64,000 nt of DNA, taken from NCBI GenBank assembly GCA_017461235.1, contig JAFTYU010000036.1, positions 78,629 to 142,628 on the forward strand, in the 5' to 3' direction. Origin of the DNA: Clostridia bacterium. GTDB lineage: Bacteria > Bacillota > Clostridia > Oscillospirales > Acutalibacteraceae. Position numbers and translations under genes: made by a program. Position 1 is the first letter of the stretch. Each line of letters opens with the position of its first letter. The notes beneath the pieces were generated by a model, which was not told the DNA's origin, did no database searches, and was given only the letters and a program-made list of their open reading frames with translations. Below are positions 1 to 64,000 of this stretch, piece after piece.

Positions 1-165
1 CGCCATAAGTGACGTAGCTGCAAGTTTTTTACTTTTGGTTTTTTTTGCACCCCTTGAAAAAGCGCGCACAAGACCATACTGTGCAGTAAGCACAGTAATT
101 AATCTATCGGCTTCCCCGATACTCTGTTCCTTTATAACCAGACCCGGTGCTGTTATTTTTATCAA
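1..165 (-). CDS. recO: DNA repair protein RecO, N-terminal part (cut by window edge)
   Basis: The reverse strand reads an open frame from a TTG at 165 to the left edge (55 codons). It begins MIKITAPGLVIKEQ and continues with GEADRLITVLTAQYGLVRAF and a basic RGAKK stretch. This matches the N-terminal OB fold of RecO, which loads RecA onto SSB-coated DNA in the RecF pathway. GGAG lies 10 nt upstream of the TTG, and family members start at this point relative to the conserved GLVI/GIVL motif. RecO follows era in many Firmicutes. The start overlaps the 3' end of the small upstream gene by about 60 nt, which is unusual. The C-terminal three quarters lie outside the window. Confidence 0.82.
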   Translation of the reverse strand, partial: MIKITAPGLVIKEQSIGEADRLITVLTAQYGLVRAFSRGAKKTKSKKLAATSLMA

Positions 166-274
166 GTGGTTCCAACTCCGTTTTATTTACGGCATTAACA
201 CATTTGCGATATTCAAGGTAATCCGCCACTTTACCCCCTTCGCAAAACCGTTGCCAAAGTTCTTTTTCATCCAT
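104..274 (-). CDS. YqzL-like small protein
   Basis: A 56-aa frame starts at ATG 274 behind a GGTGGGAG ribosome site. It begins MDEKELWQRFCEGGKVADYL and continues with EYRKC. The pattern LW..F..TG/GG....YL.Y is that of the YqzL family, tiny proteins of unknown function often encoded between era and recO in Firmicutes, which is the position here. An upstream in-frame ATG at 316 has no ribosome site, so 274 is preferred. The tail after about residue 35 is Ser/Thr/Gly-rich and overlaps recO, so it may be poorly conserved. The family call rests on a short motif and on position. Confidence 0.55.
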   Translation of the reverse strand: MDEKELWQRFCEGGKVADYLEYRKCVNAVNKTELEPLDKNNSTGSGYKGTEYRGSR

Positions 275-361
275 AATACCACTCCCACCAAATATCTGTA
301 ATAATATTTTATTCATCGGGAGTTTCTTTATACAGTTATGGCATGTTAATAAATAGTTAAT

Positions 362-1255
362 TTAATCCAATCCGAAGTTATGGATAAGACCTTCGCGATT
401 GCGCCAATCCTCCTTAACTTTTACCCAACATTGCAGATTGACCTTGCAGTCAAAAAACTGCTCTAATTCGTGACGGGCATTAGTTGACACTTCTTTAAGC
501 ATAGCGCCTTTTTTACCGATTATTATGCCTTTGTGGCTTTCACGCTCGCAATAAATAACTGCTTCAATATCCAGAATGGGTTTATCGTCACGCTCACGCA
601 TTTTTTCAATTGATACGGCAATACCATGCGGAATTTCTTCATTGAGTCGGTGAAGAAGCTTTTCCCTTATCATCTCCGAAGCCAACACGCGTTCAGGCTG
701 GTCTGTAAGAGTATCTTCGGGGAAGAAAAATTCAGATTCTTCAGCCAGAGCCATAAGCTCACCCTTAAGGGCATCCATACCGTCACCATCACGGGCGCTG
801 ACAGGCACAACCGCGTGGAAATCAAGAAGCTTTGTCAGCTCCATTATCCTGCCCATAAGCTCCTGCTTATCGGCAATCATATCAATTTTATTGATTGCAA
901 GAACAACGGGGATTCCTTCGCCCCTGAGTTTTTCAAGCAATTCTATTTCTGTAGGTCTTATTTCTCCCCTTGACTCGGTAACAAAAAGGCAGGAATCAAC
1001 GCCGCCGATACTGTCATCAACAGCCTGAATCATCTTTTCACCCAATTTTGTTTTAGGCTTGTGAAAACCGGGAGTATCCGTAAATACCAGCTGAATGTCG
1101 CCCTCGGTAAGAACACCCATAATTTTAGTACGTGTCGTCTGGGGACGCGATGATACAATGGCTACCTTCTGACCCAGAAGCCTGTTGAGAATTGAAGATT
1201 TACCTACATTGGGTCTGCCTACTATTGCTATAAAAGCGGTTTTTCTTTGTGACAT
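362..1255 (-). CDS. era: GTPase Era
   Basis: Era is a 297-aa essential GTPase that binds the 3' end of 16S rRNA and helps mature the 30S subunit. The G1 loop GRPNVGKS lies at residues 13-20, G3 DTPG at 60-63 and G4 NKID at 122-125. The C-terminal KH domain carries the RNA-binding GxxG-type loop IIIGKKGAMLKE. Length and domain order are normal. The start overlaps the dgkA stop by one base (TAATG), so translation is probably coupled. It sits in the conserved phoH-ybeY-dgkA-era-recO cluster. Confidence 0.96.
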   Translation of the reverse strand: MSQRKTAFIAIVGRPNVGKSSILNRLLGQKVAIVSSRPQTTRTKIMGVLTEGDIQLVFTDTPGFHKPKTKLGEKMIQAVDDSIGGVDSCLFVTESRGEIRPTEIELLEKLRGEGIPVVLAINKIDMIADKQELMGRIMELTKLLDFHAVVPVSARDGDGMDALKGELMALAEESEFFFPEDTLTDQPERVLASEMIREKLLHRLNEEIPHGIAVSIEKMRERDDKPILDIEAVIYCERESHKGIIIGKKGAMLKEVSTNARHELEQFFDCKVNLQCWVKVKEDWRNREGLIHNFGLD

Positions 1256-1740
1256 TACTCTTTTTCCTTCTTACTAAAATCAAACTTAAAAATAAAAATC
1301 AACGACAAAATAATGGCTATTAACAGGATAACCAGATTCAGGGGATTTTGCGTATAGTGTGCGTAAAGCATCGCAAAAGCTTCAGGTTGCCAGAGTACGG
1401 CGATACCTACAAAAACTGCGGAGACCGCAAACACGAGAACGGCGCCTGCCGCTGCATCCTTTGCAACCTTGACCGCTGCATTATGTTCTTTAGTTGCAGC
1501 ATCATTAGTTTTTTCGATAGCAGTATTTACCATTTCACTCGCTAATACCAAGGCGCTGACAATTATTAATGCGGCACTTTCCGCACGGCTGAGTACAAAC
1601 CAATCGAATCTTATTAAAAAATACGACATAAACCCGAGAAAGGTAAGGTGGATTCTGAAATTGCGCTCGTGAGCCACCATCCATCCAAGTCCTTTGAAAG
1701 CATATAAAAAACTTCGCAAAAGGCTTTTTATATCCTTCAT
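1255..1740 (-). CDS. dgkA: diacylglycerol/undecaprenol kinase family membrane protein
   Basis: This 161-aa integral membrane protein has the DgkA family core: the amphipathic N-terminal helix SFLYAFKGLGWMVAHERNFR and the catalytic stretch ASEMVNTAIEKTND, whose glutamates bind metal-ATP. Gram-positive members mainly phosphorylate undecaprenol. The family is usually about 120-130 aa. This one has an extra C-terminal membrane segment (NLVILLIAIILSLIFIF) and a basic tail. GGAGG lies 7 nt before the ATG, within the end of ybeY. The specific lipid substrate cannot be read from sequence. Confidence 0.88.
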   Translation of the reverse strand: MKDIKSLLRSFLYAFKGLGWMVAHERNFRIHLTFLGFMSYFLIRFDWFVLSRAESAALIIVSALVLASEMVNTAIEKTNDAATKEHNAAVKVAKDAAAGAVLVFAVSAVFVGIAVLWQPEAFAMLYAHYTQNPLNLVILLIAIILSLIFIFKFDFSKKEKE

Positions 1741-1742
1741 TC

Positions 1743-2255
1743 TTATTCCTCCTCGGAATTCATATAATACGATTCGTTTCGTTTAAGACCGAGTTCTGTA
1801 AGTACATGCTCTTCCTTCTCTCTCATATGAACTGCTTCAATGCCGCCGTTCACATGATCGTAACCCAACAAATGAAGCATTGAGTGAACCGTAAGGAAGC
1901 CTATTTCGCGCTGAAGTGTATGTCCGTAGGTTTCTGCCTGACGGACTGCCGTTTCAACAGAGATAACTATATCACCGAGCACACAGGCGCCTGTATCAAT
2001 ATTTTTATCATAAACACCGTTTTCGCCTAAAGGGAATGAAAGCACATCTGTGCTTCTGTCAATATTACGATGCAGCTTATTGAGTTCGTGAATACGCTCA
2101 TCATCAACAAAGGTTACGCTTATTTCCGCAGGTTCGGCAAAATTTTCAAATGTAAGAACTGCATTACAGCAACGTCTGACAAGAAGCCTTACACCCGTAG
2201 GAATTTTTACTGATTTCTGGTCATTGGTGATTATAACTTTAATTTTTTCTTTCAT
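1743..2255 (-). CDS. ybeY: endoribonuclease YbeY
   Basis: YbeY is a zinc-dependent single-strand endoribonuclease in 16S rRNA 3' processing and ribosome quality control. The 170-aa protein carries the signature HSMLHLLGYDH at residues 124-134, whose three His residues bind zinc, and the upstream SFPLGE and LGDIVIS segments typical of the family. It overlaps phoH by four bases (ATGA) and lies two bases before dgkA, so these genes form one translationally coupled unit. Confidence 0.96.
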   Translation of the reverse strand: MKEKIKVIITNDQKSVKIPTGVRLLVRRCCNAVLTFENFAEPAEISVTFVDDERIHELNKLHRNIDRSTDVLSFPLGENGVYDKNIDTGACVLGDIVISVETAVRQAETYGHTLQREIGFLTVHSMLHLLGYDHVNGGIEAVHMREKEEHVLTELGLKRNESYYMNSEEE

Positions 2256-3187
2256 TTCCTTTTCTTTGCCTCCTCATATTTTTCATATGCTCTTATAATA
2301 TCCTGCACAAGCTTATGTCTTACAACATCCTTGCCGGTAAAACGAACAATATCTATCTGCTCCATATTCTTGAGAATTTTCGTCACTTCCACAAGACCGG
2401 AGCGTTTACCTTCAGGCAGGTCAATCTGTGTAACGTCACCCGTTACAACGACCTTTGAATTGAATCCCATTCGTGTAAGGAACATTTTCATCTGTTCCGG
2501 TGTCGTATTCTGCGCTTCATCAAGAATTATGAAGCTGTCATCAAGTGTACGTCCGCGCATATATGCAAGGGGCGCAACTTCAATATTACCGCGTTCAAGG
2601 TATTTATTGAAGTTCTCCGCACCGAGCATATCAAAGAGTGCATCGTACAAGGGTCTTAAATAGGGGTCAACCTTACTTTGAAGGTCACCCGGCAAGAAGC
2701 CTAACTTTTCACCTGCTTCCACAGCAGGGCGTGTAAGAATAATACGGTTAACCTCTTTAGCTCTGAATGCATTTACTGCCATGGCAACGGCAAGATATGT
2801 TTTACCCGTACCTGCAGGGCCGACACCGATAACAATTGTATTATTTTTTATGGATTCAACATAATTCTTCTGACCTAACGTTTTAGGCTTTACCGGTTTG
2901 CCTTTACTTGTGATACAAATGCAATCACCCGACATTGACGTCAGTTTATCTTCATTGCCGTCATCAACCAGAGAAATAACATATCTTACATTCTGTTCGT
3001 TGAGTGTCTCGCCCCTGTTGAGAAGCATAAGAAGTCCGTTAACCGCCTTCACTGCTTTTGAAACATTCTCAGGCTCACCGTTTATTTTTATATCCGAACC
3101 GCGACTGATGACATCAACACCGAAGGATTTTTCAATAATGCGTATATTCTCATCAAAACTGCCGAACAAGCTGACCGCCTGCTCCAT
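2252..3187 (-). CDS. phoH: PhoH-like ATPase
   Basis: This 311-aa PhoH-family P-loop ATPase has Walker A GPAGTGKT at 123-130 and a Walker B motif within FIILDEAQN near residue 220, plus the N-terminal module seen in YbeY-linked PhoH proteins. The family is thought to work in RNA metabolism beside YbeY. The ATG at 3187 has no clear Shine-Dalgarno site. The frame stays open upstream and would encode KVIKSEQI, which resembles the N-terminus of homologues, but it has no ATG, GTG or TTG. The true start is therefore uncertain. Confidence 0.92.
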   Translation of the reverse strand: MEQAVSLFGSFDENIRIIEKSFGVDVISRGSDIKINGEPENVSKAVKAVNGLLMLLNRGETLNEQNVRYVISLVDDGNEDKLTSMSGDCICITSKGKPVKPKTLGQKNYVESIKNNTIVIGVGPAGTGKTYLAVAMAVNAFRAKEVNRIILTRPAVEAGEKLGFLPGDLQSKVDPYLRPLYDALFDMLGAENFNKYLERGNIEVAPLAYMRGRTLDDSFIILDEAQNTTPEQMKMFLTRMGFNSKVVVTGDVTQIDLPEGKRSGLVEVTKILKNMEQIDIVRFTGKDVVRHKLVQDIIRAYEKYEEAKKRK

Positions 3188-3314
3188 TCTGTCAACATTT
3201 ATTATCTGTTCCGATTTAATTACCTTCTTTATAAAATACTAATTATCCAAATACAGTATAACACATTTTTTGTAAATGTCCACTAAAATTTTTCATAATT
3301 TTTGTTGAAAGGTA

Positions 3315-4481
3315 TCAGTTTTCTTCTACAAAAACAGGCTTTTCAAGAGCTATATTTTCAACACAAATTATGCTCATTGTCAAAATACTGCTATTCTCAC
3401 CCTTGTTTTCAGCGAACTTCACACTGCTGATATCAGCTTCAGAATAAAATTCACGTTTTTCTTCAACACAGGACAACAAATTTAACAACAATATTTCTTC
3501 CACCGTGTACTCAATCTGAATTTTATTTAATGATACACCTTCTTCTCTTGTAACCCCTACGGGAAGCACGGTGGATTTTGATTTAAGAGATATCCCTGTA
3601 CAGCTATAAATTTCACCTTCGGGCTTGAATCCCAAAGGTATATTTAATCCGAACAAATCCACTCCATACCGTTTCTCTGTCTGCAAAGTCATAAGCACCT
3701 TTTCTTTTTCAGATTTTTCTGCGGTTATTTTGTTTTCTGTCCGCGCAAAAACCTTACCCCTTGCTCTTGTTAACCCTTCACTGCCGTCCGCATTTGTTTT
3801 TATTCCCGAAATCAACAAACTTCCTTCAGCAACAAAAGCACCTTCTTTTACCGCATTGGTTCCGCCATACCCTTCAACCAATGTTATTTTTCCGCTTTTG
3901 GCGGCAACAATATTTGACGGCGTTTTCGTGTCGGTGACTTCCGGCGCAGGTGTGGATGGGGTATATTCAATCTGAGCCTTATCACCGAAAATATTCAGCG
4001 ACACCCATGACAGTTCGGGATAAGCGGCAAGCAACTTTTCCTGCACATCTATTATTTCAATTTTTGACTTTCTCGCACCGGGTCTCACACCTAATTCCGC
4101 CAGGGTTTGTGTAAAGTTATTTATCTTTACACCATCTTCTTCAACTATCTCTATCTCCCATATAAACCCTGACATATACCAAATAAGGCATATTGACATT
4201 ACAACACCAAAAACCGCGCCGCACCGCCATCTGTGGCGCTTTGCCCAAAATGGAATACCCTTGTTTTTAATGATTTTTATTGTCATTCCTGAGTTTTTGG
4301 CAGGTTTTGCAATGTTTTTAAATTCTGTGGCAGATGTACAGGCTTCGACCTTTACACCATCGTTTTTTATATTCCACAGACTTATTCCGTTTATTTTACA
4401 AAGATTAAGAAATCTTTCCGGAAATCCACCCTCCGCACAAAATTGAACGTAACCGCTCGCATATCTGATTAAACTTACCAT
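3315..4481 (-). CDS. yqfD: sporulation protein YqfD
   Basis: This 388-aa protein matches the YqfD family. An N-terminal cytoplasmic region is followed by one membrane segment (about residues 90-112, CGAVFGVVMSICLIWYM) and a long extracytoplasmic part with WEIEIV and GVRPGARKS motifs. YqfD and YqfC are conserved in endospore formers, and yqfD is needed for normal spore formation in Bacillus. GGGGGAG lies 5 nt before the ATG. It is next to yqfC in the usual order. Its biochemical role is not known. Confidence 0.88.
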   Translation of the reverse strand: MVSLIRYASGYVQFCAEGGFPERFLNLCKINGISLWNIKNDGVKVEACTSATEFKNIAKPAKNSGMTIKIIKNKGIPFWAKRHRWRCGAVFGVVMSICLIWYMSGFIWEIEIVEEDGVKINNFTQTLAELGVRPGARKSKIEIIDVQEKLLAAYPELSWVSLNIFGDKAQIEYTPSTPAPEVTDTKTPSNIVAAKSGKITLVEGYGGTNAVKEGAFVAEGSLLISGIKTNADGSEGLTRARGKVFARTENKITAEKSEKEKVLMTLQTEKRYGVDLFGLNIPLGFKPEGEIYSCTGISLKSKSTVLPVGVTREEGVSLNKIQIEYTVEEILLLNLLSCVEEKREFYSEADISSVKFAENKGENSSILTMSIICVENIALEKPVFVEEN

Positions 4482-4513
4482 AAATTCTCCCCCCCTGTTT
4501 TTACATAAAAAAT

Positions 4514-4756
4514 CTACACAAATTCGAGCTTTTCTATTTTTCCTTTGATATCCGTCTGACCGAAAACGAAGGAATCGGCAACAAGGTTCTTGCCCGTTAT
4601 TTTAAGATTAAGTCTGCCGAGATTCAGGACAATATGCTCATCGGAATAATCAATAACACATTTACAATCCGTAACAATAACGCGACTGTCGGCAAACAGT
4701 TCGATTGCACAATTATTGATATTTTCACTGACATTTTTTAAAGGGTTCCGTTTCAT
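4514..4756 (-). CDS. yqfC: YabP/YqfC family sporulation protein
   Basis: This small protein of about 80 aa has the YabP/YqfC fold signature, including GRLNLKITGKNL. Homologues are mother-cell sporulation proteins. I place the start at ATG 4756 because AAAGGAGG lies 7 nt upstream; an in-frame TTG at 4762 overlaps that site. It is 32 nt upstream of yqfD and divergent from ylbJ, with only 65 bp between them. That gap must hold both promoters, but I could not assign sporulation-sigma boxes with confidence. Confidence 0.87.
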   Translation of the reverse strand: MKRNPLKNVSENINNCAIELFADSRVIVTDCKCVIDYSDEHIVLNLGRLNLKITGKNLVADSFVFGQTDIKGKIEKLEFV

Positions 4757-4821
4757 AATCAATCCTCCTTTGAATATTTTTATGCGTTGTCATCATAAAA
4801 TATTTTGAGGTGTGTCGTAAT

Positions 4822-5889
4822 ATGGCTGAAACAGTATTTAAAAAACTACTACTTTATGCTCCTGCGTTTGCCGTTTTTGCGGTTTGTTTATGGGGTTTGA
4901 TTTTTCATCCTGCAAAAATAGCAGACGGTGTCCGTTGGGGACTTCTTTTGCTTGGCGAAAAAGTTATACCATCCTTGTTTCCGTTTATGGTCTTCTCATC
5001 ATGCGTTTCAAAAACTACCTTTTTTTATTCAGCAACAAAGCTCTTTGAAAAACTCACTCTGAAAACATTTAAAATCTCGGGTGCAGGTTTTGGGGCAATC
5101 ATTCTCGGGTTATTAGGCGGTTATCCCGTCGGAGCAAAAACCGTGTCTGACTTCTACCTTTGCGGAAAAATATCAAAAAACGAGGCGCAACGACTTATAT
5201 GCTGGTGTACAAATCCTGCCCCTGCTTTTGTAATAACCGCCGTAGGAACACTTATGCTTTCAAGCTATAAAACAGGTTTGCTTCTTTACGCATCATCTCT
5301 GCTGTCAGCGTTTACAATCGGCTTTTTCTCCCGTTTCTTTCACGCTCAACAACAAGAAGCAAATTCAACGACTCTATTAAAAGCTGAAAAAAATATCTTT
5401 GTAAACTCTGTTGCACAGTCCGGTGAAACGATGTTGGGTATTTGCGGATGGTTATTGACTTTTTCTGCAATATCCTCACTCACAGATGTGCTTATCCCGC
5501 AAAAAAATGCTGCTCTTTTTCTGAAAGCTCTGGCTGAAGTAACAACAGGCTGTCAGAGTGTTGCCGAACATTCCTTACCCGTTCCGATTATCAGCGCCCT
5601 GTTAGGGTTCGGCGGCTTTGCAGTAATTTTTCAAGTAAACACATATATAAGGAACTGTGAATTTCCGCTGAAAACATTTATATGTATAAAACTTCTCAAT
5701 GGTGCTATGAATGCGTTTTTCTGTTCCTTACTAATAAAAATATTTCCGCAGGCTACAGAGGTTCATGTAACCCTGAATGCAGGAAGTTTTTCTTTCCCCG
5801 TTTCTCAAAGCATAACCACTGCCGTAATTCTTTTAATAATGTGCGCACTTTTTGTAATAGAGGTTGATAACAAAAGAAAAGTGTGTTAA
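4822..5889 (+). CDS. ylbJ: sporulation integral membrane protein YlbJ-like
   Basis: This is a polytopic membrane protein of about 355 aa with the YlbJ/nucleoside-recognition pattern: GLIFHPAKIADGVRWGL near the N-terminus, then KVIPSLFPFMVFSS and the Gly-rich GLLGGYPVGAKTV. YlbJ is a sporulation membrane protein under sigma-E control in Bacillus. TGAGGTG lies 9 nt before ATG 4822; an in-frame GTG at 4810 overlaps that site and is less likely. Its position opposite yqfC/yqfD supports a sporulation role. Confidence 0.85.
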   Translation: MAETVFKKLLLYAPAFAVFAVCLWGLIFHPAKIADGVRWGLLLLGEKVIPSLFPFMVFSSCVSKTTFFYSATKLFEKLTLKTFKISGAGFGAIILGLLGGYPVGAKTVSDFYLCGKISKNEAQRLICWCTNPAPAFVITAVGTLMLSSYKTGLLLYASSLLSAFTIGFFSRFFHAQQQEANSTTLLKAEKNIFVNSVAQSGETMLGICGWLLTFSAISSLTDVLIPQKNAALFLKALAEVTTGCQSVAEHSLPVPIISALLGFGGFAVIFQVNTYIRNCEFPLKTFICIKLLNGAMNAFFCSLLIKIFPQATEVHVTLNAGSFSFPVSQSITTAVILLIMCALFVIEVDNKRKVC

Positions 5890-5914
5890 AATAGCGGTGT
5901 CAGGAGTGGATAAT

Positions 5915-6133
5915 ATGGCTTTGAAGCTTTTCAGAAACAAAACAGAACCACAGTGTGGTTATTGCGAATTTGCGGAAATTGCCCCTGAAGGCAATGTTGC
6001 GGTATGCAGAAAAATAGGCGGTATTATGCAATTACACTCCAAATGTAAAAAATTCAAATATGACCCCCTGAAAAGAGAACCCAAGGTACGTTCCTTTTCA
6101 GGCGAATTTTCAAAAGACGATTTTACGCTGTAG
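5915..6133 (+). CDS. small conserved Cys-motif protein
   Basis: This 72-aa protein begins MALKLFRNKTEPQCGYCEFA and has four Cys (CGYC, VCRK, SKCKKFKYDPLKR), which could bind a metal. I recall similar unnamed proteins in Clostridia with the same C..C...C...C-FKYDPLKR ending, but no function is established. ATG 5915 is preferred because GGAG lies 8 nt upstream. Longer in-frame starts at the 3' end of ylbJ have no ribosome site. It lies 25 nt after ylbJ and is followed by a hairpin. Confidence 0.7.
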   Translation: MALKLFRNKTEPQCGYCEFAEIAPEGNVAVCRKIGGIMQLHSKCKKFKYDPLKREPKVRSFSGEFSKDDFTL

Positions 6134-6165
6134 TACGGTTTCAACCGTACTGCAGTTATTTTTGT
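6132..6165 (+). terminator. probable terminator after ylbJ and the small Cys gene
   Basis: A 9-bp stem (6132-6140 with 6143-6151, core AGTACGG/CCGTACT) is followed by a T-rich stretch (TTATTTTTG) that begins several bases downstream. The stem is good but the U-tract is offset. Confidence 0.6.
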
Positions 6166-6230
6166 AACATCTCACAAAATGAACGCAATATAATCCGATA
6201 AATTTTAATTTATTATTTTGTCGATTTGAC

Positions 6231-6259
6231 TTGAAAAGAGTTGTAAATATTAGTACAAT
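6231..6259 (+). promoter_or_regulatory. sigma-A type promoter of prs
   Basis: A -35 box TTGAAA (6231-6236) and -10 box TACAAT (6254-6259) are 17 bp apart, about 34 nt before the prs GTG. An overlapping TTGACT at 6226 would give a 22-bp spacer and is not used. Confidence 0.6.
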
Positions 6260-6292
6260 TATAGAAGAATATTATTAACGGAGGTTTATGTC

Positions 6293-7501
6293 GTGGCAGA
6301 TGCATTCGGTATTCCCAACACAATCCCTGTAGGTCCCCTCGGTATTATCGCTACACCCGGTTGCGAGGAACTCGCACAAAAAATCAACAGCTATCTCACA
6401 ACCTGGAGAGAAGAAAGAGAGAGCGAGCACAAAACAACTATCGCCTTTTACGGTTATCAGAGAGATACCTTTATCATTGATGCCGATTTTACAAGATTCG
6501 GTTCAGGCGAAGGTAAATGTGTGCTTCATGAAACTGTCAGAGGTTATGACATCTACATTATCTGTGACTGTTTCAATCACGGTCTTACCTACAATATGTA
6601 CGGTTATGAAAACCACTACTCACCCGACGAACATTACGCCAACCTTAAACGAGCAATTTCCGCTGTTGAAGGTAAAGCAAGAAGAATAAATGTTATTATG
6701 CCTATGCTCTATGAAGGCAGACAGCATAAGCGTTCAAGACGTGAATCTCTTGACTGTGCAATTGCGCTTCAGGAACTTTGCACAGATATGGGTGTTGAAA
6801 ACATCATCACCTTTGATGCTCACGACCCCAGAGTACAGAATGCTATCCCTCTTAAAGGTTTTGAAAATGTGGCTCCTACATACCAGATGATTAAGGCGCT
6901 CACAAAGAATTTCAAAGATCTTAAAATTGACCCCGAACATCTTATGGTTATCTCACCCGACGAAGGCGGTATGAGCCGTTGTATCTACTATTCAACAGTT
7001 CTCGGTATTGACCTTGGTATGTTCTATAAACGCCGCGACTACTCTGTTGTCGTAAACGGCAGAAACCCCATTCTTGCTCACGAGTTCCTTGGTGACAATG
7101 TTGAAGGCAAAGACTGTCTCATTATCGACGATATGATTTCTTCAGGTGACTCTATGATAGAAGTTGCCACAAAGCTTAAAGAGCTTAAGGCAAATCGTAT
7201 CTTCGTTTGTACAAGCTTCGGTCTTTTCTGCAACGGTCTTCAGGAATTTGATAAAGCCTATGCAAAGGGCATTCTTGACGGTGTATTCACCACAAACCTT
7301 GTTTACAGAACTCCCGAGCTTCTTGAAAAGCCCTGGTACTTTGAGGTTGATATGAGTAAGTACTGCTCACTTATTATCGATACACTTAACCACGACTGTT
7401 CTGTAAGCTATCTTCTCAATCCTGCTGAAAAAATCAAGGCAAGACTCAATAAATACAGAGAAGAGCAAAAGAAAGAAGAACTTTCTCTTTTCAACAACTG
7501 A
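6293..7501 (+). CDS. prs: ribose-phosphate pyrophosphokinase, long form
   Basis: This 402-aa enzyme makes PRPP from ribose-5-phosphate and ATP, feeding purine, pyrimidine, NAD, His and Trp synthesis. The PRPP loop is DCLIIDDMISSGDSM, and the region YEGRQHKRSRRES takes the place of the classical YARQDRK catalytic loop. It is about 85 aa longer than the usual 315-aa enzyme, with extra N-terminal sequence and a C-terminal charged helix. The start is GTG 6293, 8 nt after GGAGG; an ATG at 6288 is out of frame. It stands alone, with its own promoter and terminator. The product feeds the purine operon at the other end of the window. Confidence 0.9.
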   Translation: MADAFGIPNTIPVGPLGIIATPGCEELAQKINSYLTTWREERESEHKTTIAFYGYQRDTFIIDADFTRFGSGEGKCVLHETVRGYDIYIICDCFNHGLTYNMYGYENHYSPDEHYANLKRAISAVEGKARRINVIMPMLYEGRQHKRSRRESLDCAIALQELCTDMGVENIITFDAHDPRVQNAIPLKGFENVAPTYQMIKALTKNFKDLKIDPEHLMVISPDEGGMSRCIYYSTVLGIDLGMFYKRRDYSVVVNGRNPILAHEFLGDNVEGKDCLIIDDMISSGDSMIEVATKLKELKANRIFVCTSFGLFCNGLQEFDKAYAKGILDGVFTTNLVYRTPELLEKPWYFEVDMSKYCSLIIDTLNHDCSVSYLLNPAEKIKARLNKYREEQKKEELSLFNN

Positions 7502-7504
7502 TAC

Positions 7505-7548
7505 ATACGAAAGGAGTGCTGACGCACTCCTTTCTCGTATTTTATAAA
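7505..7548 (+). terminator. rho-independent terminator of prs
   Basis: A long stem (7505-7519 with 7524-7540, core AAGGAGTGC/GCACTCCTT, two-base bulge) has a TGAC loop and is followed by TTTAT. It starts three bases after the stop codon. Confidence 0.9.
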
Positions 7549-7558
7549 CAAATTCTTA

Positions 7559-7587
7559 TTGACAATCCTGTTTTAATATAGTATTAT
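7559..7587 (+). promoter_or_regulatory. sigma-A promoter of the DUF4234 gene, with leader hairpin
   Basis: TTGACA (7559-7564) and TATTAT (7582-7587) are 17 bp apart. The leader that follows can fold into a hairpin (7600-7606 with 7628-7634 and TTTGTT/AACAAA inside) about 40 nt before the start codon. Confidence 0.7.
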
Positions 7588-7673
7588 TTATAAAGATAGT
7601 TAAAGGGCGGTTTGTTTTAACAAATAACCTTTAAAATCAATATTTCACAATATATATTGGGGGCAACACAATT

Positions 7674-8114
7674 ATGATGAAAAAGAAAAGCATAGGTTTG
7701 TATATCTTCCTCAGCATTATAACTTTCGGTATTTATCCTCTTTTCTTCTGGTACAAATGGACTGAAGACGTTAACAAACTTTGTGACGGCGATGACAAAG
7801 AAAGTGCAAACTACATTCTCATCCTTATCCTTAATGTATTCTCACTCGGTATCAACGCTCCTATCTGGAACTATCAGATGGGCGAAAGATTATTCCAGAA
7901 AGCCGGCGACTACGGTGTAGAGCTTAAACACGGCGGTATGTTCATAATGTTCTGGAAGTTAATCCCCTTCCTCGGAAACTTCATCGGCAACATCTATAAG
8001 ATTGCTTACATCAACAAACTTATTGCCGGTTATAACGCTCAGTTTGCAACAGAAGCTCCTGCTGAGATTCCCGCAGAAACTGAAGAAGTTGAAGTAGAAG
8101 CAGCTGCTGAATAA
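7674..8114 (+). CDS. DUF4234 domain membrane protein
   Basis: This 146-aa protein begins MMKKKSIGLYIFLSIITFGI and continues YPLFFWYKW, the hallmark of DUF4234 membrane proteins. Further hydrophobic segments lie around residues 43-60 and 90-112. The tail is acidic and Ala/Pro/Glu-rich (APAEIPAETEEVEVEAAAE). Function is unknown; DUF4234 proteins are small bacterial membrane proteins. It has its own promoter and terminator. Two adjacent ATGs (7674, 7677) could serve as start. Confidence 0.8.
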   Translation: MMKKKSIGLYIFLSIITFGIYPLFFWYKWTEDVNKLCDGDDKESANYILILILNVFSLGINAPIWNYQMGERLFQKAGDYGVELKHGGMFIMFWKLIPFLGNFIGNIYKIAYINKLIAGYNAQFATEAPAEIPAETEEVEVEAAAE

Positions 8115-8127
8115 TTACTGAATTTTA

Positions 8128-8155
8128 AACCGTCCGTTTTTCGGGCGGTTTTTTT
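8128..8155 (+). terminator. rho-independent terminator of the DUF4234 gene
   Basis: A 9-bp stem (8128-8136 with 8142-8150, AACCGTCCG/CGGGCGGTT, one G-U pair) is followed by seven T. Confidence 0.92.
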
Positions 8156-8168
8156 AATCTCTTATCAT

Positions 8169-9338
8169 ATGAGGCCGGTGATTAATTTGAAAAATCAATT
8201 AAAATTCAATGACGGAAAATTTACAATTATGTCCTTGGGTGACTTGCACGAAAACAGAACCCTTGACAACCAAAACAAAATCAACAGACGTCGCGATATG
8301 CATAATTTTGTTAAAACGGGTATCCTTGCTTTCAAGCCCGATTTGATCGTACTGTTAGGCGATACGCTTATGTTCAAAGACGAATCCGAAGATTTTTCCG
8401 AATATAAATCCGCTTTGCGTGATGTTTTGAAACCTGTTATCGACTCTGGTATTCCTTTTTGCTATGTTCTCGGTAACCATGAACACGATGCAGGTCAAGA
8501 AGATCTGGTTGTAAGCGCATATAAAGAAATCGAAACATGCATCGGTGAAAACGATCCTACCTGCCCGCGTGGCAACTTCAATTGCAACTTATTGGTTAAA
8601 AACTCTGAGGGCACTGAAGATATATTTAACCTTTGGTTTATCGACTCCAACAATGTTTGTGACAATCAGGAAATATCCGTATATGACTGGGTTCATCAGG
8701 ATCAGATTAAATGGTACGAAGAGAAGGCTCTGGAAATCAAGCTTTCACATAGTGGCAAAACATTGCCTGCCATACTTTTCCAACACACCCCCGTTATTGA
8801 AGAATATCAACTTTTAAGAGAAGCCAAACCACACGAAATCCCCTTCTGCGCAGTAGAAGGACACCATAAATTCAAGGATAAAAAGTATATGCTCAAGGAC
8901 GGTGTTGATGGATATTTAGGTGAAGGCCCCTGCTCCCCCTGTTACAACGGCGGTCAGTTCGAAAGCTGGAAAAGAACAGGTGATGTTGTAGCCGCATTCT
9001 TCGGTCATGACCATACCAATGACTTTACGGGTTATGTTGACGGTATTATGTTAGGACAAAACAAAACAAGCGGTTTTTGCTGTTACACCGATGGTTGTCG
9101 TTCTGCAATACGTATCACAACCGTCTATGAGAATGACCCACGAAATGTAAAATCCAAAGTTTATCACTTTAAAGAGCTTGGTCTTCAATCTACTTGTCTT
9201 GGTCCTATTGAAAAACGCATAACAGACAAACAAAGTATCGCTATGCACAAAATAGGCTATGCTGCCGCCGGTATAACTGCAGCAACCGCTTTAACAGCAG
9301 GTGCAGCGGCACTTATACGCAAATTTAAAAAGAAATAA
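8169..9338 (+). CDS. calcineurin-like metallophosphoesterase with C-terminal membrane tail
   Basis: This 389-aa protein carries the metallophosphoesterase motifs in order: GDLHEN, VLLGDT, GNHEHD and FFGHDHTND, which supply the Asp, Asn and His ligands of a two-metal site. The layout resembles Dcr2/purple-acid-phosphatase-like proteins. There is no signal peptide. The C-terminus is an Ala/Gly-rich hydrophobic segment (YAAAGITAATALTAGAAAL) ending in RKFKKK, as in a tail-anchored protein with a cytoplasmic enzyme. The start may be ATG 8169 or TTG 8187, which has GGTGAT upstream and fits family N-termini better. It lies 12 nt before the GH27 gene, so the two are probably co-transcribed. The substrate is unknown. 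Confidence 0.85.
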   Translation: MRPVINLKNQLKFNDGKFTIMSLGDLHENRTLDNQNKINRRRDMHNFVKTGILAFKPDLIVLLGDTLMFKDESEDFSEYKSALRDVLKPVIDSGIPFCYVLGNHEHDAGQEDLVVSAYKEIETCIGENDPTCPRGNFNCNLLVKNSEGTEDIFNLWFIDSNNVCDNQEISVYDWVHQDQIKWYEEKALEIKLSHSGKTLPAILFQHTPVIEEYQLLREAKPHEIPFCAVEGHHKFKDKKYMLKDGVDGYLGEGPCSPCYNGGQFESWKRTGDVVAAFFGHDHTNDFTGYVDGIMLGQNKTSGFCCYTDGCRSAIRITTVYENDPRNVKSKVYHFKELGLQSTCLGPIEKRITDKQSIAMHKIGYAAAGITAATALTAGAAALIRKFKKK

Positions 9339-9350
9339 AGGGTGATATAT

Positions 9351-11087
9351 ATGAAATTTTCAAAATCTCTCGCTTTACTTGCAGGCGCAGGTGCAGGTGT
9401 AGGCGCAGGTGTAATTTTAAATAAATTTTTAAAAAATAAGCATATTTGTCCTGCATGTGTTGCAAAAAAGGTTTTAGCATCAACGCAGGTTCATGTTCAG
9501 GATTACGAAAAATACAGCAACGGTGTTGCTCTTACACCCCCAATGGGTTGGAGCAGCTGGAACACCTTCAGAAATACAATTGACGAAAATCTTATAAAAG
9601 ATATGGCAGATGCCATGAAAAAAACAGGTCTTCTTGATGCAGGATATAAATACATTAATTTAGACGACTGCTGGCAAAGCTCAATGAGAACCCCCGACGG
9701 CAAGCTCCGTGGCGACCTTATCCGATTTCCACGCGGTATGAAGCCCCTTATTGAAGATATAAACAATATGGGGTTCAAGGTGGGACTTTACACTTCCAAC
9801 GGCACTCTTACCTGTGAAGATTTGCCCGCAAGTTTATATCACGAAGCAACTGATGCAGATACTCTCGCAGAATGGGGTGTTGAGTATTTCAAATATGATT
9901 TTTGTCATAACGAAACTATTCCCACCATTGCTCCCGAACTTATCAAGATATATGTCGGCAAAGTGAATGAACCTGATTTTATTGAATTACAAGCCGAGCA
10001 CGGTAACAGAATCGGTGATGCCGTAGTATATGAAGACGCAAAGGTCGACGGCGGTTATGTAGTGGGCGGTCTTTGCGGCGGTTTAGGCGAGCTTGAATTT
10101 GATACAGTTGATGTTCCCGAAGATGGCGAATATTCTGTAACGATTGTTTTCCGAAAGGGCGGAAACCGCAAAAAATTCCTTGTATGCAAAGTAAACGGTG
10201 AAAAGGAATATGATTGTTATTTCCCTGAATCAAAAGGTTTCACTCCTGACGGCAGACTGCAGATAATTGTTAGTCTTAAAAAGGGTGTTAACACTCTGCG
10301 TTTTTACAACCCTGTGGCTTCGCGTATGGATTCCGCACAACGCCAATACACCAATATGGGCTATGAGCTTAAACGTGCCACTAAAGAATTCGCATTAAAA
10401 AATAACACTGAAGAAAAGCCTATTTGCTACTCAATCTGCGAATGGGGTTTGAATAAACCTTGGAAATGGGGTTCTAAAGCAGGCAATCTCTGGCGTACAA
10501 CCCAGGACATCAAGCCAACCTGGCTTTCAATGATTGGTATATACGAAGTCAACGTACGTCTTTATAAAAATGCCGCACCCGGCGGATGGAATGACCCTGA
10601 TATGCTCGAAGTGGGTGTTGGTGAACTCACCACGGAAGAAAACAGAACACACTTTTCTCTCTGGTGTATGATGGCAGCTCCGCTTATTCTCGGAAATGAT
10701 ATAAGAAAATTCATAAATAGCGACGGTAGTGTGCAAAGTGACAATAAAGTTCTTGAAATTCTCAAGAACAAAGAGCTTATAGCAATTGACCAGGATCCAC
10801 GCGGTATGCAGGCAAAGCGCATTTATTCAAACGGTTTATGCGATATATTGGTTAAACCGCTTGAAGGCAGAGAGCTTGCCCTTTGCTTCTTAAACAAATC
10901 CAACTCTACAAAACAGATGTCAATGAATCTTGCAAAATTACACAATGATGTTTACGTTGATTTACCAATAACAAAAACTTATGAAGTCACTGATTTGTGG
11001 GAAAACACAACTGAAATCCTTGATGATGATATCATTGACCTTGTTCAGGCACACGGCGTAAAGGTTTACCGCGTAAAATCGCTTTGA
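9351..11087 (+). CDS. GH27 alpha-galactosidase with inserted domain and N-terminal membrane segment
   Basis: This protein of about 578 aa is a GH27 enzyme, which removes terminal alpha-galactose. It shows PPMGWSSWNTF at the barrel start, YINLDDCW, the nucleophile Asp in EYFKYDFC, ICEWG, the acid/base Asp in WRTTQDI and GGWNDPDMLEVG. About 125-135 residues (nucleotides about 9924-10334) are inserted in the catalytic barrel after the nucleophile strand. The insert looks like a beta-sandwich of CBM6/35 type (DGGYVVGGL, DGEYSVTIVFRKGG, GVNTLRFYNP). The N-terminus has a Gly/Ala-rich hydrophobic stretch followed by HICPAC. ATG 9351 follows AAGGGTGAT; GTG 9342 is less likely. The neighbours include fucosidase and GH109 genes. 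Confidence 0.88.
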   Translation: MKFSKSLALLAGAGAGVGAGVILNKFLKNKHICPACVAKKVLASTQVHVQDYEKYSNGVALTPPMGWSSWNTFRNTIDENLIKDMADAMKKTGLLDAGYKYINLDDCWQSSMRTPDGKLRGDLIRFPRGMKPLIEDINNMGFKVGLYTSNGTLTCEDLPASLYHEATDADTLAEWGVEYFKYDFCHNETIPTIAPELIKIYVGKVNEPDFIELQAEHGNRIGDAVVYEDAKVDGGYVVGGLCGGLGELEFDTVDVPEDGEYSVTIVFRKGGNRKKFLVCKVNGEKEYDCYFPESKGFTPDGRLQIIVSLKKGVNTLRFYNPVASRMDSAQRQYTNMGYELKRATKEFALKNNTEEKPICYSICEWGLNKPWKWGSKAGNLWRTTQDIKPTWLSMIGIYEVNVRLYKNAAPGGWNDPDMLEVGVGELTTEENRTHFSLWCMMAAPLILGNDIRKFINSDGSVQSDNKVLEILKNKELIAIDQDPRGMQAKRIYSNGLCDILVKPLEGRELALCFLNKSNSTKQMSMNLAKLHNDVYVDLPITKTYEVTDLWENTTEILDDDIIDLVQAHGVKVYRVKSL

Positions 11088-11155
11088 TTTATTTTAAAAG
11101 AGGAAGATTATAACAAAACTTTAAATCAAATTAACACAAAATTTAGCATTGAAAG

Positions 11156-12511
11156 GTGAATTTTTTGAATAACCGCGGAATTCTCAATATGACCACAGGC
11201 CCGTTTTTTAAGAAAATACTTATTTTTTCCGTACCGCTGATGCTCACCGGCGTTTTGCAGTTGATCTATAACGCCGCTGACATTATGGTAGTGGGTCGCT
11301 TTGCAGGAAGTACTTCTCTTGCGGCAGTTGGTTCAACAAGTTCACTTGTAAACCTTATAATCAACCTTTTTATAGGCCTTTCAACAGGAGCTGGAGTTAT
11401 TACCGCACGCCATATAGGTGCCGCGGAAAGCAAAAAAATGCACCAAAGCGTTCATACGGCTATGGCAATAAGTGCGGTTTCAGGTGTTGCGGTAAGTATA
11501 TTCGGCTTTTTTCTATCGGAAACTTTCCTTAAACTGATGGGAACACCCGACGATGTCCTTCCCCTTGCCTCTGTTTACCTTAAGATATACTTCTTAGGTG
11601 CACCCGGATCACTTGTTTATAACTTTGGCGCCTCCATAGTCCGCGCAACCGGCGACACTAAAAGGCCGTTATTTATTCTTTCATTTACGGGTCTTATAAA
11701 TGTTGTACTCAATCTGATTCTTGTAATAGTTTTCCATATGGATGTTGCAGGTGTTGCAATAGCCACAATAGTTTCACAGTATGTTTCCGCGATTCTTATA
11801 GTTATTCGCCTTACGCATCTTGAAAATGCCTGTCGGCTCAAATTAAATAAACTGAAAGTTTATAAAGAAGAACTTGTATCCATTATAAAGATCGGTTTAC
11901 CCGCAGGTATTCAAAGCAGTCTTTTTTCTTTTTCAAATGTACTCATACAATCGACCATCAACACTTTCGGTTCGATTGCAATGGCGGGAAATACTGCCGC
12001 ACAAAACATTGATGCTATCGTTTACACTTGTTGTAACGCGGTATCGCAAACCACAATGACCTTCGCCTCGCAGAATATAGGCGCAAAAAAGCACGAAAAT
12101 CTTCGTAAAGTTTATTTTATGTGTCTCGGCCTTGCTTTAGGTATCAGTTTCGTTTTGGGTGCAATCGGACTTATTTTCCCTGAACAACTCGTCGGCATAT
12201 TCACTACCGACCCTGAAGTTATAGAAATAGGCAAAACAAGAGTATATATTATGATGAGCACCTATTTCTTATGCAGTATAATGGATGTTTCGGGCTGTCA
12301 GATACGCGGTATGGGTAAATCCCTTGAACCTATGGTCATCACACTTCTTGGTGCCTGCGGTCTGCGAGTTTTATGGCTCTACACGGGCTTTCCCCTTAAT
12401 AAAACTCTTTGGAACCTTTATCTTTCATATCCGCTGTCCTGGGGCGCAACATTTATAGCCTTGTTTATTTGTTACTTCGTTTTTGAAAAACGCATAAAAA
12501 AAAGGATGTGA
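11156..12511 (+). CDS. MATE family efflux transporter
   Basis: This 451-aa multidrug and toxin extrusion family transporter has about 12 hydrophobic segments, the N-terminal FSVPLMLTGVLQLIYNAADI and VVGRFAG motifs, and the repeated half motif IKIGLPAGIQSSLFSFSN. MATE proteins export compounds using a cation gradient; the substrate here cannot be told. AAAGGTG precedes TTG 11165, which is a likely start; GTG 11156 overlaps that site. It sits between glycosidase genes with short gaps and may be co-transcribed with them. Confidence 0.88.
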   Translation: MNFLNNRGILNMTTGPFFKKILIFSVPLMLTGVLQLIYNAADIMVVGRFAGSTSLAAVGSTSSLVNLIINLFIGLSTGAGVITARHIGAAESKKMHQSVHTAMAISAVSGVAVSIFGFFLSETFLKLMGTPDDVLPLASVYLKIYFLGAPGSLVYNFGASIVRATGDTKRPLFILSFTGLINVVLNLILVIVFHMDVAGVAIATIVSQYVSAILIVIRLTHLENACRLKLNKLKVYKEELVSIIKIGLPAGIQSSLFSFSNVLIQSTINTFGSIAMAGNTAAQNIDAIVYTCCNAVSQTTMTFASQNIGAKKHENLRKVYFMCLGLALGISFVLGAIGLIFPEQLVGIFTTDPEVIEIGKTRVYIMMSTYFLCSIMDVSGCQIRGMGKSLEPMVITLLGACGLRVLWLYTGFPLNKTLWNLYLSYPLSWGATFIALFICYFVFEKRIKKRM

Positions 12512-12515
12512 GCTT

Positions 12516-13862
12516 ATCAACTTCAATGAATTTTTATATAACGTCTCCCGCGTAAAGCCTTCAGAAAAGCAATTACGACATTTAAGAGAAACTCCATTCT
12601 ATGCATTCGTCCACTTCAGTCCTAACACATATACTGATCTGGAATGGGGTGACGGCACAGAAGACCCTGCCATATTTAATCCCAGGGAGCTTGATTGCGA
12701 GCAATGGGTAAAAGCCATTAAATCCGCAGGTATGAAGGGGCTTGTTTTAACCGCAAAGCATCATGATGGCTTCTGCCTGTGGCAGACGGAATACACAGAA
12801 CACAGTATAAAAAACAGTCCGTACAAAAACGGCAAGGGCGATATTGTGAAAGAAGCTGCCGACGCATGCAAAAAACACGGTATTAAATTCGGTTTTTATC
12901 TTTCGCCTTGGGACAGAAACTCAAAATATTACGGCACCGATGAATACAACACATATTACAAAAATCAATTAACCGAGCTTCTTACAAACTACGGTGAAAT
13001 TTTCTATGTGTGGTTTGACGGTGCTTGCGGTGAAGGTCCTAACGGGAAAAAACAAGTTTATGATTTTGACGGATACGTTGAATTAATTGAAAAATATCAA
13101 CCTAATGCAACCATTTTCCACGATACAGGTATCATCAGATGGTGCGGTAACGAAGCAGGTGCTGCCCCCTATGCACAGTGGGCAGTAGTCCCGATGGAGC
13201 TTTGCTCTATGAACAAGCCCCAGACCCGAGGTGCGCTCGTTGACGGTGATTTAAGTTTTAATTACAACAGCGATATCGGAATAGGCTCGCTCGAAACTAT
13301 TATCTATTCCAAAGGTCTTGTTTTTGCTCCTGCGGAAACGGATATGTCCATAAGACCGGGTTGGTTTTATCACGAAAACGAAAAGCCCCATTCGTTGGAT
13401 AGGCTTTTTAAAACTTACCTTAATTCTGTCGGTAACAATACAACCTTTAATCTTAATATTCCACCTATGCCGAACGGAAAATTCAACGATGAAGATGTTA
13501 CGCGTCTAAAAGAATTGGGAGAATTAATTGAAAAAGAATTCGGTACAAATCTCGCGGAAGGTATCCCCTTCCAAAAGCTTAACGGTTGTGGCAAAACACA
13601 ACCCGAATACATCGTTACTCTCACCAAAAAGAAAACCATCAAATATGTTGAATTGGCAGAAAAAATCAGCGAAGGACAAAGAATATCAAGCTTTGCCGTA
13701 CTCACAAAAGACGAGCACGCTCAATGGCGGCAGATTGCTCAATCAACAACAGTCGGCAGCAGAAAAATAATAAAAATAAATCCGACAGAAACGGATGAAA
13801 TCAAAATCCGCATAATGTCATCACGTGATACACCTGAAATTGAGTGGATAAAGATTTATTAA
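12516..13862 (+). CDS. GH29 alpha-L-fucosidase, apparent AUC start
   Basis: This enzyme of about 448 aa cleaves alpha-L-fucose from glycans. It shows PFYAFVHFSPNTYTDLEWG, LTAKHHDGFCLW and the nucleophile Asp in YVWFDGACGEG. The C-terminal 80 residues look like a discoidin/CBM32-type beta domain. Homology clearly begins near nucleotide 12516, but no ATG, GTG or TTG occurs in frame between the stop at 12495 and ATG 12732, which lies inside the catalytic domain. ATC 12516 is 9 nt after AGGA and is the best start. A sequencing error, or mutation of ATG to ATC, is the alternative. There is no signal peptide, so it is probably intracellular. Confidence 0.82.
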   Translation: MNFNEFLYNVSRVKPSEKQLRHLRETPFYAFVHFSPNTYTDLEWGDGTEDPAIFNPRELDCEQWVKAIKSAGMKGLVLTAKHHDGFCLWQTEYTEHSIKNSPYKNGKGDIVKEAADACKKHGIKFGFYLSPWDRNSKYYGTDEYNTYYKNQLTELLTNYGEIFYVWFDGACGEGPNGKKQVYDFDGYVELIEKYQPNATIFHDTGIIRWCGNEAGAAPYAQWAVVPMELCSMNKPQTRGALVDGDLSFNYNSDIGIGSLETIIYSKGLVFAPAETDMSIRPGWFYHENEKPHSLDRLFKTYLNSVGNNTTFNLNIPPMPNGKFNDEDVTRLKELGELIEKEFGTNLAEGIPFQKLNGCGKTQPEYIVTLTKKKTIKYVELAEKISEGQRISSFAVLTKDEHAQWRQIAQSTTVGSRKIIKINPTETDEIKIRIMSSRDTPEIEWIKIY

Positions 13863-13871
13863 AAAAAGAAA

Positions 13872-13919
13872 ACGGTGCAATTAATCTTGTTAAGGAGATT
13901 AATTGCACCGTAATTTTTA
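13872..13919. terminator. bidirectional terminator between the fucosidase gene and trpB
   Basis: A 16-bp perfect stem (13872-13887 with 13896-13911) has an 8-base loop. It is followed by ATTTTTAT on the plus strand and preceded by A-rich sequence that serves the minus-strand trpB transcript. Confidence 0.92.
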
Positions 13920-15137
13920 TCTGATTCCGTAATTCTCAATAATATAATCCATATCCTTATCCCCTCTGCCTGAAAGGTTAATAAGGATTGAACCGTGGTC
14001 CATAGTTTTTGCAAGCTTCATACCATAAGCAACGGCGTGTGAACTTTCGATAGCGGGAATAATGCCCTCAAGTCTTGAAAGTTTATAGAATGCATCTATT
14101 GTTTCTTCATCATCGATAACATCGTATTTAACTCTGCCGATTTCCTGCAAAAATGCGTGTTCGGGCCCTGAAGAAGGATAATCAAGACCGCTTGCAACTG
14201 AATACACTGGGGCAGGCTCGCCGTTTTCGTCCTTAAGCATAATGCTGTTGAAGCCGTGCATAACACCCTCTGTACCGTATTTAAGGCTTGCGGCATGATC
14301 GCCGAGCTTAGGACCTCTGCCAAGGGGCTCAATACCGTAAATATCTACCGGGTCATTAAGGAATCCTGCAAAAAGACCTGCTGCATTGGAACCGCCTCCT
14401 ACACAGGCAACAATTGAAGTAGGAAGATTTCCTGTCATTTCAATAAACTGCTCTCTCGCTTCAATACCTACAACACTCTGGAAATCGCGAACCATCATAG
14501 GGAAAGGATGAGGTCCGAGAACCGAACCGATGCAGTAAATAGAGTGGTCATACTCTTTGCTGTATGCATCAAAAGCCGCATCAACCGCCTCTTTAAGAGT
14601 CTGAAGACCGTGTGTAACCTCTACAACATTTGCACCGAGAATTTTCATTCTTGCAACATTGGGTGCCTGTTTTTTGATATCAACAGAACCCATATAAATA
14701 TCACATTCAAGACCAAAATAGGCTGCGGCTGTAGCAAGGGCAACACCGTGTTGCCCTGCGCCTGTTTCAGCGATAACTTTTTTCTTGCCCATATATTTTG
14801 CAAGAAGCGCTTCTCCCATACAGTGGTTAAGCTTATGTGCACCTGAATGGTTTAAATCTTCTCGCTTTGCGTAAAGTTGAACTTTACCGCCAAGAGCATC
14901 TGAAAGTCTTTCAAGGTGAGTTACGGGTGTGGGTCTGCCCTGAAATTCCTTTCTTATTCTCCGAAGCTCTGCAATAAATTTTCTTGATTGGCAGATTGAG
15001 TAATATGCCTCTGTAATTTCCGCCATAGCGTCTTTCAGTTTATCGTCAATATAAACACCGCCGTATTTGCCGAAATAGCCGTTTTTATCAGGATAATTAT
15101 TAAAATATGTATCAAAATCAATACCGTTATATAACAT
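13917..15137 (-). CDS. trpB: tryptophan synthase beta subunit
   Basis: This 406-aa TrpB joins indole to serine using PLP. The PLP lysine lies in [14 protein letters not shown] (about residue 102), the phosphate-binding loop is GGGSNAAG, and the family motif AETGAGQHG is present. GGAGG lies 8 nt before ATG 15137; an upstream in-frame TTG at 15152 overlaps that site. No trpA or other trp gene is nearby. A Trp-specific T-box precedes it, so it should be induced when tryptophan is scarce. It may work alone on imported indole or with TrpA encoded elsewhere. Confidence 0.96.
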
Positions 15138-15228
15138 TTCAGTTACCTCCAAATAAATAATGTAGTGTTAAATTAAGCTTATAAACTACGCCATCGTTTT
15201 GTTAACAACATAAACATACACCTTCCAC

Positions 15229-15513
15229 AAAATAAAAAGTCCTTGACAGAAATTCAACTTCTGTCAAGGACGAATAAAAACTTATCCGCGGTGCCACCTT
15301 GAATTTGCGAAAATCGCACGCTTTGCGGGATACAATCATACCCCCGACAACTAACGTATGCCCACACGTTGCAGAATACTTTGCCCAAAGGCATTTGACT
15401 GCACCCTCAGCGGCCCATTTGACGATTTGTTTCTTACCCGATTCCAGCAACACGGGCTCTCTGCGAAGTCATCATCGCCGTTACTTCCGCCTCAACGGTT
15501 TATTTTTAAATTT
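15229..15513 (-). ncRNA. T-box leader with Trp (UGG) specifier
   Basis: Read on the minus strand, the leader has the stem I elements GGAAGTAACGGCGATGATGA, then AGAGAGCC and TTGCTGG, and the T-box sequence AAGGTGGCACCGCGG (15286-15300). A terminator stem follows (15240-15250 with 15261-15271, core GTCCTTGACAG) with a U-rich run. The specifier loop holds UGG followed by a purine (15415-15417), just before CCGCU, which pairs with GGCGG at the base of stem I. Uncharged tRNA-Trp should favour the antiterminator and trpB expression. A short frame through the element is not a gene. Confidence 0.93.
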
Positions 15514-15519
15514 TATAAG

Positions 15520-15548
15520 ATTATATCACTCTGAAATAATTATGTCAA
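15520..15548 (-). promoter_or_regulatory. sigma-A promoter of the T-box/trpB transcript
   Basis: On the minus strand TTGACA (15543-15548) and TATAAT (15520-15525) are both consensus and 17 bp apart. Confidence 0.88.
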
Positions 15549-15581
15549 TAGCAAGATTTTACCTAAAAAAAGAGTTTCATA

Positions 15582-15610
15582 TTGACATGAAGGAGCGTTC
15601 AAAGTAAAAT
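15582..15610 (+). promoter_or_regulatory. sigma-A promoter of the isomerase-like gene
   Basis: TTGACA (15582-15587) and TAAAAT (15605-15610) are 17 bp apart, 32 nt before the ATG at 15642 and divergent from the trpB promoter. Confidence 0.75.
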
Positions 15611-15641
15611 ATAAATATCATTAAGAAAAGAAGGTATTGCT

Positions 15642-17108
15642 ATGAAAAACATACCCACAGTTAAGCTCGGTATCGTGGCAGTTTCGCGTGACTGCTTCCC
15701 CATGACCCTTTCAGAAGGAAGAAGAAATGCAATTGTCAAGGAATATTCCAAAACAGGCGAAATTTACGAATGTCCCGTTTGTATTGAAAATGAAAAAGAT
15801 ATGCTCAAAGCATTGGACGATGTTAAAGCGGCAGGCTGTAACGCACTTGTCATTTATCTCGGCAACTTCGGTCCCGAATCTTCCGAAACACTTCTCGCTA
15901 AGCTTTTTGACGGCCCCGTTATGTATTGTGCTGCTGCAGAAGAAAGTGAAAACGACCTTTTAGACGGCAGAGGCGATGCTTATTGCGGTGTTCTTAACTT
16001 AAGCTATAACCTTAAATTAAGAAACATTAAAGCGTACATACCCGAATATCCCGTAGGCGATGCAGTTGACTGCGCAAAAATGATTAAAGAATTCCTTCCC
16101 ATTGCGAGAACATTAATTGCGCTCAAGAACCTTAAAATCATTTCCTTTGGTCCTCGTCCGCAGGATTTCTTGGCTTGCAACGCACCTATAAAAAGACTTT
16201 ATGATTTAGGTGTTGAAATAGAAGAAAACAGTGAACTCGATCTTTTCGCTGCCTTTAACGCTCACGCAGGTGATGAAAGAATCCCCGAAGTAGTTAAAGA
16301 TATGGAAAACGAACTTGGCGCAGGCAACAAAAAGCCTGAAATTCTCGAAAAACTTGCTCAATATGAACTCACGCTTCTTGACTGGGCAGAAGAACACAGA
16401 GGTTCAAGGGAATTCGTTGCGATTTCCGGTAAATGCTGGCCCGCATTCCAGACAGAATTCAAGTTTGTACCCTGTTACGTAAACAGCCGTCTTGCCGCAA
16501 GGGGTATCCCCGTTTCTTGTGAGGTTGATATTTACGGCGTTCTTTCAGAATACATCGGTGCTTGCGTAAGTGAAGATGCGGTTACGCTTCTTGATATCAA
16601 CAACTCTGTTCCCCGTGATATGTATGATAACGAAATCGGCGGAAAAACACCTTACAGTTTCACAGATACATTTATGGGCTTCCATTGCGGTAATACCCCC
16701 GCTTGTAAACTTAGTTTCTGCGAAATGAAATACCAGAAAATTATGGCAAGAGCTCTTCCTAAAGAATTCACTAACGGCACTCTTGAAGGCGATATTGCTC
16801 CCGGTGACATCACTTTCTTCAGACTCCAGTCAACTGCCGACAGCCATCTCAAGGCGTACGTTGCACAGGGCGAGGTTTTACCTGTTGCAACACGTTCCTT
16901 CGGCGGTATCGGTGTGTTCGCTATCCCCGAAATGGGCAGATTCTACCGACATGTACTTATTGAAGATAACTTCCCACACCACGGTGCAGTTGCTTTCGGT
17001 CACCACGGCAAAGCAATATTTGAAGTATTCAAATATCTCGGCGTTGAGAAAATCGGTTACAACCAACCCAAGTCACTCCCCTACAAAACAGAAAATCCTT
17101 TTGCATAA
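15642..17108 (+). CDS. L-fucose/L-arabinose isomerase family protein
   Basis: This 488-aa protein resembles the COG2407 fucose/arabinose isomerase-like family. It has the N-terminal Rossmann-like halves (VKLGIVAVSRDCFPMT, LVIYLGNFGPES) and the core SGKCWPAFQTEF, with CEVDIYGVLSEYIG and a His-rich C-terminus (NFPHHGAVAFGHHGK). Family enzymes interconvert aldoses and ketoses with a divalent metal. Its place between a fucosidase and GH109/GH4 genes suggests a deoxy- or amino-sugar substrate, but this is not proven. It is shorter than FucI (about 590 aa). The promoter and terminator are its own. Confidence 0.75.
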   Translation: MKNIPTVKLGIVAVSRDCFPMTLSEGRRNAIVKEYSKTGEIYECPVCIENEKDMLKALDDVKAAGCNALVIYLGNFGPESSETLLAKLFDGPVMYCAAAEESENDLLDGRGDAYCGVLNLSYNLKLRNIKAYIPEYPVGDAVDCAKMIKEFLPIARTLIALKNLKIISFGPRPQDFLACNAPIKRLYDLGVEIEENSELDLFAAFNAHAGDERIPEVVKDMENELGAGNKKPEILEKLAQYELTLLDWAEEHRGSREFVAISGKCWPAFQTEFKFVPCYVNSRLAARGIPVSCEVDIYGVLSEYIGACVSEDAVTLLDINNSVPRDMYDNEIGGKTPYSFTDTFMGFHCGNTPACKLSFCEMKYQKIMARALPKEFTNGTLEGDIAPGDITFFRLQSTADSHLKAYVAQGEVLPVATRSFGGIGVFAIPEMGRFYRHVLIEDNFPHHGAVAFGHHGKAIFEVFKYLGVEKIGYNQPKSLPYKTENPFA

Positions 17109-17109
17109 T

Positions 17110-17147
17110 AAAAAGCTCCTTGCCGTGGCAAGGAGCTTTTTTTATTT
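17110..17147. terminator. bidirectional terminator between the isomerase-like and GH4 genes
   Basis: The perfect stem AAAAAGCTCCTTGCC/GGCAAGGAGCTTTTT has a two-to-four base loop. It has T-rich tails in both directions and separates convergent genes. Confidence 0.93.
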
Positions 17148-17151
17148 GGTA

Positions 17152-18435
17152 TTAATCTTTAAAGAACTGGGGAAGGTATGCTTTGTGTGCTTCCTTCATT
17201 TCTTCATAGCAAGCCTTTGCCTGAGCAAAGTCACCGCAAAGAGGATGAAGCATAAGAGCATTCATTGCATCCTCATCTGAGCCCTTCATTGCAGCTTCAA
17301 CAGTATATTTCTCGTAAGATTTAACTGTACGCATAAGGCTTATGATATGACGATTATCGAATTCTTCAATTTCAACGGGTTTTGCACCGTCTGCGCCGAT
17401 AACTGCGGCGATTTCTACGATATCGTCATCATCCATAAATTTAAGAGTTCCGTTATTTTTGATGTTTACAACGTGAACATCTTTTTTATCGTTCGCAATA
17501 GAATCAATAAGCGAAACTGCTGCAAGAGAATACTTGTAGCCGCCGCGCTGTTCAAGGAGCGCAGGTTTGATAACAAGCTCGTTATCACTGTAAAGCTTAA
17601 GAAGCTCTTCTTCGATTTCCATACAAACCTGTGCACGGCTCTTTGAACCGGATTTAAGATAATTGAGCTTTGCCTGACGGCTGTAATAATACTGAAGGTA
17701 TGATGACGGGAAGCCTTTGCAAGCGTTAAGACACTCCATATCGAAGCCGTCATCGTGTATGTTCTTCATAACAGTAGGAGCAAAATTATCATCAAAAATA
17801 CTGTCGAATTTTTCTTCACCGTTAACCTTAACAGATGTAATCCAGCTAAGGTGATTAAGACCAAGGTATGTAATCTTTGCATCTTCACCTACTGCCGCCT
17901 TAACATCGTCAATCATAGCAATAGGTACGTTGCAAAGCCCCATTGTCTTAACATTGGTGTGGTTAATAAGAAACTCGGAAATAATACCCGATGGGTTCGT
18001 AAAGTTAATGAGCCATGCATCCGGGCATATTGCTTCAATGCGTTCTGCAATACGAGCCATAACAGGGATTGTACGAAGTGCCTTGAAGAAACCGCCGATA
18101 CCTGTTGTTTCCTGACCGATAAGGTCATGTTTAAGAGGAATGCTTTCATCAATGTGACGGCAAGGAAGCTTACCTACACGAATCTGTGTAACTACGAAGT
18201 CTGCACCCTGTAAAGCAAGGTCAAGGTCATCTGTCATAACAACTTCACAATCGATTCCGGCACTTTTAAGCATACGCTGACAAAGACCGCCGACAATTGT
18301 ACGTTTTCTTTCGTCGATATCCATAAAGGCAACTCTTTTCAGTTTAAGAGAGTCCTTTGCCTCAATAAAACCATAAATAAGTTCGGGGCAATATGTACTG
18401 CCTGAACCGATAACGGTAACATTAATTTCTTTCAT
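17152..18435 (-). CDS. GH4 6-phospho-glycosidase
   Basis: This 427-aa protein is a glycoside hydrolase family 4 enzyme, which uses NAD and a divalent metal and usually acts on 6-phosphorylated disaccharides. It shows the NAD fold VIGSGSTYCPELIYGF, NFTNPSGI, the metal-binding Cys in GLCNVP and the His in LGLNHLSW. AAAGGA lies 9 nt before ATG 18435; the upstream TTG 18453 overlaps that site. It is the last gene of an operon with a BadF-type kinase and a GH109-like protein. Whether it acts on beta-glucosides or another phospho-sugar cannot be decided here. Confidence 0.87.
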   Translation of the reverse strand: MKEINVTVIGSGSTYCPELIYGFIEAKDSLKLKRVAFMDIDERKRTIVGGLCQRMLKSAGIDCEVVMTDDLDLALQGADFVVTQIRVGKLPCRHIDESIPLKHDLIGQETTGIGGFFKALRTIPVMARIAERIEAICPDAWLINFTNPSGIISEFLINHTNVKTMGLCNVPIAMIDDVKAAVGEDAKITYLGLNHLSWITSVKVNGEEKFDSIFDDNFAPTVMKNIHDDGFDMECLNACKGFPSSYLQYYYSRQAKLNYLKSGSKSRAQVCMEIEEELLKLYSDNELVIKPALLEQRGGYKYSLAAVSLIDSIANDKKDVHVVNIKNNGTLKFMDDDDIVEIAAVIGADGAKPVEIEEFDNRHIISLMRTVKSYEKYTVEAAMKGSDEDAMNALMLHPLCGDFAQAKACYEEMKEAHKAYLPQFFKD

Positions 18436-18465
18436 CAGTATCAATCCTTTCAACGAAAATATTTA

Positions 18466-19401
18466 TCAGTCTTCAAGAAGCCAGTTCACACAACCTGTAA
18501 CGGGTGCACAATCAAGTTTGATGAAGTTAAACTTTCTACCGGTTTTTTCGGCAACAAGCTCTGCCATTCTGTCGGTGTACTTATATGAAGGAAGCTTTGT
18601 GTGTATAGAGCCTGACAAAACAACATTAATAACGTCACACTCAAAATTCATTGCCTTTACGTGACCGCAGATAAAGTCCGCACCGCGTTGTGCCATTTCT
18701 TCTATTACTGCCATAGCGGCTTCATCACCGTTGTTAGCTGCATCAAAGAATGAAACAATAAGCTTTCTTAAGAATGCTTCACCTTCGTCTTCACTCTCTA
18801 AAACAGCAATAGAATCAAGAAGCGTTGCTCTGTCACAGATACCTTCTTTTTCTTTCATATATTCAGTAATTAATGATTTACCCTTACCAAGGCAAATCTC
18901 GTCATACATAATTCTGAAAGCCTGTGAGCCTACCCAATGACCATTACCCTTATCACCCGAAAGCACGTCAAAACCGCCAATCTGGAGCATATTGCCATCA
19001 GAGTCAAGTGAGTTGCAGCAAGTGCCTGTACCGCAGTTGTATCCTATACCGCAACCTGCGCCTACCCCTGCTTTAATAACAATAAACCCATCGTTATAAA
19101 TACGAGCACCTGTGATACCGAGCTTTGCAAGTTCTTCCTGCATGGCATCGTGCTGATACGGGTGGTCAATACCCGCAAGTCCCATAAGAATACCGCAAAC
19201 CTCATCAATTGAAACGTTTGCTTTTTCCAGAAGACCTTTCACACCACCTGCAATAATACCTGCTGCCTGTGGGAAAGAGCCCTCCATATTCTCATGATTA
19301 GAGCCTTCAGTTTCATACTGCTCAACAATATTTTTATTTTCATCAAAAAGAGCAAATGCGGTCTTTGTTCCGCCGCCGTCAACGCCTATGTAATATTTCA
19401 T
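18466..19401 (-). CDS. BadF/BadG-type sugar kinase (GlcNAc kinase-like)
   Basis: This 311-aa ASKHA-fold kinase of the BadF/BadG/BcrA/BcrD family has the phosphate-1 motif GVDGGGTKTAFALFD, the GYNCGTGTCCNS phosphate-2 motif and GGFDVLSGDKGNGHWVG, as in N-acetylglucosamine kinases such as MurK. It probably phosphorylates an N-acetylhexosamine. It overlaps the GH109-like gene by four bases (ATGA), which suggests it handles the sugar that enzyme releases. That link is inference. Confidence 0.82.
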   Translation of the reverse strand: MKYYIGVDGGGTKTAFALFDENKNIVEQYETEGSNHENMEGSFPQAAGIIAGGVKGLLEKANVSIDEVCGILMGLAGIDHPYQHDAMQEELAKLGITGARIYNDGFIVIKAGVGAGCGIGYNCGTGTCCNSLDSDGNMLQIGGFDVLSGDKGNGHWVGSQAFRIMYDEICLGKGKSLITEYMKEKEGICDRATLLDSIAVLESEDEGEAFLRKLIVSFFDAANNGDEAAMAVIEEMAQRGADFICGHVKAMNFECDVINVVLSGSIHTKLPSYKYTDRMAELVAEKTGRKFNFIKLDCAPVTGCVNWLLED

Positions 19402-20687
19402 TCCGTCTTCTCCTCGTCGATATTCTCATAACATTCTTCACAAACCTCTTCAAGACAATACATTCCACGTCTGATAGGTTCGCGGTCTATCCATTTGCCG
19501 TTTGTAAAATCAGGCACGGGAACGGGTGCACCACCCATAGCAACAGACTGCTCTGAAAGACATGTGATTACCATCCAGGTAGCGGTATCATAAACGTCAA
19601 TATTAGCTTTCTCGCCTTCGTAAACACTATCCACAAAGGAGGAAAGAATAAGATAGTCCATACCGCCGTGACCTGCTTTTATGCCGCCCTTTTCGTAAAG
19701 AGACCAGAGCGGATGCTCGTATTTATCACGCCAGGGACCAAAATCATCCCATTCGTGAGTCCAGCTCTGATGCTCCTTATGAGTACCGTCAATATAAATT
19801 CTTCCCTTGCCGTCTTCGGGCTCTGAATAGATACCCTTTGTACCCTGAACTTCATAGTCACGTGTGTAGGGTCTGGGAAGAGAGCAATCGTGAGTGAGTT
19901 TGATTGTTTCGCCGTTGGCACACTTAATGATTGTGGTTACGATATCACCGCAATTGAAAGTGGTATTATAAAGGTCGTATTCTTCACCCTTGTTATCTTT
20001 AATCCACTGGTGAAGTCCACGTGATTTGCTTGCAACAGAGTTAACTGTAAGGAAACGGTTACCCCTGTTAATATTCAAGGCTTTAGCAATGGGACCCAGC
20101 TGGTGAGTGGGATAAACCTCGCCGTTACGGTGGATGAAGTTATAAAGTCTGCCGTGGATATTTTCACGACCGAGACAGATTTCATCACGCAAATCGTGAC
20201 GGTAACCGCCTTCCATATGAACGATTTCACCGAAAATGCCCTTGCGAATCATATTGAATACTGCCATTTCATTTCTGCAATAGCAACAGTTTTCAAGAAG
20301 CATACAAATCTTGCCTGTACGCTGACTGGTTCTTACCATTTCCCAACACTCTTCAACAGAAGCGGCACCGCCTACTTCCATACCGACGTGAAGACCTGCA
20401 TTCATAGCATCAACTGCAATCATAGCGTGAGTAATCCATGTGGTTGCAATAACAACTGCATCCAAATCCTCATTGGCGAACATTTCTTTATAATCAAGAT
20501 ATGCATGAACGGGATATGCCTTTTCTGTTCTGTTTTCTACTATTTCAATACCTTTTTCGGCTCTTTCGGGAATAAGATCACAAACCGCAGGAACTTTCAC
20601 ACCGTCAACCTGCAAGAGCAAGTCAAGCATACCTGAACCTCTGCCGCTTATGCCTATGAAACCGATATTTGCTGATGTTTTTCTCAT
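19398..20687 (-). CDS. GH109-like alpha-N-acetylgalactosaminidase (Gfo/Idh/MocA fold)
   Basis: This 429-aa protein has an N-terminal NAD-binding Rossmann fold (GFIGISGRGSGMLDLLL) and the Gfo/Idh/MocA C-terminal domain. The segments NGEVYPTHQLGPIAKALN and KAGHGGMDYLI closely match family GH109, NAD-dependent enzymes that remove terminal alpha-GalNAc from blood-group A and mucin glycans. There is no signal peptide, so it should act in the cytoplasm on imported sugars. It heads the operon with the kinase and GH4. A plain oxidoreductase of the same fold is the alternative. Confidence 0.78.
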   Translation of the reverse strand: MRKTSANIGFIGISGRGSGMLDLLLQVDGVKVPAVCDLIPERAEKGIEIVENRTEKAYPVHAYLDYKEMFANEDLDAVVIATTWITHAMIAVDAMNAGLHVGMEVGGAASVEECWEMVRTSQRTGKICMLLENCCYCRNEMAVFNMIRKGIFGEIVHMEGGYRHDLRDEICLGRENIHGRLYNFIHRNGEVYPTHQLGPIAKALNINRGNRFLTVNSVASKSRGLHQWIKDNKGEEYDLYNTTFNCGDIVTTIIKCANGETIKLTHDCSLPRPYTRDYEVQGTKGIYSEPEDGKGRIYIDGTHKEHQSWTHEWDDFGPWRDKYEHPLWSLYEKGGIKAGHGGMDYLILSSFVDSVYEGEKANIDVYDTATWMVITCLSEQSVAMGGAPVPVPDFTNGKWIDREPIRRGMYCLEEVCEECYENIDEEKTE

Positions 20688-20722
20688 AATACCACGACCT
20701 AAAATTTTTTCTCTATTTGTTT

Positions 20723-20751
20723 ATTGTAGCACAGACAGTTTTGTTTTTCAA
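20723..20751 (-). promoter_or_regulatory. promoter of the GH109-kinase-GH4 operon
   Basis: On the minus strand TTGAAA (20746-20751) and TACAAT (20723-20728) are 17 bp apart, about 35 nt before the start codon. Confidence 0.68.
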
Positions 20752-20754
20752 CAT

Positions 20755-20790
20755 AAAAACACCCATTGAAGAAAGTTTTTTCAATGGGTG
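20755..20790 (-). terminator. terminator of the ABC transporter gene
   Basis: An 11-bp stem (20760-20770 with 20780-20790, CACCCATTGAA/TTCAATGGGTG) is followed on the minus strand by TTTTTATG. Confidence 0.9.
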
Positions 20791-20803
20791 CTTCATATTA
20801 TAT

Positions 20804-23557
20804 TTATTCTGTTCTCAAAGCTTCTACAGGGTCTTTTATCGCCGCCATTCTTGAAGGTATAAGACCTGCAATAAGTGTAAGGGTGATACTGATAATAACC
20901 AGTATTATTGCCCCTGCAACAGGAAGAGACGCCGCCGCGGGTATATGAACCGCATATTTAAGCAACAGGTTAATGGGTATCTCCAGCAGCAAGGTACTCA
21001 ATATACCTATAATACCTGCTCCAAGACCTATGACCGCAGTTTCTGCATTAAAGACTCGTGCAATATCTTTTTTAGATGCACCTATACTTCTCAAAATACC
21101 GATTTCTTTAGTTCTTTCAAGAACTGAAATATAGGTGATGATACCAATCATAATTGAAGAAACAACTAAAGATATAGCAACGAATGCCACAAGAACATAG
21201 GTAACAACATCGATTATTGTTGTAATACTGCTCATAAGCAGTCCTATGAAATCCGTCACTTCAATCTGTGCTTCGGGATGGCCGTCATTTTCAACCTGCT
21301 GATTGTAATAATCAATAAGTTCATTGAGTTTTTCTTTATCTTCAAAACTCCTTGGATAAAATGCTATGGAAGATGGAGATTCAAAGGTTGAATATCCTAA
21401 TTTTGAAAGTGTACCTTCCAATGAACTGTTAGCTGCAAGCGTATCTACATAAGCCTGCTTTAAAGCCAACACCTGTTCATCGGTAAGAAAACCTTCCATA
21501 AGCTTTTTCTGCAGCTCCGACATATTATCAAACCCGAACATTGCGCCCATATTTGTAATGTCAACTTCAGCCATATCCATTCCTTCCGCCATTGATAGGA
21601 ACGGAGTGTAATCAAGATAAGTATAGTCAATAATGCTCAAATCAACATCCGCAAGGTCAAAATCGTTTACAGTGAGAGTAGAAAACTCATAACCGGTAAG
21701 AACATCCTTAGTCCGATCCGCAAGCTGTGCCTTTACAACCTCGCGTTTGCTTGTCTGGTTGATGGCATAATCCATAAGCTCACGTGTATAACCTATTCCA
21801 CCCGTACCAATTGAAAGAGTATTGTTTTCATCAGGTTTCAGAATACCTACTATTTTGATTTTTTCACCATCTTCGATGAGCTTTTTGACAAAATAGTCAT
21901 TCTCACTGTTATCCTTCCAAAGACCTGTGGCTTTATCCTTAACAAAATAATCAGCACTTAATACGAGCTTAAACTCCATATCAAGAATTTCATCATAAGA
22001 ATATTCTGTAACGCTTTCATTTTCCAATGTTTCGCCGCTTACAAGTGCCGCCATTATATCTTTTGTAAATTCTTCCTGATCTTTAAGACCCAAAGCGTAA
22101 ACAACAAGCTCGTTTATCTGATTATTGCCGTCAACTATGAGCACTACCTCATTATAATTCTGTGGCATTCGACCTGCAATAACGTCATATTGAGCATCCA
22201 TAAGCTTATCGTCACCGATAAGCTCCATCCATACACTGAAACTCTGCGTCATACTTGACATTGATGAAGCCATATCAGCCATACTTTCGTCCATAGGCAT
22301 ATTTTCCATCATCGTGCTGGGGTTCACTTTAACAACGCCATCTTCAGTATCTGCACGGTAAATATTCAATTGTGTGCTGTATCTGTACTGAACGTCATTA
22401 CAACACTCGTCGAATTCTTCCTGATTATCTTCAATATATTTTTTAAAGTTATCAAGGTTATTTGAAGTAGATTCCGAAATGAAAGCGTTTACCATTTGCA
22501 TAAAAGATTCATTTACGTAAACCTTGCCTTCTTCAACTTCAAACTCGCCGCTTGCCGTTTCACTTGTGATACCCGTAAATGATGTCATCACACTTTCGAA
22601 GTCCATAGTTTGCTTTTCAACAGTCATGGGATATGACAAAAGCATATCTTCCTGAACACGGTCAATATAAACCTGAATACCGTTTGAAAGAGCCAGAACA
22701 AGGGCTATGCCTATAATACCGATACTACCTGCAAAAGCCGTTAAAAACGTTCTGCCTTTTTTTGTTCTCAGGTTATTTATACTCAAAGCAAAGGCAGAGC
22801 CGAAGGACATGGTTTTTTTACCTTTTACCTTGGCATTCGCAACCTTTATTTTTTGTTCTTCAATATCCTTTTCGGTCGGATCATAGGGGTTGGTATCCCC
22901 TACAACTTCACCGTCAAGACAACTGATAATGCGATTGGCGTAATTATCCGCAAGCTCAGGGTTATGAGTAACCATAATAATGAGTTTCTCTTTAGCAATC
23001 TCTTTGAGAAGATCCATTATCTGAACACTTGTTTCGCTATCAAGAGCACCCGTGGGTTCATCTGCAAGAAGAATATCGGGGTCGTTTATAAGCGCACGCG
23101 CAATAGCAACACGCTGCATCTGACCGCCTGACATCTGATTCGGTTTTTTATAAATCTGCTGCTCAAGACCGACTTTTTTAAGTGCATCGACAGCGCGTTG
23201 TCTGCGTTCTTTTTTAGAAACGCCCGAAAGCGTCAGGGCAAGTTCAACATTTGACAAAACCGTCTGGTGCGGAATAAGGTTATAGCTCTGAAAAACGAAA
23301 CCGATTGAATGGTTTCTGTAAGTATCCCAGTCGCCATCATTGAAATATTTTGTAGATTTACCGTTAATGAGCAAATCACCGCTTGTGTATCTGTCAAGAC
23401 CGCCCACAATATTAAGCAAGGTTGTTTTACCGCAACCCGAAGGACCGAGAACTGCCACGAACTCATTCTCACGAAAACTGATATCAATTCCCTTCAGCGC
23501 CCTTACAGTTGTGTCGCCGGTAACATAATCTTTGACTATATTTTTTAATACTAACAC
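20804..23557 (-). CDS. MacB-type ABC transporter, ATPase fused to permease
   Basis: This 917-aa fusion has an N-terminal ATPase with Walker A GPSGCGKT, the Q-loop region FVFQSYNLIP, signature MSGGQMQRVAIARAL and Walker B LLADEPTGALD. It is followed by a FtsX/MacB permease with a first membrane helix near residue 270, a large extracytoplasmic domain of about 470 residues, and three C-terminal helices with ERTKEIGILRSIGASKKD. Such mechanotransmission transporters move lipids or peptides or signal across the membrane. The start is GTG 23557, 9 nt after AAGGAG. It lies 92 nt after the exported repeat-protein gene on the same strand, suggesting a shared function. Confidence 0.88.
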   Translation of the reverse strand: MLVLKNIVKDYVTGDTTVRALKGIDISFRENEFVAVLGPSGCGKTTLLNIVGGLDRYTSGDLLINGKSTKYFNDGDWDTYRNHSIGFVFQSYNLIPHQTVLSNVELALTLSGVSKKERRQRAVDALKKVGLEQQIYKKPNQMSGGQMQRVAIARALINDPDILLADEPTGALDSETSVQIMDLLKEIAKEKLIIMVTHNPELADNYANRIISCLDGEVVGDTNPYDPTEKDIEEQKIKVANAKVKGKKTMSFGSAFALSINNLRTKKGRTFLTAFAGSIGIIGIALVLALSNGIQVYIDRVQEDMLLSYPMTVEKQTMDFESVMTSFTGITSETASGEFEVEEGKVYVNESFMQMVNAFISESTSNNLDNFKKYIEDNQEEFDECCNDVQYRYSTQLNIYRADTEDGVVKVNPSTMMENMPMDESMADMASSMSSMTQSFSVWMELIGDDKLMDAQYDVIAGRMPQNYNEVVLIVDGNNQINELVVYALGLKDQEEFTKDIMAALVSGETLENESVTEYSYDEILDMEFKLVLSADYFVKDKATGLWKDNSENDYFVKKLIEDGEKIKIVGILKPDENNTLSIGTGGIGYTRELMDYAINQTSKREVVKAQLADRTKDVLTGYEFSTLTVNDFDLADVDLSIIDYTYLDYTPFLSMAEGMDMAEVDITNMGAMFGFDNMSELQKKLMEGFLTDEQVLALKQAYVDTLAANSSLEGTLSKLGYSTFESPSSIAFYPRSFEDKEKLNELIDYYNQQVENDGHPEAQIEVTDFIGLLMSSITTIIDVVTYVLVAFVAISLVVSSIMIGIITYISVLERTKEIGILRSIGASKKDIARVFNAETAVIGLGAGIIGILSTLLLEIPINLLLKYAVHIPAAASLPVAGAIILVIISITLTLIAGLIPSRMAAIKDPVEALRTE

Positions 23558-23590
23558 TAATCAACACTCCTTAGAGTAGGTAAAGCGTAT

Positions 23591-23649
23591 CCGAACCAGC
23601 CTTAAATGGCGAGGTTTCGGTACTTTTGCCCGATTTGCCTTTGAAAGGC
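23591..23649 (-). other. competing hairpins between the repeat-protein and ABC genes
   Basis: One stem pairs CCGAACC with GGtTTCGG and includes CC/GG (23591-23620). Its TTCGG half can instead pair toward CCCG at 23629-23632. A further small hairpin (GCCTTTgaAAGGC, 23637-23649) follows the upstream stop codon. No strong U-tract is present. This could be a processing, attenuation or riboswitch-like site. I could not match it to a known class. Confidence 0.35.
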
Positions 23650-26208
23650 TTAAATATAAAGACGCTTTCTGTTTGCGTATATAATTATGCCGATTATTGC
23701 CGCTACGAGCAGATATCCGCCTGTAATATACAACCAAAGATAATTCTTCTCTGCCTCTTTATATATTATGGTCGGTGAATATTCTTCATCAAAAACCAAT
23801 TCCGCTTTTACTCTTTCTTTAAAGAAAAGGTTGAAAAGCCACTCGATAAGTTCATCTTCCGTCATATTTTCAAATTGCTCCGTAATGGATGCAGAATACG
23901 TATCAAAGGATGCGTTATCACCCATAGAACTCATAAGAAGATTTTCGTTACCGGGAAGTTTCATAGTTTTTGCAAGCACTCTTAAAATACTCATAAACAC
24001 ACCCGTTTTATCCGCAACGATGTAGGTGTACTCGGTATTTTTACCGTCAATGGTCTGCTTGCTTGTTCTTTTTTCAGGTGTACCTATGCCGCTGAGAGTG
24101 TTTATATCAAACTGAGCAACCTTCATCCCGGTACCTTCGAGCATACCCCTGACAAAATTATTCAAATCAAGCTCGGAAGTCAGCGCCGACACATCAAAAT
24201 TCATATCGTACACGCCCGAGAGCCTGTTTGCGAAGCTTGTTACGGGAAGCAAAAGATTGTTGATGCACTTCTCAAGAGAGCCGCTGTTCATAAAATAAAC
24301 TATATTGGGCAGCTTCTCCGTCAATGTATCCACGGGCTTTTCGCAAATATCGTCAACCAGGTCAAATACAGGTTCAAGTATATCCTTCATCACCCTGTCG
24401 GTATCTGCATTTTTTTTATACTTTTCGTATGTTTTCACATCTCGTGCATCGCAACCTAAAGCCTCTAAAATCGGGATTATTGCCGTATTGTATCCATCTG
24501 CACCTTTGATGGTGATACTGTCAAGAACTACCATATCTTCTTCTGCAAGAAGCACACGCAACACAGGATATAACGGTCTTAAGCATGCGGCAAGGGCATT
24601 TTCAAAGCCTTTTCTGGAGCCTGTATAAAAACCCCAACCAACGCCGTTTAAATTAACATCAGACCATTTTTCGTTTTTCTTCAAAGCATTTGCGACAGAG
24701 TTATAATCACTTTCAGTCAGCTGTGCTGCAACACCCTTGGGTGTTGCATCGATACCGAGAATTTTCAATAAATCAATCATACCGTTTTCTTCAAATGCAC
24801 CATAAACACCAACAACCAGAGAGTTAATATTAGCGCTTGAATAAACGGCAGATGTCAGAAGTGACTCAACATCTCTATAACTGCCTCCTTCTTTTACAAA
24901 ATCATCAAGAAGGGAATCAATTTCATTAAGAGCTCTTTCATAGTCTTTTTTTTCAAGATTGTGGGTATATTGAACGTTAACGGTGTTCACCGAAGGATAT
25001 ACCATTGCTTCCGGAGCATCCGGCTCAACGGGACTGAAAAGTAAAATCAATGTTCCCACAATAGCATCGGTGTCTTTCGAAAGCAGGTTTTTCATAAAAT
25101 CATCCGATGCACCTGTGGCTTCACCGCCTGACAACTGCGAAAGCATATCGGGATTAAGCTTCAGAGTTTCAACAAGCCAACGCATAATTACCACATAGGC
25201 TTTCCCTTGATCCGTTACAAAAGCATTTCCGTTATGTGTTCCGCATTTTGCGAGAGCCGCCATATCGAGTTCGGCAAGCTTAAGACCATTTTCGCCACCC
25301 ATACCGCTTGTAAGGGAACCCATAATATTCTCTAAATCAAAACTGAACATTTCAGTATCAAAAAGATTAAGCAACGCCGCAAGTTCAAAAAGCGGATTTG
25401 ATGTTATGGGCGCTGTCAAATTCGCCATACATTTTTCCAGTTCGCCGCTTTCAGAGAAATATGCAAAGCCGGGCAATGAAGCTGTGAGAGTTTCTGCAGG
25501 AGCTTCAAGAACCGTCTCTAAAAATGACATAAGGGGTAAAACAATGTTTTTAACCATACTGTTTTTATCAAGAGCCGCTTGCGCGGAAAATTGTTCCTGA
25601 GAAATTATATCAGGGCATTTTAACGCATTGAGCATAGGCGCAACTGCATTCTGATAGCCGTCGCCGCCACGGAATTTTATAAAACCAATCTTGAACGTGC
25701 CGGAACAAAGTAAAGCATACAAAACATCATTAAGGGGTGAAAAAACTGCACCGCAGGCATCCGCAAAACCATTCTTATCCGTAACGCCCCAATCGACACC
25801 GTTAAGATCAACCTCGGACCAAAGTGAGTACTGCTTCAGTCTTGCACTGACTTCAGGATAAGCCGCAAGCGAAGCTGCAACACCGCTGACTGATGTATCT
25901 ATGCCAACGGCACTCAAATCTGTTCCTTCTTCTTCAAAGGAAAGATACATCTTTACAGTAATAGCCGAAAGTGTTTCACTACTGTAAATCATGGGTTTCA
26001 CAAGTGAAGACAGGTCACCGCCCGTAATAAGCGGCACGGCTGAATTAAGAAGCCTGTCAGTTCCGCCTACAGCAGCAAGAGCATCCTGCGCAGTGACACC
26101 TTCAGGATAATCACCCGTATTGCCTGCCACGGCAACTGCGCAAACAGAAGAAAACACGACAAGCATACACAATATGCAACATATTAACTTTGTTAAATAC
26201 TTTTTCAT
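23650..26208 (-). CDS. large exported membrane-anchored protein with two internal repeats
   Basis: I do not recognise this 852-aa protein. From ATG 26208 it has a signal peptide (MKKYLTKLICCILCMLVVFS, cleavage likely after AVAVAG), then two related units of about 350-385 residues, then a C-terminal membrane helix (YLWLYITGGYLLVAAIIGII) and the short basic tail NRKRLYI. The units share WSEVDLNGVDWG against WSDVNLNGVGWG, GGDGYQNAVAPMLNALKC against GADGYNTAIIPILEALGC, and ELEKCMANLTAPITS against SLEKCINNLLLPVTS. It is probably anchored on the outer face. A longer start at 26295 adds a second hydrophobic stretch and is less likely. The gene precedes the ABC transporter. Confidence 0.72.
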   Translation of the reverse strand: MKKYLTKLICCILCMLVVFSSVCAVAVAGNTGDYPEGVTAQDALAAVGGTDRLLNSAVPLITGGDLSSLVKPMIYSSETLSAITVKMYLSFEEEGTDLSAVGIDTSVSGVAASLAAYPEVSARLKQYSLWSEVDLNGVDWGVTDKNGFADACGAVFSPLNDVLYALLCSGTFKIGFIKFRGGDGYQNAVAPMLNALKCPDIISQEQFSAQAALDKNSMVKNIVLPLMSFLETVLEAPAETLTASLPGFAYFSESGELEKCMANLTAPITSNPLFELAALLNLFDTEMFSFDLENIMGSLTSGMGGENGLKLAELDMAALAKCGTHNGNAFVTDQGKAYVVIMRWLVETLKLNPDMLSQLSGGEATGASDDFMKNLLSKDTDAIVGTLILLFSPVEPDAPEAMVYPSVNTVNVQYTHNLEKKDYERALNEIDSLLDDFVKEGGSYRDVESLLTSAVYSSANINSLVVGVYGAFEENGMIDLLKILGIDATPKGVAAQLTESDYNSVANALKKNEKWSDVNLNGVGWGFYTGSRKGFENALAACLRPLYPVLRVLLAEEDMVVLDSITIKGADGYNTAIIPILEALGCDARDVKTYEKYKKNADTDRVMKDILEPVFDLVDDICEKPVDTLTEKLPNIVYFMNSGSLEKCINNLLLPVTSFANRLSGVYDMNFDVSALTSELDLNNFVRGMLEGTGMKVAQFDINTLSGIGTPEKRTSKQTIDGKNTEYTYIVADKTGVFMSILRVLAKTMKLPGNENLLMSSMGDNASFDTYSASITEQFENMTEDELIEWLFNLFFKERVKAELVFDEEYSPTIIYKEAEKNYLWLYITGGYLLVAAIIGIIIYANRKRLYI

Positions 26209-26343
26209 ATTTACCAACTCTGATTCAAATTTATATATAATTACAAGTAATATAAACATAATTATACAACATAAATATACACTATAATTATACACTAATT
26301 AACACTTGAAATGTTAAGAAAATGTTAAAAAAGGGGGTTTCTT

Positions 26344-26841
26344 GTGAAACGTTTTATGAAAATAATTTCCATTATTCTTATTTTATTGTTAACCTGCGGC
26401 TGTCGCGCACAGACTGAAGGTGACACGCTACACGCATTCACCGAAAGAATAAACAATTTATCGGATACATATCAACTTGACGAGAACGGTTATATTCTTG
26501 ACAAAAATGAAAGAACATTATCACGATTTTATAAATTTGATGAAAATGAAATACTGTTGCGGTTCAGAACAGATGAAAACAACAAATTATATGAAATGAG
26601 TCTTGTTTTTAATGAAATTTGCGTAGAAAAAACGCAGGAAATAAATTTTATTGAAAACTGTTTAACTGCATATATCGACGATGAAACCACGCAAAAAAAG
26701 CTATACTCTAAGACAGAGCTTGAAAAAGCCTTAAAAACAAAAAGCAATAAAACACAAAAAACAAAAAGCGGTGACACCGAATTTTTACTCGATGTCACCG
26801 ACTACGGTATTGTTATTACTGTTGTGAAAAATAATCTTTAA
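26344..26841 (+). CDS. small lipoprotein of unknown function
   Basis: This 165-aa protein begins with a lipoprotein signal (MKRFMKIISIILILLLTCGC; lipobox LTCGC, so Cys 20 would be lipidated). The mature part is Lys/Glu/Asn-rich with no recognised domain; FYKFDENEILLRFRTDENNK is the most distinctive stretch. The start is GTG 26344 after AAGGGGG. It is divergent from the exported repeat-protein gene, and its last 26 bases overlap the end of convergent rdgB. Confidence 0.72.
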   Translation: MKRFMKIISIILILLLTCGCRAQTEGDTLHAFTERINNLSDTYQLDENGYILDKNERTLSRFYKFDENEILLRFRTDENNKLYEMSLVFNEICVEKTQEINFIENCLTAYIDDETTQKKLYSKTELEKALKTKSNKTQKTKSGDTEFLLDVTDYGIVITVVKNNL

Positions 26842-27418
26842 GTTTTTCAGAAAGTAGTCTGAGTGCATTTCCGCGGTGGCTCAACGCATCCTTTTCTTCG
26901 GGGGTAAGTTGGGCAAAACTCTTATCCCCTACCATAAACAAGGGGTCATAGCCGAATCCGCCGTTGCCTACGGGTTCATATCCTATATATCCCTTACATT
27001 CGCCACGGGCAGTAACGATATCGCCATTGGGGAAAACGCAACAAACTACCGAAACAAATCGTGCCGTTCTTTCTTCCACCGGAAGGTCCGAAAGGATTTT
27101 TAACAGCTTGGTGTTGTTCTTTTCGTCATTGCCGTGCTCCCCTGCAAAACGTGCAGAATACACACCGGGTGCACCTACCAGATAATCAACCGCAAGGCCC
27201 GAATCATCGGCAACACATGGCATACCGCTTTCACGACAACCGCTTTCCGCTTTAAGCAAAGCATTTTCATAAAATGTTTCACCGGTTTCATCAACATCGG
27301 TAATTTCAATACCGAGCTGGTCTGCGGTTTTCACGTCAATACCCAAAGGAGAAAGTATGCGGTACAATTCATCCCGCTTTTTCATATTGTGGGTTGCAAT
27401 TAAAAACTCTTTGTTCAT
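26816..27418 (-). CDS. rdgB: XTP/dITP diphosphatase (RdgB/HAM1)
   Basis: This 200-aa enzyme hydrolyses non-canonical purine triphosphates (XTP, ITP, dITP) to keep them out of nucleic acids. It shows the N-terminal FLIATHNMKKRDEL, then DETGETFYENALLKA, ADDSGL, GAPGVYSARFAG and the C-terminal FGYDPLF and SHRGNAL motifs. Its start overlaps the ftsY stop by one base, so the two are coupled. It converges with the lipoprotein gene. Confidence 0.95.
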   Translation of the reverse strand: MNKEFLIATHNMKKRDELYRILSPLGIDVKTADQLGIEITDVDETGETFYENALLKAESGCRESGMPCVADDSGLAVDYLVGAPGVYSARFAGEHGNDEKNNTKLLKILSDLPVEERTARFVSVVCCVFPNGDIVTARGECKGYIGYEPVGNGGFGYDPLFMVGDKSFAQLTPEEKDALSHRGNALRLLSEKLKDYFSQQ

Positions 27419-28671
27419 TAACCAAACAACCTCCCGAAAAATCCTTTTTTCTTTTTGGGCTTTTCTTCTTCGTGGGCTTCTTCTGCAACAAATACCGCTG
27501 TCGGTCCGTCATCTTCTTCAACGACAGCAAGTAACTCACCTTCTACCACGCTCTCGACTGTATCGGATTCATCGGTAATTTCTTCTTTATCTGCCTGAGC
27601 CTGTGCTTCAATGTGCTCGGCTTCTTCAGCCTGAATTTCTGCCATTGCCTCAAAAATCTCACCCACAGCCTGAGCAAGCTCATTTTCCTGAGAATCGTCA
27701 GAAGGTTTGATATCTTCTTTGATTTTTGAAAGATCTATATCATCCTCTTCATAATCTTCCGGAAGTGCTTCAAAAAGACCTTCGGCAAAGGCTTTGGGGT
27801 TGAAGGGTTGTAAATCGTCAATACCTTCACCCACACCGATGAATTTAACGGGCACTTTAAGGTCATTCTTTATGGAAAGAACTACACCGCCGCGGGCTGT
27901 ACCGTCAAGCTTAGTAAGAATAATACCTGTTATCTCTGCAATTTTTGCGAATTCACGAGCCTGATTAACCGCGTTCTGACCTGTAGTAGCATCAAGAACA
28001 AGCAAAACCTCGCGGTCAGAATAAGGAAGCTCACGGTCAATAACTCTGTAAATCTTCCCTAATTCATCCATAAGGTTTTTCTTATTATGAAGTCTTCCTG
28101 CAGTATCACAAATTATTATTTCTGTGCCACGGGCTTTTGCTGCAGAAATAGTATCAAATATAACCGCCGCAGGGTCTGCACCTTCTTTATGTTTAACGAT
28201 ATCAACACCTGCGCGCTCTGCCCATACGTCAAGCTGGTCAATAGCTGCCGCACGGAAAGTGTCCGCCGCGGCAAGAATAACGCTCTTACCTTCCGCCTTA
28301 TACCGTGCGGCAAGCTTGCCGATTGTTGTGGTTTTACCTACACCGTTAACGCCAATGACAAGTATAACCGAAGGAATGGTTATAAGACCCATATCCTCGC
28401 CGCCTTCAAGCATATCCGCAACGATATCCTTGATTTCGGTTTTAACATCCGCAGGATTTTTAATACCTTTTTTACGAACAATGTCATTAAGACGAAGTGT
28501 AATTTCCGACGCAGTAGAAACGCCAACGTCACCCATTACAAGTGCTTCTTCAAGCTCATCAAAAAGTTCCTGGTCAATGGATGTATAACTATCAAGAACA
28601 TTATCAATAGCACCTGATACATTTTTTCTTGTTTTTCTTAATCCGAAGTTTATTTTCTTAAAAATTCCCAA
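27418..28671 (-). CDS. ftsY: signal recognition particle receptor FtsY with C-terminal acidic tail
   Basis: This 417-aa SRP receptor GTPase docks SRP-ribosome complexes at the membrane. The NG core has G1 GVNGVGKTTTIGKLA, the DTAGR loop and TKLDGTARGG. The usual acidic N-terminal A domain is absent: the core begins almost at once after MGIFKKINFGLRKTRKN. Instead, about 115 residues after the G domain are strongly acidic and end KPKKKKGFFGRLFG, a basic amphipathic tip like those that bind lipid at FtsY N-termini. The start is TTG 28671, 8 nt after AAGGAG. A repeat element separates it from smc. Confidence 0.94.
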   Translation of the reverse strand: MGIFKKINFGLRKTRKNVSGAIDNVLDSYTSIDQELFDELEEALVMGDVGVSTASEITLRLNDIVRKKGIKNPADVKTEIKDIVADMLEGGEDMGLITIPSVILVIGVNGVGKTTTIGKLAARYKAEGKSVILAAADTFRAAAIDQLDVWAERAGVDIVKHKEGADPAAVIFDTISAAKARGTEIIICDTAGRLHNKKNLMDELGKIYRVIDRELPYSDREVLLVLDATTGQNAVNQAREFAKIAEITGIILTKLDGTARGGVVLSIKNDLKVPVKFIGVGEGIDDLQPFNPKAFAEGLFEALPEDYEEDDIDLSKIKEDIKPSDDSQENELAQAVGEIFEAMAEIQAEEAEHIEAQAQADKEEITDESDTVESVVEGELLAVVEEDDGPTAVFVAEEAHEEEKPKKKKGFFGRLFG

Positions 28672-28691
28672 ATGAAAAACTCCTTTTTTCA

Positions 28692-28726
28692 GTTAGGAGT
28701 TAGGAGTTAGGAGTGAGGAGTTAAGG
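28692..28726 (-). repeat. heptanucleotide tandem repeat, GTTAGGA type
   Basis: Five consecutive 7-mers (GTTAGGA three times, then GTGAGGA and GTTAAGG) lie just upstream of the ftsY ribosome site and run into the inverted-repeat end of the adjoining element. Confidence 0.85.
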
Positions 28727-28998
28727 GGCACTTCGTGCCGATTATAACCGAAACACTCATTCCTTTTTACTCTTAGCTCTTAGTTGTATGATTAATATAT
28801 TTCTGAATGGGTCTGTACTTCGGTACGCATAGGTGCGAACCCTACCGTGGTTTATTTTTCTATCATACTGAAGAATAACCACAAAATAACCACCCACCAC
28901 CGCTAACGCGGTATCCCTCCCTATTTCATCACAGATTAAACAGGGATGATAATTTTTGCATTACTGCAACTTAATCTATAATCGGCACGAAGTGCCCC
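28725..28998. mobile_element. MITE-like hairpin-rich element, copy 1
   Basis: This 274-bp non-coding segment is bounded by a perfect 22-bp inverted repeat (28725-28746 and 28977-28998), consensus GGGGC...CGATTATA. Each end is itself a small hairpin (GGCACttcGTGCC). The interior holds further hairpins (GTACttcgGTAC) and the conserved blocks ACTGAAGAATA and CCCACCACCGCT. The second copy at 53329-53584 shares the ends and these blocks. No open frame is present. It lies between smc and ftsY. Confidence 0.75.
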
Positions 28999-29002
28999 GA
29001 AA

Positions 29003-29027
29003 TTTTGCATTCTGCATTTTGCATTTT
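29003..29027 (-). repeat. heptanucleotide tandem repeat, TGCAAAA type
   Basis: Read on the minus strand, TGCAAAA, TGCAGAA and TGCAAAA follow the smc stop codon directly and run into the element end. Confidence 0.8.
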
Positions 29028-32000
29028 ACGTCAGGTCAAACTTACTCGCCATCTCTGCTGTCTTAAGTTCAAGAAGTTTCGACACGCCCTTCTCCTGCAT
29101 AGTTACACCGTAAAGCATATCTGCTTCTTCCATTGTACCGCGACGATGTGTAATAAGGATAAACTGTGTATTATCCGTCATACGGCGCACATAGGAAGCA
29201 TATCTGGCAACGTTTACATCGTCAAGAGCTGCTTCAACTTCGTCGAATATACAGAAGGGACAAGGATTGATTTTAAGAATTGCAAAAAGAAGTGCGATTG
29301 CAGAAAGACCCTTTTCACCACCCGAAAGGAGTGAAATGTTCTGAACATTTTTGCCGGGCGGCTGAACCTTAATATCAATATCACATTCAAGAACGTCATT
29401 CTCATCAGTTAGCACAAGCGACGCTTTACCGCCACCGAAAAGTTCTGCAAAGGTCTGATCGAAACTAAAGTTAATTTTGTCAAACTGCTCTTTAAACTGA
29501 ACGCCCATTTTTCCTGTTAGCTCATTAATAAGCTTTATGAGTTCGGCTTTTGATTTTTCCACGTCATTGACCTGACCGTGCATAAAACTGTAGCGCTCGG
29601 AAACCTCTTTATATTCTTCAATTGCCGCAACATTAACATTACCTAACCCGCGGATTTTTCCCTTAAGCTCGTTAAGTCGTTTTTTAGCTTCGGGAACGTC
29701 TTCAATAACAATATTAAGTTCTTCTGCTTCACGTCTGGTAAGCTCATATTCGTCGTAGAGTTTATTTGATATATCATCAAACTCTTTTTGCATCGTATCG
29801 CGACGTTCTGTAAGACGTGCCTTCTCACCACCGAGTTTTTCGCGTTCTTCGGTTTTTTCACGTTCAAGAAGACGAAGCTTACCTGTTTCTTGCTCAAACT
29901 GTTCACGTTTGGCAATCTCTGCGGCAATTTTCTCTTTAGAGAGTGCGCTCTGTTCTCTGAGTCCTGCGGCTTCTGTATTAAGAACTTCGATACGGTTTCT
30001 TATTTCTTCATTTTTGAGCCTTATTTCTTCAATCTCATCATTAAGCTGTGAAAGTTTATCTTTATGACTTGTGCTTCTGCCCTGAAGTCTTACAATTTCT
30101 TCCTGTTTTGCTTCTGTCTCTTTTTGAGCAGTAGCAATTTCAAGATTAATATCAGCCGCATCAGCAGTTAGTTTTTCGCGTTTTTCTCTTAAACTTTCAC
30201 GGTCACCCGTAAGTGCAGAAAGCTCAGTTTCGACCTCTTCCATTTCTTTCTGAAGTTGAGAAAGCTTTTCTTTGGCACCTGAAGCATTGTGATTGATTGT
30301 TTCAATACGACCCTTAAGCTGTGCTCTTTCATCCAATGCTTGCTGACGGGCATCAAAAAGGTTTTTAAGATTGCCATCTTTAAGAGCGAGAACACCTTCA
30401 ACTCTTATTTTTTCTTCGCCTAAAGATGTGATTTCTGCTTTACAGCCTTCAAGCTCCGCAGTAACTGCCGAACAATTTTCCTGTTGCAGCTGAACATCTT
30501 TAAGTAACATTTCAAGCTTATCTGAAAGCTCATCACATTCACTTTTAAGTCTTTCAAGCTCGTTACCACGACTTAAAATACCGGCGTTCTGGAGCTTTGC
30601 ACCGCCGGTCATAGAACCACCTGCGTTAACAACCTGACCGTCAAGGGTTACGATTTTAAATTTATAATTGAATTTCTTCGCAATTGCGATTGCGGCATCA
30701 AGATCTTCCGCCACAACTGTTCTGCCGAGAAGTGAATTTATAATTTCGACGTACTTACTCTGGAAAACAACAAGCTTTGATGCGATATTCACATAACCGT
30801 AACAGTCATCGAGACCTTTTTCTTCCATAACCTTGCCCTTGATGGCAGTAAGCGGAAGGAATGTGGCTCTGCCTACCCTGCTCTCTTTAAGATATCCGAT
30901 AGCTTTTTTTGCATCGTTTTCGGTTTCGGTAATAATATTCTGAATCTGGGCACCGAGAGCAGTTTCAATAGCCAAGGAATATTTATCGCTGACACTGATA
31001 ATCTGTGAAACAGGTGCGTGAATGCCCTTAAGTGTACCGCGGCGTACCTCACGCATAACCGCCTTAACACTACCCTGATAACCTTCCATATTTTTTTCTA
31101 AATCGGAAAGCATATTCAAACGGGATTGCTTAACGTGTATCTCATTACGCAAAGCATTCTCCTGCTCTTTTAATTTTTCAAGTTTTTCAAGACGCTTTGA
31201 TGCGAGCAGCTCAACACCCGAAAGGGAGTTGTTAAGCTCTGTGCTTCTTTCCTTGATTTTTTCAAGTTCTTCGCACACTTCATCCTTTTCTTTAACAAGA
31301 GCATCAATAATAGGCTGTTGTGTTTCCTGCGCATCATCAATAACTTTAATTCTGTTTTCAATTTCTTCAACAGAAGATGCGGCAGTGGAAACAGTAACTC
31401 GGTTATCCGCAATCTGAAGTGAAAGAGCAGATACTTTTTCCGAAAGCTCAACACTACGTTGAGCAGATTTGCTGTTTTCATCACTGAGCGATTCAAGCTC
31501 TGCGGAAAAAGATTCAAGTTCGCGACGTTTTGCATCGATTACTTCAGCAAGCTCGGAAATAACCTTTTCGGCATCGCCTATCTGTTTTGCGATTTCAGTA
31601 TCTGTATCGTTTTCTTCAGTTTTTTCGCGTTCTATACGTTGTATTGTTTCGTTGTTATGCTCGATAGTATTTTCCTGAACGGCAACCTGACTTTCAAGCA
31701 ATGCCGCTTGCTCTTCAAGTTGAGTTGATGCACGTCTTATTTCATCAACGGCTATTGTGATTTTCTGTGAATCAACAATGGCTGAGTCAATTTTTTCAGT
31801 TATTTCATCAAGTACCTTGCACACATCGTTGTACTGTGCATCGGTTATTGTAATTTTCTTTTCATATTCTCGCAAATCGTTCTTTGTTTTTTCGATGGTA
31901 TAGAGCCAAAGACCGATTTCGAGATTTTTCTTCTCTCCTGCATATTCAAGAAATTTCTGTGCTTTTTCACTCTGAATTTTCAAAGGTCCTACGCGCGACT

Positions 32001-32595
32001 CAAGTTCGGTAAGGATATCTCTCAATCTTAAAAGATTTTCTTCTGCCTGATTAAGACGGCGCATAGCATCTGCACGACGGTATCTGTAATGAGAGATACC
32101 TGCGGCTTCTTCAAGCATATCACGGCGATCTTCTGATTTTCCGGATATAAGTGTTTCAACTTTACCCTGACTAATCATTGAATAACCATCACGACCAAGA
32201 CCGGTATCCATAAACAATTCGTGTATATCCCTGAGCCTTGCCTGTTCGCCGTTTATTCTGTATTCACTTTCTCCGGAACGGTAATAACGTCTTGTAACAG
32301 TAACTGTCTTTTCAGCGTTATTGAGTGCCATATCGGAATTATCAAGTTTTAAGGTTACTTCTGCGAAACCTACCGCACGTCGTGAATCGGTACCGCTGAA
32401 AATGACGTCCTCCATTTTGGAGCCTCGAAGATTTTTTGTTGACTGTTCACCAAGAACCCAACGCATAGCATCGGAAAGATTACTCTTACCGCTACCGTTG
32501 GGGCCAACAACAGCCGTTATGCCTTTGCCGAAATCAAGAACCGTCTTGTCCGGAAAGGATTTGAAACCTTGCATTTCAATGGCTTTAAGATACAT
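29026..32595 (-). CDS. smc: chromosome segregation protein SMC
   Basis: This 1189-aa condensin subunit organises and segregates the chromosome with ScpA and ScpB. The N-terminal head has Walker A GPNGSGKS (31-38). Two long coiled coils flank a hinge near residues 500-660 (GRATFLPLTAIKG, GGSMTGGAKL). The C-terminal head has the signature LSGGEKGLSAIALLFA and Walker B PFCIFDEVEAALDD. Length is normal. The stop codon sits exactly where the heptamer tract of the repeat element begins. It follows the Elp3-like gene with no gap. Confidence 0.97.
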   Translation of the reverse strand: MYLKAIEMQGFKSFPDKTVLDFGKGITAVVGPNGSGKSNLSDAMRWVLGEQSTKNLRGSKMEDVIFSGTDSRRAVGFAEVTLKLDNSDMALNNAEKTVTVTRRYYRSGESEYRINGEQARLRDIHELFMDTGLGRDGYSMISQGKVETLISGKSEDRRDMLEEAAGISHYRYRRADAMRRLNQAEENLLRLRDILTELESRVGPLKIQSEKAQKFLEYAGEKKNLEIGLWLYTIEKTKNDLREYEKKITITDAQYNDVCKVLDEITEKIDSAIVDSQKITIAVDEIRRASTQLEEQAALLESQVAVQENTIEHNNETIQRIEREKTEENDTDTEIAKQIGDAEKVISELAEVIDAKRRELESFSAELESLSDENSKSAQRSVELSEKVSALSLQIADNRVTVSTAASSVEEIENRIKVIDDAQETQQPIIDALVKEKDEVCEELEKIKERSTELNNSLSGVELLASKRLEKLEKLKEQENALRNEIHVKQSRLNMLSDLEKNMEGYQGSVKAVMREVRRGTLKGIHAPVSQIISVSDKYSLAIETALGAQIQNIITETENDAKKAIGYLKESRVGRATFLPLTAIKGKVMEEKGLDDCYGYVNIASKLVVFQSKYVEIINSLLGRTVVAEDLDAAIAIAKKFNYKFKIVTLDGQVVNAGGSMTGGAKLQNAGILSRGNELERLKSECDELSDKLEMLLKDVQLQQENCSAVTAELEGCKAEITSLGEEKIRVEGVLALKDGNLKNLFDARQQALDERAQLKGRIETINHNASGAKEKLSQLQKEMEEVETELSALTGDRESLREKREKLTADAADINLEIATAQKETEAKQEEIVRLQGRSTSHKDKLSQLNDEIEEIRLKNEEIRNRIEVLNTEAAGLREQSALSKEKIAAEIAKREQFEQETGKLRLLEREKTEEREKLGGEKARLTERRDTMQKEFDDISNKLYDEYELTRREAEELNIVIEDVPEAKKRLNELKGKIRGLGNVNVAAIEEYKEVSERYSFMHGQVNDVEKSKAELIKLINELTGKMGVQFKEQFDKINFSFDQTFAELFGGGKASLVLTDENDVLECDIDIKVQPPGKNVQNISLLSGGEKGLSAIALLFAILKINPCPFCIFDEVEAALDDVNVARYASYVRRMTDNTQFILITHRRGTMEEADMLYGVTMQEKGVSKLLELKTAEMASKFDLT

Positions 32596-33597
32596 TTATT
32601 TTCGACCTTTCAGTTTTAATTCGTACTTACTTAGACTTTCATCACCTTTTACGGTGATTATATACCCTTCTTTTAAAAGCTCGGATTTATTACATCCTTT
32701 GTGACCTGTCATTTTTGATATTTCAGAAGGGTTCACAAAAACAGTAAATTCATTTTCATTGCGACTGTTTTTAAGTTCATTTTTTAAAATATCAAGATAT
32801 ATTGCCGACTCACAAAGCTCTCCGAATGCGGGATGATATGCCCCTGCAATAAAACCTTCTTCCACGTTACCGCCAGAGTGCAGACCCAGACGAATAACCT
32901 TTATGTTATTATCGTGAAATTTTTTCAGAAGTACGGCACATATATGAACCGCATTTTCAAGCGTTTGTGGGGCGTATTTTCCTTTTTTATACAGTTCTCC
33001 CAACTCAGTTCCTTCAAGAACTACCGTAGGATAAATCCTGACAGTATCGGGCTTCAGCGATATTATATCATCGCTTGTTTTCAGCGTTTTTTCGTCTGTG
33101 TCCCCCAAAAGTCCCGTCATCATCTGAAGACCTAATGAAAAGCCTTTTTCTTTTATAAGCTTTGAAGCGTTTATAATATCCTGTCGGGTATGTCCCCTTT
33201 TATTGAATTTTAAAACTTCATCATCAGTACTCTGTGCACCTAATTCAATTGATTTGACGCCGTATTTTTTTAAAATACCGAGAACTTCTTCATCAATTGC
33301 ATCGGGTCTTGTGGAAATACGCACGCCGTTGAAGTAACCCGCATCAATAAAGGGTTTACTGGCTTCAAGAAGGGATATCATATAGACCCTGGGTATAGCC
33401 GTAAAACTGCCGCCGAAAAAAGCGACTTCCGTATCAAGCGGTTCATTTTTATCCTTTACGGCATTACGAAGAGTTTCGGTCACACAATCGGGAGTCAAAG
33501 ACTTCACCGACCCGGATATTGTCTTCTGGTTACAAAAAGAACATTGATGCGGACATCCCATATGGGGAACAAATAAAGAAATATTTGCGTGCTTCAT
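32596..33597 (-). CDS. Elp3-like radical SAM protein
   Basis: This 333-aa protein has a radical SAM cluster motif with Cys spacing C-x3-C-x2-C (CPHQCSFC, residues 15-22), VAFFGGSFTAIP, RISTRPDAI and LGLQMMTGLLGDT, resembling the radical SAM half of Elp3. There is no acetyltransferase domain. Such genes commonly sit between rnc and smc in Clostridia, and their substrate is unknown; a tRNA or ribosome-linked role is only a guess. The start overlaps the rnc stop by four bases. Confidence 0.85.
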   Translation of the reverse strand: MKHANISLFVPHMGCPHQCSFCNQKTISGSVKSLTPDCVTETLRNAVKDKNEPLDTEVAFFGGSFTAIPRVYMISLLEASKPFIDAGYFNGVRISTRPDAIDEEVLGILKKYGVKSIELGAQSTDDEVLKFNKRGHTRQDIINASKLIKEKGFSLGLQMMTGLLGDTDEKTLKTSDDIISLKPDTVRIYPTVVLEGTELGELYKKGKYAPQTLENAVHICAVLLKKFHDNNIKVIRLGLHSGGNVEEGFIAGAYHPAFGELCESAIYLDILKNELKNSRNENEFTVFVNPSEISKMTGHKGCNKSELLKEGYIITVKGDESLSKYELKLKGRK

Positions 33598-34265
33598 CTC
33601 TTTATTTTCAAAAGAGCATTGCCTGCCGCGGCTTGTTCTGCTTCTTTTTTACTTTTGCCTTCACCTTCACCTATAACTTCGCCGTTAAGCTTAACAACAA
33701 AAGAAAAAACCTTTTCGTGGTCGGGGCCGCTTTCGCCAATCTCTTCATAAACAATGGTATTACCCTTGTTTTTTTGTATTTCTTCCTGTAAAAGAGATTT
33801 GTTATCCTTGAAATTTGCCTCGCGTTTAACCGCATCTTTAATAAACCCGAGTATATAGGGTTTCACCGCATCGATTCCGCCGTCAAGATACATTGCCGCT
33901 ATAACTGCTTCAAAAGCATCGGAAACAATGGAAGGACGATTTCTGCCACCGGAATGTTCTTCGCCCTTGCCCATAAAAATGTACTCACCGAGAGAAATCT
34001 TTTCAGCAAACTTAAAAAGAGATTTCTCGCAGACAACTGCGGCTCTGAGTTTTGTAAGCTCGCCTTCGGGGCGACCCTTAAACTGTGAAAAAAGATATTC
34101 CGCAGTAACAAAACCCAGAACAGAGTCACCTAAAAACTCAAGGCGCTCATTGTCGTGGGGCATTTTATTTTCATTAGCGTATGATGAATGTGTAAGTGCC
34201 GTTTTGAGCAATTCTTTATCATTGAATTCATAACCGATAATTGCTTCAAAATCTGTAATACTCAT
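33594..34265 (-). CDS. rnc: ribonuclease III
   Basis: This 223-aa double-strand-specific endoribonuclease processes rRNA and structured mRNA. The catalytic signature NERLEFLGDSVLGF is near residues 39-52, with a second acidic site in VSDAFEAVIAAMYLDGG. The C-terminal dsRNA-binding domain ends GKSKKEAEQAAAGNALL. Length and order are normal. It is part of the trmFO-rnc-smc-ftsY run. Confidence 0.96.
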   Translation of the reverse strand: MSITDFEAIIGYEFNDKELLKTALTHSSYANENKMPHDNERLEFLGDSVLGFVTAEYLFSQFKGRPEGELTKLRAAVVCEKSLFKFAEKISLGEYIFMGKGEEHSGGRNRPSIVSDAFEAVIAAMYLDGGIDAVKPYILGFIKDAVKREANFKDNKSLLQEEIQKNKGNTIVYEEIGESGPDHEKVFSFVVKLNGEVIGEGEGKSKKEAEQAAAGNALLKIKR

Positions 34266-34274
34266 AACAACCTC

Positions 34275-35585
34275 TTATAAATCAATAGTTTTAAAATAAT
34301 CAAGACTACGTCGCGCAAGTGTTTCGTAACGCTCTTTTTTATCTTTTATGCGTTCGTCCAACGGATCTATTATTCCGAACGCTGCTCCCATTGGCTGAAA
34401 ATGCTTCACTGACTCATCTGAAATATATTGAGAAAGTGCACCAAGCATTGTGATTTTCGGAAGTAGTATAGGTTTTTCGCCCGAAAGCCTTCTTGCGGCG
34501 TTATACCCCGCAAGGATTCCTGACGATGCAGATTCCATATACCCTTCAACACCTGAAATCTGACCTGCAAAATATATACGCGGTTCTTTTTTCAAACTGA
34601 AATCGTATGAAAGCAAACCCGGGGAATTAAGAAATGTATTGCGGTGCATTACACCGTAACGGACAAATTCAGCATTTTTAAGAGCAGGAAACATAGAAAA
34701 GACTCTTTTCTGTTCGGGAAATTTAAGGTTTGTCTGAAATCCCACAAGATTGTACATCGTACCGTCTTTATTTTCTTTTCTTAACTGCAAATTCGCCCAA
34801 GGTCGATGACCTGTTTTCGGATTTGTAAGTCCTACAGGCTTCAAAGGTCCGTAACGCATAGCATCCGCTCCCCTTGAAGCAAGCACTTCAATCGGCATAC
34901 AACCTTCATAGACATCCTTTTTCTTATCAAAAGAATGCAGCTCGGCGCTTTCTGCACTTATAAGTGCTTCGTAAAACTCTTCGTATTGGGATTTATCAAG
35001 CGGACAGTTTATATAATCGTCTTCGCCGCCCCTGTCGTACCTTGACTGGGTAAAGGCGTTTTCCATATCTATACTTTCCGCAGTAACTATAGGTGCCGCC
35101 GCATCGTAAAAAGAGAGAAAATCTTTGCCGCAAAGCTCACCGACCTTCTGCGCCAATTCATCGGACATAAGCGGACCTGCCGATATAATCACAATTCCTT
35201 CCGAAGGTATCTCGGTAATTTCCTCACGAATAAGCTCTATATTTTCGTCACTTTCAACGGCTTTTGTTATTTCTTCCGAGAAAATGTCTCTGTCAACCGC
35301 TAACGCACCGCCTGCAGGAACTTTTGCCTTATCGGCGGCATCAAGACACACAGAACCGAAAAGGCGCATCTCCGCTTTTAAGAGACCTGCAGCTGAGCCT
35401 ACACGCTCCGCCTTAAGAGAGTTTGAGCAAACAAGTTCCGCAAGCTTTTCGCTTTTATGAGCAGGTGAAAATTTTTTAGGCTTCATCTCGTAAAGCTTCA
35501 CCTTAACGCCGCGTTTACTCAACTGTTTAGCCGCTTCTACTCCTGCGAGTCCGCCGCCTATAACTACAGCCGTTTTATTATTCAT
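34275..35585 (-). CDS. trmFO: folate-dependent tRNA U54 methyltransferase TrmFO
   Basis: This 436-aa FAD protein forms ribothymidine at position 54 of tRNA using methylenetetrahydrofolate. It shows the FAD loop VIGGGLAGVEAAKQL, the family motif ELVCSNSLKAE, and GYMESASSGILAGYNAAR. I choose the ATG at 35585 (AGGA 8-9 nt upstream). It overlaps the topA stop by eight bases, and two upstream in-frame starts lie inside topA. Pairing with topA and dprA is the common Firmicutes order. Confidence 0.95.
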   Translation of the reverse strand: MNNKTAVVIGGGLAGVEAAKQLSKRGVKVKLYEMKPKKFSPAHKSEKLAELVCSNSLKAERVGSAAGLLKAEMRLFGSVCLDAADKAKVPAGGALAVDRDIFSEEITKAVESDENIELIREEITEIPSEGIVIISAGPLMSDELAQKVGELCGKDFLSFYDAAAPIVTAESIDMENAFTQSRYDRGGEDDYINCPLDKSQYEEFYEALISAESAELHSFDKKKDVYEGCMPIEVLASRGADAMRYGPLKPVGLTNPKTGHRPWANLQLRKENKDGTMYNLVGFQTNLKFPEQKRVFSMFPALKNAEFVRYGVMHRNTFLNSPGLLSYDFSLKKEPRIYFAGQISGVEGYMESASSGILAGYNAARRLSGEKPILLPKITMLGALSQYISDESVKHFQPMGAAFGIIDPLDERIKDKKERYETLARRSLDYFKTIDL

Positions 35586-37698
35586 TGTCATCTTCCTGTG
35601 TTTTTTTAGCATTTTTGCGGGGTGCCTTGAATGAATAACCGCAAGTTTTATCGGGGCAAGTAATCAGACCGCCCTTACCCTTGAACAAGGACTTACCGCA
35701 TTTAGGACAATTTTCACCCGTAGGCTTATCCCATGTCATAAAGTTACAGTTAGGATAATTGTCGCAACCGTAGAACTGGAAGCCTTTTTTCGACTTTTTG
35801 CCGATAACTTTACCACCACATTCGGGGCAAACCGCATTTGTTTCTTCAACAAGGGGCTTTGTAGTTTTGCATTCAGGATAACCGGGGCAAGCAAGGAATT
35901 TGCCGTAACGGCCTGTTTTGACAACCATATTCCTGCCGCAGTTCTCACATTTAATATCAGTAATATCTTCCTGAAGTTGAATTTTCTGACCCTGCATATC
36001 ATTCTTCGCCTTGGAAAGAGCGCCTTCAAGGTCATCATAAAATTCGCGAAGCATTTCTACATAATTGCATTTACCTTCATCTATTTCGTCAAGCTTTGTT
36101 TCCATAGAGGCGGTGAATTTTGTATTAACGATTTTCTGGAAACGTTCTTTAAGAAGTGCGGTTGTAGCACAACCGAGTTCAGTAGCCTTAAGAAGTTTGC
36201 CGTCACGCTTTACATATTCTCTCTTAATAATTGTACTTACAATTGAAGCATAAGTACTGGGTCTGCCCACGCCTGTTTCTTCAAGTGTCTTGATAAGTGA
36301 TGCCTCGGTATAGTGTGCAGGGGGTTGTGTGAAATGCTGATTGCCCGAAAGCTCTTTAAGCTTTACTGTCTCGCCTGCTTTGATTTCAGGGAATGTGCCT
36401 GCACTGTCACCGTCATCAACGGCATCTTCATAAAGGGCAGTGAAACCGTCGAACTTTATGGAATAACCGCTTGCTGAGAAAATACAGAAGCCATCTGTAC
36501 CCGCTTTCTCTGCTTTGATTTCAACTTTAACCGTATCCTGTACACAAGGAGCCATAAGGCTTGCCACGTATCTGCACCAGATAAGATTATAGAGTTTGTA
36601 CTGGTCATTTGTAAGGCTCTTTTTTGCAATTTGGGGTGTAATAGCCACATTTGCAGGACGGATTGCCTCGTGACCGTCTTGTGCATTTGATCTTGTTTTA
36701 AAATATCTGGGTTTATCAGGTAGGTATTTTGCACCGTAATTTGAAGAAATAAAAGCATTTGTAGCTGATCTTGCTTCTTCAGATATACGTAATGAGTCTG
36801 TTCTCATATATGTTATGAGACCTGTCATACCGTAACCTTCAACATCTATACCTTCGTAAAGCTCCTGAGCAATTTTCATTGTCTTTTGTGCCTGGAAGTT
36901 AAGTTTGCGTGAAGCATCCTGCTGCATTGATGAAGTTATGAAAGGTGGTGAAGGTTGTTTTTTTCTTGTTCCTTTTTTTACCGAAGCAGCGGTATAATCT
37001 GCACCATCAAGTCTTGCAAGGTACATATCTGACTGCTGTTTGTTTTCAATCTTAACCTTGCCGTTTTCATCACCGGTAAGAGATGCGGTAAAGGTTCTTC
37101 TGCCTGATGCGAATTTAGCATCAATTGACCAATATTCTTCAGGATTGAATTTTGCAATCTCATCTTCTCTGTCAACGATAAGACGTACCGCAACACTCTG
37201 AACACGACCAGCTGAAAGACCACGTCTGATTTTTTGTGAAATAAAGGGACTGAGTCTGTAACCAACAAGTCTGTCAAGAATACGGCGTGCCTGCTGAGCG
37301 TCAACAAGACCCATATCAACAACTTCGGGGTTGCTTATACCGCGTTTAACGCTTGTTTCGTTAATTTCATTGAATTTAACTCTGTTCTTTTCATTTAAAT
37401 CAAGGCCTAAAACCGTTGCAAGATGCCACGAAATAGCCTCTCCCTCACGGTCCGGGTCAGTTGCGAGATAAACGGCATCACTTTTGCCAACGCGCTCTTT
37501 AAGCTCTTTAACAAGCTTTTCCTTACCTTTGATAATTGCATATTTAGGGGCAAAATTATTTTTAACCTCAACGTTAAGTTTTGCTGCAGGCAAATCTCTG
37601 ATATGTCCCATAGATGCTACAACATCATAATCATTACCGAGATATTTTTTGATTGTCTTTGCCTTTGCGGGAGACTCAACAATAACGAGTTTAGACAT
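35578..37698 (-). CDS. topA: DNA topoisomerase I
   Basis: This 706-aa type IA topoisomerase relaxes negative supercoils. The TOPRIM domain begins KLVIVESPAKAKTIKKYLG with DPDREGEAISWH. The active-site Tyr lies in GLITYMRTDSLRIS. Three C-terminal tetracysteine zinc modules (CENCGRN..., CPECGGK..., CPKCGKS...) bind single-stranded DNA. Length is normal. It lies directly downstream of dprA. Confidence 0.97.
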   Translation of the reverse strand: MSKLVIVESPAKAKTIKKYLGNDYDVVASMGHIRDLPAAKLNVEVKNNFAPKYAIIKGKEKLVKELKERVGKSDAVYLATDPDREGEAISWHLATVLGLDLNEKNRVKFNEINETSVKRGISNPEVVDMGLVDAQQARRILDRLVGYRLSPFISQKIRRGLSAGRVQSVAVRLIVDREDEIAKFNPEEYWSIDAKFASGRRTFTASLTGDENGKVKIENKQQSDMYLARLDGADYTAASVKKGTRKKQPSPPFITSSMQQDASRKLNFQAQKTMKIAQELYEGIDVEGYGMTGLITYMRTDSLRISEEARSATNAFISSNYGAKYLPDKPRYFKTRSNAQDGHEAIRPANVAITPQIAKKSLTNDQYKLYNLIWCRYVASLMAPCVQDTVKVEIKAEKAGTDGFCIFSASGYSIKFDGFTALYEDAVDDGDSAGTFPEIKAGETVKLKELSGNQHFTQPPAHYTEASLIKTLEETGVGRPSTYASIVSTIIKREYVKRDGKLLKATELGCATTALLKERFQKIVNTKFTASMETKLDEIDEGKCNYVEMLREFYDDLEGALSKAKNDMQGQKIQLQEDITDIKCENCGRNMVVKTGRYGKFLACPGYPECKTTKPLVEETNAVCPECGGKVIGKKSKKGFQFYGCDNYPNCNFMTWDKPTGENCPKCGKSLFKGKGGLITCPDKTCGYSFKAPRKNAKKTQEDDNE

Positions 37699-37732
37699 TT
37701 AATTCATCCTTTCATTTTCACTAGTATATCAA

Positions 37733-38941
37733 TTACAATAATTTATATTTTTTACCTGCCGACTGTTCAACGGCGCCTGAAAGCTCAAGCTCCGTTAAAG
37801 ATGACAGAACAATATTCATTTTCATTCCCGTTACTCTGACGATATCATCAATATGCATTTCACCGTTCTTTAATGCTCCGAAAACCGTTTTTGCATCATC
37901 AGATACACCTTCTGGCGGTGTACTTTCAACCGGTTGAGCAGTCTGTACGGGATTTATAAAAGTTTTCTCAACTTTTGGTTCTTTTTTCGTTTTCGGCTTC
38001 CTGTAATCTACATACTTTACCGAATTCAAAGGTAGTACGGCTTTTTCGGAATCATACAAATCACCGTAAACATAATCGTACTCACTTAATATATCACTTG
38101 CGGAAAAAACGGGCTTTGCACCGTTTTTAATAAGGTGATTCGTACCGTCAAATGACGAACGGACAATATCACCGGGCACCGCAAAAACATCTTTACCCTG
38201 TTCAAGGGCGCAATTAGCGGTAATAAGCGAACCGCTTCTGATACCCGCCTCAATAACAACTACACCTAAGGCTACACCCGATATCAATCTGTTTCTTATG
38301 GGAAACGTTGAACGCGAAGGAGACGTAAAGGGTTGATACTCCGAAACAACTGCACCGTAGCGTGTTATTGCTCTCCTGAGCGCCGCATTTTCCTTAAGAT
38401 AATCGTAAGAAAGACCACAGCCTAAAAATGCAAGAGTCCTACCCTTTGCCAACATAGCGCCTGCGTGGGCTTCGCTGTCTATGCCCAATGCACCTCCGCT
38501 TACAATCGTCGCTCCCGCTTGTGCAAGTCTGTAAGAAAGCTTCTGTGCGGTCTCTATACCGTAACTGCTTGCGTTCCTTGTACCGACAATGCCTATAGAC
38601 AAAACATCCTTGAGCACTGTACAATCCCCCAAGCCGTAAAGAACCAGTGGTATATCTGATAAATTTTTAAATCTGTCGGGATAAAGCTCATTATCGGGTG
38701 TTATTATAGTGTAACCTTTCGAACTGCACTCTTTAAAGACCGCCGCAGTCTGGGATGGTGTTGAACTTTTCAAGGCATTTATCTTTTTCTCTGTGAACAA
38801 TCCCGACAGACGCCATTCGTCGGAACCGGCAAGATATAATTTTTCGGGAGTTTCAAAATACGACAGAATATCGGCAGTTTGCGCACCTGCGCCCAAAGCC
38901 GTCTGAAGCCATATCCAATACTCTGTCGGACAAACACTCAT
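37733..38941 (-). CDS. dprA: DNA-processing protein DprA
   Basis: This protein of about 402 aa loads RecA on incoming single-stranded DNA during transformation. The Rossmann-like core has GIVGTRNASSYGIE, SGGALGIDSEAHAGAM and the phosphate-binding ISGVALGVVVIEA. An N-terminal helix-hairpin region and a C-terminal winged-helix domain (from about residue 345) complete it. ATG 38941 overlaps the upstream stop (ATGA), while TTG 38956 is the longer alternative. Presence of dprA does not itself show competence. Confidence 0.94.
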   Translation of the reverse strand: MSVCPTEYWIWLQTALGAGAQTADILSYFETPEKLYLAGSDEWRLSGLFTEKKINALKSSTPSQTAAVFKECSSKGYTIITPDNELYPDRFKNLSDIPLVLYGLGDCTVLKDVLSIGIVGTRNASSYGIETAQKLSYRLAQAGATIVSGGALGIDSEAHAGAMLAKGRTLAFLGCGLSYDYLKENAALRRAITRYGAVVSEYQPFTSPSRSTFPIRNRLISGVALGVVVIEAGIRSGSLITANCALEQGKDVFAVPGDIVRSSFDGTNHLIKNGAKPVFSASDILSEYDYVYGDLYDSEKAVLPLNSVKYVDYRKPKTKKEPKVEKTFINPVQTAQPVESTPPEGVSDDAKTVFGALKNGEMHIDDIVRVTGMKMNIVLSSLTELELSGAVEQSAGKKYKLL

Positions 38942-39768
38942 CTCATCATTTCCCAAATCATAATCGAAGCCGCAGCAGCAGCGTTAAGGGATTCTGCTCT
39001 ACCCTTCATAGGAATCGTAACCGGCTCGCTCACAGCGCAAGTTTCAGCGCTTATACCATCACCTTCGTTACCTATTACCGTAACCACACCGCCGCTCATA
39101 TCAGCATCGGTGATTTTTGTAGCACCACTGTCAGGAACACCTGCATATATTTTCATTCCGTTTTCGGACAAAGATGAAAGAAGTAACGGTAAATCATCCG
39201 TTTGCACAACATCAAGTCTGAAAAGAGACCCCATAGCCGCCCTTTGCGACTTAGGATTGTATATATCGCAACCACCACTGACAATAACGCCGTTAAGTCC
39301 GACAGCCTCGGCAGTCCTGACAACGGCACCGAAGTTTGACGGATTTGAAACATTATCCAAGGCAATATATTTCCCATTGTATTTTATTTTACCTATATTT
39401 GTTTTTTTGTCAAGCATTTTGCATATACAGAAAACCCCTTGCGGATTCTTTGTATCTCCCAGTTTTTCAGCCACTTCTTCGCTCACGCAAAAGCAACGCG
39501 CAGAAACCTTTTCCACACAGCTGATATACTCGGAATATTTAGTCATTGCCTTTTCTGTAACGTAGAGTTCATATATCTGTACACCGCTTAACGCGGCATC
39601 CGCACAAAGTCTTGCTCCTTCAATAAAAAACAGACCTTGTGATTTTCTGAAATTATCTTTATCACGCAATTTCACCGCAAATTTAACGCGGTCATTGTTT
39701 TTGCTTGTGATTTTTTCCGTAACAATCTCTCCCTTTTTAAGTCCCGTAACGTTTAACTTAAAAAACAT
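38938..39768 (-). CDS. TrmH/SpoU family RNA 2'-O-methyltransferase
   Basis: The protein has the SPOUT fold of RNA 2'-O-ribose methyltransferases: an N-terminal substrate-binding domain (EKITSKNNDRVKFAVKLRD, FFIEGARL) and the knot motifs ALDNVSNPSNFGAVVRTA, IGNEGDGIS and IPMKGRAESLNAAAAAS. The only canonical start, ATG 39768, has no ribosome site and lies inside the tail of the rplT terminator. Homologues begin at about the EKITSK segment, where AAGGGAG is followed by ATT, GTT and ACG but no ATG, GTG or TTG. The real N-terminus is therefore uncertain (39726-39718). Confidence 0.85.
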   Translation of the reverse strand: MFFKLNVTGLKKGEIVTEKITSKNNDRVKFAVKLRDKDNFRKSQGLFFIEGARLCADAALSGVQIYELYVTEKAMTKYSEYISCVEKVSARCFCVSEEVAEKLGDTKNPQGVFCICKMLDKKTNIGKIKYNGKYIALDNVSNPSNFGAVVRTAEAVGLNGVIVSGGCDIYNPKSQRAAMGSLFRLDVVQTDDLPLLLSSLSENGMKIYAGVPDSGATKITDADMSGGVVTVIGNEGDGISAETCAVSEPVTIPMKGRAESLNAAAAASIMIWEMMR

Positions 39769-39799
39769 CTAACGCCCGACCGATATGCCGGCCGGGCGT
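39759..39799 (-). terminator. terminator after rplT
   Basis: A GC-rich stem (39772-39782 with 39789-39799, one mismatch, ACGCCCG/CGGGCGT) is followed on the minus strand by TAGATGTTTTTTAAG. It ends the infC-rpmI-rplT transcript. Confidence 0.88.
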
Positions 39800-39811
39800 A
39801 ATTAGTGATTA

Positions 39812-40165
39812 TTAAAGGGCTGCTTTTGCTTTTTCTACAAGAGCTGCAAAACCTTCGGGATCTGCAATCGCGATTTCAGAAAGCATTTTTCTGTTGAGTT
39901 CGATACCTGCTTTTTTGAGACCGTTGATAAATGTTGAATAGTTGATGCCATTCATTTTGCAAGCAGCAGAGATTCTTGTAATCCAAAGACGACGGAAATC
40001 TCTCTTTTTCTGTTTACGGCCGATATATGCATAGTTGCCACTTTTCATAACTGCCTGTTTAGCAGTTTTGAAAAGTTTGCTCTTTGAGCCATAATAGCCT
40101 TTAGCGAGTTTAAGAACTTTATTTCTTCTTTTGCGAGTCATCATCGCACCTTTTATACGTGCCAT
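39812..40165 (-). CDS. rplT: 50S ribosomal protein L20
   Basis: This 117-aa L20 is a primary 23S rRNA-binding protein and, in Firmicutes, the repressor of its own operon through the infC leader. It shows the conserved [20 protein letters not shown] and [15 protein letters not shown], then [17 protein letters not shown]. It is the last gene of infC-rpmI-rplT. Confidence 0.98.
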
Positions 40166-40191
40166 TTTAAGTTACCTCCGTTTACCGTTAA

Positions 40192-40389
40192 TTATTTATA
40201 AGGAATGAGACGTTTAATCTGCTTCTGATTTGTAACGTCTGCAACATTAGTCTTGCGAAGACCTCTTTTACGTTTTGTTGTCTTCTTGGTAAGGATGTGT
40301 GACTTGTTAGCATGAGCACGGATGGGCTTACCGTTTTTAGACATTTTGAAACGCTTTTTAGCGCCTGAGTGAGTTTTAATTTTGGGCAT
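40192..40389 (-). CDS. rpmI: 50S ribosomal protein L35
   Basis: The 65-aa L35 begins [20 protein letters not shown] and is highly basic, as expected. It lies between infC and rplT in the standard order, with a GGAGG ribosome site. Confidence 0.98.
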
Positions 40390-40413
40390 AATAAATCCTC
40401 CTTAATTTTGCAA

Positions 40414-40929
40414 TTACTTTGATGCTTTGGGAACAAGGAACATAAGCATTGAACGGCCTTCAAGCTTTGCGGCTTTCTCAACAGAACCTGTTTCTGAACA
40501 AGCCTCTGCAAAACGTTGCATAACATCAATACCGAGTTCGGTATGAGCCATCTCTCTGCCTCTGAAACGAATAGACACTTTAACCTTGTTGCCGTCACGC
40601 AAAAAGCGCAAAGCATGGTTTACTTTAGTGTTGAAGTCGCCTGTGTCGATATTCAAAGATAAACGAACCTCTTTGATTTCCATAACCTTCTGGTTCTTTT
40701 TTGCTTCCTTTTCGCGCTTTGCCTGTTCAAAACGGAACTTACCGTAGTCCATAATTTTGCATACTGGCGGATTAGCACCGGGAGCAATTTTAACAAGGTC
40801 AAGGTTGCTTTTCTCTGCCAATGTGAGAGCTTCTTTTGCAGACATAATGCCTATCTGCTCGCCCGTTGCAGAAATAACTCTGACTTCTTTATCTCTGATT
40901 TCCTCGTTGATTTGATTCTCCTTGCTGAT
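40414..40929 (-). CDS. infC: translation initiation factor IF-3, AUC start
   Basis: IF-3 prevents 50S joining and checks the start codon. The in-frame ATG at 40845 would drop the N-terminal domain. The frame continues upstream as INEEIRDKEVRVIS back to ATC 40929, giving 171 aa and the family N-terminus (I/M)SKENQINEEIRDKEVR. GGAGGTG lies 7 nt before this ATC. Non-AUG starts (AUU/AUC/AUA) are the known autoregulatory feature of infC, since IF-3 discriminates against them. C-terminal motifs include VSIRFRGREMAHTELG. Confidence 0.95.
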   Translation of the reverse strand: MSKENQINEEIRDKEVRVISATGEQIGIMSAKEALTLAEKSNLDLVKIAPGANPPVCKIMDYGKFRFEQAKREKEAKKNQKVMEIKEVRLSLNIDTGDFNTKVNHALRFLRDGNKVKVSIRFRGREMAHTELGIDVMQRFAEACSETGSVEKAAKLEGRSMLMFLVPKASK

Positions 40930-41073
40930 ACCTAAGCACCTCCAAAAAATATTAAAAGCTTGAACGGAAAATTCCGTTCAAGCCTAATACGCACTTGGTG
41001 CGCTGAAAAACCTTAAGCTATTGACCAAACAATGCACTCGTTTGGTGAGAACGGAACAGTTCTGCTTTATTGC
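40930..41073 (-). promoter_or_regulatory. infC-rpmI-rplT leader with terminator hairpin (L20-type attenuator)
   Basis: The leader of about 144 nt can form several hairpins (CCAAAC/GTTTGG near 41020-41045, GCGCACcaaGTGCGT near 40990-41005). It ends in a 12-bp stem (40958-40969 with 40972-40983) followed by TTTTTAATATTTTTT, just before the infC ribosome site. In Bacillus L20 represses this operon by attenuation in the leader. A comparable role here is likely but not shown. Confidence 0.72.
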
Positions 41074-41079
41074 TCAAAT

Positions 41080-41108
41080 ATAATATCAGTATTCTTCAGG
41101 TTTGTCAA
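41080..41108 (-). promoter_or_regulatory. sigma-A promoter of the infC operon
   Basis: On the minus strand TTGACA (41103-41108) and TATTAT (41080-41085) are 17 bp apart. Confidence 0.82.
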
Positions 41109-41123
41109 GCACTTTTTTAATTT

Positions 41124-42956
41124 TTATACTTCTTCTGCATCGGTGTTTTCAACATTGCCCGAATCGCCATCTGCAGCTTCGTCATCGCTTTCGGTTGTTT
41201 CTTCCGAAACATCTTCGGTAGTAGCTTCCGTTGTTGAAGCAAATTCACCGTAGTAATAGAGAACAATCGTATCCGTCGCAGAAAGTCTGCCGTCATTAGG
41301 TATAGCAGACCAGTCAGATGTTTCAGGGTCAACGTAAACCACTCTGTTAACTCTGTTTGAGTCGCTGAAGCTTGTAGCAACGTTGCTCATCTCGGTATCA
41401 ATAAATTTAAAACCGGCATCAGCAAGCTTATCTTTCGCATCCTGCAACAATAAGCCTTCAACATCAGGCACTTCCAAGCCATTACTGATTTTAAGGGTTA
41501 TCGTCTTGGGACTTAAAGAATTAACTTCCACGCCTGCATTAATGCTTTGCGAAATGATTTTACCGCGCTCCTGCTCACTGTCAACATACTCTGTCCTGAA
41601 ATTGAGCACCTTTTTATACTCGTCATCATCCTTGATATCATCATAGAACTTACCTACAAATTTAGGTATAGTTACACTGACAATACCGATTTCTGTTTGC
41701 TCATGCGTTGATTCAGCCTGTATTGAAATTTCATCGGTTGAAGTCTCGTTATCCTTATCATCGTTATTAGCACAGCCCTTGAAGCCTATAAGCACACCTA
41801 TGAGTACCGTAAGGCAAACTGCCGCACTGACCACAAAAGCTATAACGGCACCTTTTTTATGATTTTTTTCATCAGTCGGAGCATCAGAGTCATCATCAAT
41901 ATCAAGGAGCGGAGGCGCTGAAGGTGCTTCCGGCTCGTAAACGTCATCCTCTTCTTCATACATTGAAGGATACGCGTGTGAAGCAACGCCCGCTGCCGCA
42001 GGTGATGCAGAAAGTTCGTCTCTGAGTTGATCAACGTCCGTCGTTCTGTCCTGAGGCAGAATCTGCAAAGCGTTGACAAGAGCATTAATAACGTACGCGG
42101 GAAGTTGTTCTGCAAACTTTCCGGGTATCATTAATTTATCGTTTGTGAGCCTTGATGCGGCACTTATCGGAGTACTTCCTATAAGCGCTCTGTAAAGAAC
42201 CGCCGCAAAGGCATAAACATCGGTATAAGTACCTATACCGCTACTGAGACCATACTGTTCAACTGCCGCATAGCCCTCGTAAAGCTCACATTGCATACCG
42301 CTTTTTTCAGTACGCACATCAGCGATGCAATAACCTGTTATTCTCACTTTACCGTGAGTGTCAATAATAAGGTTTGTGGGCGAAATACCGCCGTGTATAA
42401 TTCCTGCAGAATGAAGTTCACCCAATGCGGAAAGCACGGGCATAAACAATACCCTTGCTTCATCCCACGATATGTAACCCTGCTCTTTTGCCAAAAGATA
42501 TTCGCGCAAAGACTGACCTTCGCCCAAAAACTCACTGACAGCGTAAACAGTGCCTAAATCTTCAAAAATATGCGTTGCAGGAGTCAATGCAGTAAAACCT
42601 TTAAGGGCAGAAAGCTTTCTCCACAGTTTAAGGAATGCATCTTTAGCATCAATGAACTCTGAAGCCTTACCAACATTCACAAGGCAATAGTTACCCTCGC
42701 CCCTTGACAGAAGCCCGGCAGGATAAAGCTCCCTTATACTTACGGGTTTCTTTGCTTCAAGGTCAAAGGCATTATATGTGTTACCTTCGGCATTGGAGCT
42801 GACAAGCTTTCCGATAAGATAACGTCCGCCTACAACTGTTTTCAAAGGAAGATACGGGTCTTTCTGCGGTTTACTGCTTTCATTGCGACAATAAGGACAA
42901 ACCGTATTGTTGCCGATTTTTCTCATACAACGTAAACACAATTTTTCCTTTTCCAT
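41124..42956 (-). CDS. membrane pseudokinase with zinc ribbon and PASTA repeats
   Basis: This 610-aa protein has, in order: an N-terminal zinc ribbon (Cys 7, 10, 20, 23), a Ser/Thr-kinase-like domain (about 43-315), an acidic linker, a membrane helix (about 369-392), and extracellular PASTA-like units (about 425-570) with an acidic tail. Kinase hallmarks are lost. The glycine loop is degenerate (KLVSSNAEGNTYNAF), the ATP lysine is Arg 75 (SIREL), HRD is HGG at 188-190, and DFG is GYC at 208-210. It probably senses wall fragments or acts as a scaffold without phosphotransfer. It lies directly after the coiled-coil gene. Confidence 0.82.
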   Translation of the reverse strand: MEKEKLCLRCMRKIGNNTVCPYCRNESSKPQKDPYLPLKTVVGGRYLIGKLVSSNAEGNTYNAFDLEAKKPVSIRELYPAGLLSRGEGNYCLVNVGKASEFIDAKDAFLKLWRKLSALKGFTALTPATHIFEDLGTVYAVSEFLGEGQSLREYLLAKEQGYISWDEARVLFMPVLSALGELHSAGIIHGGISPTNLIIDTHGKVRITGYCIADVRTEKSGMQCELYEGYAAVEQYGLSSGIGTYTDVYAFAAVLYRALIGSTPISAASRLTNDKLMIPGKFAEQLPAYVINALVNALQILPQDRTTDVDQLRDELSASPAAAGVASHAYPSMYEEEDDVYEPEAPSAPPLLDIDDDSDAPTDEKNHKKGAVIAFVVSAAVCLTVLIGVLIGFKGCANNDDKDNETSTDEISIQAESTHEQTEIGIVSVTIPKFVGKFYDDIKDDDEYKKVLNFRTEYVDSEQERGKIISQSINAGVEVNSLSPKTITLKISNGLEVPDVEGLLLQDAKDKLADAGFKFIDTEMSNVATSFSDSNRVNRVVYVDPETSDWSAIPNDGRLSATDTIVLYYYGEFASTTEATTEDVSEETTESDDEAADGDSGNVENTDAEEV

Positions 42957-42973
42957 GTTCTATGTCCTTATAA

Positions 42974-43528
42974 TCAGTCGTCAAATCTGGGTTTTGCGCT
43001 ACCACTATTCTGTGTCAAAGCATCTCTGACACTCTGACGAAGCTTTCTGATATCGTTAACACTCTTTGTGAGAGTTTCATCAGTATCTCTGATAATGGTT
43101 TCAACATAAGCACTTGCGTTTTTGCGGATGTCGTTTGACCATCTTTCTGCCTTATCCGTAATTTCACGAGCGTGAGTTTTAGCTTCTGCACGAACTGCAG
43201 CTGCTTCATCTCTTGCCTGCTGAAGGATACCGTCCGCAGCAGCTTTTGCTTCCTTTGTAATCTGGTGTTCTTCAATCATCAAATCTGCTCTCTGACGAGC
43301 CTTATCGACAATACCCTCTGCCTGTGCTTCGGCATCGTTAAGAATATCGCGTCTTTCCTGAGCAATCTTTTTAGCCTGAGTAATTTCAACAGGCATATTA
43401 AGACGAATATCTTCAATAAGTCTTGAAAGCTCCTCTTCATCGATAAGGAGTTTGGATGAGAAAGGCATAGTTTTAGCTTCAGCAATAAGTCTGTCAATGC
43501 TTTCAAGTGATGTTTCGATGTTACTCAT
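42974..43528 (-). CDS. DivIVA/V-ATPase-E-like coiled-coil protein
   Basis: This 184-aa, highly helical protein has long coiled-coil stretches rich in Ala, Glu, Lys and Arg (KAAADGILQQARDEAAAV, KTHAREITDKAERW). Similar Clostridia proteins next to coaD and rsmD are annotated as ATPase or DivIVA-like, but there is no P-loop. It may be a cell-division or envelope scaffold. It precedes the PASTA pseudokinase by 17 nt, which hints at a shared envelope role. No firm function. Confidence 0.68.
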   Translation of the reverse strand: MSNIETSLESIDRLIAEAKTMPFSSKLLIDEEELSRLIEDIRLNMPVEITQAKKIAQERRDILNDAEAQAEGIVDKARQRADLMIEEHQITKEAKAAADGILQQARDEAAAVRAEAKTHAREITDKAERWSNDIRKNASAYVETIIRDTDETLTKSVNDIRKLRQSVRDALTQNSGSAKPRFDD

Positions 43529-43560
43529 AATAATCGTTCCTTTCGTTTATCACAGAGCAG

Positions 43561-44049
43561 TTATTTTCTGCCCAGTCTTTTAATTATATCGTCACAAATT
43601 TCTTGGGGAACAAACTGGGTTATATCCCCGCCCAATCTGCAAACTTCCTTAACTACGCTGGAGCTCAAAAACATATGCTCCGCATTTGAAACCATAAAAA
43701 TTGTTTCCATCTCAGGATTAAGTCGCTGGTTAGTGAGTGCCTGACGGAATTCATCGTCATAGTCGGAAATAGCTCTCAAGCCTTTAACAACTGCAGATGC
43801 ACCTTTATCGCGCACATAATCCGCCAAAAGACCTGCATAAGTGTCAACACTGACATTGTCAAGGTCCTTAGTACAACGCTTTATAAACTCAACGCGCTCT
43901 TCGGTTGTGAAGCTGCCAACATCTTTGTTGAAGTTACGCATTACAACCACGATAACCTTGTCAAATAATTTTGATGACCTTGTAATGATGTCAAGATGAC
44001 CGATAGTCAACGGGTCAAAACTACCGGGACACACAACTGTTTTGCCCAT
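43561..44049 (-). CDS. coaD: phosphopantetheine adenylyltransferase
   Basis: This 162-aa enzyme catalyses the fourth step of coenzyme A synthesis. It has the nucleotidyltransferase motif CPGSFDPLTIGHLDII with T-x-G-H, the basic VVVMRNFNKD segment and FLSSSVVKEVCRLGGDI near the C-terminus. ATG 44049 follows AAAGG by 9 nt; TTG 44058 would overlap rsmD. It starts just after the rsmD stop in the standard rsmD-coaD order. Confidence 0.95.
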   Translation of the reverse strand: MGKTVVCPGSFDPLTIGHLDIITRSSKLFDKVIVVVMRNFNKDVGSFTTEERVEFIKRCTKDLDNVSVDTYAGLLADYVRDKGASAVVKGLRAISDYDDEFRQALTNQRLNPEMETIFMVSNAEHMFLSSSVVKEVCRLGGDITQFVPQEICDDIIKRLGRK

Positions 44050-44050
44050 A

Positions 44051-44587
44051 TCAAACAACCTTTCTGTAAACTGTCAAAGCAATTTTACCATACTTATAGC
44101 GTTTGGAAGTAAAGCCTTCGATAGTTTCGGGTAAAATTTCTTCTGCCGCACTTTCGCAAACAATAATACCGTTATCCGCAATATGAAGCCTGACTCTGTC
44201 AATTGCATCTTCCATCAAGCCCGCCCTGTATGGGGGATCAAGAAAGGCAATATCGTACCTTTCTGTTGTTCTGTCAAGATAGTCAAGCGAATTGCCGAGA
44301 ACTGTTTTTGCACAATTTCTGAACCCTGTGTTTTCAAGATTTTCTTCGGTTACATTAACAGAAGCCTTTGAAATATCGGTGAAAACTGCAAATTCGGCAC
44401 CGCGACTCAATGCCTCTATACCCAACTGACCGCAACCGCAGAACATATCAAGCACACGGCTGCCTTCAACATCAAACTGAATGATATTGAATATGGATTC
44501 TTTAACCTTATCCGTAGTGGGTCTTACACTGTCACCCTCAAGGGTCTTAAGGCGTCTTCCCCTTGCGGAACCTGTAATAACACGCAT
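44051..44587 (-). CDS. rsmD: 16S rRNA m2G966 methyltransferase RsmD
   Basis: This 178-aa SAM-dependent methyltransferase begins MRVITGSARGRRLKTLEG and has RPTTDKVKESIFNI, the SAM loop VLDMFCGCGQLGIEALSRG and the catalytic DPPY. It modifies the small-subunit rRNA. It is the first gene after a promoter and is followed at once by coaD. Confidence 0.95.
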   Translation of the reverse strand: MRVITGSARGRRLKTLEGDSVRPTTDKVKESIFNIIQFDVEGSRVLDMFCGCGQLGIEALSRGAEFAVFTDISKASVNVTEENLENTGFRNCAKTVLGNSLDYLDRTTERYDIAFLDPPYRAGLMEDAIDRVRLHIADNGIIVCESAAEEILPETIEGFTSKRYKYGKIALTVYRKVV

Positions 44588-44650
44588 AATTCAACATCCT
44601 TTCGTTTAATATCAGGGCACAAAAACACTTATAAACATATCATCAGTTTA

Positions 44651-44678
44651 TTATTACATTTATAAGTTTTTTTGTCAA
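44651..44678 (-). promoter_or_regulatory. probable promoter of the rsmD-coaD operon
   Basis: On the minus strand TTGACA (44673-44678) and TAATAA (44651-44656) are 16 bp apart, about 60 nt before rsmD. The -35 is consensus and the -10 is weaker. Confidence 0.55.
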
Positions 44679-44702
44679 GTTTTATTTGAATTATGCCACG
44701 CC

Positions 44703-44731
44703 TTGAATTCACATATTCATTATGTTAGAAT
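44703..44731 (+). promoter_or_regulatory. probable promoter of the Nudix gene
   Basis: TTGAAT (44703-44708) and TAGAAT (44726-44731) are 17 bp apart and 27 nt before the start codon. Confidence 0.6.
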
Positions 44732-44758
44732 ATATAAAAATTGTACGGAGCATAGAAT

Positions 44759-45238
44759 ATGGCAAAAACAGAAATAACAAATATGGTTATGGTTCAGAAT
44801 CCCCATACAAAAGATGTTTTAGTGCAAAGACGCATTAAATACTGGTGCGGAATCACCTTCCCCGGCGGTCACCTTGAAAATGGTGAAAGCCTTTATGACA
44901 GCGCCGTAAGAGAGGTCAAAGAAGAAACGGGTCTGACAGTTAAAAATCTTAAGGCCTGCGGTCTTGTGAATTGGTATAACAACGAAACCCATGACAGATA
45001 CATTGTACATTTTTATAAAACGAACGATTACGAGGGCGAATTACTTAAAGGAACGGACGAGGGTGAAGTGTTTTTCACCCCTATCGAAAGCATTAAAGCA
45101 ATGCCGCTGTCCCCGAACTTCGACAAATATCTCAAGGTATTTTTAAACGATGATATCAATGAAATATATTGTGATTGGAATGAAAAAATGAAAGAGAACG
45201 CAGACGGCGAGCCCGAATGGGATTTTCAATATAAATAA
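44759..45238 (+). CDS. Nudix hydrolase (8-oxo-dGTP diphosphatase type)
   Basis: This 159-aa protein carries the full Nudix box GGHLENGESLYDSAVREV followed by KEETGL, which holds the metal-binding glutamates. The N-terminal NMVMVQNPHTKDVLVQRR resembles MutT-like 8-oxo-dGTP diphosphatases, though the substrate is not certain. GGAG lies 8 nt before the ATG. It is a single gene with its own promoter and a terminator shared with convergent uvrC. Confidence 0.88.
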   Translation: MAKTEITNMVMVQNPHTKDVLVQRRIKYWCGITFPGGHLENGESLYDSAVREVKEETGLTVKNLKACGLVNWYNNETHDRYIVHFYKTNDYEGELLKGTDEGEVFFTPIESIKAMPLSPNFDKYLKVFLNDDINEIYCDWNEKMKENADGEPEWDFQYK

Positions 45239-45241
45239 ATC

Positions 45242-45270
45242 AAAGGAGCAAGTTTTTGGCTTGCTCCTTT
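45242..45270. terminator. bidirectional terminator between the Nudix gene and uvrC
   Basis: An 11-bp perfect stem (AAAGGAGCAAG/CTTGCTCCTTT) has a 7-base loop and lies between two convergent stops. Confidence 0.85.
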
Positions 45271-45272
45271 AC

Positions 45273-47105
45273 TTATTCACCCTTAAACGCTTTTATTATT
45301 TCAATGGCGTTCGCCTCGGTAATACCGGGAACTGACATAAGTTCCGCTTTTGTGGCTTTGCCGATTGCATCCATTGTTTTGAATTTTATCATTAAGTTTC
45401 TTGCTTTCTTTTCTCCGATACCTTTTATCTGCGTAAGGCTCGCCGCGAGCGTTGATTTTTTATGCTTTTTGCGGTGGTACTGAATGGCATAACGGTGAAC
45501 CTCATCCTGAATATTTGTAACAAGGGTAAAGGCTTTTTTTCTTGCATTAAAATCAATTCTGCCATTTCCCGTTGATATCGCCGAAGTTCTGTGCTTACTG
45601 TTTTTAACCATACCAAAAACAGGAACTTCAATTCCGTACTGTTTCATAATAGGCAGAACCGCGTTGACCTGACCTTTACCGCCGTCAAGAAGAATTAAAT
45701 CGGGAAGCCGTGCAAAGCCCACACTTAAGCCATCACTCTGCCCCTTGTGATATTCCTCAAATCTACGGGAGAGTACCTCTGCCATAGAACCGTAGTCATC
45801 CTGACCCGTAAAGCCCTTTATTGCAAAACGCTTGTATGCGCTTTTTAAGGGCCTGCCGTCTTTAAAGACAACCATACCGGCAACGTTATCGCTGCCGCCC
45901 GTATGTGAAATATCATAAGCTTCGATGTATTCGGGAGTCTTGGAAAGACCCAACACCATCGCCAATTCCTCAAGGGCTTCACGATATCTGTCGTTCACAC
46001 GATACTTTTCCGAAAGTTTCTGCATAGCGTTAGACTTGCACATATCTACAAGCTTTGCCTGAGTCCCCTTTTGGGGTATCACAATACTGACATTACTTCC
46101 GCGCTTTTCGGAAAGCCATTTTTCAATACTTTCCTTGCCGTCAACCTCACCGTCAATCTCAATTCTCGGCGGTACGTTTCTGCTCATAGAATAATATGAT
46201 ACAAGAAGCTCGGCACGCATCACAGGCAATGCTTCCCCTTCATCCGTAAAGAAATGCTCACTATCACAAAGACTGTTATTCTCAAACCGCAAAACAGCGA
46301 AACAGGATTTGCCATCCATTGCGCAAAGTGCGAAAACATCCTGCTCTTTGTAAGTAGAGAAAACGACCTTCTGACTACTGCCGACCTTTTCTATGCTTTT
46401 TATGGTATCCCTTAATTTTGCCGCTTTTTCAAACTCAAGATTTTCTGCTGCAGCTTCCATCTGCAAAGTGAGTTTTCTGATAGTTTCTTTTCCACCGTAT
46501 TTAAGAAATTCAATGGCACCGTCAACATTTTCAAGGTATTCACCTAAACTCAGCCTTCCGGAGCAAGGAGCGCAACAAATGCCGAGATGATAATTAAGAC
46601 AGGGTCTCTCCTTACCTATATCACGCGGAAAAACCTTGTTGCACGTCGGAAGTTTATAAATTTTCTTCGCCTGCTCAACTGCCTTTGTTACCGAAAAGCC
46701 CGCGGTATAAGGTCCCATATAATCGGCGTTATCATCATCCTTCTGCAGCACGGCATAAACATTACGCCATCCACGTGTGATTTTAATATAACTGAAGCCC
46801 TTACTGTCCTTTAAAAGTATGTTGTATTTGGGCATATTCTGCTTGATAAGGCTACACTCAAGCACCAATGCTTCAAACTCACTATCAGTGAGTATATAGT
46901 CAAAATCCTGCACATTTTCAACCATTCTGCGCACTTTTGTAAGATGCTTTTCCTGAGAGCCGAAATACTGACTGACTCTGTTTTTAAGAGCTTTTGCCTT
47001 ACCGATGTATATAATCTGCCCTGTTTTGTCTTTCATTATATAAACACCCGGGGTAAGGGGCAACTTATTGGCTTTGTCTTTTAATCTGCGAAGTCTTTGT
47101 TCCAT
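45273..47105 (-). CDS. uvrC: excinuclease ABC subunit C
   Basis: This 610-aa UvrC makes both incisions in nucleotide excision repair. The GIY-YIG domain is at the N-terminus (TPGVYIMKDKTG, IIYIGKAKALKNR), followed by a UVR motif (AAENLEFEKAAKLRD), the RNase H-like domain (YDISHTGGSDNVAGMVVF, LLDGGKGQVNAV) and C-terminal helix-hairpin-helix motifs (IKGIGEKKARNLM). ATG 47105 follows AAGGTGGTGAG. The longer start at 47195 would run through a terminator hairpin and is rejected. Confidence 0.96.
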   Translation of the reverse strand: MEQRLRRLKDKANKLPLTPGVYIMKDKTGQIIYIGKAKALKNRVSQYFGSQEKHLTKVRRMVENVQDFDYILTDSEFEALVLECSLIKQNMPKYNILLKDSKGFSYIKITRGWRNVYAVLQKDDDNADYMGPYTAGFSVTKAVEQAKKIYKLPTCNKVFPRDIGKERPCLNYHLGICCAPCSGRLSLGEYLENVDGAIEFLKYGGKETIRKLTLQMEAAAENLEFEKAAKLRDTIKSIEKVGSSQKVVFSTYKEQDVFALCAMDGKSCFAVLRFENNSLCDSEHFFTDEGEALPVMRAELLVSYYSMSRNVPPRIEIDGEVDGKESIEKWLSEKRGSNVSIVIPQKGTQAKLVDMCKSNAMQKLSEKYRVNDRYREALEELAMVLGLSKTPEYIEAYDISHTGGSDNVAGMVVFKDGRPLKSAYKRFAIKGFTGQDDYGSMAEVLSRRFEEYHKGQSDGLSVGFARLPDLILLDGGKGQVNAVLPIMKQYGIEVPVFGMVKNSKHRTSAISTGNGRIDFNARKKAFTLVTNIQDEVHRYAIQYHRKKHKKSTLAASLTQIKGIGEKKARNLMIKFKTMDAIGKATKAELMSVPGITEANAIEIIKAFKGE

Positions 47106-47122
47106 AATACTCACCACCTTTG

Positions 47123-47157
47123 AAAAAAATAGGCGGTAAAGGTTACCCTTCACCGCC
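47123..47157 (-). terminator. terminator of the HPr gene
   Basis: The stem GGCGGTaAAGG/CCcTTcACCGCC (47132-47157) is followed on the minus strand by TATTTTTTTC. It lies just upstream of the uvrC ribosome site. Confidence 0.8.
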
Positions 47158-47172
47158 CTTTTTATAATTTGA

Positions 47173-47436
47173 TTATTCTGCGAAACCGCTTTCAACGAGT
47201 GCTACAAGAGCATTAACTGCCTGTTCTTCGTCAACACCGCCGGCAATAATGCGGATATCTGTGCCGCCCATAATACCAAGAGAAAGAACACCGAGAAGGC
47301 TCTTTGCGTTAACACGTCTTTCTTCTTTCTCAAGCCAGATAGAAGATTTAAATTCGTTTGCTTTCTGGATAAAGAAAGTTGCAGGGCGTGCATGAAGGCC
47401 AACCTGATTCTGAACTGTTACATCTTTAACGTACAT
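47173..47436 (-). CDS. ptsH: phosphocarrier protein HPr
   Basis: This 87-aa HPr has the phosphoryl-accepting His 15 in GLHARPA and the regulatory Ser 46 in NAKSLLGVLSLGI, so it could act both in PTS sugar transport and in carbon catabolite control. Length is normal. It stands alone with promoter and terminator, without ptsI beside it. The GH4 enzyme elsewhere in the window would need phospho-sugars, which a PTS could supply. Confidence 0.94.
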   Translation of the reverse strand: MYVKDVTVQNQVGLHARPATFFIQKANEFKSSIWLEKEERRVNAKSLLGVLSLGIMGGTDIRIIAGGVDEEQAVNALVALVESGFAE

Positions 47437-47507
47437 AATATTTCTCCCACATTCAATAGATTATTGTTTAATAAAAGTTATGTGCAGACCATCTGAACAT
47501 CTATTAT

Positions 47508-47535
47508 ATTATATCACCAAATAAATTTTAGTCAA
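47508..47535 (-). promoter_or_regulatory. sigma-A promoter of ptsH
   Basis: On the minus strand TTGACT (47530-47535) and TATAAT (47508-47513) are 16 bp apart, about 70 nt before the start codon. The rest of the gap to trmD is AT-rich, with no other clear signal. Confidence 0.7.
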
Positions 47536-47678
47536 CGAAAAAACGCCAACCTTTTGTGCATTTTGCAATAATTCGGATGGAATACTAAACCTTTTTCAAA
47601 AAAATAAATCTTATTTGTGCAAAATCACCACAATTGTAGAAACATATTATTGAAGATATACAATAATATAGTGAAGAT

Positions 47679-48425
47679 TCATTCACTATGACTTTGTTTA
47701 GCCTTTAATTCATCTAAAAATTGACGCTCTTTTTTATCCAGTTCTGCATTATCCAACAGCTCAGGTCTGCGCTCCAGCGTGCGCTCTATAGAGCGTTCTC
47801 TCTGCCATTTTTTTATATTGGCGTGGTGACCGGATGAAAGCACCTGCGGCACTTCCATATTATGCCACACAGGTGGTTTTGTATATTGGGGATATTCCAA
47901 AAGAGAAGAATAATGACTCTCTCCCATAAAGCCCTCCGGCTCGGACAGAACACCGGGCAACATACGTGATACAGCATCTGCGAGTATCATAGCAGGCATT
48001 TCGCCCCCTGTCACAACATAATCACCTATTGATATTTCTTCATCAACAATTTCATCAATAACGCGTTGGTCAACGCCTTCATATCTTCCGCAAAGTATTG
48101 CAATACTGGGGAGTTCGGAAAGCTCTTTAACGCGTTCCTGCGTGAGAGTTTTACCACAGGGTGACATATATATCAGGTAGGGTCTTTTTTCTGTTTCACC
48201 ACATATTTTCATAAAACAAGCATATATTGGCTGTGGCATCATAAGCATACCTGCACCACCACCATATGGTGTATCATCCACCTGATTGCGTCTGTTTACG
48301 GCAAAGTCACGAATCTGATGAAAGTTGATTTCAACCTTACCCGTATCTCTCGCTCTGCCGATTATACTCTCACCCATTACCGCTTCGCACATCTGCGGAA
48401 AGAGTGTCATAATATCAATTCTCAT
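47679..48425 (-). CDS. trmD: tRNA m1G37 methyltransferase TrmD
   Basis: This 248-aa SPOUT-knot methyltransferase prevents frameshifting by methylating G37 of tRNA. It shows MRIDIMTLFPQMCEAV at the start, VDDTPYGGGAGMLM, ILCGRYEGVDQRV, the knot EISIGDYVVTGGEMPAM and the C-terminal SGHHANIKKWQRERS. ATG 48425 follows AGGGGG by 7 nt and overlaps the end of rimM; a start at 48473 is too long. Confidence 0.96.
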   Translation of the reverse strand: MRIDIMTLFPQMCEAVMGESIIGRARDTGKVEINFHQIRDFAVNRRNQVDDTPYGGGAGMLMMPQPIYACFMKICGETEKRPYLIYMSPCGKTLTQERVKELSELPSIAILCGRYEGVDQRVIDEIVDEEISIGDYVVTGGEMPAMILADAVSRMLPGVLSEPEGFMGESHYSSLLEYPQYTKPPVWHNMEVPQVLSSGHHANIKKWQRERSIERTLERRPELLDNAELDKKERQFLDELKAKQSHSE

Positions 48426-48933
48426 CGAAAAGCCCCCTAAGCGGACGTATAAACACCTTGTTCTGCGCCACATCGCACTTTATTACCACGTCTTTTATTG
48501 CAGGAATAAGCACTTCTTTTTCATCGGGTGTGTTTATATACCATATATCATTAGCCATACCCGAATCAATATCCTTAATAACGCCGTAGCAGATATTGTT
48601 ATCATCGGCATCAAAAACATCGCAACCGATAAGTTCCGATATAAACCATTTACCTTCAGGTAAATTAACGTCGGTGCGTTTCATAAAGAGAACCGTATTT
48701 TTAAGTGCTTTTGCAGCTTCAACCGTATCTACACCGGATAATTTCAACACGGCAACATTACCGTGTGGACGACAAGCCAGAACTTTAAAAGATTGATTTC
48801 CTTTTTCATCACGGTACAATGTTTTGAACTTTTTAACAAATTCAGGACCGTCGCACCACGGGTTAAGGCGCACCTCGCCCCTTATTCCGTGTGTGCTGAC
48901 AATCTGCCCTATTTCAAGATATTCTTTAATCAT
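48415..48933 (-). CDS. rimM: ribosome maturation factor RimM
   Basis: This 172-aa protein binds S19 and aids 30S head maturation. It starts IKEYLEIGQIVSTHGIRGEV, the RimM signature, and the C-terminal PRC-barrel part includes WYINTPDEKEVLIPAIKDVV. ATG 48933 follows AGGTG; GTG 48942 overlaps that site. It overlaps trmD by 11 nt. A strong hairpin with a U-tract lies just upstream, between it and khpA. Confidence 0.94.
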   Translation of the reverse strand: MIKEYLEIGQIVSTHGIRGEVRLNPWCDGPEFVKKFKTLYRDEKGNQSFKVLACRPHGNVAVLKLSGVDTVEAAKALKNTVLFMKRTDVNLPEGKWFISELIGCDVFDADDNNICYGVIKDIDSGMANDIWYINTPDEKEVLIPAIKDVVIKCDVAQNKVFIRPLRGLFDEN

Positions 48934-48944
48934 ATTATTCACCT

Positions 48945-48984
48945 GAAAAAAGACCTTCCGGACAGTTTTCTGTACGAAAGGTCT
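48945..48984 (-). terminator. terminator-like hairpin between khpA and rimM
   Basis: A 15-bp stem with two mismatches (48951-48965 with 48970-48984, AGACCTT/AAGGTCT) is followed on the minus strand by TTTTTTC and then the rimM ribosome site. It probably lowers expression of rimM-trmD relative to rpsP-khpA. Confidence 0.75.
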
Positions 48985-49014
48985 TTTGGGTTTTGCGCTT
49001 ATCGACGCCTATTA

Positions 49015-49257
49015 TCAGTCAATATCGACCTGTATTTTAACATCATTGCGTATCGCCGCCGCACGCATAACTGTACGGATTGCTTTAGCAATTCTGCCCT
49101 GTTTACCAATAACCCTACCCATATCATCGGGACCTACGTGAAGATGATAAACAGTCACACCTTCCTCGTTGGGTTCGTCAACAATGACCCGGACAGCGTC
49201 GGGAGTCTCAACAAGACCCTTTGCGACTGTCTCAAGCAATTCTTTCATTACAGCCAC
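49015..49257 (-). CDS. khpA: KH-domain RNA-binding protein KhpA
   Basis: This 80-aa single KH-domain protein has the GxxG loop GRVIGKQGRIAKAIRTVM and belongs to the KhpA/YlqC group. These proteins bind RNA, usually with KhpB/Jag, and influence cell division. It lies between rpsP and rimM as in most Firmicutes. Confidence 0.93.
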   Translation of the reverse strand: MAVMKELLETVAKGLVETPDAVRVIVDEPNEEGVTVYHLHVGPDDMGRVIGKQGRIAKAIRTVMRAAAIRNDVKIQVDID

Positions 49258-49263
49258 CCTTAA

Positions 49264-49509
49264 TTACTTAATGATGTTCTGCTTTTTAAGAATAGCACGA
49301 ACAGTATCAGTGGGCTGAGCGCCGTTCTGAATCCATTTTGTAACCTTTTCTGCATCGATTTTGATTTCAGCGGGATCGCTTACGGGGTTGTAGTAACCAA
49401 CCTCTTCAATGAAGCGGCCATCACGGGGATAACGTGAATCTGCTACAACTACACGATAGAAAGGTGCTTTCTTTGCGCCCATACGGCGAAGACGAATTTT
49501 TACTGCCAT
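49264..49509 (-). CDS. rpsP: 30S ribosomal protein S16
   Basis: The 81-aa S16 begins [20 protein letters not shown] and has [20 protein letters not shown]. It lies six bases upstream of khpA in the ffh-rpsP-khpA-rimM-trmD cluster. Confidence 0.98.
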
Positions 49510-49562
49510 TTTAATTACCTCCGAAAAGTTAAATAATAATAAACTAATTTATATTAAACACA

Positions 49563-49650
49563 CCTGTGTTTAAAGACTTATTATAAAATGAAGTGTTGCA
49601 CAATGAAGTTGCACTTTGTGCAAACACGATGTAAAACGGTGTTTTACATT
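49563..49650 (-). repeat. hairpin/ATGAAG-type intergenic repeats between ffh and rpsP
   Basis: The gap has two alternative stems sharing GTTGCAC/GTGCAAAC sequence around 49594-49626 and a separate hairpin ATGTAAAAC/GTTTTACAT (49630-49650) that includes the ffh stop codon. The stems are separated by ATGAAG/ATG spacers. A third hairpin (AAACACAcctGTGTTT) lies at 49556-49571. No strong U-tract follows, so these look like intergenic repeats rather than one clean terminator. Confidence 0.5.
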
Positions 49651-51026
49651 GGGAATCCACCCATGCCGCCGGGCATTCCACCGGGCATTCCGCCGCCCAT
49701 ACCCATACGTTGCATACGTTTCATCATTTTTTTGGAATTTTTGCCGTTAAGCTGTTTATAAAGCTTCTGCATTGAACGATACTGATTAAGAAGTCTGTTG
49801 ACATCTTCAACCTGCATACCGCAACCTGCGGCAATTCTGCGTTTACGTGAAGGATTGATAATATCGGGATTTTCACGTTCCTTCATAGTCATTGAACGAA
49901 TAATCGCCATTGTATAATCAATCTGTCTGTCATCAATATCGGTATCCTTAACCTTTTTGTTAAGTCCGGGAATCAATGAAATAATATCCTTCATCGGTCC
50001 CATCTTACGCATTTCTTCAAACTGCATAAGCATATCATTAAGGTCAAGTTTATTCTGACGAAGCTTCTTTTCAAGCTCTTCCGCTTTCTTTTCATCAAGG
50101 GCTGTTTCTGCCTTTTCGATGAGTGAAAGAACGTCACCCATACCGAGAATACGGCTTGCCATACGATCGGGATGGAAAACATCAAGGTCTGCGAGTTTTT
50201 CGCCCACACCTATAAATTTAATAGGCTTGCCTGTTACTGCCCTTGCAGAAAGAGCCGCACCGCCTCGGGTGTCACCGTCAAGCTTTGTGAGCACAAGACC
50301 ATCGATACCTAAAGCATCGTTGAAGCTTGAAGCAACCGTAACGGCATCCTGACCGAGCATAGAGTCGATAACAAGCAAAATTTCGTGGGGTTTAACTGTT
50401 GATTTTATATCTTTGAGCTCCTGCATAAGCTGCTCGTCAATATGCAAACGACCTGCAGTATCAAGGAAGACGTAGTCATAACCATTATCCTTTGCAAGCC
50501 TGATTGCTTCGGCAGCTATTTTAACAGGATTCTCTGTACCCATTTCAAAAACGGGAACTCCGATCTGTTCACCGACAACCTGCAACTGTTTAATAGCGGC
50601 AGGACGGTAAATATCGCAGGCTACAAGAAGTGGTCTGTGACCTTGTTCTTTGAGCCTTAAGGCAATTTTTGCACTATGTGTTGTTTTACCTGAACCCTGA
50701 AGACCGCACATCATAACTACCGTAGGTGGATGGGGCGCAGATGCAAGTCGCGCCTGTGTACCACCCATAAGAGCGGTAAGCTCCTCGTTTACGATTTTTA
50801 TAACCATCTGTGCAGGAGTAAGGCTTTCCATAACCTTTGCACCGATAGCGCGCTCGGTTACGGAATTGGTAAAATCCTTGGCAACTTTGTAGTTAACGTC
50901 CGCTTCAAGAAGTGCAAGGCGCACCTCGCGCATGGCATCGCGAACATCGGATTCTGTAAGGCTACCCTTACTTTTTAACTTTTTAAAGGCATTATCGAGT
51001 CTGTCTGAAAGTCCTTCAAAAGCCAC
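49644..51026 (-). CDS. ffh: signal recognition particle protein Ffh
   Basis: This 460-aa SRP GTPase binds signal peptides and SRP RNA and pairs with FtsY. The NG domain has GLQGSGKTTHSAKIA, DTAGR and TKLDGDTRGGAAL. The M domain is Met-rich and ends in the Gly/Met/Pro repeat GGMPGGMPGGMGGFPM. The start is GTG 51026, 8 nt after TAGGAGG. It follows ylxM by 11 nt. Confidence 0.97.
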   Translation of the reverse strand: MAFEGLSDRLDNAFKKLKSKGSLTESDVRDAMREVRLALLEADVNYKVAKDFTNSVTERAIGAKVMESLTPAQMVIKIVNEELTALMGGTQARLASAPHPPTVVMMCGLQGSGKTTHSAKIALRLKEQGHRPLLVACDIYRPAAIKQLQVVGEQIGVPVFEMGTENPVKIAAEAIRLAKDNGYDYVFLDTAGRLHIDEQLMQELKDIKSTVKPHEILLVIDSMLGQDAVTVASSFNDALGIDGLVLTKLDGDTRGGAALSARAVTGKPIKFIGVGEKLADLDVFHPDRMASRILGMGDVLSLIEKAETALDEKKAEELEKKLRQNKLDLNDMLMQFEEMRKMGPMKDIISLIPGLNKKVKDTDIDDRQIDYTMAIIRSMTMKERENPDIINPSRKRRIAAGCGMQVEDVNRLLNQYRSMQKLYKQLNGKNSKKMMKRMQRMGMGGGMPGGMPGGMGGFPM

Positions 51027-51037
51027 GGTGCAACCTC

Positions 51038-51400
51038 CTATTCATCAAGTGAGTCAATAGCGGATTTGATACTTACAACCGCATCATTAACTTCTCTTGA
51101 AAGAGAAAAACTCATATTGTAATTATTGATGGCTTCTGTGCTCTCCCTGATAGAGTTAAGCACTTCGTTCACTTTACGTGAGCGTTCGGCAAAGCCAAGC
51201 TTATTTTCCATATCATAAAGCTGGGCCTCGGCACGTTTCACGGCATCGCGCACGCCCTGCCTTGTGATACCTTCGTTTTGAGCAATTTCGGAAAGTGAAA
51301 GGTCATCGTTATAATAATACTCAATAAATTTGCGTTGGTTCTCTGTAAGCATTTCGCCGTAGTAATCCGCAAGCAAAACAACATCGAGATTTTTAGCCAA
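51038..51400 (-). CDS. ylxM: YlxM/p13 family DNA-binding protein
   Basis: This 120-aa protein has a sigma-70 region 4-like helix-turn-helix (LLADYYGEMLTENQRKFIEY, then LSEIAQNEGITRQGVRDAVK), typical of YlxM, which is encoded before ffh and linked to the SRP pathway. I choose TTG 51400 because AAAGGAGAGG precedes it. Its leader is almost entirely a hairpin. Confidence 0.88.
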   Translation of the reverse strand: MAKNLDVVLLADYYGEMLTENQRKFIEYYYNDDLSLSEIAQNEGITRQGVRDAVKRAEAQLYDMENKLGFAERSRKVNEVLNSIRESTEAINNYNMSFSLSREVNDAVVSIKSAIDSLDE

Positions 51401-51414
51401 AATAACCTCTCCTT

Positions 51415-51452
51415 TCAAAAACTCCTGTAAAGAACTTTAACTTTACAGGAGT
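51415..51452 (-). terminator. attenuator-like hairpin in the ylxM-ffh leader
   Basis: A 12-bp perfect stem (ACTCCTGTAAAG/CTTTACAGGAGT) is followed on the minus strand by TTTTG and then the ylxM ribosome site. The promoter -10 box lies only 3 bp upstream, so the hairpin begins at or near the first transcribed base. Confidence 0.7.
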
Positions 51453-51454
51453 GC

Positions 51455-51483
51455 ATTATAACAGAGTATTATGTGTTTGTCAA
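51455..51483 (-). promoter_or_regulatory. sigma-A promoter of ylxM-ffh
   Basis: On the minus strand TTGACA (51478-51483) and TATAAT (51455-51460) are perfect consensus boxes 17 bp apart. Confidence 0.85.
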
Positions 51484-51491
51484 GAGTTATT

Positions 51492-52568
51492 TTAATTCTC
51501 TATATTATCTAAAATAAAACTATCAACATTCATCCAATATTTTTCGGTTTTCCTTGACATTGCACCGCAATGTGAGGCGCCGCTTATATGAAGATGGTCG
51601 CTGCCTTCAACCGTGCAAGCCTCGTACATATCATTACTGTGCTCCACGGGAACAATTCTGTCATCACCGCCGTGAATAAAAAGAATAGGGAACGCAGATT
51701 TGCGAACCTGTTCAATAACATCAACGTCCTTGAACTTCCAATCATTGACGATACCATTATATGTTGATGCAATACTCACCAACGGAAATGACGGAAGTTT
51801 ATACATTTCTTTTGCATTTTCTTTAAACAAATCGTGAAGATTTGCATAGGCACTATCCGATATAATCCCCTTCACATTATCAGGCATTTCAAGAGAGGAT
51901 GCCATAAGCACAGTTGAACCGCCAAGACCCATACCATACAGGAATATTGCGGAATCCGCATCTTCTTCAACTATCATATTGACCCAATCCGCAATATCGT
52001 AACGCTCCCTGTAACCAAAAGTGGTTTTTTCGTATTCACTTTCACCGAAACCACGGGACTCGGGAAGCAAAACGTTAAATCCCAAATCAAAAAAGTGATG
52101 GGCAAACACCGCCATATCGCGTGCATTGGCAGTCATAGAGTGACATATAATTACATAACTGTGTGATGTTGAATAATTCTTCAAAGAGAATCCATGAAGA
52201 CTTTTATCTTCGCTGTTCCTCAAAAACACGTCTTCGGCATTGCTGTCAAACCAATCAAGATACTCCTGTTCAGACAAAGGCTCTCTGAGAACATTCCTGG
52301 ATTTTTCGGTTTTCAGAAACATTTCCGGCTCTGTAACAACAGCAGAAACTGCAATACCTGCCACAGTTTCCCATGCAAGAGTAATTACAATCACTGCGGC
52401 TATAACCGAAGCGATAATTCTTTTATTAAAAATACGCCTTAAAAATATGCGAAGTTTCGATTCTTCGTAATACTCATCATCGTACTCATCGTTCTGCACA
52501 GCTTCATCATAATTATCATATTCAGGCTCCTGAATATACTGATTTTCAACTTCTGTTTTCAACTTCAT
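51492..52568 (-). CDS. membrane-anchored alpha/beta hydrolase-fold protein lacking the nucleophile Ser
   Basis: This 358-aa protein has an acidic, Tyr/Asp/Glu-rich cytoplasmic N-terminus, one membrane helix (about 50-75, IIASVIAAVIVITLAW) and an extracytoplasmic alpha/beta-hydrolase domain (oxyanion region IICHSMTANARDM, LLPESRGFGESE). At the nucleophile elbow, where GxSxG is expected, it reads YGMGLGGSTVL, with Gly in place of Ser. The acid (HGGDDRIVP) and His (GASHCGAM) are kept. It may be non-catalytic, or use the Ser four residues later. ATG 52568 follows AAGGTGG. Confidence 0.82.
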   Translation of the reverse strand: MKLKTEVENQYIQEPEYDNYDEAVQNDEYDDEYYEESKLRIFLRRIFNKRIIASVIAAVIVITLAWETVAGIAVSAVVTEPEMFLKTEKSRNVLREPLSEQEYLDWFDSNAEDVFLRNSEDKSLHGFSLKNYSTSHSYVIICHSMTANARDMAVFAHHFFDLGFNVLLPESRGFGESEYEKTTFGYRERYDIADWVNMIVEEDADSAIFLYGMGLGGSTVLMASSLEMPDNVKGIISDSAYANLHDLFKENAKEMYKLPSFPLVSIASTYNGIVNDWKFKDVDVIEQVRKSAFPILFIHGGDDRIVPVEHSNDMYEACTVEGSDHLHISGASHCGAMSRKTEKYWMNVDSFILDNIEN

Positions 52569-52662
52569 ATGTTCCACCTTATGTTTTTTTATATAATAAC
52601 ATATACCCTGCCTTAAAATCAACGAATACCATACAAATTAACAGTGAATTTTTATTTTCCTG

Positions 52663-52691
52663 TTGACATACCTGTTCAAAAGATTTATAAT
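52663..52691 (+). promoter_or_regulatory. sigma-A promoter of mntP
   Basis: TTGACA (52663-52668) and TATAAT (52686-52691) are consensus and 17 bp apart, 29 nt before the ATG. The leader is too short to hold a manganese riboswitch. Confidence 0.85.
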
Positions 52692-52720
52692 CGCATTTCA
52701 ATGGATTGTGAGGGATTTTT

Positions 52721-53296
52721 ATGAATATTTTTGAAGCCGTTCTTCTCGCGGTAAGTCTTTCTATGGACGCTTTCGCCGTTGCGCTTTGCAAGGGTCTGGC
52801 TATTAAAAAAATTAATTTTAAAAAATGCCTGATTGTTGGCATATGGTTTGGTTCTTTCCAGGCGATTATGCCTCTGACAGGCTTTCTTTTAGGCAGTACT
52901 TTTGCAGAAAAAATAACAGCCTTCAGTCATTGGATAGCCTTCATATTGCTTGCCATAATCGGTGCTAATATGATAAAGGAATCTTTTGAAAAAGATGAAA
53001 AAACTCTCGATGATTCTTTAGGTATTAAAACAATGCTTATTATGGCTATTGCCACAAGCATAGATGCTCTCGCCGCAGGAGTAAGTATGGCTTTTACGGA
53101 GTTCAATCCCCCTTGGTTCGTGTATCTCACCTTTATATTAATAGGTATAATTACAATGTCTCTTTCCGCAATCGGCGTTAAGATAGGCAATATCTTTGGT
53201 ACAAAATTCAAGTCAAAAGCCGAGTTCGTGGGCGGTTTGGTGCTTATACTTTTAGGTCTTAAGACATTGCTTGAAGGGTTAGGAATATTAAAATAA
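52721..53296 (+). CDS. mntP: manganese efflux pump MntP
   Basis: This 191-aa, six-helix membrane protein exports Mn2+. It shows the two internal repeats of the family with metal-site residues: VSLSMDAFAVALCKGL near the N-terminus and ATSIDALAAGVSMAF in the second half. GAGGGA precedes the ATG. Its stop codon is the point at which the second repeat element begins. Confidence 0.94.
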   Translation: MNIFEAVLLAVSLSMDAFAVALCKGLAIKKINFKKCLIVGIWFGSFQAIMPLTGFLLGSTFAEKITAFSHWIAFILLAIIGANMIKESFEKDEKTLDDSLGIKTMLIMAIATSIDALAAGVSMAFTEFNPPWFVYLTFILIGIITMSLSAIGVKIGNIFGTKFKSKAEFVGGLVLILLGLKTLLEGLGILK

Positions 53297-53324
53297 TGCA
53301 AAATGAAAATGCAGAATGCAAAAT
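53297..53324 (+). repeat. heptanucleotide tandem repeat, TGCAAAA type
   Basis: TGCAAAA, a six-base variant TGAAAA, TGCAGAA and TGCAAAA follow the mntP stop codon directly and lead into the element end. Confidence 0.8.
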
Positions 53325-53328
53325 TAAA

Positions 53329-53584
53329 GGGGCTAACGCCGATTATAATAAAGTTAATGAAAACAACGTATTTCCATAGGGTCAGGCTTGCCTGACCCGT
53401 TTGTTTTATCGTTAACTTAGCGGTTTAGGCAAGCCTAAACCCTGAGGTTTATCGTCCTATCTAACTGAAGAATAGGGCAAGAGAACTACCCACCACCGCT
53501 ACGCGCTCCCCATCCCTTTTTTGCTTCGCAAAAATGGGATGATAAGCTTTCGCATTACAACAACTTTATTTATAATCGCGCCCC
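53329..53584. mobile_element. MITE-like hairpin-rich element, copy 2
   Basis: This 256-bp non-coding segment has related ends (GGGGC...CGATTATA at the left, TATAATCGCGCCCC at the right). The interior has strong hairpins: GGGTCAGGC/GCCTGACCC (53379-53399), GGTTTAGGC/GCCTAAACC (53422-53441) and CATCCC...GCAAAAATGGGATG (53511-53541). Blocks ACTGAAGAATA and CCCACCACCGCT are shared with copy 1 in the same orientation. Hairpin loops differ between copies, suggesting the structure matters more than the sequence. Confidence 0.72.
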
Positions 53585-53585
53585 G

Positions 53586-53617
53586 AAACTCCTCACTCCT
53601 AATCCTAACCCCTAACT
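53586..53617 (+). repeat. heptanucleotide tandem repeat, reverse complement of the GTTAGGA type
   Basis: ACTCCTC, ACTCCTA, ATCCTAA-type units read as the complement of the tract at copy 1 and end beside the purL terminator. Confidence 0.75.
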
Positions 53618-53650
53618 AAAAAACGGTCACCAAATCGGTGACCGTTTTTT
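53618..53650 (-). terminator. terminator of the purine operon after purL
   Basis: A 14-bp perfect stem (53618-53631 with 53637-53650, ACGGTCACC/GGTGACCGT) has a five-base loop and a T6 tail on the minus strand. Confidence 0.93.
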
Positions 53651-53655
53651 CTCTT

Positions 53656-56600
53656 TTATTTAAAATATTTAACCGCGGCTTTAAACATCTGAATATCATA
53701 GTTACCGGGAACATTCTTATAAAGACCGTCACCGATACGCTCACTATGACCCATTTTACCGAATACTCTGCCGTCGGGTGATGTGATACCTTCAACTGCA
53801 AACATTGAATCGTTGGGGTTAAAGTGTACATCAACTGTTGCATTACCGTCAAGGTCAACGTACTGTGTTGCAATCTGACCGTTTTCAGCAAGCTTTCTCA
53901 CAAGCTCTTCACTCGCAAGGAATCTGCCTTCTCCGTGTGAAATCGGCACGTTATAAATATCACCGACTTCTGTAAGTGCAAGCCAAGGAGACTTGTTAGA
54001 AGCAATTCTTGTTCTTACAATTCTTGACTGGTGACGTGCAATAGTATTGTATGTAAGTGTGGGACAATTTTCATCTGTGTCAATGATTTTGCCGTAAGGT
54101 ACAAGACCGAGCTTAATAAGAGCCTGGAAACCGTTACAGATACCGCACATAAGACCATCGCGGTTTTCAAGAAGCTCTGTAACACCGTCTTTAACCGCTG
54201 CGTTGCGGAAGAAAGCGGTAATGAATTTACCGGAACCATCAGGCTCGTCACCGCCCGAGAAACCACCGGGGATAAATATCATCTGAGCATCTTTAAGCTT
54301 TGTTGCAAACTCATTGACACTCTCTGTAATACCTGCGGAAGTACGGTTTTTAATAACGATAATTTCAGGTTCTGCACCTGCATCACGCACTGCCTTGGCA
54401 CTGTCAAATTCGCAGTTTGTGCCGGGGAATGCAGGAATAAGAATTCTGGGCTTAGCTACCTTGATTGCAGGAGCCTTACGTTCTGTTGATTTATAAGAGA
54501 AATTCTCTACAGGTGTTTCTGTATCGGGGATATTACAGCTGTAAACACTCTCAAGTTTGTCTTCGTATATAGCAAGAACATCAGTAAAATCAACAGACTC
54601 TCCGTTAAGTGTAAACACGGCTTTATCTGTAACAGTACCAATAAGCTGAGCATCAATATCCTCGGTTGCTTCAAGTACAAATGACGCATAGTTGTACTCA
54701 AAAATGTCTTCAACCCTAAGGTCATCTGCAAAATCAAAGCCGAAGCCGTTACCGAATGCCATTTTCATAACTGCTTCTGCAATGCCGCCCATACCGGGTG
54801 TGTAGCAAGAAACAGCCTTGCCTTCACGAAGAAGTGCGCAAACCTTATCAAACACCTTAACAAGTGACTCTGTAACAGGCAAGCCGTTTTTATCGAATTC
54901 AGGTTTAATGATATAAACCTTGTTACCGGCTTTTTTGAATTCAGGTGAAACAATATCTTTAACCTTTTCGGTTGTAACCGCAAAAGAAACGAGTGTTGGC
55001 GGAACATCAATATCTTCAAATGTACCGCTCATAGAGTCTTTGCCGCCGATTGAACCGACACCAAGCTCTTTCTGAGCTTTGAACGCACCAAGAAGTGCGG
55101 CAAGGGGTTTGCCCCAACGTCCGGGTTCTTTATTTACGCGCTCAAAATATTCCTGGAAGGTAAGGTAAACATCTTCGAATTTTGCACCTGTTGCAATAAG
55201 CTTACAGATTGATTCAACAACTGCAAGATATGCACCGTGGTAGGGACTCTTTTCGGTAATAAAGGGGTTATAGCCCCAAGCCATAAGAGAACAATCATCT
55301 GTATGCTTCTTTTCAACAGAAATTTTCTGTACCATTGCCTGAATGGGTGTGAGCTGATTTTTACCGCCGAAGGGCATAAGAACCGTGCCTGCACCGATAG
55401 TTGAGTCGAAGCGCTCGGAAAGACCACGTTTTGAGCAGATGTTAAGGTCATCTGCCATAGCCTTCAGATTATCGGTAAACGAACCACTGATTTCTTTATC
55501 ATAATTTTCAGGTTTTGCAGCAAGAACATCCACGTGCTTATCTGCGCCGTTTGAATTAAGGAACTCACGGCTGATGTCACAGATTGTTTTACCGTTCCAT
55601 GTCATAACAAGTCTGGGGTCCTCTGTAACCACGGCGACAGGGCAAGCCTGAAGGTTTTCTGTTGCGGCAAGCTCAAGGAACTTTTCAACATTTTCTTTTT
55701 CAACCACAACCGCCATTCTTTCCTGTGATTCGGAAATAGCAAGCTCTGTACCATCAAGACCTTCATACTTTTTGGGAACTGCATTAAGATCAATTTTAAG
55801 ACCATCTGCAAGCTCACCGATAGCAACTGAAACACCGCCTGCGCCAAAGTCGTTACAGCGCTTAATCATAAGTGTTGCTTCTTTGTTTCTGAACAATCTC
55901 TGAAGCTTTCTTTCTTCGGGAGCATTACCCTTCTGAACTTCTGCACCGCAGGTTTCAAGAGATGATGCTGTGTGTGATTTGGATGAACCTGTTGCACCGC
56001 CACAACCGTCACGGCCTGTTGAACCGCCGAGAAGGATAACTATATCACCGGGTGCAGGACATTCACGGCGAACATTTTCCTGAGGAGCTGCCGCAACAAC
56101 TGCGCCGATTTCCATACGTTTTGCCGCATAACCGGGGTGATAAATTTCGTCAACTATACCTGTTGCAAGACCAATCTGGTTACCGTATGATGAATAACCT
56201 GCCGCCGCAGTAGTAACGATTGTTCTTTGAGGAAGTTTACCCTTGATTGTTTCAGAAACGGGCTTCAACGGGTCTGCCGCACCTGTAACACGCATTGCAC
56301 CGTAAACGTAAGCACGTCCTGAAAGAGGGTCACGGATAGCACCGCCTATACAGGTTGCCGCACCGCCGAAGGGCTCGATTTCTGTGGGATGGTTATGTGT
56401 TTCGTTTTTGAAAAGAAGGAGCCAGGGCTCGCTCACGCCGTCAACGTCAACGTTGATTTTAACGGTACAAGCATTGATTTCTTCAGATTCATCAAGCTTG
56501 TCAAGTTTGCCGTTGACTCTTAAATATTTAACCGCAACAGTTGCCAAGTCCATAAGGCATATAGGCTTTGTTCTTCCTAATTCTTCTCTTGTTGCGATGT

Positions 56601-57342
56601 ATTCTTCGTAAGTTTTCTGAAGAAGTTCATCTTCAAACTCAACGTTATCAATAACAGTAAGGAAAGTTGTGTGACGACAATGGTCAGACCAATACGTGTC
56701 AATCATTCTGATTTCTGTTATTGTGGGGTCGCGGTCCTCTGATTTAAAATAGCTCTGACAGAATGCGATATCATCTGCATCCATCGCAAGACCATATTCC
56801 TTAACGAAGTTTTCAAGACCGGCTCTGTCAAGGTCAATGAAGCCTTCAAGAGTTTTAACTTCTGTAGGGATATCATACTGCATAGCAAGAGTTTCGTATT
56901 TCTCAAGCGTTGCTTCTCTTGCCTCAACGGGGTTGATAACATATTTTTTTATCTCTGCAATGTCGTTTTCGGAAAGGCTTCCGTAAAGAGCATAAACCTT
57001 TGCGCTCTTTATTGTAGGACGCTCACCCTGTGAAATAATCTGGATACACTGTGCCGCAGAGTCTGCGCGCTGGTCAAACTGACCGGGCAAAAATTCAACC
57101 GCAAAAACAGTAGCATCACCTAAATCAATCTCAGCAGTTGCAATATCGAGCTGTGGCTCGGAAAAAACTGTTTTGATAGCATAATCAAAAAGCTCTTCTG
57201 TAATATTTTCCGCATCATAGCGGTTAATTACACGAACATCTTCAAGGGCAGAAATGCCTAAAAGTGTACGTGCATCACCCAAAAGTGACTTTGCCTCATT
57301 GGCAAGCTCTTTTTTCTTTTCAACATATACTCTATATACCAT
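53656..57342 (-). CDS. purL: phosphoribosylformylglycinamidine synthase, single chain
   Basis: This 1228-aa enzyme makes FGAM from FGAR, ATP and glutamine in purine synthesis. The N-terminal part starts VYRVYVEKKKELANEAKSLL. The synthase domains contain DTYWSDHCRHTTF, NHPTEIEPFGGAATC, GGSTGRDGCGGATGSS and MAWGYNP. The C-terminal glutaminase domain begins RILIPAFPGTNCEFDSA and has its nucleophile Cys in GLMCGICNGFQ and a His in SHGEGRF. This is the clostridial long form that needs no PurQ or PurS. GGAG within the end of purD precedes its ATG, so they are coupled. Confidence 0.96.
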   Translation of the reverse strand: MVYRVYVEKKKELANEAKSLLGDARTLLGISALEDVRVINRYDAENITEELFDYAIKTVFSEPQLDIATAEIDLGDATVFAVEFLPGQFDQRADSAAQCIQIISQGERPTIKSAKVYALYGSLSENDIAEIKKYVINPVEAREATLEKYETLAMQYDIPTEVKTLEGFIDLDRAGLENFVKEYGLAMDADDIAFCQSYFKSEDRDPTITEIRMIDTYWSDHCRHTTFLTVIDNVEFEDELLQKTYEEYIATREELGRTKPICLMDLATVAVKYLRVNGKLDKLDESEEINACTVKINVDVDGVSEPWLLLFKNETHNHPTEIEPFGGAATCIGGAIRDPLSGRAYVYGAMRVTGAADPLKPVSETIKGKLPQRTIVTTAAAGYSSYGNQIGLATGIVDEIYHPGYAAKRMEIGAVVAAAPQENVRRECPAPGDIVILLGGSTGRDGCGGATGSSKSHTASSLETCGAEVQKGNAPEERKLQRLFRNKEATLMIKRCNDFGAGGVSVAIGELADGLKIDLNAVPKKYEGLDGTELAISESQERMAVVVEKENVEKFLELAATENLQACPVAVVTEDPRLVMTWNGKTICDISREFLNSNGADKHVDVLAAKPENYDKEISGSFTDNLKAMADDLNICSKRGLSERFDSTIGAGTVLMPFGGKNQLTPIQAMVQKISVEKKHTDDCSLMAWGYNPFITEKSPYHGAYLAVVESICKLIATGAKFEDVYLTFQEYFERVNKEPGRWGKPLAALLGAFKAQKELGVGSIGGKDSMSGTFEDIDVPPTLVSFAVTTEKVKDIVSPEFKKAGNKVYIIKPEFDKNGLPVTESLVKVFDKVCALLREGKAVSCYTPGMGGIAEAVMKMAFGNGFGFDFADDLRVEDIFEYNYASFVLEATEDIDAQLIGTVTDKAVFTLNGESVDFTDVLAIYEDKLESVYSCNIPDTETPVENFSYKSTERKAPAIKVAKPRILIPAFPGTNCEFDSAKAVRDAGAEPEIIVIKNRTSAGITESVNEFATKLKDAQMIFIPGGFSGGDEPDGSGKFITAFFRNAAVKDGVTELLENRDGLMCGICNGFQALIKLGLVPYGKIIDTDENCPTLTYNTIARHQSRIVRTRIASNKSPWLALTEVGDIYNVPISHGEGRFLASEELVRKLAENGQIATQYVDLDGNATVDVHFNPNDSMFAVEGITSPDGRVFGKMGHSERIGDGLYKNVPGNYDIQMFKAAVKYFK

Positions 57343-57348
57343 TGCTAC

Positions 57349-58617
57349 TTACTCCTTTATTGCCGCAAGGGCTTTTGCACCTATATCGTGTCTGTAATAC
57401 GCATTGCCGAAACTGATTTTTTCAACAAGTGCGTAAGCAGAGTCAACCGCATTTTTAAGATTTCCTTCAACAGCCGTAACACCTAAAACTCTACCACCGT
57501 TTGTAAGAAGTTTGCCATCCTTAAGTGATGCGCCTGCTACATAAACGTTTCCTTCAATTTCTTCGGGAATTGTCATTTCATAGCCTTTTTCATATTTTAC
57601 GGGGTATCCTTCGGATGCCATAATTACACAACAAGCACTTTTGTCACTGAACTTAACTTCCGTTTCAGAAAGCGTTCCGTTGGTTGTTGCCATCATAACT
57701 TCAAGCAAATCACTTTCAAGAAGGGGTAAAACGACCTGTGTTTCAGGGTCACCGAAACGACAGTTATATTCAATAACCTTAGGACCGTCAGGAGTAATCA
57801 TAAGACCGAAATACAGACAGCCTTTAAAGGTTCGGCTCTCTTCATTCATTGCATTGATTGTAGGCAAGAAAATCTTTTCCATACAAAGCTGAGCAATTTC
57901 AGGTGTGTAATAGGGGTTGGGAGCAACAGTACCCATACCGCCTGTATTAAGACCTGTATCGTTATCCCCCGCTCTCTTATGGTCCATTGAAGAAATCATA
58001 GGAGCAACCGTCTTGCCGTCTGTAAATGCAAGAACTGAAACTTCAGGTCCTGTAAGGAACTCTTCTATAACGATATTGTCACCGCTTGTTCCGAACATCT
58101 TATCCTGCATCATTGAAATAACTGCATTTTTTGCTTCTTCGCGCGTTGTTGCGATTATAACGCCTTTACCCAAAGCAAGACCGTCCGCCTTAATAACTGT
58201 GGGAATGGGGGCAGTTTCAAGGTATTCAAGAGCTTTCTGCATATCATTGAATACTTCATATACGGCTGTAGGTATGCCGTACTTTTTCATAAGATTTTTT
58301 GAAAACACCTTGCTTCCTTCAATAATCGCAGCTTTTGCTTCAGGTCCGAAACAAGGAATCCCCTTTGCATTAAGAGCATCAACACAGCCTAAAACGAGCG
58401 GGTCATCAGGAGCAACAACAGCATAATCGATAGCATTATTAACCGCAAATTCAACGATTTTTTCTATATCCTTTGCCCCGATATCCACACAAGTGGCGTC
58501 TTTTGCCATACCGCCGTTACCGGGTAGAGCAAAAATCTCGGTTACGTTTTTATTTTCTTTGATTTTTTTGATGATAGCGTGTTCACGTCCGCCACCGCCG
58601 ACAACCATAATTTTCAC
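57349..58617 (-). CDS. purD: phosphoribosylamine-glycine ligase
   Basis: This 422-aa ATP-grasp enzyme joins glycine to phosphoribosylamine. It shows MVVGGGGREHAIIKKI at the start, PVVKADG-like TVIKADGLALGKGV, and NTGGMGTVAPNPYYTPE with FGDPETQVVLPLL. The start is GTG 58617. It lies after a long imperfect palindrome and six nt before purL. Confidence 0.96.
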   Translation of the reverse strand: MKIMVVGGGGREHAIIKKIKENKNVTEIFALPGNGGMAKDATCVDIGAKDIEKIVEFAVNNAIDYAVVAPDDPLVLGCVDALNAKGIPCFGPEAKAAIIEGSKVFSKNLMKKYGIPTAVYEVFNDMQKALEYLETAPIPTVIKADGLALGKGVIIATTREEAKNAVISMMQDKMFGTSGDNIVIEEFLTGPEVSVLAFTDGKTVAPMISSMDHKRAGDNDTGLNTGGMGTVAPNPYYTPEIAQLCMEKIFLPTINAMNEESRTFKGCLYFGLMITPDGPKVIEYNCRFGDPETQVVLPLLESDLLEVMMATTNGTLSETEVKFSDKSACCVIMASEGYPVKYEKGYEMTIPEEIEGNVYVAGASLKDGKLLTNGGRVLGVTAVEGNLKNAVDSAYALVEKISFGNAYYRHDIGAKALAAIKE

Positions 58618-58662
58618 TTAAATCACCATCTTTTTGGTTTTTAATATGTACTTTGTGCATTT

Positions 58663-58768
58663 TGAATTTGGAAGAAAATTGTTCAGAGTGCCGCTTTTAT
58701 GTGGGTTGCGCCGTAAGAATACTGCCCTGAACATAAAACGGTGCTATGGACAATTTTACTCAAATTCA
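58663..58768. repeat. 106-bp imperfect palindrome inside the purine operon
   Basis: The left arm (58663-58702) and right arm (58731-58768) share three paired blocks: TGAATTTG/CAAATTCA, AAAATTGT/ACAATTTT and CCGcTTTTATGT/ACATAAAACGG. The 28-base apex can pair GGG with CCC. It nearly fills the gap between the AICAR transformylase gene and purD. It has no U-tract typical of a terminator. Confidence 0.75.
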
Positions 58769-58769
58769 C

Positions 58770-59954
58770 TTAGTGGTGGAATAATCTCATACCCGTAAAT
58801 GCCATTGTCATTCCGTATTTGTCAGCACATTCAATAACGATGTCGTCACGGATTGAACCGCCGGGCTCAGCAATGTATTTAACACCACTGCGTTTTGCGC
58901 GTTCGATATTATCGCTGAACGGGAAGAATGCATCAGAACCGAGAGCAACACCGTCGATTGTTGCGAAATATGCTTTCACGTCATCGTCTGTAAGGGGTTC
59001 GGGTCTTTCTGTAAAGTATTTCTGCCAATTGCCGTCTGCACAAACGTCTTCTTCATTTTTGTTAATATATCCGTCAATAACATTATCGCGATCAGGTCTG
59101 CCGAGAGTATCTTTAAAGGGAAGGTTGATAACCTTTTCGTGTTGACGAAGGAACCAGGTGTCTGCCTTTGTACCTGCAAGACGTGTGCAATGGATTCTTG
59201 ACTGCTGACCTGCACCTACGCCGATAGCCTGTCCGTCAACAGCATAGCAAACAGAGTTTGACTGTGTATATTTAAGTGTGATAAGTGCGATTATAAGGTC
59301 ACGTACTGCGCTTTCAGGCATATTCTTGTTTTCTGTAACGATATTTTTGAGAAGCTCTGCGTTGATTTCAAAGTTATTTCTGCCCTGTTCAAATGTGATG
59401 CCGTAAACCTGCTTGTGTTCAATGGGAGCAGGAACGTAATCAGGGTCAATTTTAACTATATTGTAGTTACCTTTTCTTTTTGATTTAAGTATCTCGAGTG
59501 CTTCGGGTTCGTAACCTGGAGCAATAATACCGTCGGAAACTTCGCGTTGGATAAGTTTAGCGGTTGTAACGTCGCAAACATCGGAAAGCGCAACCCAGTC
59601 GCCGAAAGAACACATTCTGTCTGTGCCTCTTGCTCTCGCATAAGCGCAAGCAAGGGGTGACTCGTCAAGACCTTCAATATCATCAACGAAGCAAGCCTTT
59701 TTGAGAGTATCGGAAAGCGGAATACCAACCGCTGCAGATGTGGGGCTGACGTGTTTAAAAGATGTAACAGCAGGAAGACCGAGAGCTTCTTTAAGCTCTT
59801 TTACAAGTTGCCAGCTGTTGAATGCATCAAGGAAATTTATAAATCCGGGTCTGCCGCAGAGAATTTCAATAGGAAGCTCACTGCCGTCAGCCATAAAAAT
59901 TTTGGCAGGTTTCTGATTTGGGTTACAGCCGTATTTTAATTCAAACTCTTTCAT
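58770..59954 (-). CDS. stand-alone AICAR transformylase
   Basis: This 394-aa protein is the formyltransferase half of PurH only. It has KYGCNPNQKPA, SFKHVSPTSAAVG (the Lys-His catalytic pair) and GAGQQSRIHCTRLAG, and ends with the AEPGGSIRDD and MAFTGMRLFHH motifs. It adds the last carbon to AICAR. The IMP cyclohydrolase half of bifunctional PurH is missing and is supplied by the next gene upstream. ATG 59954 follows AAGGAG by 8 nt. Confidence 0.93.
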   Translation of the reverse strand: MKEFELKYGCNPNQKPAKIFMADGSELPIEILCGRPGFINFLDAFNSWQLVKELKEALGLPAVTSFKHVSPTSAAVGIPLSDTLKKACFVDDIEGLDESPLACAYARARGTDRMCSFGDWVALSDVCDVTTAKLIQREVSDGIIAPGYEPEALEILKSKRKGNYNIVKIDPDYVPAPIEHKQVYGITFEQGRNNFEINAELLKNIVTENKNMPESAVRDLIIALITLKYTQSNSVCYAVDGQAIGVGAGQQSRIHCTRLAGTKADTWFLRQHEKVINLPFKDTLGRPDRDNVIDGYINKNEEDVCADGNWQKYFTERPEPLTDDDVKAYFATIDGVALGSDAFFPFSDNIERAKRSGVKYIAEPGGSIRDDIVIECADKYGMTMAFTGMRLFHH

Positions 59955-59966
59955 CACGTTATCTCC

Positions 59967-60683
59967 TTATTTATTCTTATTAACAATTCTGGAATCATAT
60001 TTTCCTGTTTCAAGGTCAATATATCTTACGAAAAGGGAAACCTTATTATCTTCGTTAAGGTTTTTCCAGAGAATATCTGTCAACGTATCGATATCGACAT
60101 CGGGAAGTTCAAGTGTTTTCGGCTCACCCTCGAAGCTTGGGAGAGGATTGCCGTCGCATTTGTATGTATGTATAAACTTCGCTTTACCGGGAACGGGGTT
60201 TGAATACGCGAATGTGTATCTTTGACAAGAAGATCCGTCGCCGTCTGCAGATTTGAGAATTGACATTGCGTAGTTCATATCCCCTTTTTCAAGACGGATG
60301 ATACCTGAAATACGGGGTGTGTAGTTAGGAGCATCGTCTTCAAACTCACGGGTACGAAGTGCTTGTTCAAAAGTCATCTGCTTATCCATAAGCTCATATA
60401 TTGTGTCGGTCTGATCACCGTTTGTAACAATGGTTTTGTTACCCAAAACTCTTACGGGAGCATAGATAATGAGATGGGGATCGACCATTTTTGACTCATC
60501 GAAAGCCTGTGTTCTGATTCCTTCGCCATCTTCAACGAAAACTCTGTTACGACTGTTTTCACTTCTGCCCATTATAAAGTAGGCTGTAATTGCTTTTTTG
60601 CTGTCGGCACTTTTGCCGATTATAATGCCTCTGCCGTGATATGCGAGAGAATTAAGTTCATTTTCAAGAGTTTTGATTTCCAT
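59967..60683 (-). CDS. purO: PurO-type IMP cyclohydrolase
   Basis: This 238-aa protein matches the archaeal-type IMP cyclohydrolase (PurO, Ntn-hydrolase-like fold), which closes the inosinate ring. It shows YHGRGIIIGKSADSKKAITA, FIMGRSENSRNRVF, PNYTPRISGII and CQRYTFAYSNPVPGKAKFIHTY. It lies between purN and the stand-alone AICAR transformylase, so the two together replace bifunctional PurH. ATG 60683 follows AAAGGA by 8 nt; the longer start at 60710 overlaps purN. Confidence 0.88.
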   Translation of the reverse strand: MEIKTLENELNSLAYHGRGIIIGKSADSKKAITAYFIMGRSENSRNRVFVEDGEGIRTQAFDESKMVDPHLIIYAPVRVLGNKTIVTNGDQTDTIYELMDKQMTFEQALRTREFEDDAPNYTPRISGIIRLEKGDMNYAMSILKSADGDGSSCQRYTFAYSNPVPGKAKFIHTYKCDGNPLPSFEGEPKTLELPDVDIDTLTDILWKNLNEDNKVSLFVRYIDLETGKYDSRIVNKNK

Positions 60684-60702
60684 AGTATCTTTCCTTTCAC
60701 AA

Positions 60703-61332
60703 TTATTCACTTATAAGAGTTTTTCCGTTAACAACCTTTATTTTATCATCACAGAAAAGCTGAACTGCTTTCGGAAGTATCTTCCACTCTGCTTGTTCCA
60801 TAATTCTTTTCTGCAATGTTTCGGGAGTATCCCCTTCTTCAACTGCAACTGCTTTCTGAAGTATAATAGGACCTGCATCACATTCGGCAGTAACAAAATG
60901 AACTGTTGCACCCGAAACTTTAACCCCCTTTTCAAGGGCACTTTCATGAACATGAAGTCCATAAAAGCCTTTACCGCAGAATGAAGGAATCAGTGCAGGG
61001 TGAACATTAATCATTTTATTTTCAAAAACGTCGCAGACATTTTCATCAAGTATTGTCATAAATCCTGCGTAAACTACCAAATCCGCTTTTTCTTCAACAA
61101 GTGCATCGCGCATTGCTTTACTGTATGCAGCAATATCAGAAAAGTCTTTTCTCACGAGCACGCGTGTTTTAATACCGTTGTCGGCAGCCCTTGTAAGCGC
61201 GAAAGCATCCGCCTTTGATGAAATAACGCAGGTAATTTTACCGTTGCCGAGTTCACCGTTTTTTTCAGCATCAATAAGAGCCTGCAAGTTAGTTCCGCCA
61301 CCCGAAACGAGCACTACTATGTTCTTACTCAT
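60703..61332 (-). CDS. purN: GAR transformylase PurN
   Basis: This 209-aa folate-dependent enzyme formylates glycinamide ribonucleotide. It shows VVLVSGGGTNLQALIDA, the catalytic MINVHPALIPSFCGKGFYG with Asn and His, and SGATVHFVTAECDAGPII with the catalytic Asp. Its ATG overlaps the purM stop by one base. Confidence 0.96.
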   Translation of the reverse strand: MSKNIVVLVSGGGTNLQALIDAEKNGELGNGKITCVISSKADAFALTRAADNGIKTRVLVRKDFSDIAAYSKAMRDALVEEKADLVVYAGFMTILDENVCDVFENKMINVHPALIPSFCGKGFYGLHVHESALEKGVKVSGATVHFVTAECDAGPIILQKAVAVEEGDTPETLQKRIMEQAEWKILPKAVQLFCDDKIKVVNGKTLISE

Positions 61333-62378
61333 TACAGAAGCACCTTCTCGTCACCTTCAATAATTTCACCGATAACGTAAGCATCAATGTCATTATCCTT
61401 GAGAATTGAAAGAGAAAGCTCAACTTCACTTGCAGGAACCACGATGCTCATACCGACACCCATATTATAGGTGTTAAACATATCACGCTCGGGAATATTG
61501 CCCCATTTTGCAATAACATCAAATATAGGAAGCACCTTAACAGCAGACTTATCTATCTTTGCACACAATCCATCGGGAATCGAACGCGGAATGTTTTCAT
61601 AGAAGCCGCCGCCTGTAATGTGAGAAATACCTTTTACGTTAACTTTTTCCAAAAGAGCAAGAACAGGTTTAACATAAATCTTTGTAGGAACAAGCAAAGC
61701 CTCTGCGATGCTTTTTCCGCCTAATTCTTCGCGCTCTGCATAAAGTTCAGGATTATTATTGTCAATATCAAAAACCTTACGGCATAAGCTGAAGCCGTTA
61801 GAATGAATACCTGTGGAAGGAAGTGCAATAACAACATCACCTACAGACATCTTGCTGTTATCAATCATTTTCGGCTTATCTACTATACCAACTGCAAAGC
61901 CTGCAAGGTCATAATCTTCCACGGGCATCAAGCCGGGATGTTCTGCAGTTTCGCCACCAATAAGAGCACAGCCGGACTGAACACAGCCTTCTGCAACACC
62001 GCTGACGATTTCCGCAATTTTCTCGGGAATGTTTTTGCCGCAAGCAATATAGTCAAGGAAATACAGGGGTTTTGCTCCGACGCAAACAATATCATTCACA
62101 CACATTGCAACCGCATCAATACCGATTGTATCGTGTTTATCCATAAGGATAGCCAATTTAACTTTAGTACCGCAACCATCAGTACCTGAAACTAATATAG
62201 GATGCTCCATCCCTGCAACACAACCAAGGTCAAAGCAACCACCGAAACCACCAACATCATCTAATGAGCCTTCATTACGCGTTCTGGCAACGTGTTTTTT
62301 CATAAGTTCAACTGCCTTGTAACCGGCGGTAATATCAACGCCTGCTGCTGCATAGCTTTCTGATCTTGAATTGTTCAT
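61332..62378 (-). CDS. purM: AIR synthetase PurM
   Basis: This 348-aa enzyme closes the imidazole ring to form AIR. It has YAAAGVDITAGYKAVELMKK, GTDGCGTKVKLAI, DIVCVGAKPLYFLDYIACGK and the C-terminal HITGGGFYENIPR. Length is normal. It lies 45 nt after purF and is coupled to purN. Confidence 0.97.
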   Translation of the reverse strand: MNNSRSESYAAAGVDITAGYKAVELMKKHVARTRNEGSLDDVGGFGGCFDLGCVAGMEHPILVSGTDGCGTKVKLAILMDKHDTIGIDAVAMCVNDIVCVGAKPLYFLDYIACGKNIPEKIAEIVSGVAEGCVQSGCALIGGETAEHPGLMPVEDYDLAGFAVGIVDKPKMIDNSKMSVGDVVIALPSTGIHSNGFSLCRKVFDIDNNNPELYAEREELGGKSIAEALLVPTKIYVKPVLALLEKVNVKGISHITGGGFYENIPRSIPDGLCAKIDKSAVKVLPIFDVIAKWGNIPERDMFNTYNMGVGMSIVVPASEVELSLSILKDNDIDAYVIGEIIEGDEKVLL

Positions 62379-62423
62379 TATAACTTTCTCCTTATAATTT
62401 ATTTAACAAATTACTTTTTTTAA

Positions 62424-63857
62424 TTAAACTTTACCGTTCCAGCAATATGTGCAAAGGTCTTCTTCCGGAAGCCCTATTGCTTTAACTATACCCTCAAGGG
62501 ACTGGAATTCAAGGGATGCAAAATGAAGTTTTTCGCAAATAGCCTTACGCATTTTTGCGCCGCGCTCCGTAGAAGCATCGCTGTATTCATCAATATGCTT
62601 AAAGCCTTCTTCTCCTTCAAGCTCCATAATGGTGCTTCTCGAAATCAAATCCATATCTGAAGTACCTCTTGAAAAGTTAAGGAATTTACAGCCATACATA
62701 ATAGGCGGACAAGCCGAACGCATATGAACCTCTTCCGCACCGTGTTCATAAAGAAATTCAACCGTTTCACGAAGCTGAGTTCCTCTTACAATACTATCAT
62801 CAACAAAGAGAAGTTTTTTTCCTTTAATTAATTCGTGAACGGGAATCTGTTTCATTTTTGCAACTCTGTTGCGCTCACGCTGATTTGCAGGCATAAAGCT
62901 ACGTGGCCAGGTAGGCGTGTATTTAATGAAAGGTCTTGCAAAAGGAATACCGCTTTCATTAGCATAGCCTATGGCGTGTGGTGTTCCTGAATCGGGGACA
63001 CCGCTGACATAGTCAATATTCTGAGCAACGTTAAGGAGTTTATCATTCTGAGCCATTATCTGACCATTTTTATAACGCATTACTTCAACGTTAACGCCCT
63101 CGTAACAGGACGTAGGGTATCCGTAATAAGACCAAAGGAATGCACAGATTTTCTTTTTCTTCTGCGCAGGTGAAAGAACATCCACGCTGTCCGCAGACAC
63201 TTCAACGATTTCACCGGGACCCAACTCCCTGTAATCTTCGTAGCCTAATTTTTTGTAGGCGAAGTCTTCAAATGACACACAGTAGCCGTCATCGCGTTTA
63301 CCGATAAGAACAGGTATTCTGCCCACTTTATCCCTTGCGGCTATAAGCTTACCGTCCTCTTTGAGAATAAGAATGGATGCTGTACCGTCAATTACATCCT
63401 GAGCGAATTTAATACCTTCCGCAAAATCACTTTTCTGGTCAATCATTGCCGCCACAAGCTCTGATGCATTGATACCCGTAACACCTGTTGTTGTCATTGC
63501 GCCAAAGTGACCGCCGCTGAAAGCAAGATACTGCTTAACAAGAGCATCGCTGTTATTAATTATGCCGATAGTACATATAGCATAAAGACCGTGATTGGAA
63601 CGTATGAGCAAAGGTTGTGCATCTGCATCACTTATACAACCGATTGCAGTTTTACCTTCCATCTCATCAAGTATCCTTTCAAACTTTGTTCTGAAAGGTG
63701 AATTTTCAATTTTATGAATTTTTCTTTGCATACCTAATTCGGCATCCATTGCCGCCATACCGGCACGGCGAGTACCTAAGTGGGAATGGTAGTCAACACC
63801 GAAAAATGTATCAAGAACAGCATCATTCTTTGATGCTACGCCAAAAAAACCGCCCAT
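62424..63857 (-). CDS. purF: amidophosphoribosyltransferase-like PurF without N-terminal Cys
   Basis: This 477-aa protein has the PurF layout: an N-terminal Ntn-type glutaminase domain and a C-terminal phosphoribosyltransferase domain with the PRPP loop LLFVDDSIVRGTQL. Normal PurF starts MCGI, with Cys 1 as glutaminase nucleophile. Here the start reads MGGFFGVAS, so this Cys is replaced by Gly. I recall related Clostridia proteins with the same MGGFFG start, so it is probably a family trait. It may use free ammonia or have changed function. It heads the visible purine operon. Confidence 0.88.
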   Translation of the reverse strand: MGGFFGVASKNDAVLDTFFGVDYHSHLGTRRAGMAAMDAELGMQRKIHKIENSPFRTKFERILDEMEGKTAIGCISDADAQPLLIRSNHGLYAICTIGIINNSDALVKQYLAFSGGHFGAMTTTGVTGINASELVAAMIDQKSDFAEGIKFAQDVIDGTASILILKEDGKLIAARDKVGRIPVLIGKRDDGYCVSFEDFAYKKLGYEDYRELGPGEIVEVSADSVDVLSPAQKKKKICAFLWSYYGYPTSCYEGVNVEVMRYKNGQIMAQNDKLLNVAQNIDYVSGVPDSGTPHAIGYANESGIPFARPFIKYTPTWPRSFMPANQRERNRVAKMKQIPVHELIKGKKLLFVDDSIVRGTQLRETVEFLYEHGAEEVHMRSACPPIMYGCKFLNFSRGTSDMDLISRSTIMELEGEEGFKHIDEYSDASTERGAKMRKAICEKLHFASLEFQSLEGIVKAIGLPEEDLCTYCWNGKV

Positions 63858-63866
63858 GTTACACGT

Positions 63867-63916
63867 ATAATTAAAACCATCTCAAAGGGGGTGGTTTTTA
63901 ATTATGTCTCCTTTCC
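63867..63916 (-). promoter_or_regulatory. hairpin between an AAGGAG site and the purF start
   Basis: On the minus strand AAGGAG (about 63908-63913) is followed by an 11-13 bp stem (63867-63879 with 63892-63905, one bulge), and only then, 12 nt later, by the purF ATG. No other ribosome site precedes the ATG. The stem may bring the AAGGAG close to the start codon, or act as a weak terminator. The remaining bases to 64000 hold no gene I can support and no purine-riboswitch signature. Confidence 0.45.
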
Positions 63917-64000
63917 AAAGAGTATATTGTATTTGCAGGAACAACTACCTGCGATATAATAAAGACAAGCACTGTGGATTTGTATCTATATTACTACAGC

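Follow-up and report, generated by a model that had tools for sequence, protein, structure and literature searches.

Among described systems, the closest kind that we found for the locus studied here is the group of 23S rRNA intervening sequences that go with the protein S23p. Some rRNA intervening sequences contain no open reading frame. A literature search with most subscription papers and bioRxiv outside its scope gave no account that links S23 or four-helix-bundle genes, apart from those in rRNA, to inverted arrays of 7-mers. The accessible part of one article calls the spread of rRNA intervening sequences unclear, and describes one that has tandem heptamers before S23p (PMC4990558). We analyzed a stretch of 64 kb (the window), in which positions 28691-29028 between smc and ftsY hold what is probably a non-coding, MITE-like mobile element with the end design of S23-type (PF05635) elements.

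The window element lies between smc and ftsY, which are both essential genes, and not inside any rRNA gene; both neighbors, as well as mntP and a purL-like gene elsewhere in the window, were identified by Pfam. The sequence-only reading had reported a 22-bp perfect inverted repeat around 230 bp of hairpin-forming, frame-free DNA, and this description is confirmed. The two 22-nt arms are 100% complementary and enclose a spacer of 230 nt, and the 20-nt core of the repeat, at up to three mismatches, occurs in the window at these two arms only, with a shuffle expectation of 0. Folding of the 336-nt block gives z values of -5.5 (minus strand) and -7.5 (plus strand) against shuffles, and the longest open reading frames touching 28725-28998 encode 47 and 36 amino acids; the element contains no PF05635 (S23p) gene and no frame longer than 47 amino acids. 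The element extends beyond the inverted repeat on both sides. Its outer edges are tandem 7-mer arrays, and it spans from the smc stop codon to ~10 bp short of the ftsY ribosome-binding site (Table). Three period-7 arrays in the window score at least 10, and the top two are these edges. Read inward, both ends show an array of about four to five tandem 7-mers, a small hairpin, and ATTATA in the same order. The ends had been taken to be hairpins, which is correct in that hairpins lie near both ends, but the outermost ends are the arrays. The inverted repeat was rejected as the true terminus: it represents two copies of the subterminal hairpin, and the orthologous element in a relative (G020) keeps the arrays, not the long stem. 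The two arrays are different 7-mers, agreeing at 2 of 7 positions in inverted comparison, and this mixed pairing recurs in the second window copy and at loci L012 and L048.

Table. Features of the two array-bounded elements in the window and the genes next to the first of them.
Feature	Coordinates	Strand	Remarks
ftsY, TTG start, downstream neighbor	27418..28671	-	SRP54 GTPase domain, E 3.5e-80
ftsY-side array, tandem 7-mers AGTTAGG, outer end	28691..28723 (33 nt)	.	period-7 score 21.5, highest of the window; coordinates by string match
Subterminal hairpin GGGGCACTTCGTGCC, then GATTATA; inverted-repeat arm 1	28725..28746	.	
Non-coding interior	28747..28976	.	repeated module ~28853-28952 found in many genus copies
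Second subterminal hairpin; inverted-repeat arm 2	28977..28998	.	
smc-side array, tandem 7-mers ATTTTGC (coding strand TGCAAAA)	29002..29028	.	overlaps into smc stop codon; period-7 score 14.0; string match
smc, upstream neighbor	29026..32595	-	SMC_N and SMC_hinge
Second element, mntP-side array, TGCAAAA with indel	53297..53324	.	begins at mntP stop codon; read from sequence; period-7 score <10
Second element, hairpin GGGGCTAACGCC and GATTATAA	53329..53348	.	
Second element, non-coding interior	53349..53569	.	related module, opposite orientation relative to ends
Second element, TTATAATC and short hairpin remnant	53570..53584	.	
Second element, other array, ACTCCTC/ACTCCTA	53588..53617	.	stops before terminator-like hairpin 53619-53650; period-7 score <10

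A second related copy had been reported in the window, and it is indeed present as a complete element beside mntP (53297-53617). Two short matches (53478-53501 and 53580-53602) betrayed it, and its full extent was found by reading the sequence; its arrays carry an indel and were recognized by reading and by motif. The ends of the two copies are closely alike, and the interiors do not align in the same direction, so it is the ends that define the family. An element of two copies was rejected, as the own genome (G000) contains 73 partial matches to the window element at E<=1. At E<=1e-6, matches were found in 13 of 40 genomes (own genome counted), all of the same genus, and in none of the 18 genomes of other genera; conservation of the block as an operon leader in distant relatives was thus not found.

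Occupied and empty sites can be compared beside the same genes. Of the 28 loci among L058-L087 that allowed measurement, 15 have 4-30 bp from smc to ftsY (9 bp in G013 and 17 bp in G018); the sequence-only reading had described the two genes as a pair that normally sits in one operon. The same gap holds an orthologous element of 74% identity in G020, a shortened element with similar arrays in G017, where the 22-bp stem is not kept, a hairpin with another array in G005 (read by eye), and, in the sister species G006, a PF05635-coding element with the same end design as the window element. For the mntP site, 9 of 18 loci were read. The site between mntP and purL is empty in G013 and G008, which have the same downstream gene as judged by eye, and is occupied in G000, G005, G006, and G007; no 7-mer is common to these elements apart from AATGCA, which both G000 and G005 have on the side of mntP. 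At the same position, G003, G014, and G004 lack an element, but their downstream sequence is different. Sequences at these genus sites are too diverged to be compared for target duplication. Many partial copies, no coding capacity, matches in no searched genome outside the genus, and both occupied and empty sites support the name MITE-like that the element had been given.

Other repeats and elements were noted in these genomes. The interior module forms head-to-tail units of ~100 bp at two places in G013 (C3:23692-24066 and C35:199364-199699). Another palindromic repeat, of the GCAGTACCTT..ACAGCTTC type, directly follows the smc stop codon in L060 (G020), L061, L062, L064, L066, and L067; in G020, the final smc bases are repeated on the far side of this palindrome. 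At L310 12039-12590 (G000:C4) and L012 931-1552 (G000:C26), array-bounded elements have a structured leader and a small open reading frame without a Pfam match in place of the PF05635 gene.

The protein encoded in the smc-ftsY gap of G006 matches PF05635 (23S_rRNA_IVP, E 3.2e-25), and its PDB match at E<=0.1 is one entry, 2RLD, with five chains. Matches to PF05635, whose genes are named four-helix bundle in plasmid annotations, came from 29 of 40 relatives, from 35 of 199 genomes sampled from the phylum, and from 25 plasmid records (11 from Nostoc, plus other cyanobacteria, Bernardetia, Treponema, Chlorohelix, and Monoglobus). From the listed matches, a subset was taken for a first survey of 91 loci (30, 60, and L065) at the genus, family, and order levels; its 95 hits, a few of which are fragments of one broken gene, became 84 after merging identical sequences. 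A second survey added 42 hits, from 28 new phylum loci and 14 of the 25 plasmid records. Period-7 arrays scoring at least 14 were found in 57 of 166 flanks in the first set (0 in shuffles) and in 43 of 84 flanks in the second. Other periods gave 0 at 4-6 and 9-13, 4 at period 8, and 28 at period 14, a multiple of 7, in the first set; in the second, periods 5, 6, 8, 9, and 10 gave 0 and period 11 gave 4. For control, the ftsY loci of other genomes contain 6 period-7 arrays in 530 kb (2-3 at other periods), and 400 kb of the own genome contain 4 (0 at other periods except 1 at period 12).

Of the 126 PF05635 hits in the two sets together, 60 are flanked by arrays on either side, 21 have an array in a single flank, and 45 have none. 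The 7-mer differs from element to element, and in 47 of the 60 two-array genes the same 7-mer stands inverted on the two sides (6-7 of 7 positions), with 3 in direct orientation; shuffled partners gave a mean of 3.8 inverted pairs and a maximum of 11 in 1000. Among 129 arrays scoring at least 11, 48 are 31-33 nt long, which corresponds to five 4-nt cores and four 3-nt spacers, and a few extend to hundreds of bases. The sequence-only reading could not name the element as a known one. It is no orphan, as PF05635 genes are surrounded by the same end design.

Several local features accompany PF05635 genes. Very long arrays of 263-354 nt adjoin these genes in L266, L287, and L294, and an upstream-only array of another style (ATTCTTT-like), with no downstream partner, is found in L193, L222, L224, L233, and L234. 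Layered ends, at L018 1250-1720 and also in L055 and L036, have up to three successive hairpin-plus-array units, each with another 7-mer, which gives the impression that elements were added within, or next to, the ends of earlier ones. On plasmids (L286, L295, L297, L298, and L299), PF05635 genes are flanked by hsdS and hsdR or by helicase and methylase genes, or precede cas1; the gene in L286 is missing from the annotation table.

Clean empty sites are found on Nostoc plasmids. Compared with four empty plasmids, the homology of L291 (7-mer TAATTCG) breaks at 930-940 and returns at 1363, at the arrays, and the empty counterparts have stretches of 188-198 bp in its place that resemble one another. 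Where L292 (CAATTCG) is inserted, three plasmids (L304, L305, and L308) carry a complete gene for a DNA cytosine methyltransferase, and 328-336 bp of target are missing from L292. At the left junction, the target sequence is itself CAATTCG in two of the three, L304 and L305, and L308 does not have it. In L293, 610 bp replace 593 bp of L307, the single comparator, with a left limit ~20 bp outside the array. L306 contains a coding element and also, at a place where L292 has 21 bp, a 162-bp non-coding element bounded by arrays of CAATTCG; this non-coding element carries the 7-mer of the resident coding element, and a second copy is found on another plasmid of the same strain (91.8% over 85%). At these array-bounded insertions, both coding and non-coding, target DNA of 21-593 bp is replaced and no target duplication was seen. 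The non-coding element of L306, in cultured bacteria, parallels the window element beside its coding relatives.

These junctions bear on the alternative that the arrays arose by slippage as simple repeats, or are binding sites that regulate the S23 gene, and that the block is a pile-up of unrelated repeats. Heptameric repeats of Xanthomonas and Nostoc are over-represented and generally not tied to mobile elements, according to the part of the source available (PMC4692102), and arrays are layered in places (L018); both points favor this alternative. However, the arrays coincide with insertion boundaries in the empty-site comparisons, most two-array genes (47 of 60) have a single 7-mer that recurs in inverted orientation in the other flank, and non-coding elements without an S23 gene share such ends and have empty sites. 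We regard this alternative as unlikely.

The element might instead work at the RNA level, either through the inverted repeat, which would fold in the smc-ftsY transcript into a long stem for RNase III to cut, or as a regulatory RNA of the operon. Both strands fold strongly, the element is located within the operon, and RNase III cuts rRNA intervening sequences, as stated in the accessible part of PMC4990558. On the other hand, the 22-bp stem is absent from G020 and G017, where the arrays are kept, the window has no Rfam match at gathering scores, the block is missing altogether from many relatives, and the second copy is found at a gene end, before a terminator. The earlier suggestion that the element could work as RNA is therefore unsupported, and we give an RNA-level element a low probability; the transcript may still be processed at the window element as a by-product.

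On the inward side of many arrays of this lineage stand GG, then a stem of 4-6 bp with a loop of 3-4 nt, and often, after the hairpin, ATTATA. Anchored perfect stems were first counted in 41 of 126 ends against 16 of 2520 plain shuffles. Because the non-coding ends had been selected for GG and TTATA/TTGTA/TTACA, the test was rerun with GG kept, the rest shuffled, and the two sets apart. The stem was present in 20 of 74 PF05635 ends, which were unselected for the stem (29 of 1560 shuffles), and in 21 of 52 non-coding ends (31 of 2080 shuffles); seven ends of L178, L187, L195, and L196 had been removed before the counts. The stems differ in their letters (GACC, AACGC, GGCAC, AACC, AAGTCC, and others, some of which are shifted forms of each other), so that pairing outlasts sequence. 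By folding energy, the ends do not fall convincingly below shuffles (5 of 74 and 5 of 52 of them). In Nostoc L291 and L292, the array directly adjoins the gene, and the hairpin of this lineage is not present.

Such covarying stems near both ends are also what would be expected of a MITE of the IS200/IS605 or REP type, mobilized by a Y1 transposase that recognizes hairpins, and a Y1 match is present in 17 of the 40 relatives. Yet Y1 (PF01797) has 0 matches in the own genome, a draft that is 94% complete, and none in G001, G003, G005, G006, G008, and G013, which like it carry elements or PF05635 genes; the Nostoc elements have target replacement and lack this hairpin. Movement by Y1 is thus improbable in our judgment. 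S23-type proteins resemble the Avd protein of diversity-generating retroelements. Spread through an RNA copied by reverse transcriptase, by analogy with Avd, would fit that resemblance and is the least probable alternative, and a very unlikely one: RVT_1 is present in 9 of 40 genomes, but was not found in the 94% complete draft of the own genome or in G001, G007, G011, G017, and G020, which are drafts with 7-11 PF05635 matches each.

We therefore return to the window element as a mobile element with S23-type ends, a reading that we hold, mechanism included, with moderate confidence. Coding and non-coding elements have the end design in common, multiple copies exist, and the same genes have occupied and empty sites; the coding relatives encode PF05635 rather than any known transposase. 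In the mechanism that we propose, the S23 protein would bind the arrays, which most often comprise five cores, and would pair the two ends of the element, one related PDB entry having five chains. Host replication or repair might then anneal the element into its target, in some cases where a few target bases match the 7-mer, and target DNA would be removed in the process. Non-coding elements with such ends would be mobilized in trans by the S23 protein, and movement of the window element in trans fits this scheme. Several points stand against the reading: the window arrays are unequal, 45 of the 126 PF05635 hits have no array, and in the own genome the single PF05635 hit that bears an AATGCA array, on one side only, is broken by an internal stop. 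The exact empty-site junctions come from another phylum, in Nostoc elements without the hairpin of this lineage. In this genome, the window element looks like an old, perhaps immobile insertion. Because its two arrays differ, with the same mixed pair at the other three places, the window family is at best an unequal-ended branch of S23-type elements.

A broader proposal is more tentative, and we put it forward as a possibility to which we give somewhat less than even weight. S23/four-helix-bundle genes may be the sole gene of an undescribed class of transposase-less mobile DNA, in which a five-membered protein ring would recognize about five 7-mers at each inverted end, entry would occur by annealing at short 7-mer matches with replacement of the target, and non-coding derivatives would spread in trans; rRNA intervening sequences would be a special case, and the heptameric repeats of cyanobacteria and Xanthomonas footprints. 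The 7-mer and hairpin ends that the window element shares with PF05635 genes of several bacterial phyla point to widespread mobile DNA without a recognized moving enzyme. The inverted 7-mer arrays at PF05635 genes, the common five-core length, and the clean Nostoc empty sites join three questions, namely the function of the S23 protein, the spread of rRNA intervening sequences, and the origin of heptameric repeats, which become testable with purified protein and simple plasmid assays.

The elements share features with several known systems. Like IS200/IS605 and REP-associated elements, they have hairpins near the ends; unlike these, they have 7-mer arrays and target replacement, and no Y1 transposase was found in the own genome. 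The heptameric repeats of Xanthomonas (GGGAATC) and Nostoc (GGGGA[T/C]T) also have a unit of 7 and few units, mostly near stops and starts, and the PF05635 gene of a Planktothrix plasmid (L296) is flanked by AATCCCC units. However, in the part of PMC4692102 available, these repeats are described as quadruplex-forming, and a link to S23 genes was not found in that part. Bacterial MITEs are similarly short and non-coding, with inverted ends, many copies, and protein-coding relatives of the same end design, but in the Nostoc examples target is replaced and no duplication of it was seen, and the coding relatives here lack a known transposase. The rRNA intervening sequences are similar in three respects: the coding relatives carry a PF05635 protein, the ends are inverted or complementary (the 22-bp repeat in the window element, though absent from G020), and host sequence is replaced, which is target DNA here and an rRNA tetraloop there, as described in the accessible part of PMC4990558. 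They differ in that the elements here are located between or inside ordinary genes and not in rRNA, carry, in several phyla, arrays of 7-mers in inverted orientation at their two ends, and, in the case of the window element, have no S23 gene. We read the window element as one that works like a MITE of S23-type elements, and not as a strict rRNA intervening sequence.
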